This document shows, piece by piece, positions 1 to 36,611 of a stretch of 36,611 nt of DNA. The stretch lies in contig JARLGK010000063.1 in the NCBI GenBank assembly GCA_031296075.1, positions 1 through 36,611 of the forward strand. Reading direction: 5' to 3'. A program made the position numbers and the translations under genes. This DNA is from Candidatus Acidiferrales bacterium (lineage in GTDB: Bacteria > Acidobacteriota > Terriglobia > Acidiferrales > UBA7541). Numbering within the stretch: position 1 is the first letter of the stretch; every line of letters starts with the position of its first letter. The notes beneath the pieces are model-generated. The model was not told where the DNA came from, ran no database searches, and saw only the letters and a program-made list of their open reading frames with translations.

Positions 1-161
1 CCCATCGCTTTCATATCGTGGTGGTTCCAAGCCTCTTGAAATGCCATGACAGCGGCTCGAATGGCTGGTTCATCCGAAGTCTTCGCCGCAGGTGCGTTCC
101 CGACCATTGCGAAGAACAACCCCAAAAGCCCAAACCCGACGAGACGACTAGTAAAGCGCAT
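1..161 (-). CDS. Secreted DUF4440/SnoaL-like (NTF2 fold) protein, truncated at left window edge
   Basis: Minus-strand ORF from ATG at 161 running off the edge: MRFTSRLVGFGLLGLFFAMVGNAPAAKTSDEPAIRAAVMAFQEAWNHHDMKAMG. Signal peptide followed by the typical 'DEPAIRAAVxAFxxAWNxHDxxAM' start of DUF4440 proteins. Absent from the ORF track because it is open at the edge. Confidence 0.6.
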   Translation of the reverse strand, partial: MRFTSRLVGFGLLGLFFAMVGNAPAAKTSDEPAIRAAVMAFQEAWNHHDMKAM

Positions 162-468
162 TGGATAATCTCCTTCGCAGAATCGAGCGGTTTCCGCCCG
201 TTTGGTCATAATTCGTTTCGAGATTATAACTCTTTCGCTGCCATTACAGACTAATGCCTGATAAGTTCTGCCAGCTCAACCGGACATCTCTAACAACGTC
301 GGCTCCGTCAATCGTTTTTTGAGCGTACTTCTCCGTTCACTCCGAAGAGTGTCTCGGTTCGTCGTCCTCTTTGGCCCAGTGTCGATGACCACGGCTCGTC
401 TGTAATCTTTCGGTCGGTTTCGGTCCGACCCAAGGATCTCCCGATAGACAACATCAACATCGACATGG

Positions 469-921
469 TCAACGAGTGGGCCTGCCCTCCCGATCTCCGA
501 GGACAACCTTCCGATCGGCAGCTAGATTTTTCACCTGCCCTATCGTGTAGGTGCGTCCGTCGAAGGCCTCATCAACTCGAATTATGCCCGCCTTGAAATC
601 CACGTCGTTCATTCGCAAGGCAAACAGTTCCGAGCAGCGGAGGCCGGATGCGGCTGCGAGCAAGAAGGCCGTGGCATACCGGGACTTCCTGCCCTCGTTC
701 AGGCCGGGAAGCGCCTGAACCGCATCCGCCATCCGTTTGGCATCGGTCCAAGAAAATGAAGCAGCTTTACGGGTTGCAATCTCCATGGCCAGTTTGTCTT
801 TTTCTGGAATGGATAGGTCATTGAGGCAGAATGGGGGATGTCTCCTATTCTTGGTGTAGACCGTCAGGATGCGCTGCATCGTGCGCAGAACATTTTTGAT
901 GGTCACCCACGAAAGATTTTC
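469..921 (-). pseudogene. Tyrosine recombinase/integrase fragment (SAM-like end plus first half of catalytic domain)
   Basis: Translation ...SWVTIKNVLRTMQRILTVYTKN...YATAFLLAAASGLRCSELFALRMNDVDFKAGIIRVDEAFDGRTYTIGQVKNLAADRKVVLGD contains the 'SGLRxSELFALRxxDVD' box with the first catalytic Arg; the C-terminal HxxR/GH/Y boxes are missing from this strand. Confidence 0.75.
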
Positions 922-929
922 CTTCCGCT

Positions 930-1319
930 TCCGCCAGGGAAGCGATGCGGAAGCTGAAGGCGTTCGTCAAAGGGCGCACTCAGAATCCCGAGGAGTTCCT
1001 GTTCCACTCCAAGAACGGCTCGCCAATGCGCGAAACGAAGGTGCTCCACGAAGCGCTGCATCCCACCTTAAAAGCCCTCGGGCTTCCACAGGCCGGAATG
1101 CACGCTTTTCGTCGTGGGTGCAATCGAAGATGGGAACTGGCCGGGATGAACGGTGCAGTACAGCGGGAGATGATGGGCCACACGTCCGCTGAGATGACAA
1201 AGAGGTACTCCGGGCAGATTCCTATTGAGGAAATCCAGGCTGATTTTTCTCGTCGGAATGGCCCTCAAATTGTAGTTTCGGAAAATAAACGGAAAATGAA
1301 AAACAGGCGTGCAGCATAA
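930..1319 (+). pseudogene. Tyrosine recombinase/integrase C-terminal catalytic fragment
   Basis: MRKLKAFVKGRTQNPEEFLFHSKNGSPMRE...GMHAFRRGCNRRWELAGMNGAVQREMMGHTSAEMTKRYSG: HAFR, MMGH and the catalytic Tyr are present; the N-terminal half is missing from this strand. Confidence 0.75.
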
Positions 1320-1334
1320 AAGGCCCATTTTTAT

Positions 1335-1408
1335 TGGAGCGGGCGATGGGAATCGAACCCACGTCCGAAGCTTGGGAAGCTTCTATACTGCCATTGTACG
1401 ACGCCCGC
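1335..1408 (-). tRNA. tRNA-Gly(CCC), CCA encoded
   Basis: Reverse complement GCGGGCGTCGTACAATGGCAGTATAGAAGCTTCCCAAGCTTCGGACGTGGGTTCGATTCCCATCGCCCGCTCCA: 7-bp acceptor, GAAGC/GCTTC anticodon stem with TTCCCAA loop, T-arm GTGGG-TTCGATT-CCCAT. Confidence 0.93.
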
Positions 1409-1478
1409 TCGGGATCAAATCCAAACGCAGAATACCACTGGCGCTGCGCGGCGCGCAAGAATGCGGAGCGCGCGGCGG

Positions 1479-1985
1479 CTACTTGATTTCGGGATAATCG
1501 ACGTAGTAGCGGTGGAGATCGGCGACGGTCATCTGGCCTTTGCGGATGCGGGCGGCCGCAGGCTGGTCTCCGCCACCGGACGTAGTTACCCAGACGGTGT
1601 CCCCCGCGCGGAAATCAGCAATCTTGAGTGGTTTCCCGGCGTCATCGAGAAACTGCGTGTTGGCATCCACTTTCACGAGCAGGGTGACTTCCGTCGGGCG
1701 CTTCAGCAGTATCTGCGATTTCGACGGGTCCACCGAAGCGACGATGAAGAAGGCCTCGCCCGCGGATGTCTTCTTGTCGGCCGCAGAGGCGTTCGGAACT
1801 GCCGGCGAGTTTTGACTTTGAGGGGAAGTAACAGGCGCGCCAGAAGGTCTGTTGCCGCGGGAATAGCTACCCGGCGTGAAAGGAGGTTTGCTCGCCTGCG
1901 CGTGTGCGGCAGTCGTGGCTGAAACCCCGGTTAGCAAGAAAAATGCGAAAGCCGCACAAAGGGAAAACTTGCGGTCGTTATTCAT
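1479..1985 (-). CDS. Secreted hypothetical protein (possibly DUF5666-like)
   Basis: Signal peptide MNNDRKFSLCAAFAFFLLTGVSATTAAHAQ, then a small beta-rich domain (FIVASVDPSKSQILLKRPTEVTLLVKVDANTQFLDDAGKPLKIADFRAGDTVWV). Likely start is the internal Met at 1985. Confidence 0.6.
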   Translation of the reverse strand: MNNDRKFSLCAAFAFFLLTGVSATTAAHAQASKPPFTPGSYSRGNRPSGAPVTSPQSQNSPAVPNASAADKKTSAGEAFFIVASVDPSKSQILLKRPTEVTLLVKVDANTQFLDDAGKPLKIADFRAGDTVWVTTSGGGDQPAAARIRKGQMTVADLHRYYVDYPEIK

Positions 1986-3195
1986 ATCGAAGGGCCTCAA
2001 TAGGATCGAGTCGCGCGGCTTTGCGGGCGGGGTAGTAGCCGAAAGTTATGCCCACGAGCGCGGAAAATATGACGGCGACGACAACCGAAACGGGTGATAC
2101 AAAAGTTACCCACCCGGCCAGGCGCGAAATGATCGCGGAGGTCGCCACGCCCGCAGCAATGCCGATGAGTCCGCCGAGCGAGCTCAGCACCAGCGCCTCG
2201 ATCAGGAACTGCGCTTGCACATCTCTTTCCGTCGCGCCCACGGCCATGCGGACGCCAATCTCGCGCGTACGCTCGGTCACGGAAACCAGCATGATGTTCA
2301 TGATTCCGATTCCGCCGACGACCAGCGAGACGGCGCCTACGGCTCCGAGCAGAAGCGTCAGCGTGGTCGCCGTGGCTGCCGCGGTCTGGGCCATTTCGTT
2401 GGGGCTGCGCACGCTGAAATCATCGTCTTCGCCTGGCCGCAGATGATGGCGCTGTCGGAGCAAGGCGGAGATGCCGCTTTGAACAGCCGCCATCGCCTCT
2501 GGCGAGTTGGTCGAGACCATGATCACCTGAACCCAGCTGATTCCGGAGATCTTCTTCTGGACCGTCGTGAACGGAATCATCAACGTATCGTCCTGGTCCT
2601 GGCCGTTGCTATTCTGGCCCTTTTCCTGAAGCACGCCGACGATGCGGAAGGGCAGGTTTTGAATGCGAATCATCTGGCCTACAGGATTCTGATCCGCGAA
2701 GAGTTGCGTCGCCACAGTCTTGCCGATCACGCAAACGTCGCCGGCCATGTCAACATCCCGCTGTGAAAAAAAGCTGCCCGAGACGACCGGCCAGTTCCGA
2801 ATCGAGCTGAAGTCCTGCGACGTTCCGGTAGCTCTCGTCAGCCAGTTTTGATTTCCGTTCACCACTTGTACGCTGGACTGGACGATGGGCGAGACGGCCG
2901 CGACATTCGGGACGTGCTGCAGAATGGCTTGAGCGTCGTCGGCCGTCAGGGTCTTGTTCGCACCGGTTCCCATGCGGACGCCACCCGTGTTCACGCTGCC
3001 GTTGAAGACCATAACGATGTTCGTGCCGAGCGCCTGAATCTGCGTCTGCACCTGCTGGCTGGCGCCCTGTCCGATCGCGACCGTGCAGATAACCGCGCCG
3101 ACGCCGATGATGATTCCGAGCATGGTCAAAATCGTCCTGAGCTTGTTGCGCGCCAAGGCCCGCAGCGCTATGCGAATTACTTCTCTTGGATTCAT
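1978..3195 (-). CDS. ABC transporter permease (MacB/FtsX type)
   Basis: MNPREVIRIALRALARNKLRTILTMLGIIIGVGAVI...; C-terminal GGIGIMNIMLVSVTERTREIGVRMAVGA. Start at MNPREV (3195) is preferred over the ORF-track start. Confidence 0.88.
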   Translation of the reverse strand: MNPREVIRIALRALARNKLRTILTMLGIIIGVGAVICTVAIGQGASQQVQTQIQALGTNIVMVFNGSVNTGGVRMGTGANKTLTADDAQAILQHVPNVAAVSPIVQSSVQVVNGNQNWLTRATGTSQDFSSIRNWPVVSGSFFSQRDVDMAGDVCVIGKTVATQLFADQNPVGQMIRIQNLPFRIVGVLQEKGQNSNGQDQDDTLMIPFTTVQKKISGISWVQVIMVSTNSPEAMAAVQSGISALLRQRHHLRPGEDDDFSVRSPNEMAQTAAATATTLTLLLGAVGAVSLVVGGIGIMNIMLVSVTERTREIGVRMAVGATERDVQAQFLIEALVLSSLGGLIGIAAGVATSAIISRLAGWVTFVSPVSVVVAVIFSALVGITFGYYPARKAARLDPIEALRYE

Positions 3196-3217
3196 GACGC
3201 GAACCCCATCTGACGGA

Positions 3218-4567
3218 TCATCGTGGGCCTCCGGGACCGCCGCCTCCAAGGCCCGGTGGCCGCTGGCCGGTTGTGGACCCTGCCGTCTGAGTGTTGGTGG
3301 CGGCGATGACCAGCACATCGCCTTCGTGCAGATCGCCTTGAATCAGCTGCGAGTTGTTATAATCGCTGACCCCGCATTGCACCGCTACCGGGATCAAGTT
3401 CTGGTCGGGTCCCAACTTCCATACAACTTGCCAGCCGCCAAGATGTGTGGTCGAAGCCTCGCGAGAAATATTGTATTGCTTATAGATTTGCGGCAACTGC
3501 TGCCGAAGCGCGGCGGGCTTAAACGTGAGCGCGGGATTGGGAACTTGAATGGCGTTGCTTGCATGGCCGGTCGGAATCGTGACGTAGGCAGTTTCTCCCG
3601 GCAGAAGTTTTTCGTCCGGATTGCTGAAATCAATCACAGTGTTGTACGTGACCACGTTCTGAACGGTCGTTGGATTGAGTCGAACGGTGCTGACTCGGCC
3701 GTAAAACTGTTCGGTGGGGAAAGCGTCCACCTGAAACGTGACGGCCGCGCCAGCCGTGATATTTCCCGTGTCGGATTCGTCCGTGGCCGCGTAAACCTGC
3801 ATGCGCGTCAGATCCTGCGCGACCGTGAACACGTTGGGCGCTTGCAGTGTGGCCGCCACGGATTGGCCGACGTCAATGTTTCTGGCTACGACGGTGCCGC
3901 CGATCGGTGAAATGATGGTCGTGTATTTCAGATTCGTTTCGGCGAGTTTAAGCCCGCCTTGCATGGCCGTCACCTGGGCGTGGGCCTGCGCGAGCTGTGC
4001 TTTGGCTTGCGCCAGCGCCGCCTGGGCGGATTGGACGTCGGCCTGTGCCTGGCCGAGAGTTGATTGCGTCAAGTCGTTTGCATCGGTGGAAATAACGCCG
4101 GCCTTGAAAAGATCGTCGGATCGTTTGGCGGTGGCCTGCTGGTATCCCACGTTCGCCTGGGTTTTCGCGAGGTTGGCCTGATCGACCTGAACGTTTGCCG
4201 CAAGCGTTACTAAATTTCCCTGCGCGTTTTCAAGGTTGCCGCGCGCCTGGGTAACCTGCGCTTCATAAATGGCGGGATCGAGCTGCGCCAGCACCTGGCC
4301 ACTTTTCACTCGAGTGTTGAAGTCCGCGAAAATATATTGAACTGTCCCGGAGACATAGGAGCCGACCGAAGACGTGGTTAGTGCGTTGATCGTTCCCGTA
4401 GCTTGCACGGCCGACGTAATGTCGCCGCGGCGCACGACGACCGTCGTGTACTTGGGGGCCTGTGCCTTCGCCCGAGCATAGAGCCAATAGCCGATGATCG
4501 CCACCAAGACGCCCAGAACGACAAAATACACCTTCTTGTGGTGTTGATAAGACTCTTTCAGCGACAT
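3218..4567 (-). CDS. HlyD/MacA-family efflux periplasmic adaptor subunit
   Basis: N-terminal TM anchor, then VVVRRGDITSAVQATGTINA...YVSGTVQYIFADFNTRVKSGQVLAQLDPAIYEAQV..., a coiled-coil hairpin and TTIISPIGGTVVARNIDVGQSV lipoyl half-motifs. Confidence 0.9.
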   Translation of the reverse strand: MSLKESYQHHKKVYFVVLGVLVAIIGYWLYARAKAQAPKYTTVVVRRGDITSAVQATGTINALTTSSVGSYVSGTVQYIFADFNTRVKSGQVLAQLDPAIYEAQVTQARGNLENAQGNLVTLAANVQVDQANLAKTQANVGYQQATAKRSDDLFKAGVISTDANDLTQSTLGQAQADVQSAQAALAQAKAQLAQAHAQVTAMQGGLKLAETNLKYTTIISPIGGTVVARNIDVGQSVAATLQAPNVFTVAQDLTRMQVYAATDESDTGNITAGAAVTFQVDAFPTEQFYGRVSTVRLNPTTVQNVVTYNTVIDFSNPDEKLLPGETAYVTIPTGHASNAIQVPNPALTFKPAALRQQLPQIYKQYNISREASTTHLGGWQVVWKLGPDQNLIPVAVQCGVSDYNNSQLIQGDLHEGDVLVIAATNTQTAGSTTGQRPPGLGGGGPGGPR

Positions 4568-4783
4568 GGATCTCCGATTATACGGGAAGTGTGCTCAAGC
4601 AAGCACGCGACGCTCCGGCTGGACTCTCGCTTTTTCTCTCCATACTACAGACGCGAATTCCATAGTTCCGGTTACCTTCGGCGGAACGCGATTCTTCCCG
4701 GTATGTTCGCGACTCATTCAGCGATTCAACGCCGGCGAGGCTCCGTGCTAAAGTGGGCCGCTCAAGAATAGCCGGGAGGGGAA

Positions 4784-6253
4784 GTGGCCTACCGAGACCT
4801 GAGGGATTTTCTCAAGAAGCTGGAGAAAGAAGGCGAGCTCCAGCGAATTTCGGTCGAAGTGGATCCAGTTCTCGAGATTACGGAGATCTCCGATCGCGCC
4901 GTCAAAGCCGGCGGGCCGGCGCTGCTGTTCGAACGGCCGCGCGGCTCGCGAATTCCGGCGGTGACGAACATGGTAGGCACCGAGCGCCGGATGAACCTGG
5001 CACTGGAAGTAGATTCGCTCGACGACGTTGCAGGGCGCATCTCTTCAATTCTTGACATGCAATCGCCGCAAGGGCTGCTTGACAAGGTGAAAATGCTGCC
5101 GAAGCTGGCAGAGCTTGGAAACGTGTTCCCTAAGACAGTGCGGGGCGGAGAGTGCCAGGAGGTCGTGCGCACCGAGGGTTTTTCGCTATTCGATTTCCCG
5201 ATCCTGCAATGCTGGCCGCAGGACGGCGGCCGTTACATCACTTGGCCCATGGTCATCACCAAGAATCCTGAGACGGGCAAGCGCAACGTAGGTTGCTATC
5301 GCATGCAGGTATTCGACGAGCGCACCACCGGCATGCATTGGCAGACCCAGAAGCATGGCGCCGAGCATTATCGCAGCGCTCTTTCCAAGAACAAGGGAGG
5401 GAGGCTGGATGTTGCCGTGGCGATCGGCGCCGACCCCGCCACGTGCCTGTCCGGAATTCTGCCGGTGCCTCCCGATATGGACGAATTTCTTTTCTCGGGC
5501 TTCCTGCGGAACGATCCGGTCGAAGTGGTCTCGTGCAAGACGGTTGACTTGGAAGTCCCGGCAAATGCCGAAATTGTGCTCGAGGGGCATGTCGAACTGG
5601 GGGAGATGCGCACGGAAGGCCCATTCGGAGACCACACCGGGTTTTACTCGCTGGAAGGGCAGTATCCGGTGTTCCACGTGGATTGCGTGACCCACCGAAA
5701 AGATCCCCTCTATCTCACGACCATCGTGGGCCCCCCTCCGCAAGAGGACTATTTCATTGGCCATATGATCGAACGGGTGTTTCTGCCGGTGATGAAGATG
5801 CAGCATCCGGAGATCGTGGACGTCGCCATGCCGGCCGAAGGTATTTTTCAGAATCTGATGATCGTGTCCATCCGCAAAAGCTATCCCGGGCACGCGCGGA
5901 AAACGATGAATGCGATCTGGTCGCTCGGGCAGGCCATGTTTACGAAGGTCGTGGTGATCGTCGATCACGACGTGAACGTGCAGGATTCGCGCGAGGTGGT
6001 TTGGAAGGCGCTGTGCGCGATTGATCCGGAGCGCGACATCGAGTTTGTGCTCGGTCCGGTGGATACGCTCGATCACGCCGCTCGACGGCAGGACTTCGGT
6101 TCGAAGATGGGAATTGATGCCACGCGCAAATGGCCCGAAGAAGGTTTTTCAGGACGCTGGCCTGACGAAATTAAGATGGACGCGGCTATAAAACGGCGCA
6201 TTGACACAATCTGGTCCCAGCTAAAGATTGCCCCTGGGAAGCCCCAAAAATAG
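4784..6253 (+). CDS. UbiD-family decarboxylase
   Basis: MAYRDLRDFLKKLEKEGELQRISVEVDPVLEITEI...GPFGDHTGFYS...PPQEDYFIGHMIERVFLPVMKMQHPEIVD: characteristic UbiD motifs. GTG start preceded by a purine-rich GGGAGGGGAAG. Confidence 0.93.
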   Translation: MAYRDLRDFLKKLEKEGELQRISVEVDPVLEITEISDRAVKAGGPALLFERPRGSRIPAVTNMVGTERRMNLALEVDSLDDVAGRISSILDMQSPQGLLDKVKMLPKLAELGNVFPKTVRGGECQEVVRTEGFSLFDFPILQCWPQDGGRYITWPMVITKNPETGKRNVGCYRMQVFDERTTGMHWQTQKHGAEHYRSALSKNKGGRLDVAVAIGADPATCLSGILPVPPDMDEFLFSGFLRNDPVEVVSCKTVDLEVPANAEIVLEGHVELGEMRTEGPFGDHTGFYSLEGQYPVFHVDCVTHRKDPLYLTTIVGPPPQEDYFIGHMIERVFLPVMKMQHPEIVDVAMPAEGIFQNLMIVSIRKSYPGHARKTMNAIWSLGQAMFTKVVVIVDHDVNVQDSREVVWKALCAIDPERDIEFVLGPVDTLDHAARRQDFGSKMGIDATRKWPEEGFSGRWPDEIKMDAAIKRRIDTIWSQLKIAPGKPQK

Positions 6254-6361
6254 CCCGGGAACTCAACGCCCTCAACGTTTACCGCATGTTTTAGCCCTCC
6301 TTTCGCTTTTCCTGTCCCTCCGGCCGGGTTTTACCAAAAGCACACGCTCGAAACATGTGGG

Positions 6362-6390
6362 TTGACAGTCTGTGTGGCGGATGCAATAAA
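6362..6390 (+). promoter_or_regulatory. Candidate sigma70-type promoter for the pil operon
   Basis: TTGACA (6362-6367), 17-nt spacer, AATAAA (6385-6390), about 190 nt upstream of the pilM start. Confidence 0.45.
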
Positions 6391-6577
6391 CGATTCAAGG
6401 GGAGCGTACCGGGCCTATCAGTACTACCGGCCTACGCTAACCGGAAACGGCCCCATGGGGTTGGGGCGAACCAGAACCGAAGGGCAAAGGGTTTTTCTCA
6501 AGCAGCGCGCGAAACCGGAAAGCTATGCGGAATCCTCCCTGCGGAGCGGGGTGGAGTGAGAAGCGAGGGGCCACACG

Positions 6578-7630
6578 ATGTTCAATCTGGGTAAGACAAA
6601 ATCGCTGATTGGCCTGGACATCGGCTCGAGTTCGGTGAAGGCCGTCGAATTGAAGAAGGCGAAAGAGGGCTACGAGCTTGTGAGCTTCGGCCTGGAGCCG
6701 TTGTCCCAAGATACCGTCGTGGATGGCGCCATCATGGACGCCCCTTCGGTCGCCGAGAAGATCATTTCAATCTTCGATGCACAAAAGATCAAAGTAAAGG
6801 ACGTGGCTACTTCCGTTTCGGGCCACTCGGTGATCGTAAAGCGCGTGAGCATGCCGCTGATGACCGAAGAAGAGCTCTACGACCGAATTCAGGCGGAAGC
6901 CAGCCAGCACATCCCGTTCGACATCGCCGACGTGAATTTGAGCCACCAACTCCTGGAAGCAACCGAAAACCAAATGGACGTCCTTCTGGTGGCGGTCAAG
7001 AAAGACAAGATCCTGAACCACACGAACGTGCTTGCCCAGGCGGGCAAAACGCCCGTCGTGGTGGACATCGACGCATTCGCTTTGCAGAACTGCTTCGAAG
7101 TGAACTACGAGCCGGACCCGTCGCAGGTGGTGGCCCTTCTGAACATCGGCGCGAGCGTGATGAATATCAACATCATCCGCGGGTGGACGCCGCTCTTTAC
7201 GCGCGACGTTTCGGTGGGCGGTAACCAGTACACGGACGCGCTGCAAAAGGAACTCGACCTGAGCTTCGAGGACGCCGAGAAACTCAAGATGGGCGGAACT
7301 CTGCCGGGGGTTAGCGAAGAGCAGCGGACGGCCATCCTGCGCTCGGTTTCAGACATATTGATTTTGGAGATCCAGAAGACATTCGATTTCTTCCGCGCCA
7401 CGGCCAGCGGCGAGAACATCCGCCGAATCGTAGTGGCCGGGGGAACGGCGCGGGTTCCCGGCCTACTCGACCTCTTGAAGGAAGAATTCGCCATGCCGGT
7501 CGAAGAGCTCTATCCATTTCGGAAGATCGCAATCAATCCAGCGCGTCACGATGAAGCCCAGCTTCGCGAGTTGGCGCCACGCCTGGCCATCGCCGTCGGC
7601 CTGGCACTGAGGAGCTTTGACACGCCATGA
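6578..7630 (+). CDS. pilM: Type IV pilus assembly protein PilM
   Basis: MFNLGKTKSLIGLDIGSSSVKAVELKK...; actin-like ATPase fold, ...VVAGGTARVPGLLDLL...; followed by pilNOPQ. Confidence 0.95.
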   Translation: MFNLGKTKSLIGLDIGSSSVKAVELKKAKEGYELVSFGLEPLSQDTVVDGAIMDAPSVAEKIISIFDAQKIKVKDVATSVSGHSVIVKRVSMPLMTEEELYDRIQAEASQHIPFDIADVNLSHQLLEATENQMDVLLVAVKKDKILNHTNVLAQAGKTPVVVDIDAFALQNCFEVNYEPDPSQVVALLNIGASVMNINIIRGWTPLFTRDVSVGGNQYTDALQKELDLSFEDAEKLKMGGTLPGVSEEQRTAILRSVSDILILEIQKTFDFFRATASGENIRRIVVAGGTARVPGLLDLLKEEFAMPVEELYPFRKIAINPARHDEAQLRELAPRLAIAVGLALRSFDTP

Positions 7631-8265
7631 TCCGGATTAACTTACTCGGCCAGGCTCGTCCGAAGGCCGCCAAGCAAGCCGTACCGCTCGAAGCGACCGT
7701 GCAGATCCTGTTTGCCTGCGTGGCGATTGGTCTGGCGGCCGTGATTCTCGGAATCACCTACTACCAGCAGAAACATCAGCTGGACGAGACGAACAAGCGT
7801 ATCGCCTCTCTCAAGGCCGAAAAGGCGAGCCTGCAGCAGATCAAGCAGGATGTGGACCGGTTCGAGAGCGAGAAGTCTGTGCTCCAGCAGCGAATTGACG
7901 TGATTGAGACGCTGCAGCGAAATCGAAGCGGCGCGCAGGACATGCTTCAGACGGTAGCGAACACGGTCGTTCGAATCGACTCGCTCTGGCTGACGTCTCT
8001 GGATCGCAAGGGCGATGCCCTCGAACTCCAGGGCGAAGCAGGATCGATCAACGCCGTGGCGAACTTCATCACCGAACTCAAGAAATCGGGATACTTCGAC
8101 CAGGTCGAAATCAAGAGCGCCAAGGAAAACGATCTGTTGCCGGGAGTCGAAACGTACGGTTTCACGATGACCGTGGCGGTTGCTGCCCCCACGGGCGGCC
8201 CGGCGAACGCCGAAGCTGTGGGTACGACCAAGCCCCCGCAACCCGCGGCCAAGGGAAGGAGCTAA
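7627..8265 (+). CDS. pilN: Type IV pilus assembly protein PilN
   Basis: MIRINLLGQARPKAAKQ..., one TM helix then coiled coil; ATGA overlap with pilM. Confidence 0.92.
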   Translation: MIRINLLGQARPKAAKQAVPLEATVQILFACVAIGLAAVILGITYYQQKHQLDETNKRIASLKAEKASLQQIKQDVDRFESEKSVLQQRIDVIETLQRNRSGAQDMLQTVANTVVRIDSLWLTSLDRKGDALELQGEAGSINAVANFITELKKSGYFDQVEIKSAKENDLLPGVETYGFTMTVAVAAPTGGPANAEAVGTTKPPQPAAKGRS

Positions 8266-8268
8266 GCC

Positions 8269-8904
8269 ATGGCAACTGCCTTCCGAGATTGGCCCTGGCC
8301 CCTGCAGGCGCTCTTATATGTGGGATTGACAATCGTTCTCGTTCTGGCCGGGTTCTACGTGCCGTATTCGCCGATAGCGACCGTGCGCACGGAACTCGAA
8401 TCCGCCCAGGCCGAGATCAAGCCTCTCGAAGCGGACGTCCAAAATCTCCGCGTGTACAAGCAGCGCCGCGCGGAATTGCAAACAGAGATGGACGCCTTGC
8501 AGAAGCAGCTGGCGACGTTGCAAACGATCGTTCCTGAGGACAAGGAAGCGGATCAGTTCATTCTAATGATCCAGCGCGCCGCGATTACCTCTGGCGTGGC
8601 CATCCGATCCCTGACGGCGAACCCGATCCAACAGAAGCCGTACTACTTCGAGATGCCCTTCGCGATTGAGGCCGACGGGCCGTACTACTCGGTTCTCGAT
8701 TTCTTCTCTCGGATGGGCCGCCTGTCGCGAATCATCAACGTCGGCGACTTGAAGTTGACGGCTCTTACCACCACCGGCTCGCGGTTCCATATGTCTGCAG
8801 GATCGACGGTCAACGGCTCGTTTACGATCACCACGTTCTTCACGAATTCGGCGGGAACGAAGCCAGCGGCAACTCCTGCTGGGACGCCGGCGACAAAAAA
8901 GTAG
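8269..8904 (+). CDS. pilO: Type IV pilus assembly protein PilO
   Basis: N-terminal TM, coiled coil, then PIQQKPYYFEMPFAIEADGPYYSVLDFFSRMGRLSRIINVGDLKL typical of PilO. Confidence 0.92.
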   Translation: MATAFRDWPWPLQALLYVGLTIVLVLAGFYVPYSPIATVRTELESAQAEIKPLEADVQNLRVYKQRRAELQTEMDALQKQLATLQTIVPEDKEADQFILMIQRAAITSGVAIRSLTANPIQQKPYYFEMPFAIEADGPYYSVLDFFSRMGRLSRIINVGDLKLTALTTTGSRFHMSAGSTVNGSFTITTFFTNSAGTKPAATPAGTPATKK

Positions 8905-8914
8905 GGCGACGACG

Positions 8915-9460
8915 ATGAAAATGGCAAACACATCCGCAACGCTGTTGGCAGTGCTGGCCATGTCGCTTTTGTTGGCGAGTGGCGTGTGGGCGCAGGCCAA
9001 TCCGGTGAAGAAACCGGTGACCAAGGCCAAAGCCCCGAAACCGGCCAAGGTGGTGCATGCAACCAAGCCTGCCGAGTCCGCAAAACCAGCGGCTGACGCT
9101 GCACAAGCGCCGGCAGGCGACAAGATTGAAGCGGTCGGCAAGCGCGACCCCTTTGCGCCGCTGATCAACAATAAGAAGGACGCTGGCCAGCACTTGCCCC
9201 CTGGGAAGGCTGGCTTGGTGATTGCCACGGTGCGCGTGGACGGCGCCGTGCGTTCGGGGAGCGCAATGATCGCAGTGGTCTCCAACCCGGAACAGAGCGT
9301 TTATTTCATTCGGGAGGGTGACCGCTTGTACGACGGGGATGTGGAAAAGATTGGGCTGGACGGTGTGACGTTCAAAGAGAATTCGAAGGACGCCTTCGGA
9401 AAACCGGTCGAGCGAATGGTGACGAAGCGAATCTACGCGAGTGCAGGAGAGCAGCAATGA
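8915..9460 (+). CDS. pilP: PilP-like type IV pilus lipoprotein/periplasmic protein
   Basis: Signal peptide, Lys/Ala/Pro-rich linker, then KRDPFAPLI...VRVDGAVRSGSAMIAVVSNPEQSVYFIREGDRLYDGDVEKIGLDGVTF; lies between pilO and pilQ. Confidence 0.8.
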   Translation: MKMANTSATLLAVLAMSLLLASGVWAQANPVKKPVTKAKAPKPAKVVHATKPAESAKPAADAAQAPAGDKIEAVGKRDPFAPLINNKKDAGQHLPPGKAGLVIATVRVDGAVRSGSAMIAVVSNPEQSVYFIREGDRLYDGDVEKIGLDGVTFKENSKDAFGKPVERMVTKRIYASAGEQQ

Positions 9461-11907
9461 GGATCCTATGGAGGGCGTTGGGACTGGGCGCGCTGCTGGC
9501 GGCCGGTCTGATTTGGACGAATGGAGCGCTGCGGGCGAGTGACGCGCCGGTGGTGCACGTGAAGGCGGAGGTCAAAGACGGCGCTGTGCGCTTGCAGGCG
9601 GAAGCCAATGCGCCGTTCGAGTACACGACCTATCGCCCCAGCGATAGCCTCTATGTGCTCGACTTGAGCGGAGTATCGGCCGGAGACCCGGCTGGTGCGC
9701 GCGTGGTCGCCTCGGATCTCGTGAAGAGCTACCGCGTGATCACGTACGCTGCAGGCGCGAAGCCGGTCGTCCGGCTGGAGATATTGCTGGCCCAGGGTCT
9801 GGAGCCCCGGCTCGAGCGCCAGGGCAAGGAAGACCTGACCCTATTTGTTTCGCGCACCGCGATCGGAGCCTCGGCGGCCAGCTCGATGCCGCTTCCGGCG
9901 AAAGCGACTCTGGTACCCACGGCTGCGAAAAAGTCTGACGTGAACTTGGCAGCGCATCAGGTGATCCGCCAAGTTCATCTGGCGCAGAACGGAACTACGA
10001 CCGAAGTCAGCATTTCCGGCTCCGGCCCCTTGAACTACCACTCCATTCACCTGCAGAATCCGGACCGCCTGGTGTTGGACTTTGCCGGCTCGCATTTGAC
10101 AACCACGGAGAAACAAATCGCCAGCAATCTTGATCCGGTGAGGGAAATCCGGCTGGCCCAGTTCACGCCGGAAGTCTCGCGCGTGGTGATTGATCTTCGC
10201 GAACCCGCACGCTATAGCATCAAGGGCGAGGGAAGCACCGTAACGGTTTCGTTTGTGGGCAAGGTGGCGGCGGGTACAGGTTCGACTTACGCGCCGGCTC
10301 CTGACTCGGCGGCGACGGTAACCACGAAGTCCGAATCTCCCGTCCGTAGCGAAGCAATTGCGCAAACCGTCGCGACCAAGCCAGCTGAAATTCCATCGCC
10401 GGCCGCGGTGCTTCCAGCCGCTTTGACCCAAACTTCGTCTGCCCTGGCTACTCCAGCTTCCGCGCAACTACAGCAGCCGGAAACAGTCGCGGCAACGCGC
10501 GCCGCGGTCGAGACGGCATCCAATGCGCAACCCGCTCCTGCCGCTGCGTCCGCGCCTTCGCCCGTCCAACCGGCGATGGCGTCACCGGCTCCTATGGCTC
10601 AGGCTCCGGCCACATCGTCAGCGCCTCCGGTCGGAAAGTATTCGGGCGAGCCGATTTCGGTGAACCTGAAGGACGTGGACCTGCGTGACTTCTTCCGCCT
10701 GATACACGAGATCAGCGGACTAAACGTTGTCGTGGACCCCGGAGTGAAGGGCAACCTGACTATCGTTCTGGATGATGTTCCGTGGGACCAGGCGCTTGAC
10801 ATCGTCCTGAAGAACAACGACCTGGATAAGCAGCTTGACGGAAACGTGCTTCGCTTGGCAACGAAGGAAACGCTGAGGAAGGAAGCGGAAGAGAATCGCG
10901 ACCTGGCCAAGGCTGTAGCCGAAGCCGCGGACGTCGTCACCACCACGCGCGTCCTCAGCTATGCGAAGTCAACCGACATGGCGACCACGCTCAAGAAATT
11001 CCTCTCGTCTCGCGGAGACATCATCGCGGACGACCGCTCGAACACGCTGATCATTCGCGATATCCCCAGCACGTTGCCCGTGATGGATAATCTGATCAGG
11101 CAGCTTGACCGGAAATCGCAGCAGGTGGAGATCGAAGCCCGCGTCGTGGCCGCCAACCGGTCGTTCTCGCGCGAGATCGGGACACAGTTTGGCTTTGCAG
11201 GTGCTAGCAATAGCGGCAACAATGTTATCGGAGGTACCTCTGGGGTTGGATCGAGCCCGATCATTCGTGGCCCCGGTTTGCCCAAGCCGCCAATCGTCAT
11301 CAGCAGCAGCGGAAGCTCGACTGGCAACACCATGCCTCTCATCACCAATCTCGGAGTGGGTGTACCGACGAGCGGCATCGAGTATGCATACTCGAACGCC
11401 AATTTCGCCCTGGACATGATCATCACTGCGGCTGAGGAGCGAGGCGTTGGCAAGCTGCTCTCCAAGCCCAAGGTCATCACGCAGAATAATGAAAAGGCGA
11501 CCGTTAAGCAGGGAACGAAAATCCCCGTGCAGACGATCGTCAACAACACGGTATCAGTCCAGTTCGTGGACGCCGTCCTCGAGCTCGACGTGACGCCACA
11601 GATCACCGCCGACGGGACGATTTACATGGACGTGAACGTCGAAAACGACCAGATCGACGGCTCGATTCCACGCGTTCAGGGTATCCCGGCTATTGATACC
11701 CAGGAAGCGCAGACGAAGGTCACCGTCAATGACGGAGCCACGGTGGTCATAGGCGGAATCATCGTCACGCAGCAGACCACGGACATCCAGCAAGTTCCGT
11801 TCGTCGGCAGCGTGCCGGTCCTTGGCAACCTGTTCAAGCACACGACCGTAAAGTCAACTTCACAGGAGCTGTTGTTCTTCCTGACGCCTCGCATTCTGCC
11901 GAGCTAG
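9457..11907 (+). CDS. pilQ: Type IV pilus secretin PilQ
   Basis: AMIN-domain repeats, long Ala/Pro linker, secretin/TonB short N domain (ISVNLKDVDLRDFFRLIHEISGLNVVVDPGVKGNLTIVLDDVPWDQALDIVLKNNDL), NolW/secretin domain ending VPVLGNLFKHTTVKSTSQELLFFLTPRIL. Confidence 0.96.
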   Translation: MRILWRALGLGALLAAGLIWTNGALRASDAPVVHVKAEVKDGAVRLQAEANAPFEYTTYRPSDSLYVLDLSGVSAGDPAGARVVASDLVKSYRVITYAAGAKPVVRLEILLAQGLEPRLERQGKEDLTLFVSRTAIGASAASSMPLPAKATLVPTAAKKSDVNLAAHQVIRQVHLAQNGTTTEVSISGSGPLNYHSIHLQNPDRLVLDFAGSHLTTTEKQIASNLDPVREIRLAQFTPEVSRVVIDLREPARYSIKGEGSTVTVSFVGKVAAGTGSTYAPAPDSAATVTTKSESPVRSEAIAQTVATKPAEIPSPAAVLPAALTQTSSALATPASAQLQQPETVAATRAAVETASNAQPAPAAASAPSPVQPAMASPAPMAQAPATSSAPPVGKYSGEPISVNLKDVDLRDFFRLIHEISGLNVVVDPGVKGNLTIVLDDVPWDQALDIVLKNNDLDKQLDGNVLRLATKETLRKEAEENRDLAKAVAEAADVVTTTRVLSYAKSTDMATTLKKFLSSRGDIIADDRSNTLIIRDIPSTLPVMDNLIRQLDRKSQQVEIEARVVAANRSFSREIGTQFGFAGASNSGNNVIGGTSGVGSSPIIRGPGLPKPPIVISSSGSSTGNTMPLITNLGVGVPTSGIEYAYSNANFALDMIITAAEERGVGKLLSKPKVITQNNEKATVKQGTKIPVQTIVNNTVSVQFVDAVLELDVTPQITADGTIYMDVNVENDQIDGSIPRVQGIPAIDTQEAQTKVTVNDGATVVIGGIIVTQQTTDIQQVPFVGSVPVLGNLFKHTTVKSTSQELLFFLTPRILPS

Positions 11908-11924
11908 CCTGAAGTCTGGTTGAC

Positions 11925-13040
11925 GTGGCGGCAGAGTCGGACGACCGAATCCAAAGCCGGAGCGGGCCCGCAGCAAGAATGGGCCGGCTCCGGCTTTTCA
12001 TTTCGAGCATCGGCGCGGACGCCGTTCTGGTGTCGCATCTTCCCAACATTCAATACCTGTGCGGCTTTTCCGGGAGCGCCGGAATGCTTCTGGTGAACGC
12101 ATCAACGGCGACACTTTTCACCGACGGCCGGTACACATTTCAGACTCGCGAGGAGGTTTCCGGCGCGCGTGTACAGATCTGCAAACACGGGCTCCTTCGG
12201 GCCGTGTCGGAGGCGCTCCGAGCGCGAAGGGGATGCTACAAAGTCGGCTATTCCGCCAGCCATATGACGGTGGCGCAGAAACAGGTGCTGGCGGACGGGG
12301 CGGGCGGTCGTGTTCGGTGGGTGAACGATAGGGGAGCGGTCGAGAAATTCCGGGCAGTGAAAGACGCCGACGAATTGAGCCGCATTCGTGAGGCGGCGGA
12401 CATCATCAGCGCCGTGTTTCGGAGGGTCTTGAAAGGGATCAAACCCGGAGTCACGGAGCTCGCTCTAGCCGCAGAGATCGAACATGAGATCAAGCGCCAA
12501 GGGGCGTCTGGACCGTCCTTTGAGACCATCGTAGCCTCCGGGCCTCGATCTGCCTGGGCGCATGCCCAACCGACCGCCAAGCCACTCAGGAAAAGCGAGT
12601 TGGTCGTCCTGGACCAGGGTGCTATACTGCGCGGCTACTGCAGTGATATGACTCGCACGATCTTCCTCGGGAAGGCGTCGCGGAAGGTGCGGAGCCTCTA
12701 TACCGCGGTCCTGGAGGCTCAGGCAGCGGGCAAGCGAGCGATACGGCCGGGAGCAACGGCGGGCGACGTCGATCGGGCGACGCGAAACACGCTCAAACGG
12801 GCCAAGCTTGATCGTTATTTCACCCACAGTACAGGTCACGGACTGGGTCTCGAAGTTCACGAGATGCCCCGGCTAGGCAAGGGCGAACAGACAATTCTCC
12901 AGGAAGGGATGGTCCTCACCGTCGAACCCGGCGTATACATCGAGGGGCTTGGGGGCATTCGGATTGAAGACGACGTGGTCGTAACCGCGAGCGGGTCCGT
13001 CGATTTGACGACGGCACCGCGCGAATTTCTCGAACTCTAA
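11925..13040 (+). CDS. M24-family Xaa-Pro peptidase
   Basis: Creatinase_N-like N-terminus (DAVLVSHLPNIQYLCGFSGSAG) and M24 motifs (VLDQGAILRGYCSDMTRTIFLG; HSTGHGLGLEVHE; EGMVLTVEPGVYIEGLGGIRIEDDVVV). Start may be GTG 11925 or ATG 11979 (MGRLRLF). Confidence 0.92.
   Translation: MAAESDDRIQSRSGPAARMGRLRLFISSIGADAVLVSHLPNIQYLCGFSGSAGMLLVNASTATLFTDGRYTFQTREEVSGARVQICKHGLLRAVSEALRARRGCYKVGYSASHMTVAQKQVLADGAGGRVRWVNDRGAVEKFRAVKDADELSRIREAADIISAVFRRVLKGIKPGVTELALAAEIEHEIKRQGASGPSFETIVASGPRSAWAHAQPTAKPLRKSELVVLDQGAILRGYCSDMTRTIFLGKASRKVRSLYTAVLEAQAAGKRAIRPGATAGDVDRATRNTLKRAKLDRYFTHSTGHGLGLEVHEMPRLGKGEQTILQEGMVLTVEPGVYIEGLGGIRIEDDVVVTASGSVDLTTAPREFLEL
11953..11997 (+). terminator. Terminator-like hairpin downstream of pilQ, overlapping the peptidase gene start
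   Basis: AAAGCCGGAGC (11953-11963) pairs perfectly with GCTCCGGCTTT (11987-11997); an inner GGCCC/GGGCC stem extends it; 11-nt loop; a T-rich stretch (TTTTCATTTC) follows. Confidence 0.5.
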
Positions 13041-13565
13041 ATGGCGAAGAAACCGAAATCGAAAGTCGCGGGGGTGGTAGATGCCGGGGGCGTGGACCTC
13101 GCGGAAGTAGAGCGCCTGCTCGCGTTCATGGAGAAGCACGGCTTGGAAGAGTTCGAGTACGCCCGCGGCGGCGTGCACATCCGGCTGAAGAAACCGTCAG
13201 CGGCGTCCGTAGGCGACCGTCGGGCGATTCCGCCCGCAGACGGAGTTCCTGGAGTAACGCACGCGGCGCCCTCGGGGAGACATGCGCGTGCCGCCGAGCC
13301 CGGCGCTATCCCCGACGTTCACGTCATCAAATCTCCGATTGTGGGCACTTTTTATTCCGCGCCGAGCCCGAACGCGGACTCATTTGTCGCGGTCGGCGCA
13401 ATCGTGGAGCCCGGTCAGGTGCTCTGCATCATCGAGGCCATGAAATTAATGAACGAGATTGAGTCGGACGTGGCCGGTGAGGTCGTGCAGATCTTTGTTG
13501 AGAACGGAAAACCGGTGGAGTACGGAGAGCCGCTCTTCGGAATCCGAACGCGTGGCAAGAAGTAG
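13041..13565 (+). CDS. accB: Acetyl-CoA carboxylase biotin carboxyl carrier protein
   Basis: Biotinylation motif [23 protein letters not shown]; Ala/Pro linker; adjacent to accC. Confidence 0.95.
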
Positions 13566-13635
13566 CTTCTCCCGGAGTGCCGCGCGAACAATCTGATTTC
13601 TGTCCTTGCGGCCTGCGGATCGAGTCCCAAACTCT

Positions 13636-14985
13636 ATGTTCCGAAAAATCCTGATTGCCAATCGGGGAGAAATCGCCCTGCGCGTTCTCTCCGCCTGCAA
13701 GGAACTCGACATACGGACCGTCGCGGTTTATTCAGAAGCCGATCGCCACGCCCTTCACGTGCGCTTCGCCGATGAAGCGATCTGCATCGGGCCGCCACGC
13801 AGCGCCGACAGCTACCTCAACATTCCGCAGGTGATCAGCGCCGCCGAAGTGGCGAATGTTGACGCCATCCATCCCGGGTACGGCTTCCTCTCTGAAAACG
13901 CAAATTTTGCAGAAGTCTGCGAAGCGTCGCACATCACGTTCATCGGACCTTCGCCTTCCATAATTCGAATGATGGGGGAAAAAGACCGGGCGCGCGTGGA
14001 GATGGCTGCCGCGGGGTTGCCGATCATTCCCGGCAGCGATGGCGCCGTGCCGGACGAGGCGGCCGCGAAGAAGGTCGCTGCCGAAATTGGGCTCCCGCTG
14101 ATGATCAAGGCAGTCGAAGGGGGCGGCGGGCGCGGCATGCGCATGGTGCGCACCAAGCGCGAGCTGATCCCCGCGTTTCAGACCGCTCGTACGGAAGCGC
14201 ACCAGGCCTTCGGAAGCCCGAACGTATACATGGAGAAATTGATCGAGCACCCCCGGCATATCGAGTTTCAGGTGCTGGGCGACCGCCACGGCAGCGTGAT
14301 CCATCTGGGAGAACGCGAATGCTCGCTCCAGCGCCGCCACCAAAAGGTCCTCGAAGAATCTCCGTCAACGGCGCTCGATGCGGCCACCCGCGAGCGCGTG
14401 GGCAGGCAGGTCGTGGAGGCCTTGCACAAGATCGGCTATTCAAACGCTGGCACGGTCGAATTCCTGCGCGATGCTTCGGGAAATCTTTTCTTCATCGAGA
14501 TGAACGCGCGCATCCAAGTCGAGCATCCTGTCACCGAGATGGTCACGCAGGTGGACCTGGTGAAGGCGCAGATTCGCGTCGCCGCCGGCGAGCGCCTCGA
14601 AGATGCCGTCGGTCCGTTCGAGTTTCACGGCCACGCGATCGAGTGCCGCATCAACGCCGAGGACCCGGACACATTTGTGCCGTCTCCCGGGCGTATCACG
14701 GCTTTCCGCGTGCCGGGCGGGCCGGGAATTCGCGTGGACACCGCCGTGCACGCCGACGCCGTGGTGCCGCCGTACTACGATTCGCTCGTGGCCAAGCTGG
14801 TCGCCCACGGACGCGATCGCGCGGAAGCCATCGCGCGGATGCACGGCGCACTCGACGGATTCGTCGTCGAAGGAATCAAGACCACCATTCCGCTGCAGAA
14901 GCGGATTCTGGCCGAGCCGGACTTCATCGCCGGGAAATTCGACACTCATTTTCTCGATCGACTCACGGCCGTGAAATTGAAGTAG
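13636..14985 (+). CDS. accC: Acetyl-CoA carboxylase biotin carboxylase subunit
   Basis: [53 protein letters not shown]...; ATP-grasp motifs. Start at 13636 preferred over ORF-track 13606. Confidence 0.97.
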
Positions 14986-15042
14986 TATCCTGTCCGCGAA
15001 AGTCGCTCATCTGTTGCAATTCGATTTCTTGAGAGGCTGCGG

Positions 15043-15675
15043 TTGTTTCCATCCCTGTACGCGATCCTTGATCCGGACCTTGCAAGTACACCTCTAACCC
15101 TTCTCGCCGAAACCTTGTCCGGCGCGGGCGTCCAATTGATGCAGCTTCGGGACAAACGGGGGGCAGCGGCGCACGTCTATTCCCAGGCGAAGGAGTTGGC
15201 GGCAATTCTTTCTCCGCGCGGCGTGCGCCTGATCGTCAACGATCGCCCGGACATCGCGGCGATGACCGACTCGGCTGGCGTGCACGTCGGGCAGGAAGAT
15301 CTCCCGGTGGAAGACGCGCGCCGCGTTTGCGGCCCGTCGCGCTGGGTGGGCATTTCGACACACAACTTGGCGCAATTGCGCGCGGCCGATGCCACTTCGG
15401 CGGATTATATCGCTGTGGGGCCCATCTTTCCGACGTCTACGAAAGCCAATCCCGATCCGGTCGTGGGGATCGATTTTCTTCGCGCGGCACGACAGCTGAC
15501 GCGGAAACCGCTTGTGGCCATAGGCGGCATCACTATAGAGTCGGCCGCGGACGTGTTTCGCGCCGGGGCGGATTCAGTGGCAATTATTAGGGATCTTCTT
15601 GCCGCGCCCGGACCGGGTGAACGAGCACAAGAATATTTGGCGATCGCGGAACGCTCGCGGGCGCACCACGGCTAG
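15043..15675 (+). CDS. thiE: Thiamine-phosphate synthase
   Basis: LYAILDPDLAS...GAGVQLMQLRDKRG...LIVNDRPDIAAMTDSAGVHVGQEDLP...ADYIAVGPIFPTSTK...PLVAIGGIT. TTG start. Confidence 0.92.
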   Translation: MFPSLYAILDPDLASTPLTLLAETLSGAGVQLMQLRDKRGAAAHVYSQAKELAAILSPRGVRLIVNDRPDIAAMTDSAGVHVGQEDLPVEDARRVCGPSRWVGISTHNLAQLRAADATSADYIAVGPIFPTSTKANPDPVVGIDFLRAARQLTRKPLVAIGGITIESAADVFRAGADSVAIIRDLLAAPGPGERAQEYLAIAERSRAHHG

Positions 15676-15696
15676 GCGCCGCGCCGGGTAACATCT

Positions 15697-17235
15697 ATGA
15701 CAAATACTCCCCCAATTATGGGAACCGCAGCCACGCCAACCTCCGGCGAACTGGTCAAAGGTCTCGGCCTGTTCGATTCGACGATGATCGTCGTCGGCTC
15801 GATGATCGGCTCCGGGATTTTTATCGTCTCTGCGGACATCGCGCACCAGGTGCAGAGTCCCGGCCTGTTGCTCCTGGTCTGGCTCGCTTCCGGCCTGATC
15901 ACACTGATCGGTGCGCTGAGTTTTGGCGAGCTTGCCGCGGCGATGCCTCACGCTGGCGGCCAATACGTATACCTGCGCGAATCGTGCGGGCAGGTCTTTG
16001 GCTTCCTCTACGGCTGGACGATGCTTCTCGTCATCCAGACCGCCACTATCGCAGCCGTGGCCATCGCGTTTGCCAAATTCACAAGCGTCATCGCGCCGTG
16101 GTTCTCGGCCTCGCAATGGATTGGCGGGCACGGCAAATTCGGGCCGTGGCGATTGTGGTTCGGCGAGTTGGGTCCCTACAACGTGGGACTCAATCGTCAG
16201 AACCTGCTGGCGATGGTTTCCATTATTTTCCTTACGTGGATCAATACGCGTGGCCTTCGGTTGGGCAAAATCGTACAGAACGTTTTCACCGTCACCAAGA
16301 TCGCATCGCTCGCCGGATTGGTCCTGCTCGGGCTGGTCTTTTCAACCGTCGTCGCTCGCGGCGCGAACTTTGCAGGTTTCTGGCGCAATGCCGGCTGGTC
16401 CGTGATGCATCCGTATCCGCCCGACAACTCAACATGGATGATCGGCACGCTGACGCTGGTGGGTGTGGCGATGGTCGGTTCGCTTTTCGCCATGGACGCG
16501 TGGAACAGCGTCACGTTCACGGCGGCCGAGGTCAAGAACCCGGGCCGCAACCTGCCGCTGTCGCTCGCGTTCGGGACCGGGATCGTGATCTTGCTCTACA
16601 CGCTGGCGAACGTCGCGTATCTGCGAGTGCTCCCGCTCTCCGGCGATCCGCACGGCGCGACGGCGCTGCTGCGGGGAATCGAGTTCGCGGCTGATGGGCG
16701 CGTGGCAACCGCGGTCACGGGTGTGATTTTTGGCCCCGTGGGCGCGATCCTGATGGCGATCGCGATAATGATTTCCACTTTCGGCTGCAACAACGGCTTG
16801 ATTCTGGCCGGCGCGCGAATCTACTACGCCATGTCGAAGGACGGCCTCTTCTTTCGCGCCGTCGGAACGGTAAACCGCAATCACGTTCCCGCCGTTGCAC
16901 TCGTCGCGCAATGCATCTGGGCGTCGGCCCTCTGCCTGTCGGGAACCTACGGTCAGTTGCTCGACTTCCTGATCTTCGCGCAGCTTCTGTTCTATATCTT
17001 GACGCTCGGCGGACTTTTTATTCTTCGCTGGAAACGTCCGGGAATGGATCGTCCGTACCGCGCGTTCGGCTATCCGCTGCTGCCGGCGCTCTACATTCTG
17101 ATAGCCGGATTTCTCGAAATCCAATTGTTGCGGTATAAACCACAGTACACTTGGCCCGGCTTAATCATCGTTTTGCTTGGGCTGCCGGTTTACGGGCTGT
17201 GGAAACTGGCAGGGAAGTCGCCGGCAAGAACGTAA
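15697..17235 (+). CDS. APC-superfamily amino acid permease
   Basis: GLFDSTMIVVGSMIGSGIFIVSADIAHQ...; 12-TM-like hydrophobic pattern, SFGELAAAMPHAGGQYVYLRE. Confidence 0.9.
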   Translation: MTNTPPIMGTAATPTSGELVKGLGLFDSTMIVVGSMIGSGIFIVSADIAHQVQSPGLLLLVWLASGLITLIGALSFGELAAAMPHAGGQYVYLRESCGQVFGFLYGWTMLLVIQTATIAAVAIAFAKFTSVIAPWFSASQWIGGHGKFGPWRLWFGELGPYNVGLNRQNLLAMVSIIFLTWINTRGLRLGKIVQNVFTVTKIASLAGLVLLGLVFSTVVARGANFAGFWRNAGWSVMHPYPPDNSTWMIGTLTLVGVAMVGSLFAMDAWNSVTFTAAEVKNPGRNLPLSLAFGTGIVILLYTLANVAYLRVLPLSGDPHGATALLRGIEFAADGRVATAVTGVIFGPVGAILMAIAIMISTFGCNNGLILAGARIYYAMSKDGLFFRAVGTVNRNHVPAVALVAQCIWASALCLSGTYGQLLDFLIFAQLLFYILTLGGLFILRWKRPGMDRPYRAFGYPLLPALYILIAGFLEIQLLRYKPQYTWPGLIIVLLGLPVYGLWKLAGKSPART

Positions 17236-17300
17236 GGTTCCCTCTTAGCGCCAAGAGGACGATTCCGGCACTGGCGCGGTCCAACACGGGGAGGCTGTGC

Positions 17301-18842
17301 ATGGCAAGCCATCTGTTTGCCACCAAGTCGCTGAAGGTCATCATGGCCGAGGCGGAGGATACGGGGGAACACTCCCTGCGCCGAGCGCTCGGCCCGATCA
17401 ATCTGATCACGCTCGGCATCGGCGCCATCATCGGCGCGGGAATTTTTGTGCTGACGGGGCAGGCCGCAGCCACCAGTGCGGGGCCCGCGATAGTTGTGTC
17501 GTTCATCCTGTCAGGAATCATCTGTGCATTCGCGGGTCTGTGCTACGCCGAATTCGCTTCGCTGATTCCCATTTCCGGCTCGGCCTATACATATGGCTAC
17601 GCGACCCTGGGTGAGCTATTCGCGTGGATTATCGGATGGGATTTGATTCTGGAATATGCATTTGGCGCCGCCACGGTAGCTTCAGGATGGAGCGGCTACG
17701 CCGTCAGTCTATTGGAAGACCTGGGGTTGCACATCAGTCCGAGGTGGATCGCGACGCCTGGGACCGAGATGGTTTTCTACAAAGGGCACTGGGCCGAGCT
17801 TGGCTCCATCGGGCAAGCGTTAACGGCTGCGGGCGTTGACTCAGCGGTCCTCCCGCATGCGGTCGCCGCATTTAATCTTGTCGCGTTCGTCGGCATCTTC
17901 GTGGCCACATTCATCCTGGTCGTGGGGATCAAGGAGTCGGCGAATCTCAACTCGGCGATTGTAATCTTGAAAGTCGCGATTGTATTGGTCTTCATCGCCA
18001 TCGCAGGGACCTTCGTCATTCGACATCCGTCGCTCGCGGCCTCCAACTGGCATCCGTTTATTCCGCCCAATACCGGGAAGTTCGGCGAATTCGGTCTCTC
18101 CGGCGTGGCGCGCGGCGCGGCTGTGATTTTCTTTGCCTACATAGGCTTCGACGCGGTTTCAACAGCCGCGCAGGAGGCGAGGAATCCGCAAAAGGATATG
18201 CCAATCGGGATCATCGGATCGCTGGTGATCTGCACGGTTCTCTACATTCTGGTTTCGGGTCTGTTGACGGCGATGGTTCCATATGCAGATTTGAATGTCT
18301 CCGCTCCGGTCGCTGTCGCCATTGATGCTACCGGCGTGCGCTGGGGCAGCCTGCTGGTGAAGGCGGGCGCCGTTTTGGGTCTGGGCAGCGTCATGCTCGT
18401 GATGCTGCTCGGTCAGTCCCGCGTGTTTTATTCGATGTCGCGCGACGGTCTTCTGCCGAAATGGGCGGGAGCGATCCATCGCCGCTTTCGCACGCCGTGG
18501 ATATCCTCCATTGTCGTGGGAATTTGCGTCGCCGGATTCGCATCATTTATTCCGATCGGCGATCTCGCTGTCCTGGTGAACATCGGAACACTGCTCGCAT
18601 TCCTGATCGTCTGCGCCGGGGTGTGGATACTTCGCCGGAAGCGACCCGATCTTCCGCGTCCGTTCAAGACGCCGCTGGTGCCGCTGGTGCCGATTCTCGG
18701 GATACTCACGTCTTTGGCGGCCATGCTCAGCCTTCCTGCGAAGACGTGGTGGAGATTGCTTATCTGGCTGGTGATCGGAATGGTGGTTTACGTCTTCTAT
18801 GGCCGGACCCACAGCAAGGTTCGGAACGCATCCCCGCGATAG
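17301..18842 (+). CDS. APC-superfamily amino acid permease (cationic amino acid transporter type)
   Basis: HSLRRALGPINLITLGIGAIIGAGIFVLTGQAAATSAGPAIVVSFILSGIICAFAGLCYAEFASLIPISGSAYTYGYATLGELFAWIIGWDLILEY; likely start ATG 17301 (MASHLFATKSL). Confidence 0.93.
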   Translation: MASHLFATKSLKVIMAEAEDTGEHSLRRALGPINLITLGIGAIIGAGIFVLTGQAAATSAGPAIVVSFILSGIICAFAGLCYAEFASLIPISGSAYTYGYATLGELFAWIIGWDLILEYAFGAATVASGWSGYAVSLLEDLGLHISPRWIATPGTEMVFYKGHWAELGSIGQALTAAGVDSAVLPHAVAAFNLVAFVGIFVATFILVVGIKESANLNSAIVILKVAIVLVFIAIAGTFVIRHPSLAASNWHPFIPPNTGKFGEFGLSGVARGAAVIFFAYIGFDAVSTAAQEARNPQKDMPIGIIGSLVICTVLYILVSGLLTAMVPYADLNVSAPVAVAIDATGVRWGSLLVKAGAVLGLGSVMLVMLLGQSRVFYSMSRDGLLPKWAGAIHRRFRTPWISSIVVGICVAGFASFIPIGDLAVLVNIGTLLAFLIVCAGVWILRRKRPDLPRPFKTPLVPLVPILGILTSLAAMLSLPAKTWWRLLIWLVIGMVVYVFYGRTHSKVRNASPR

Positions 18843-18872
18843 AATTTCGTGACATAATTTGGGACTCCGTCT

Positions 18873-20867
18873 ATGAGCCGATTCTCTCCGCGCCGTTTGT
18901 GGCTCTTCCTGAGGCGGACCTCGCCGCTCGACCGTATCGCCTTCGCCCTCCTGGTCCTCGACGTAGCCGGACGCGTGGCCCGCTCCTTGGGCGCCGCATT
19001 CCCCTTCTCGACGTTGCTCGGTTTTCTCGGTTTCGCGGCCATCGTCTATTTCGTGGTTCGCTTGGTGCCCTGGGTCCGCACGCGAGTCCTCTGGAGCCTG
19101 CGAAATCGGCTGATCGTTGCTTACATCCTCATGGCGGTAGTTCCCATCGTCCTGCTAGTTACGATGATCGGCATCGCCACCTATCTTTTCTATATTCAGC
19201 TGGGCGCGCATTTGCTGAATGACGCTGTCCAGCAGTCCACCAAAGTGATTGACACGGACGCGGACACCGTTGCCGGTGCGGTTGAACGAGAGGCGCTTCA
19301 TAGCAGCACTCCCGTTGGCGCCGACGTGCTCACCCGGCCGATCATCGCGGGCTTGATTTCAGACGAGCAGTCGAGTTGGCCGGGGCTGACCGTTTCCTTG
19401 AATCGAGGACAGCGCCTCTTGGCAACCGCCAACGGAAAGCGTTACGCGGGGTTGGTGGCGTATCAGGAACAGCTCTCGTTCGTGGCCGCGCAGCGACGCA
19501 CGGTGCCCTCGGGGTCCTTCACCGTGCTGGTCATCGCTCCCTTGACCTCGCAGATTCTCGACAAATACCCGGAGGAGTTAGGGCCCATTCAATTGATTTT
19601 GATGCGGCCCGCGCAGACAGGAGCCGCAGGCGGGCTTTCGCTGGACATCAAAGGAACCCTCTACGCGACGGGCCAACAAATCGCCAGTACGAGGCGAAGT
19701 CTCCCCAGTTCCCGGAGCTGGTTCGATCCGCGCCTTCCGGGCGTCTCCATATTCGACGTTTACCACATTGTCGAAGAGGGGAAGGACGCGCCGGATGCCC
19801 CCGTCTGGGCATCTTTCTTGTTGCGTCCGTCGTCGGTGAACAGCGGACTCTTCAATTCCATGGGAGCTCTGGGGCCTTATCTTCTGTACATACTCCTCGT
19901 GGCGGGCCTGATATTCCTGGTTCTGGAAGTCGCGGCGCTGGCCACAGGCACAATCCTGACGCGCACGATCACCCGTTCGGTCGGCGATCTTTACGATGGC
20001 ACCCTGCATGTGCGCCGGGGCGATTTCAGTCACCGCGTGCGAGTCACGAATCGTGACCAGCTCGCTTCGCTCGGAGAGTCGTTTAACGAAATGACCAGCT
20101 CGATCTCCGAGCTAATCGAAGGACAGCGCGAGCGCCAGCGCCTGGAGAACGAGGTCGAGATCGCCCGGCAGGTTCAACAGCAACTCTTCCCGCATTCGAT
20201 CCCGTCTCTGCCGGGCCTCGAGCTTGCAGCCATCTGCCGTCCCGCTCGGGTGGTCAGCGGAGACTATTACGATTTCATCTCTCTCGGACCGTCCCGCGTC
20301 GCTATCGCCCTCGCGGATATCAGCGGCAAGGGAATTTTCGCCGCGCTTCTCATGGCCAGCCTTCAGGCCGCGTTGCGGAGCACCGCCGCGCTGGAAGGGC
20401 ATGTCGGGACTGCCGAAATCGTCTCGCAGTTGAATCGGCATCTTTTCAAGAACACGTCCGACGACCGCTACGCCACACTCTTCTACGCGGTGTACGATGC
20501 GGAAGCCAAGACTCTCACGTATACGAACGCCGGCCATCTGGCTCCCATTTTCATTGAAGATGGCGCGGTCCAGGCTCTCGACCAGGGCGGGACCGTCGTG
20601 GGCCTGTTTGAGGACGCCGCCTACACGGAGTGCACACTGCCCGTCAAGCCGGGAACTCTGATGGTGGCCTTCAGCGACGGATTGACGGAACCCGAAAGCG
20701 TATATGGCGAGGAATTTGGGATGGAGCGCCTGAACATGGAAGTGCTTCGCCACCGTAATGCGCGTGCCGCACGCATCGCGGAGAATCTCGTGGTGGCCGC
20801 CGAGCAGTGGGCAGGCACTCCCGAACAGGCGGACGACATGACGGTTGTCGTCGCGCGCATGGGCTAG
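18873..20867 (+). CDS. Membrane HAMP-domain SpoIIE/RsbU-type PP2C serine phosphatase
   Basis: N-terminal TM segments, extracytoplasmic region, HAMP (LTRTITRSVGDLYDGTLHVRRGDFSHRVRVTNRDQLASLGESFNEM), then EVEIARQVQQQLFP...VSGDYYDFI...ALADISGKGIFAALLMA...TYTNAGHLAPI...FSDGLTEP. Confidence 0.93.
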   Translation: MSRFSPRRLWLFLRRTSPLDRIAFALLVLDVAGRVARSLGAAFPFSTLLGFLGFAAIVYFVVRLVPWVRTRVLWSLRNRLIVAYILMAVVPIVLLVTMIGIATYLFYIQLGAHLLNDAVQQSTKVIDTDADTVAGAVEREALHSSTPVGADVLTRPIIAGLISDEQSSWPGLTVSLNRGQRLLATANGKRYAGLVAYQEQLSFVAAQRRTVPSGSFTVLVIAPLTSQILDKYPEELGPIQLILMRPAQTGAAGGLSLDIKGTLYATGQQIASTRRSLPSSRSWFDPRLPGVSIFDVYHIVEEGKDAPDAPVWASFLLRPSSVNSGLFNSMGALGPYLLYILLVAGLIFLVLEVAALATGTILTRTITRSVGDLYDGTLHVRRGDFSHRVRVTNRDQLASLGESFNEMTSSISELIEGQRERQRLENEVEIARQVQQQLFPHSIPSLPGLELAAICRPARVVSGDYYDFISLGPSRVAIALADISGKGIFAALLMASLQAALRSTAALEGHVGTAEIVSQLNRHLFKNTSDDRYATLFYAVYDAEAKTLTYTNAGHLAPIFIEDGAVQALDQGGTVVGLFEDAAYTECTLPVKPGTLMVAFSDGLTEPESVYGEEFGMERLNMEVLRHRNARAARIAENLVVAAEQWAGTPEQADDMTVVVARMG

Positions 20868-20946
20868 CCTCGCTGCATAACTATCGTCGGAATGGCATTA
20901 TACTGGCCCCGTGTAGGAACTCCGGCGCTGCCGTGAATTCTCATCC

Positions 20947-22524
20947 ATGAAAATTCTGACCGCCACCGAAATGAAAGAAGTGGATCGCCTGACCACGGCG
21001 CGTTACCGCGTGCCGAGCCTGACCCTCATGGAAAACGCGGGGCGCAGCGTCGCCGAGTTCATCCAGTCTCGATTTCCGAATCTCGAGCGGCGGCGCATCG
21101 TGGTCCTTTGCGGTAAAGGGAACAACGGCGGAGACGGATTCGTCGTCGCGCGCCACTTGAAAAAAATGGGCGCGAAGCCGGTCGTTTATCTGATTGGCGA
21201 CCCTCGCCAGGTGAAGGGCGACGCGGCTAAGAACCTCAAGCGGTGGAAAAAGTCCGGCACGATATCCTTCGATGTGGAGGCAAGAAAGGGCCTTTCGTTG
21301 CCACTTAGCGGGCACTTAATCGTCGTAGACGCCCTTTTGGGAACGGGGGTCCGCGGTCCGGTCGAGGGCCGCTTGCGGGAGGTCATTCGCAGCGTCAACG
21401 AGCGCGATCCGACCTGCAGCGTCGTTTCCGTGGATATCCCGTCCGGCTTGCACGCCGATACTGGCGATGTTCAGGGCGTCGCCATCATGGCGGACCATAC
21501 GATCACGTTCACGGCGCCCAAGCCCGGCTTGATACTGGGAGCCGGCGGTCGGCACGTGGGACATCTTACTGTCCGGCAGATCGGCTCGCCACCGACTCTG
21601 GTTGAGGAAACGGGGAAGGGAAGGCTTCGCTGGGGCGAAGCGGCCGAATTCATCGCGTTCGGGCTTCCGCGCAAGGCTGCGGCTAACAAGGGTGACTACG
21701 GCCATGCGCTGGTGGTCGCTGGTTCGGTGGGGAAGAGCGGTGCGGCTGTTCTCGCGTCTTGGGCAGCGTTGCGCGCCGGAGTCGGACTTGTCACTGTCGC
21801 GACGCCCGAGCCGGTGCTGCCCATCATAGCGGCGCATACACCCGAGATCATGACCGAGCCGCTGGCCGCAACGAAGGCGGGAACGATTTCGGAGCGCTGC
21901 CTCGAAGGAAGCCTATTCGCGACGCTCCTCGCTGGAAAGCGGGCGCTCGCAGTGGGCCCTGGCCTCTCCACGCAGGACGAGACGCAGAAATTCGTGCGCG
22001 TGATCGTCGGTCAGCGAACGGTGCCGATCATCCTCGACGCCGATGGGTTGAACGCGTTTGTCGGCCGGGCATCAGCGCTGAAACACTCCGAAGGGATGCT
22101 ATCCGTCACGCCGCATCCGGGCGAAATGGCGCGTCTGCTCGGCTGTTCGGCCAAAGAGGTACAAGCGCGTCGCGTGGAAGTGGCGCTTCAAGCCGCCGCC
22201 GAGTGGAATGCAATCGTGATTCTGAAGGGCTCGGGAACCGTAATTGCATCTCCGGACGGGCACGCGTTCATCAATTCGACCGGCAACCCCGGCATGGCCA
22301 CCGGAGGCACGGGCGACGTTCTCACGGGCATTCTCGCCGGATTGACGGCGCAATACGGCACAGACGATTGGCCGCGACTACTCGCCTTCGGCGTATGTCT
22401 GCACGGCCTCGCGGGAGACATCGCCTATGCAGAAAGCGGGGAAGCTCCGCTCATGGCTTCCGACTTGATTCGCGCCATCCCGCGCGCTTACCGCCAGTTC
22501 TATTCCGAGTGCGGCCGTGGCTAG
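20947..22524 (+). CDS. nnrD: Bifunctional NAD(P)H-hydrate epimerase/dehydratase
   Basis: YjeF_N domain (LTATEMKEVDRLT...VLCGKGNNGGDGFVVARHL) and ADP-dependent dehydratase domain (GDYGHALVVAGSVGKSGAAVLA...TPHPGEMARLLG...STGNPGMATGGTGDVLTGILAGL). Confidence 0.95.
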   Translation: MKILTATEMKEVDRLTTARYRVPSLTLMENAGRSVAEFIQSRFPNLERRRIVVLCGKGNNGGDGFVVARHLKKMGAKPVVYLIGDPRQVKGDAAKNLKRWKKSGTISFDVEARKGLSLPLSGHLIVVDALLGTGVRGPVEGRLREVIRSVNERDPTCSVVSVDIPSGLHADTGDVQGVAIMADHTITFTAPKPGLILGAGGRHVGHLTVRQIGSPPTLVEETGKGRLRWGEAAEFIAFGLPRKAAANKGDYGHALVVAGSVGKSGAAVLASWAALRAGVGLVTVATPEPVLPIIAAHTPEIMTEPLAATKAGTISERCLEGSLFATLLAGKRALAVGPGLSTQDETQKFVRVIVGQRTVPIILDADGLNAFVGRASALKHSEGMLSVTPHPGEMARLLGCSAKEVQARRVEVALQAAAEWNAIVILKGSGTVIASPDGHAFINSTGNPGMATGGTGDVLTGILAGLTAQYGTDDWPRLLAFGVCLHGLAGDIAYAESGEAPLMASDLIRAIPRAYRQFYSECGRG

Positions 22525-22978
22525 CCGCGAGCTTGTCACGCACTCTTCTGAAGAAACTATCCAGCGCGGCCGCGAAATCGGCGCGCAGTTGAAGGCGCCC
22601 GTCCTGGTGTTGCTCTCGGGAGACTTGGGGGCGGGGAAGACGACACTGACGAAGGGCATCGCCAGCGGCCTGGGCGCAGCCGGCGAAGACGAAGTGACCA
22701 GCCCGACTTTCACGCTCGTCCATAAATACGATCGCGACGCGACGGTCTATCACGTGGACCTCTACCGCATTGGCGACATCCACGATCTTGAAACGCTGGG
22801 CCTGGAGGATGTGTTCGCCGAGAAAGCGGTGGTGATCGTCGAGTGGCCCGACAAGCTCGCGCTGCGGACCGATTGGCCCGTCGTGCGCATTCGGCTGGAA
22901 CATGTCAGCGAGGATACTCGCCGCATCCAAATCGAGGATCCGGCACAGGCGCTTTCGACCGGGCCTACAGCCCCATAA
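22517..22978 (+). CDS. tsaE: tRNA threonylcarbamoyladenosine biosynthesis ATPase TsaE
   Basis: LLSGDLGAGKTTLTKGIASGLG...EVTSPTFTLVHKY...VYHVDLYRIGD...GLEDVFAEKAVVIVEWPDK. Confidence 0.95.
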   Translation: MASRELVTHSSEETIQRGREIGAQLKAPVLVLLSGDLGAGKTTLTKGIASGLGAAGEDEVTSPTFTLVHKYDRDATVYHVDLYRIGDIHDLETLGLEDVFAEKAVVIVEWPDKLALRTDWPVVRIRLEHVSEDTRRIQIEDPAQALSTGPTAP

Positions 22979-23735
22979 TCTGGAATCCGGCGTCCACGTA
23001 AAGGATATTCCCGGTGATGCCGCGCCCGAGATCGCTTCCGAGGAATACAGCCGCGTCCGCGACTTCAGCAATGTCGGTATTGCGCCGCAGCGGCGCCCGT
23101 TGCGCCGCAATCTCGAGCATCTTCGACAGGTCCTTCACCCCGCGCGCAGAAATCGTCTTGATCGCGCCGGCGGAAATGGCGTTCACGCGAATGTTGCTGG
23201 GTCCCAGCTCGCTGGCGAGGTATTTCACCTCGGCTTCGAGAGCGGCTTTGGCTACCCCCATGACGTTGTAGTTGGTCACCACCCGCGTGGACCCCAGGTA
23301 GGTCAGCGTCATAATCGCGCCACCGCTGGTCATCAGCGGCGAAAGCGCCTTGGAAATCGCGACCAGCGAGTAGGCGCTCACGTCGAGCGCCAGTTGAAAC
23401 CCTTCGCGCGAGGTTTGCAGGAAGGGTTGATTCAAATCCTCGTGTTTTGCGGCCGCCAGGCTGTGAACCACGATATCGAGTCGATGACCGGCCGCCAACA
23501 GGGATTCCGCCATGCGGTCAATATCCGCCTGTTCCTGGACCTCGCACGGGAAGAAGCCGCTGGCCCCCAACTCGCGGCCGAGTTCCTCAACTGCGGGTTT
23601 GGCCCGCTCATTTTGATACGTGAGCAGCAGCTTGGCACCTTCGCGGGCAAATGCTTGCGCGATCGCGTACGCGATGCTCCATTTGTTCCATACGCCGAGA
23701 ACGATTGCGGTCTTTCCCTGAAGTAGCTTCGACAT
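22965..23735 (-). CDS. fabI: Enoyl-ACP reductase (NADH), FabI type
   Basis: MSKLLQGKTAIVLGVWNKWSIAYAIAQAFAREGAKLLLTYQNER...; TLTYLGSTRVVTNYNVMGVAKAALEA (Yx6K); RVNAISAGAIKTISARGV. Start at internal Met 23735. Confidence 0.95.
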   Translation of the reverse strand: MSKLLQGKTAIVLGVWNKWSIAYAIAQAFAREGAKLLLTYQNERAKPAVEELGRELGASGFFPCEVQEQADIDRMAESLLAAGHRLDIVVHSLAAAKHEDLNQPFLQTSREGFQLALDVSAYSLVAISKALSPLMTSGGAIMTLTYLGSTRVVTNYNVMGVAKAALEAEVKYLASELGPSNIRVNAISAGAIKTISARGVKDLSKMLEIAAQRAPLRRNTDIAEVADAAVFLGSDLGRGITGNILYVDAGFQIMGL

Positions 23736-23796
23736 GGCTGGACATTTTACCCGTAAACGCTGAATTCGGCTGCATGTGTTCGCGCCAACCAGGACG

Positions 23797-24132
23797 TCAG
23801 TGCGAATGCATCCACCGCATGATTTCGCGCACCAGATCGGCAATCACCGGCCACAGGAGCCCCGCAATCGCCGCGATGGCCGCAAGCGTCCGCTTCGAAC
23901 CCGTCACCTTCGGAAGGCTCGTCGCTCCGGGCCGATGGCTGGCGCAGTAACCGCCCTCCAGTGCGCGTCGGTCGCATCGCTGCCCACTCGGGCCGAGATA
24001 TAAGCACGGACCTTGATCGATGCCGCTGTTGGCTATCGGCCGGTTCAAGCCGGTTGGAATGGGCATTTCGACGTCCCAGCTCGCAGCCGAAGTATCTTCG
24101 AATGTGTCGTTTGCAGAGCCATTCGCTTCCAT
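23797..24132 (-). CDS. Small hypothetical protein with Cys3-His motif and C-terminal TM helix
   Basis: PCLYLGPSGQRCDRRALEGGYCASHRPG (C-x9-C-x9-C-x2-H) followed by hydrophobic TLAAIAAIAGLLWPVIADLVREIMRW; upstream of and co-directional with fabI. Confidence 0.6.
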   Translation of the reverse strand: MEANGSANDTFEDTSAASWDVEMPIPTGLNRPIANSGIDQGPCLYLGPSGQRCDRRALEGGYCASHRPGATSLPKVTGSKRTLAAIAAIAGLLWPVIADLVREIMRWMHSH

Positions 24133-24261
24133 CGCGTGCCACCTCGAGGAAAACCGAAAACGCCGCCGTTCCGGCCAGGGACAGTATCACTTACGCGCCG
24201 GGCCATTGCACCTGCATTTCGGCCTCAGCTACAGTAAAACCTTACTCTTCATCGATTCCCG

Positions 24262-26766
24262 ATGCCGGAAACAAACATCGCGCCTCCTCCAGCCCATCCC
24301 GCGCGGATGAAGCTTGAGCCCTACGCCGCCGAAATCCGGCTGACCAACCTAACTCTGGGGATTGACAATATCCATTATGACGTTTTTCTGAGCCCGCGCT
24401 TTGTGGAATTCACGCGGAAGTATTTGGGGGACCTGGTTCGCCAGTCCGTCAACGTCAACCTGCTCTACGGGAAGGACAAGGACCGCAAGCAATCGGGCTC
24501 TCCGGAGCACGCCGCGTTCCGCAAACTGCTCACGGATATCCTGCAAGAATCGACCACCCGCGCGAAATTCTTGCAGTCCGTCGAGACCGACGTGCTCCAC
24601 CATCTGGCTCTGCTGAAATTCATCAGCCAGGAAACCGGCAACCAGTTTTCCAGCATTCTGGTCGAGTGCAAGGATTGGATCCGCGGCCGCGGCGAGTTAT
24701 TCGAGCACAGCGAGCAGGCGCACGTGATGCGCTCGAAGATCGCCGAGATGCAAGCGGACCGCAAGAACGTGATCCGCCAGGTCGGAGAGACGCTGTGCCG
24801 CGTCTGGCGCGAAGTCGAGGAAGGCACGGTCTCGAAGACGCGGCGCGCTCTTTTCGGCGAGGACATTCCGGAGGCTTATCCGCTTCTGCAGAACCGTTTC
24901 CTGTTCGTCGAAGGCGGCAACGACGATCAGTTCTTCCTCGAGCATTACGTTCTGCTCGGCAATTTCGTGAACGATCCGGACCGCTTCGAGACGTTCGACG
25001 CGCTCCTTCTCGAATTCGTTCGCGGCTACGTGCTGGCCGGGGACAGCGCCGAGGAGCTTTCGAAGGCCCGCAACGCCCACGAGCGTCTGCTGGAGCAGGC
25101 GCGATTGCTGCGTTCGGAGTTGGCACGCGTCGAATCCGAGCACGACGACGCGGCCTCCCGCGCAGGTGATGGCGACCGATCGTTCCCCTCGCTCTTCAAA
25201 CGAAAGCCCACGGCAGGAGCCGGCGCGCAAGGGGAGTTGGATGACCTTCGCCGAAAGACCGCTTCCCTGGAAAAGAATCTGGAAGAACTCGACCCGCAGA
25301 TTGTGTCCGCCCGGCAGCGCCTGGAATTTCTGACCGAAGATCTCCAGAACCGCCTGGGCGATTATCTGAACCAGCCCGCCAACGCACATCGTCTTTTCGA
25401 CGCGCACGCCGCAGCGGGCGAAGCCGCGTCGTCCGAAGGCGAGTCGGCCTCCGATACGCGCGCGAAATTGCTGGAGGAATGGGTCCACCGGCTGGAGGAG
25501 CGCGACCTCCTATTCCACGTTCTCGCCAGCTACGAGATGCGCAAGATTTCCGCGGACTATTGCCCGCCCGTCCACTTGCAGCAGCTAAAAAAAGCGCTTG
25601 TCCAGCGCGAGGAAACGAAACGGGTGGCGCAAATATTGGAAAAGTTTCCGGCCCGGAAGGTCTCGATGAAGAAGCTTGAGGAAGCATCTCGCGCCATCCG
25701 TCGCCGGACCACGGAAGAAACCTTGAGCGTGGGCCTGCAATTCGCCGAAGACCTCATGCGATTGCGCCGCGATCGCCGCAACTACCAGCAAGTTGCCGCG
25801 TGGATGGAGCGGATCAGCCTGGTCTATTCGGAGCGCGCCCGTGAGCTTTCTCGCTCGAACAAGAGCCTCTATGAATTTCTGCACCCCGAGGAAAACCGGC
25901 CCGCCGACGATCCCGTGATCAACCACGTGGTCATCAAGGCGGACGTCCGTGGCTCGACCAGCATGACCAAGGACCTGCTCGCGCGCGGCATGAATCCCGC
26001 TTCGCATTTCAGCATGAACTTGCACGAGCCCGTGAAACGCATGCTTGAGCGTTACGGGGCCGCGAAAGTATTCATCGAGGGCGATGCCATCATCCTGGCG
26101 ATTTACGAGACCGAATCAACGCTGGCGACGCGCCGGGCAGTGGCTCGCGCCTGCGTGCTGGCGCGTGAGATTCTGGCCGTCACCGCCGCGTACAACAATC
26201 GCGCCAAGACAGCCGATCTTCCGCCGCTGGAACTCGGCGTGGGCGTCGCGTTCCAGGATTCCGCTCCTTCTCTCTGGGAGGACGCCGACTCCAAGATCAT
26301 GATCTCCCGCGCGCTCAACCTCTCGGACCGTCTTTCGAGCTGCGCGAAAATGGCGAAACGCCTGTTTCAGTCAAACCCGTCGCCTTTTAACGTTTTCCTG
26401 CTCCAGACCCTAATGGATGACGCGGCGGACGACGAAAGCGAAGAGCTGCAGGTGCGTTACAACTTAAATGGCATCGTGCTGAACGAAGAAGGTTTTCAGA
26501 AGCTCAGCGCCGAGATTGCGCTGTCGTTGATGGGAGGCAATTTTCCGATGCCGTGGGGAAAAGAGCGCGTGCAGCTCTACTTTGGGGAAGTTCCGCTCGG
26601 GGAATCGCTCGAGCCGATTGTGGTGCGCAAGGGGTTCGTGCGCCAGCTTCTGCCCGGCGGGAAGATCGGCGCACAGGGGACCCGCGTTTACTACGAAGTC
26701 TGCACGGACGCGAAGCTGCTCGACCTCGCGCGCAGGAAATTCGCCGCCGTCTCGCCGAAGAACTAA
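24262..26766 (+). CDS. Large hypothetical protein with coiled coil and divergent class III nucleotide-cyclase-like domain
   Basis: 834-aa ORF. The C-terminal third reads HVVIKADVRGSTSMTKDLL...VKRMLERYGAAKVFIEGDAIILAIYE...PPLELGVGVAF...SRALNLSDRLSSCAK, which aligns by eye to the FADIRGFT / KFIGDALMAVF / RIGIGI / VNLAARL blocks of class III cyclases. Long charged central region. Confidence 0.75.
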   Translation: MPETNIAPPPAHPARMKLEPYAAEIRLTNLTLGIDNIHYDVFLSPRFVEFTRKYLGDLVRQSVNVNLLYGKDKDRKQSGSPEHAAFRKLLTDILQESTTRAKFLQSVETDVLHHLALLKFISQETGNQFSSILVECKDWIRGRGELFEHSEQAHVMRSKIAEMQADRKNVIRQVGETLCRVWREVEEGTVSKTRRALFGEDIPEAYPLLQNRFLFVEGGNDDQFFLEHYVLLGNFVNDPDRFETFDALLLEFVRGYVLAGDSAEELSKARNAHERLLEQARLLRSELARVESEHDDAASRAGDGDRSFPSLFKRKPTAGAGAQGELDDLRRKTASLEKNLEELDPQIVSARQRLEFLTEDLQNRLGDYLNQPANAHRLFDAHAAAGEAASSEGESASDTRAKLLEEWVHRLEERDLLFHVLASYEMRKISADYCPPVHLQQLKKALVQREETKRVAQILEKFPARKVSMKKLEEASRAIRRRTTEETLSVGLQFAEDLMRLRRDRRNYQQVAAWMERISLVYSERARELSRSNKSLYEFLHPEENRPADDPVINHVVIKADVRGSTSMTKDLLARGMNPASHFSMNLHEPVKRMLERYGAAKVFIEGDAIILAIYETESTLATRRAVARACVLAREILAVTAAYNNRAKTADLPPLELGVGVAFQDSAPSLWEDADSKIMISRALNLSDRLSSCAKMAKRLFQSNPSPFNVFLLQTLMDDAADDESEELQVRYNLNGIVLNEEGFQKLSAEIALSLMGGNFPMPWGKERVQLYFGEVPLGESLEPIVVRKGFVRQLLPGGKIGAQGTRVYYEVCTDAKLLDLARRKFAAVSPKN

Positions 26767-26814
26767 CGCCGCCCTCCGCCGACCGGTTTCGGTTTACAAT
26801 CCTGGGATCGACCC

Positions 26815-26976
26815 GTGGCTCGCAAGAAGAAATCGCGGTGGAAAGTTTCAACGGAGGCGCGCCGCCGTGCGCGTCTCGGCGCAGGCATGCCGCCGCCCGA
26901 GCGCACCATCCCGAACAAGCGCAATAAGCCTCCGAAATACAAGAAGCCCCTGACTGACGCGACCGCAGAGGAATAA
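26815..26976 (+). CDS. 53-aa basic hypothetical protein (below the ORF-track size cutoff)
   Basis: GTG start: MARKKKSRWKVSTEARRRARLGAGMPPPERTIPNKRNKPPKYKKPLTDATAEE*. Fills the gap between the cyclase-like gene stop and the convergent VWA gene stop. Confidence 0.55.
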   Translation: MARKKKSRWKVSTEARRRARLGAGMPPPERTIPNKRNKPPKYKKPLTDATAEE

Positions 26977-26983
26977 GCAGGTC

Positions 26984-28255
26984 TTAGTGGATGTTGCGGG
27001 TCTTCCGGCCGACGTAATCCATCAGCAGATACTGCCCGAGGGTGTAAGGCGTGGTGAAGTAGGCCTTGCCGCGGCAGAGCTCCGTAACTTTCTGAACGAA
27101 GTGCACCAGGCTGTAGTCGCTCGCCAGCATGAAGGTATTGATCAGGATCCCGGCGCGCTTGCACTTGGCGACTTCTTCCATCGTCTGCGTAACCACCAGC
27201 GGATCGAGGCCGAACGCGTTCTTGTAAATTCGGCCGTCCTCCAGCGTCAGCGCCGATGGTTTTCCGTCGGTGATCATGATGATCTGGCGCATGTCTTTTT
27301 TCTGCCGGGATAGAATACGCTGCGCGAGCCGCAACCCTTCGCGGGTGTTCGTGTAGTACGGGCCCACTTGCACGCGCGCCAGCTTGCCGATGGGAATTTC
27401 CTCGGCGCTATCGTGGAACAGCACGCAGTGCAATGAATCGCCGGGATACTGCGTGCGAATGAGATGCGAAAGCGCCAGCGCCACGCGCTTGGCAGGCGTG
27501 AACCGGTCCTCGCCATAGAGAATCATGCTGTGGCTGCAATCGAGCAGCAACACCGTGGCGCACGAACTCTGGTATTCGCACTGGTGGACCATCAAATCCG
27601 GATAATCGAGCTCGATCGGGAGGGTCAGGCCGTTGCGCTGTACCGCGTTGAAGAGCGTCCCGCTGATGTCCATATTCAGCGTGTCGCCGAACTCGTATGG
27701 TTTTGAGCTGCCGCCCGATTCCACGCCCGTTGCCATGTCGCGCGTTTCGTGCCGGCCGAAACTGCTCTTGCCGAGCGAGGCCAGCAGGTCCTTCAGCGTC
27801 TTGAAGCCGAGAAAATCGAGCGCCTTGTCCGTGATTTCAAAGCGCGCCTCGACATTCGGCTGGTCCTGGCCAATCTGTCCTCCGGGCGTCTCGGAAGGTG
27901 GGGGAGTCACGCGCGCGGACTGCTGCTGCGTGATCAGTCCCTCTTCCTCCATTCGCTGCATGATCTGGTCAATTAAGTCGCGGAGTTCCTGATTCTTTGA
28001 GAGGTCGGGATTCTGCTGCAGCTGCTCGAGAAGTTCTGGCGGAATCAGATCGCCTTCCTGAAGGGCCCGCAGGATCGCTTCGCGCAGCTGGTCCATATGG
28101 TGCTCGCGCGAGCGCTCCATATCGAGCTCGTGGAAGCCATATTGCGATTCGAAGCCGCTCTGCAGAAAGAAATCCGAGAGCCGGTTCATCAGCTCCTGCA
28201 GGTCTATATCGTCCGCGGCGCCGGGGGCGTAGCGTGAATATTTTGTATATTTCAT
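26984..28255 (-). CDS. VWA-domain protein
   Basis: MIDAS motif LLLDCSHSM (DxSxS) and [11 protein letters not shown]; acidic/Gln-rich helical N-terminus; directly downstream of the AAA+ gene. Confidence 0.88.
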
Positions 28256-28285
28256 GTGCGTCTCGTCGTGCCGGTCAGCTGCACG

Positions 28286-29773
28286 CTAATTAAACTGGCG
28301 CCGCGGCATGCGGCCCGAAGGCTCGCGCGGTTCGCGCGGTTCAGGTGTCTTGCGCGTTTCGGCGAAGAAACCGCGTTCCTCGCTTCGGTTGACGCGCTTG
28401 TGCGCCCAGAGTCCCTCAAGAATAAACTCGGCCGCGCTTGACTGGATGGCGGCATCGTCCTTGGAACGAACACCAAGCGTTTCCAGGTGTTCGAAAAGGC
28501 CCTGAATCTTCTTGAGCTGGCCCAGCAGCTCGCCGCTGGCTGCATTCGCCGGCACCTTCAGCTCTCCGCCGATTTCAAACCACTGCACAACTTCCTGAAA
28601 GTTCACATCCTTGAAATATTTGGTGAAGGTCTTGCCGATGGCGGCGCGAATCAGTTCCCGCGCGATGTTGTCCGCGCCCCGCATTTCGCCCTCGTACTCG
28701 AGTTCGAACTTCCCGGTCATCGAGGGTATGGCGGCGTACACGTCGGATACCCGTGCGACCACGGCGGAATCATGGCTGCGCACGGCGCGCTGCTCCGCGC
28801 TGCTGAGCACGTTTTCGAGCGTGCTGATCGGCAACCGCTGGCTGACGCCGGAGCGGCGGTCCACGCGCTTATCCTCGCGAGCCTGAAACGCCACTTCCTC
28901 GACGATCTCGCGAATGTATTCCGGCACCTGCACGTGGCGCTTGCCGTCGCGGTTCGTCCACGATTCCTGCGCCGTGATGGCCATGCCCTCGGCCACGGTC
29001 GCAGGGTAGTGGGTGCGAATTTCGGAGCCGACCCGGTCCTTCAGGGGAGTGATGATCTTTCCGCGCGCGGTATAGTCCTCCGGATTCGCGGTAAACACGG
29101 GCAGCACGTCCAGCGCCATCCGCACGGGATAGCCCTTAATCTGGATGTCGCCCTCTTGCATGATATTGAACAGGCCGACCTGAATTTTCCCGGCGAGATC
29201 GGGCAGTTCGTTGATGGCAAAAATACCGCGATTGGCGCGGGGCAGCAGGCCGTAGTGGATGGTCAGCTCGTCGGAAAGATTTCGTCCCCCGCGCGCGGCC
29301 TTGATCGGGTCCACGTAGCCGATCATGTCCGCAATCGTAACGTCGGGCGTGGCGAGCTTTTCCACGTATCGCTGGTCGCGGCCAAGCCAGGAAATCGGCG
29401 TGGCATCGCCCTCCGCGGCGATTCGCTCGCGGCAGACGCGGCAGATCGGGCGATACGGGTTGTCGTTGATCTCGCAGCCGGCGACGACGGGAATCTGCGG
29501 ATCGAGAAACGCAACCAGGCCGCGGAGAATGCGCGACTTGGCCTGTCCGCGCAATCCGAGCAAAATGAAATGATGGCGCGAGAGCACGGCATTGGTGATC
29601 TGCGGGATCACCGTGTCGTCGTAGCCATGAACCCCCGGGAATATGGGCTCGCCCTTTTCGAGCTTCTGCAGGAGATTCTCGCGGAGCTCCTGCCGGACCG
29701 TCCGCTGCGCCATCTTTTCTTCTGACCAGGGACTGCGGCGAAGGTCGCCCAAGTTTTTCGGTTGTGGACTCAT
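28286..29773 (-). CDS. Magnesium-chelatase/MoxR-like AAA+ ATPase with atypical Walker motifs
   Basis: HHFILLGLRGQAKSRILRGLVAFLD...TIHYGLLPRANRGIFAINELPDLAGKIQVGLFNIMQEGDIQIKGYPVRMALDVLPVFTANPEDYTARGKIITPLKDRVGSEIRTHYP. Confidence 0.9.
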   Translation of the reverse strand: MSPQPKNLGDLRRSPWSEEKMAQRTVRQELRENLLQKLEKGEPIFPGVHGYDDTVIPQITNAVLSRHHFILLGLRGQAKSRILRGLVAFLDPQIPVVAGCEINDNPYRPICRVCRERIAAEGDATPISWLGRDQRYVEKLATPDVTIADMIGYVDPIKAARGGRNLSDELTIHYGLLPRANRGIFAINELPDLAGKIQVGLFNIMQEGDIQIKGYPVRMALDVLPVFTANPEDYTARGKIITPLKDRVGSEIRTHYPATVAEGMAITAQESWTNRDGKRHVQVPEYIREIVEEVAFQAREDKRVDRRSGVSQRLPISTLENVLSSAEQRAVRSHDSAVVARVSDVYAAIPSMTGKFELEYEGEMRGADNIARELIRAAIGKTFTKYFKDVNFQEVVQWFEIGGELKVPANAASGELLGQLKKIQGLFEHLETLGVRSKDDAAIQSSAAEFILEGLWAHKRVNRSEERGFFAETRKTPEPREPREPSGRMPRRQFN

Positions 29774-29825
29774 TCGGTCACCAATTCCTCATGAAGGCGC
29801 GAAACCCGTTCCATGCGACCACGCC

Positions 29826-29831
29826 ATTATA
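29826..29831 (-). promoter_or_regulatory. Candidate -10 element (TATAAT) for the AAA+/VWA pair
   Basis: Perfect TATAAT on the minus strand in the 132-nt gap upstream of the AAA+ gene start (29773); no convincing -35. Confidence 0.3.
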
Positions 29832-29905
29832 GTGGAACGCAACGCGCAGGCATAATTTGGATTATCTTGCTCGGTGGAGAGTTGCCAGGCGCCTCGGCCG
29901 CGCAA

Positions 29906-30529
29906 TCAGTTCAGGGTGTGGCCATTTCCGCCTGAGAGTTTGCGCGTGCGCTGCACGGCCACGAGCTTTGGGAGAAATCGCTCCATCCAGCGCAGCACAA
30001 ACTCGCGCCGGTCGTGCTGCGAGCGCATCTCGAGCAGTGCTTGCCTCTTCTCCAGCTCCATCGGCAGGAGAGCCGCCATGCGGTACGCGAGTGTTCCTGT
30101 CTCTTCCGCCGCCACGTCCATCCAGGGTCTTCCGAAAAGAACCGCGTGGCATTTCTCAAAGATCTGGAGGAGCTGTGCTTCCTGTTCGACATCGTGAGCA
30201 GGAGCGCCATCCTGCACATAATCGACCGCGCCTTCGTAGTATTCCTTCTCGTCGAACAACTCCGTCAGGTGAAAGACGTCCCGACCTTTCGTCAGGATGT
30301 CCATTCGACCGTCGGGATAATCTCTGAGCTTTTGGACGATCTCCGCTGTGCAGCCCACTGCCGCCACGGACTGATTCGCGGCCAAAATCATCCCGAATTC
30401 GAGCTTTTCTTCGAGGCATCGCGCAATCATCAGCTTGTATCGCGGTTCAAAGATGTGGAGGGGAAATTCCGAGCCTGGCATCAGCACCACGTCGAGCGGA
30501 AATAGCGGAATGCGGTTTGGTCTCTGCAT
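29906..30529 (-). CDS. LON peptidase substrate-binding-domain protein
   Basis: NRIPLFPLDVVLMPGSEFPLHIFEPRYKLMIARCLEEKLEFGMIL...GRMDILTKGRDVFHL. Confidence 0.9.
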   Translation of the reverse strand: MQRPNRIPLFPLDVVLMPGSEFPLHIFEPRYKLMIARCLEEKLEFGMILAANQSVAAVGCTAEIVQKLRDYPDGRMDILTKGRDVFHLTELFDEKEYYEGAVDYVQDGAPAHDVEQEAQLLQIFEKCHAVLFGRPWMDVAAEETGTLAYRMAALLPMELEKRQALLEMRSQHDRREFVLRWMERFLPKLVAVQRTRKLSGGNGHTLN

Positions 30530-30556
30530 GTGCTGCGGTTTCGCCGCGATGTGGGA

Positions 30557-30880
30557 CTAGCGCAGCAGCGTCAGCGCCGCTTGCATTTCGTCCCGCGCGT
30601 GCATGTCTCCCGCTTTTTGAGCGACTACGATGCCATCGGAAAGGAGTTTCCGCGCCTCATCGAGCCGCCCGAGGCGCGAAAGGAGCTGGCCGAATTGGAA
30701 GTATCCCGCGGAATAATCGGGATTGGATTCGAGGAGCTTGTGAAAGTGGCCAGCGGCGGCGGAATCATCCCCCAGCTTCACGCACTCAAGCGCTAGACCA
30801 TATCGCGCGAACGCGTCGCCCGGTTTCTGGGCGACGAATTGCTCGAGAAGTTCACGGCGCGACTTCTGTGGGCTGACCAT
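30557..30880 (-). CDS. Small TPR-repeat protein
   Basis: MVSPQKSRRELLEQFVAQKPGDAFARYGLALECVKLGDDSAAAGHFHKLLESNPDYSAGYFQFGQLLSRLGRLDEARKLLSDGI: TPR spacing. Start at 30880 rather than 31225. Confidence 0.82.
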   Translation of the reverse strand: MVSPQKSRRELLEQFVAQKPGDAFARYGLALECVKLGDDSAAAGHFHKLLESNPDYSAGYFQFGQLLSRLGRLDEARKLLSDGIVVAQKAGDMHARDEMQAALTLLR

Positions 30881-30902
30881 GGGTTGCACAGGAGCATTAT
30901 AC

Positions 30903-32285
30903 TCATTTTGCAACCCCGTCGCGCAAATAGGCCCTCGCGGCTTCGGCCGTCTGGGAGCCTCGATCCACGCATTTTCCGATGGAGGGACCCTCCAGGTAGT
31001 TCCCGGCAAAGTGGAGGCCTGGAATCGCGCGTTCGCTCTCGCGAACCGTCTCCACGACATGGCCGTGGCCGAGGTTGTATTGCGGAAGAGCCTTCGGATG
31101 CTTCCAAACTCTCGAAACGACGGGCTGGCCGGTAATGTCGAGTATTCGCGCATTCTCTTTATGTACGATGGCCTCGATTTCCTCGTCCTGCATCGCCACG
31201 ATTGCCGGGTCGGTCGCGCCGCCAATGAAACTAGTCAGCGTGACTCGTCCTTCGCCGCCCCGGTCGGGAAACAGCGACGAATTCCAAACCGTCCCGAGCG
31301 TCCGAATCTTTTCGCTGCGCGGAATGAGGACTCCGAAACCATCCAGGACCGTACCGACCTGCTTGGCATAGTATCCCGCGGTTACGACGGCTACCCCGGC
31401 ATACGCGACTCCCGAAAGCGCGCGCGAGAGCGGCGCCGAAATTGCGGCGGTCAGGTGCGAGGCGACGTAGGCCGGAGTGGCGATCACGACAGCCATCGCG
31501 TCAATCGAATCCGTCCGGCCATTTTGCGTGAAGCGAATTTGATAGCGGCCCGAGGCGTTTCCATCGGTCTTGGTGAGCGTGTCCACACGCGCGCCCAGCC
31601 GCGTGCTTTCGCCGAGCTTCGCAGCCAGAGTCCGCGTCAGCATCGCCAGGCCGTGGTGAAACGAACAGAGCGGCGGATGACCTTGCCCCGCGCCCTTGGC
31701 AGGCCGCGACTTCATCGCCCCGCGCAGGATGCTCCCATACGATCGCTCCCACTCGTCGAGTGAAGGAAACGCCGCGCGCAGGCTCAGCTTCTCCGGATCG
31801 CCCGCGTACACCCCCGAAACGAACGGCGCCACGAGGTATTCCAAAATCTCGTGCCCAAACTTGCGCCGAACGAATTGCGCGACCGATTCCTCTTCCGTCG
31901 GCGGCTTCGTCGTACGCAGCGCCTCCGACGCAACCCTCCACCGCGTGCCGACTCCCAGCAGGGAACTGGTCAGCACGGCCTGCGGCGACATGGGAATCTT
32001 TTCGAGGCGCCCATTGCGCAACACGTAGCGCGGGAGGCGCGGGTCGGCCTGGCATAGATCGACTTCAAGTCCCAGCTCCCGGATCAGATCGAGCACGGAG
32101 TCCGTGCCCTGAAAGCTTTGCGGTCCGGTCTCGAACAGGAAACCGTCCTGCTGCACCGTCCCGATGAGTCCGCCGGCGGTTTGCTCGGCCTCCAGCAGCG
32201 TGACCGGCACGCCCAACTGCCACAGCCGGTATGCGCATGCGAGACCCGAAATCCCCCCGCCGATTACGGCAACTTGCGTGTTCAT
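30903..32285 (-). CDS. hemG: Oxygen-dependent (FAD) protoporphyrinogen/coproporphyrinogen oxidase, HemY/HemG type
   Basis: MNTQVAVIGGGISGLACAYRLWQLGVPVTLLEAEQTAGGLIGTVQQDGFLFETGPQSF...LHFAGNYLEGPSIGKCVDRGSQTA. Confidence 0.93.
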   Translation of the reverse strand: MNTQVAVIGGGISGLACAYRLWQLGVPVTLLEAEQTAGGLIGTVQQDGFLFETGPQSFQGTDSVLDLIRELGLEVDLCQADPRLPRYVLRNGRLEKIPMSPQAVLTSSLLGVGTRWRVASEALRTTKPPTEEESVAQFVRRKFGHEILEYLVAPFVSGVYAGDPEKLSLRAAFPSLDEWERSYGSILRGAMKSRPAKGAGQGHPPLCSFHHGLAMLTRTLAAKLGESTRLGARVDTLTKTDGNASGRYQIRFTQNGRTDSIDAMAVVIATPAYVASHLTAAISAPLSRALSGVAYAGVAVVTAGYYAKQVGTVLDGFGVLIPRSEKIRTLGTVWNSSLFPDRGGEGRVTLTSFIGGATDPAIVAMQDEEIEAIVHKENARILDITGQPVVSRVWKHPKALPQYNLGHGHVVETVRESERAIPGLHFAGNYLEGPSIGKCVDRGSQTAEAARAYLRDGVAK

Positions 32286-32301
32286 GGGATTCCCGCCGCG
32301 C

Positions 32302-33714
32302 TCACAGCGTTTTCGAAAACAGGGGCTTCTGGTCCATCTTCTGTTCCTCGATGTAACGGTCGAATACCATCGCGACGTTGCGGATGAAGATGCGGCCGAG
32401 CGGCGTGACGCGGATTTCGTCGCGGTCGAGAATCACCAATCCGTCGGCGGATGGCTCGGCAAGCCGCGCCATCTCCGGGGCGAAGTATTCATCGAATGAA
32501 ATCGAGAATTCGCGCTCGACCTCTCGCTTGGGTATGACCGTGTGGCAGAGCAGCCGGCCGATCACGGCGCGGCGCAACAAGTCGTCCGCAGAGAGCCGGT
32601 ATCCCCGCATCGTCGCGATCCCGCGCTCCGCCACCGCCGTTTGATACGCCGGAATCTCGCGCCGATTTTGCGCGTAAGCTTCGCCAACGGAACTGATCGC
32701 GCTCACTCCCATTCCGTAAAGATCCGCGCCGGCCTTCGTTGTGTAGCCCTGAAAATTCCGGTGGAGCGTGCGGTTCCGCTGCGCCATCGCAAGTTCGTCT
32801 CCCGGCCGCGAGAAATGATCCATGCCGATGTAGAGATATCCGGCGTCGAGAAATCGTGCGAGCCCGGCGCGAAAGATCTGGAATTTCTCGCGCCCCTCCG
32901 GCAGGTGCGTTGCGAACGCGCCCTGCTGCTTCCGCAGCCAAGGCACGTGCGCGTAGCTGAACATGGCCACGCGGTCCGGCGCGAGCGTCAGCACCTGGTC
33001 AATCGTCGCTTGAAAAGTCGAAGCGGTCTGATACGGCAAGCCGTAGATCAAATCCACGCTCAGGCTCTCGAACCCCAATTCGCGCGAGGCGATAATCAGG
33101 TCGCGCGTCATTTCGTAAGGCTGGATGCGCCGGATCGTCTCCTGCACCTTCGGCTGAAAATCCTGGATGCCCATGCTCAGCCGGTTGAATCCGAGCCGCC
33201 GCAGCGATTCCAAATGCGCCCGGCTGGTTACGCGCGGGTCCACTTCGATTCCAATTTCGGCGTCCGGCGCGAACGAAAAGCGCTCGCGCGCGTGCCCGAA
33301 GAGATCCTCCATCTGTGCGGGCGTCAGGTAGGTCGGCGTGCCGCCGCCCCAGTGGAACTGAATCACCGGCCGCTTCTTCGAGACCAGCCCCGCTACATGC
33401 TCGATCTCGTGCTTCAGCGCGGCGAGATAGGGTATCGCGACGCTCTTATCCTTCTGGATCGAGACGTTGCACGCGCAAAAAAGGCACAGGCTCTCGCAGA
33501 AGGGAAGATGCATGTAGAGCGACAGCGGCGTGGCGAGCTCCTCCGCGCGCGAATACGACTTCTCGAGGTCGCCCGGGCCGAAGTCGTCCTTCCACACGGG
33601 CGCGGTTGGGTAGCTCGTGTATCGAGGGCCGGGCCGATTGTATTTCTCCAGCAGTTCTTCGGAGACTGCACCGATCTCGATCTTGCCGCCGTGTTCCTCT
33701 TTCACGTCGCTCAT
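32302..33714 (-). CDS. hemN: Oxygen-independent coproporphyrinogen III oxidase (radical SAM)
   Basis: KYNRPGPRYTSYPTAPVW; CESLCLFCACN (Cx3Cx2C); HWGGGTPTYLTPAQM; VDLIYGLPYQT. Confidence 0.95.
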   Translation of the reverse strand: MSDVKEEHGGKIEIGAVSEELLEKYNRPGPRYTSYPTAPVWKDDFGPGDLEKSYSRAEELATPLSLYMHLPFCESLCLFCACNVSIQKDKSVAIPYLAALKHEIEHVAGLVSKKRPVIQFHWGGGTPTYLTPAQMEDLFGHARERFSFAPDAEIGIEVDPRVTSRAHLESLRRLGFNRLSMGIQDFQPKVQETIRRIQPYEMTRDLIIASRELGFESLSVDLIYGLPYQTASTFQATIDQVLTLAPDRVAMFSYAHVPWLRKQQGAFATHLPEGREKFQIFRAGLARFLDAGYLYIGMDHFSRPGDELAMAQRNRTLHRNFQGYTTKAGADLYGMGVSAISSVGEAYAQNRREIPAYQTAVAERGIATMRGYRLSADDLLRRAVIGRLLCHTVIPKREVEREFSISFDEYFAPEMARLAEPSADGLVILDRDEIRVTPLGRIFIRNVAMVFDRYIEEQKMDQKPLFSKTL

Positions 33715-34775
33715 GGCCGCGCCGCCATCATCGCTGCTTTTCCCGCTTGCACGAACGCCCGGGCGCTCTCGACCGGCGTGTTTGGCAAAATGCCGTGCCC
33801 GAGGTTGAGTATGTGTCCCGCGCCGCTGGTCTTTTCGATCGCCTCTCGCGCCGCCCGGCGAATTTCATCCACAGGCCCAAGCAAAATGGACGGGTCCACG
33901 TTTCCTTGCAGCGCCACGCGGTGGCCGAGCTTTCTACGCGCCTCCGCGAGGTCCGTGTTCCAATCGACGCTCAGTACATCCGCGCCCGCCTGCGCCATGC
34001 TGTCCAGGTGCCTCGCCGAGCCTTTCGCGAACAGTATCTTCGGCACACTCTCTCCGTTTAGCGCCTGCAAAACCATCTGCGTCGCAGGGAGCTCGAACGC
34101 GTCGTACTCGTCGGTCGACAGCTCACCAGCCCAAGTATCGAATAGCTGCACCACGGCCGCTCCCGCGGCGATCTGCGCCTTCAAATACTCCGCGGTCGAG
34201 CGGGCGATTCGTTCCAATAAATCGCGCACGACTTGCGGTTCCTCGCGCAACATCTGCTTCGCGCCCGAAATATCGCCGCGGGTGCGCCCTTCGATCATAT
34301 AGCAGGCCAGCGTCCACGGCGCGGCCGCAAACCCGATCACGGGCACTTGCGGCCCCGCTTCCTTGCAAATGGCTCGTATGGCGTCGCCGACAAAACGAGT
34401 CTCGCGCTCGGGATCAAATTCACGCAGCCGCGCAACGGCCCCCGCGTCGCGCACCGGATTCGACAGCACCGGCCCGGAATCGGGCACGTCGAGAGGCATG
34501 CCCATGGCCTCGGCGACGATCAATATGTCCGAGAAGACAATGATCGCGTCCACGCCCAGCACGCGATACGGCTGGATGGACACCTCCGCCGACAGCGCCG
34601 GCGTCTTGCAGATTTCGAGGAAAGTATGCCGCGCGCGGACGGCCTGATATTCGGGAAGGTAGCGTCCCGCCTGGCGCATGATCCACACCGGCACGCGCTC
34701 GGTTGGCTCGAACCGGCATGCTCGCAGAAACAGTTCCTTCGTGTTTTCGGCGCTCTGCGTCATCGGAGTGGGCAT
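33711..34775 (-). CDS. hemE: Uroporphyrinogen decarboxylase
   Basis: FLRACRFEPTERVPVWIMRQAGRYLPEYQAVRARHTFLEICKTP...IVFSDILIVAEAMGMPLD...NLGHGILPNTPVE. ATGA overlap with hemN. Confidence 0.97.
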   Translation of the reverse strand: MPTPMTQSAENTKELFLRACRFEPTERVPVWIMRQAGRYLPEYQAVRARHTFLEICKTPALSAEVSIQPYRVLGVDAIIVFSDILIVAEAMGMPLDVPDSGPVLSNPVRDAGAVARLREFDPERETRFVGDAIRAICKEAGPQVPVIGFAAAPWTLACYMIEGRTRGDISGAKQMLREEPQVVRDLLERIARSTAEYLKAQIAAGAAVVQLFDTWAGELSTDEYDAFELPATQMVLQALNGESVPKILFAKGSARHLDSMAQAGADVLSVDWNTDLAEARRKLGHRVALQGNVDPSILLGPVDEIRRAAREAIEKTSGAGHILNLGHGILPNTPVESARAFVQAGKAAMMAARP

Positions 34776-34851
34776 TTCTTAATCATCATAGCAGAAGGGC
34801 CTTAGGGCACGCATTATCCGCAGGGACAGTAGCCTCCGCGATGATTGGCGG

Positions 34852-34857
34852 TATAAT
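34852..34857 (+). promoter_or_regulatory. Candidate -10 element (TATAAT) for the ccsA/hemX-hemA transcript
   Basis: Perfect TATAAT 25 nt upstream of ATG 34883 in the divergent hemE/ccsA gap; -35 not obvious. Confidence 0.4.
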
Positions 34858-34882
34858 CCTTTGAGCGAATTGGGCGCTCTCG

Positions 34883-35698
34883 ATGCTAAATCACATGGGC
34901 TACGTGAGTCTCGCACTCTATGCCGCGAGCTTTCTCGTCTACGCGCGGCTCCTCTATGCCCCGAAGATCTGGCTGGGACGCCTGGCCACGCTTCTCCTCG
35001 CGGGAGGAATCGTCGCCCACTATTTCGCCTTGCTGGAACGCTCGATGGGCACTCATACGGTGCCATACGACGACCTCTACGGTTCGATGTCGCTTTTCGC
35101 CTGGCTTTTGGGCCTTACCTATCTCGGTTTGGAACTGTTCCATCGCCAGCGTTCGGTGGGCGCGTTCGTAACGCTGCTTCTGTTTGCATGGATGGCGATC
35201 CTGGGCTGGCTTGCGCCTCACGAAATGCCGTCATTACCGCCTGCGCGTGGGCCGCTTTTCGCCTTTCACGTGACCTTGAACACCTGGGCGTATGCTGCGT
35301 TTGCCCTCTCGTTCGTCCTGAGCCTTGTTTACCTGGTGCAGGACCGCGTGCTGCGTTCGCACCGCCCCGGCGCGCCCTTTTGGCGGTTTCCCGCGCTCGA
35401 CGTGCTCGATCGGATGTCGCGCAGCAGCGTTTTCGTGGGACTCGCGGCACTTGCATTCGGCGTGGCGAGCGGACTGGTCTGGGAGCACCGCCTGACCGGC
35501 ATGTACGCCTGGGGCGATCCCAAAGTCATCGTCACCCTCTTGATCGTGGGCGTTTACATCGCCTACCTGTTTCTTTCGCGCACCTCAGGATGGCGGGGCG
35601 CCCGCGCCGCACGTATCTGCACCCTGAATTTCGCGATCGTACTTTTCAGCTACACGCTGGTGAATTTGTATCTCACAAGGTTCCACCGCTTCTTCTGA
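34883..35698 (+). CDS. CcsA/HemX-like cytochrome c assembly membrane protein
   Basis: Multi-TM protein; FAFHVTLNTWAYAAFALSFVLSLVYLVQDR...WGDPKVIVTLLIVGVYIAYLFLSRTSGWRGARAARI; directly upstream of hemA. Confidence 0.88.
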   Translation: MLNHMGYVSLALYAASFLVYARLLYAPKIWLGRLATLLLAGGIVAHYFALLERSMGTHTVPYDDLYGSMSLFAWLLGLTYLGLELFHRQRSVGAFVTLLLFAWMAILGWLAPHEMPSLPPARGPLFAFHVTLNTWAYAAFALSFVLSLVYLVQDRVLRSHRPGAPFWRFPALDVLDRMSRSSVFVGLAALAFGVASGLVWEHRLTGMYAWGDPKVIVTLLIVGVYIAYLFLSRTSGWRGARAARICTLNFAIVLFSYTLVNLYLTRFHRFF

Positions 35699-36611
35699 TG
35701 GCTATTGCTTCCAACACGAAAACTCCTGCGGCCAGCCGCGCAACCGGGGGCATACGCGTCGCGCTGATTGGCTGCAGCCATCGCACGGCCCCCGTCGAAC
35801 TTCGCGAGCGCGTGGCTTTCACCGCCGAGCAGGCGCTGGACGCGGCCGGCGAGTTGCGTCGCCGGGGCATCCTAGAGGAAGCAGTCGTTCTCTCCACATG
35901 CAATCGCAGCGAGCTCTATGGCGTGCCGGCCGCCACGGATTCCGCCGTCACGGAGGAAATGGAAGAATTTCTCACCTCGTTCCACGGCATCTCGCGCACC
36001 GAGCTGGATGGCCGCCTGTATCGCTGGGAGGGCACCGACGCCGTCCGCCATCTTTACCGCGTTGCCGCCGGATTGGATTCGATGCTGCTCGGTGAAGCTG
36101 AAATACTGGGCCAGCTTCGCACCGCTTACGGGCAGGCGCTCGATCACGGTTCCACCGGCCCGGTCCTGAATCGCGCTTTTCAAGGCGCGCTCGAAGTCGG
36201 AAAACGCGTCCGCGCGGAAACCGAAGTCGGCGCGCGGCCCATGTCTGTCGCGCTCGCGGGCACAAAACTCGCCGAACGAGTCTTTGGCAATCTGAAGGGC
36301 CACGCCGCGCTGATTGTCGGCGCCGGTGCTGTTGCCGAACAAGTCGTCGAGCATCTCCGAAGCCGCGGAATCGGCAGCCTGCGCGTCGTCAATCGTTCGC
36401 ACGACCACGCCACCGAACTCGCGCAACGCATGGGCGGAGAAGCCGTCAGGTGGGAATTGCTGGAAAAGGTTCTGGCGGCGCCCGATATCATCGTCACGTC
36501 GGTCTCCAGCACCGGCCCGGTGTTGACGCGCGAGATGCTGGACCGCTCGATCGCCGCCCGCGGCGGACGGCCCGTGTTCGTAGTTGACCTCGGTGTTCCG
36601 CGCAACGTGGC
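35698..36611 (+). CDS. hemA: Glutamyl-tRNA reductase, truncated at right window edge
   Basis: MAIASNTKTPAASRATGGIRVALIGCSHRTAPVELRERVAF...VVLSTCNRSELYGV...LDSMLLGEAEILGQLRTAY...VGAGAVAEQVVEHLRSRG...FVVDLGVPRNVA. TGATG overlap with the previous gene; absent from the ORF track because no stop lies in the window. Confidence 0.96.
   Translation, partial: MAIASNTKTPAASRATGGIRVALIGCSHRTAPVELRERVAFTAEQALDAAGELRRRGILEEAVVLSTCNRSELYGVPAATDSAVTEEMEEFLTSFHGISRTELDGRLYRWEGTDAVRHLYRVAAGLDSMLLGEAEILGQLRTAYGQALDHGSTGPVLNRAFQGALEVGKRVRAETEVGARPMSVALAGTKLAERVFGNLKGHAALIVGAGAVAEQVVEHLRSRGIGSLRVVNRSHDHATELAQRMGGEAVRWELLEKVLAAPDIIVTSVSSTGPVLTREMLDRSIAARGGRPVFVVDLGVPRNV

Follow-up and report, generated by a model that had tools for sequence, protein, structure and literature searches.

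The 834-residue protein encoded within the 36,611 nucleotides of DNA from Candidatus Acidiferrales bacterium analyzed here (the window) belongs almost certainly, as judged by fold and homology, to the class III cyclase superfamily, of which it is a divergent representative. It stands for a putative class III nucleotidyl cyclase family that has not been labelled before, is recognized by none of the Pfam, NCBIfam and PADLOC models searched, and is not described in the open-access papers in which we looked for it. By the tests run, the family falls outside both the canonical adenylyl and guanylyl cyclase subfamilies and the Pycsar cyclases. Its novelty lies in the base pocket: the catalytic residues are constant, while the residues that choose between ATP and GTP are replaced by others that are equally constant (position 679 is Ile in 86 of 87 distinct homologs and Val in the remaining one). 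We assign a probability of about 0.6 to the reading that the protein works in the cytosol as a homodimeric class III nucleotidyl cyclase and selects its base in a non-canonical way.

The reading frame, which opens with ATG and translates through 834 codons, has exactly the extent given in an earlier reading of this DNA (the original prediction). Both the start methionine and the full-length frame are shared with close relatives, at identities of 92 to 49%. Nucleotide differences from two of the nearest relatives number 52, 22 and 301 (L013) and 99, 56 and 396 (L014) at the first, second and third codon positions, respectively; since they fall mostly at third positions, the frame is a genuine gene on which purifying selection acts. 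No transmembrane segment was found in this large protein (maximum 19-residue hydropathy 1.33), which is soluble and most likely cytosolic. Its parts, and two genes downstream, are located in Table 1.

Table 1. Positions in the window of the cyclase gene, its parts and two downstream genes.
Feature	Positions	Strand	Basis or remark
Cyclase-like protein gene, 834 aa (stop codon included)	24262..26766	+	ORF, homologs and codon-position bias
N-terminal region, residues 1-256, conserved, mostly helical; motifs GIDN..(Y/H)DV.LS, R.LFG and DPDR	24262..25029	+	Invariant alignment columns
Predicted coiled-coil hairpin, residues 260-370	25039..25371	+	DSSP of model; alignment gap in L002-L006
Second helical region, residues 371-547, ending in long helix 485-516 into catalytic domain	25372..25902	+	Alignment and models
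Class III cyclase homology domain (CHD) core, about residues 548-716	25903..26409	+	Structural matches (Foldseek), CyaC and Cya2 among them; ordinary cyclases reached by profile
K559-A-D561-V-R563, with first metal Asp (D561)	25936..25950	+	Invariant, 87/87; control Phe at D1-2, 26/28
F604-I-E606-G607-D608, with second metal Asp (D608)	26071..26085	+	Invariant, 87/87; control Lys, 25/28; ungapped hhalign register
I679-M-I-S682-x-A-L-N686-L-S-D689-R690, with transition-state Asn and Arg	26296..26331	+	M680, I681, S682, N686 and R690 87/87; I679 86/87; control Thr/Asp, 26/28
C-terminal helix and long beta strands, residues 717-834, with conserved YEVC	26410..26763	+	Model; cyclase alignment extends into region
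VWA-domain protein	26984-28255	-	Convergent with cyclase gene
MoxR/ChlI-like AAA ATPase	28286-29773	-	Adjoins VWA gene

The assignment to class III is carried by predicted structure and by family profiles. The full-length AlphaFold model, a single chain built with 24 sequences, reached pLDDT 78 and pTM 0.62, and its best Foldseek match in the PDB was CyaC (1wc0, E 3.0e-06). A single-chain model of residues 484-834, built with 81 homologs, reached pLDDT 88 and pTM 0.80 and matched Cya2 best (2w01, E 1.7e-08, probability 1.00), with Foldseek TM (target) values of about 0.6-0.7 against isolated cyclase domains. For each model, 50 of the 50 PDB matches listed were class III cyclases. The strands at residues 552-563, 601-606 and 609-617 and the GD turn at 607-608 are placed in the model as they are in cyclases. 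The original prediction of a divergent class III cyclase domain is thus supported by the predicted fold, and also by the invariance of the metal aspartates (see below). The family profile reaches the ordinary cyclases of related genomes (L066-L069) with E values of 1.4e-06 to 6.4e-04 per genome and with the catalytic Asp, Asp, Asn and Arg in register, and alignment of the family to 13 ordinary cyclases by hhalign gave E 1.4e-06 and a probability of 90.5%. Pfam and NCBIfam identified no domain anywhere in the 834 residues, no PADLOC model matched, and PF00211 was neither among the families listed for the protein nor among the 25 best represented for 24 members of the family (E <= 1). Searches of the PDB returned nothing informative for the single protein and only coiled-coil noise for a profile of the full alignment; a profile of the C-terminal alignment found CyaC at E 0.56, which is not significant alone.

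Outside the catalytic core, the predicted coiled-coil hairpin is found in Acidiferrales-type members and is missing from shorter relatives of about 740-770 aa, which have otherwise retained the N-terminal region, the middle helical region and the cyclase part. A search of 121 genomes of the class detected the N-terminal region in 31, always within a long frame of the size seen in the cyclase family, apart from one fragment split between contigs. We considered the region as a free-standing domain and rejected this, as none occurs outside the cyclase fusion in those 121 genomes. The original prediction recognized no sensor, and the N-terminal region indeed matches nothing. It was also right that the upstream part holds no known domain, but the last 110 or so residues, for which it likewise recognized no match, are probably not a separate domain. 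The cyclase match spans about 270 columns in both fold searches and reaches into residues 717-834, so that this stretch looks like an elaborated last helix and strands; on the models, it is probably the end of the cyclase fold itself and not a domain of its own.

The cyclase-like blocks pointed out originally were all found: KADVRGST (residues 559-566), KVFIEGDAI (602-610), ELGVGVA (657-663) and ALNLSDRL (684-691). Chance matching of these motifs is ruled out by the metal aspartates D561 and D608 and the transition-state residues N686 and R690 (N-x3-R), which are unchanged in 87/87 distinct homologs. Invariant in the same 87 are K559, F604, E606, M680, I681 and S682. With CyaC, Cya2 and the PF00211 cyclases the family shares the predicted fold, the strand-helix order, the metal Asp pair and the Asn-x3-Arg arrangement; unlike them, it has no PF00211 match and bears a long C-terminal extension.

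Missed in the original prediction was the altered base pocket, in which the purine-selecting Lys and Thr/Asp have given way to invariant residues. For comparison, the same positions were read in 28 class III cyclase domains from the same lineages, mostly PF00211 matches. These have Phe two residues before the first metal Asp (D1-2, 26/28), Lys four before the second (D2-4, 25/28), Thr or Asp seven before the Asn (N-7, 26/28) and Gly four before it (N-4, 27/28), whereas the family has K559 at D1-2, F604 at D2-4, E606 at D2-2, I679 at N-7 and S682 at N-4. Neither the canonical Lys (adenylyl) or Glu (guanylyl cyclases) at D2-4 nor the Asp/Thr or Cys/Gly at N-7 is present in the family, where F604 and I679 stand instead. 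Phe and Lys appear to have been exchanged, with Lys on the first strand and Phe on the second, and in the alignment Ile stands in for the second purine contact, although I679 is assigned less certainly than the other pocket positions, owing to a gap that immediately precedes M680. For strand 601-606 the register could shift by one residue, as the HMMER alignment to CyaC gaps at E606 and sets V603 opposite the Lys, whereas hhalign and the family profile set F604 there; in neither register does a Lys occupy the base position. We know of no described cyclase with a Lys/Phe/Glu pocket. Taken at face value, these substitutions make non-canonical base selection likely in the family.

The base-contacting Lys is present in nearly all class III cyclases, and in its absence activity could be either lost or changed. 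If it were lost, the cyclase fold would bind a nucleotide, or nothing, and act as a dimerization or sensing module for the N-terminal region. Loss of both the Lys and the Thr/Asp fits such a pseudoenzyme, as does the strong conservation of an N-terminal region never found without the cyclase domain. We nevertheless consider it unlikely, because the four catalytic residues are invariant and dead cyclase domains usually lose a metal Asp or the Arg. From this invariance, catalytic activity of some kind, summed over all substrates, is likely.

An ordinary adenylyl or guanylyl cyclase would likewise have intact catalytic residues; it would make cAMP or cGMP and contact the purine through different residues, for example K559, E606 or the Asp conserved at about position 674. 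Class III enzymes do tolerate changes in base-selecting residues, the K101E/D157G mutant of Ma1120 keeping much of its ATP activity (PMC4215837), and the genome encodes CRP-type cNMP-binding proteins. The pocket changes, however, are invariant in 87 homologs drawn from several families, which suggests a selected specificity and not drift, and the same genome already carries two ordinary PF00211 cyclases; on balance, this explanation seems doubtful. Nine matches to cNMP-binding domains lie on six contigs of this genome, none of them linked to the cyclase gene, and several of the cNMP-binding proteins could be receptors.

Some guidance as to the pocket comes from the cytidylate cyclase EaPycC, which has metal aspartates D102 and D146 and requires F100, R142 and Q144 for CTP (PMC11224242). 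By numbering, these three residues occupy D1-2, D2-4 and D2-2, positions altered in the family, where other residues are found. The pocket is therefore a natural place for a changed specificity, although the base used is not indicated by this correspondence. A comparable precedent, reached by the same kind of reasoning, is the DUF2652 set, also computationally predicted to be divergent, cytosolic class III-like proteins that lie outside PF00211 and have altered base-selecting residues (PMC4886424). Those are single-domain proteins of about 250 aa from Actinobacteria, Bacteroidetes and Proteobacteria, with conserved Lys-Glu or Glu-Lys/Arg pairs and, in the mycobacterial set, Ile in place of the Asn (PMC4886424); the 834-residue protein does not match the DUF2652 Pfam family.

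When 299 genomes of the class were searched with the C-terminal profile, 90 (about 30%) gave a match, usually in a single copy, and the members are mostly about 740-940 aa long. Homologs lie on the Terriglobia/Acidiferrales side of Acidobacteriota and extend to other families of the class, many of them in near-complete genomes of low contamination. When the search was widened over the phylum, full-strength matches occurred only inside the class; those outside it were weak, with E values (about 6e-04 to 9e-04) like those that ordinary cyclases give. Searches of plasmids, phages and viral contigs gave no family match, and a mobile or phage origin was rejected for this reason. In one genus of the same family (g172), the gene is missing from all 5 sampled genomes (G339, G389, G407, G430 and G454), a natural loss, as nearly all the other genera of that family have it.

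Throughout its own family and order, the gene is preceded by genes for a HAMP-SpoIIE phosphatase, NnrDE and TsaE, often with FabI nearby, and the VWA/MoxR-type AAA pair lies downstream on the opposite strand. The shorter relatives have a different upstream set, with an M28 peptidase or a TPR protein. A conserved operon partner was therefore rejected, no gene kept across the whole family being found in the neighbourhoods compared, and the synteny looks vertical and not functional.

Several of the surrounding genes are worth recording in their own right. The VWA and MoxR/ChlI-like proteins, a possible chaperone pair, are also encoded near the cyclase gene in L013, L017, L027, L030, L076 and L082, and in the window a stand-alone Lon substrate-binding (N-terminal) domain protein (29906-30529, -) adjoins the MoxR gene. 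Upstream, the HAMP and SpoIIE-type phosphatase (18873-20867, +), whose synteny with the cyclase gene extends over the order, is also a signalling protein for which no partner is obvious. It follows two tandem amino-acid permease genes whose listed frames overlap (15697-18842, +). Between TsaE and the cyclase gene lies a FabI-like enoyl-ACP reductase (22965-23843, -); its listed frame has a TTG start and shares a few bases with the end of TsaE, which suggests that translation probably begins further inside the frame.

No cNMP receptor, phosphodiesterase or effector gene adjoins the cyclase gene, and neither PycTM nor PycTIR was found beside it, the neighbours being TsaE, FabI, VWA and MoxR-type AAA genes. 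This bears on a further possibility, a pyrimidine cyclase with cCMP or cUMP as its product, like the PycC proteins of Pycsar (EaPycC, BcPycC and AnPycC), which have the class III fold and the two metal aspartates in common with the family. The positions that set the CTP specificity of EaPycC are those changed here (PMC11224242), but the residues of the pocket are unlike the F/R/Q of EaPycC, the Y/D/R of BcPycC and the F/K/F of AnPycC. Moreover, the PADLOC PycC models are unmatched, and Pycsar is a defence cassette with an effector gene, whereas the family occupies a conserved, syntenic chromosomal locus. We therefore regard a Pycsar-like enzyme as decidedly improbable. A related caution concerns L066:2335-4563 (-), a class III cyclase of the ordinary kind in which the motifs are typical. 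It matches a PADLOC 'PycC' model at E 6e-26; these models thus respond to ordinary cyclases as well, and such matches alone should not be read as Pycsar.

For a cyclase with non-canonical base selection, the conserved positions suggest the following course. Class III cyclases all pair head to tail, and by analogy two C-terminal domains would do the same. D561 and D608 would hold two divalent metals, and N686 and R690 would stabilize the transition state on the way from an NTP to the 3',5'-cyclic NMP and pyrophosphate. The base would be chosen by the altered pocket of K559, F604, E606 and I679 in place of the usual Lys and Thr/Asp, and for this reason neither ATP nor GTP can be assumed as the substrate. 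The N-terminal helical region, together with the coiled coil where present, would dimerize the protein and relay an input signal to the catalytic domain by way of helix 485-516.

Acidobacteriota are abundant in soils, and cyclic-nucleotide signalling among them has been little studied. From its conserved residues, the family may make a cyclic-nucleotide signal. A more speculative and improbable reading is that this chromosomally conserved family makes a cyclic nucleotide distinct from cAMP and cGMP, with cCMP, cUMP and a modified or deoxy-nucleotide as examples, which is selected through the Lys/Phe/Glu pocket and serves as a housekeeping, non-defence messenger. The family is widespread, retains the full catalytic set and has a base pocket that is both rewritten and invariant. 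It allows one to test cleanly how the base is selected in class III enzymes, and also whether non-purine cyclic nucleotides serve outside phage defence.
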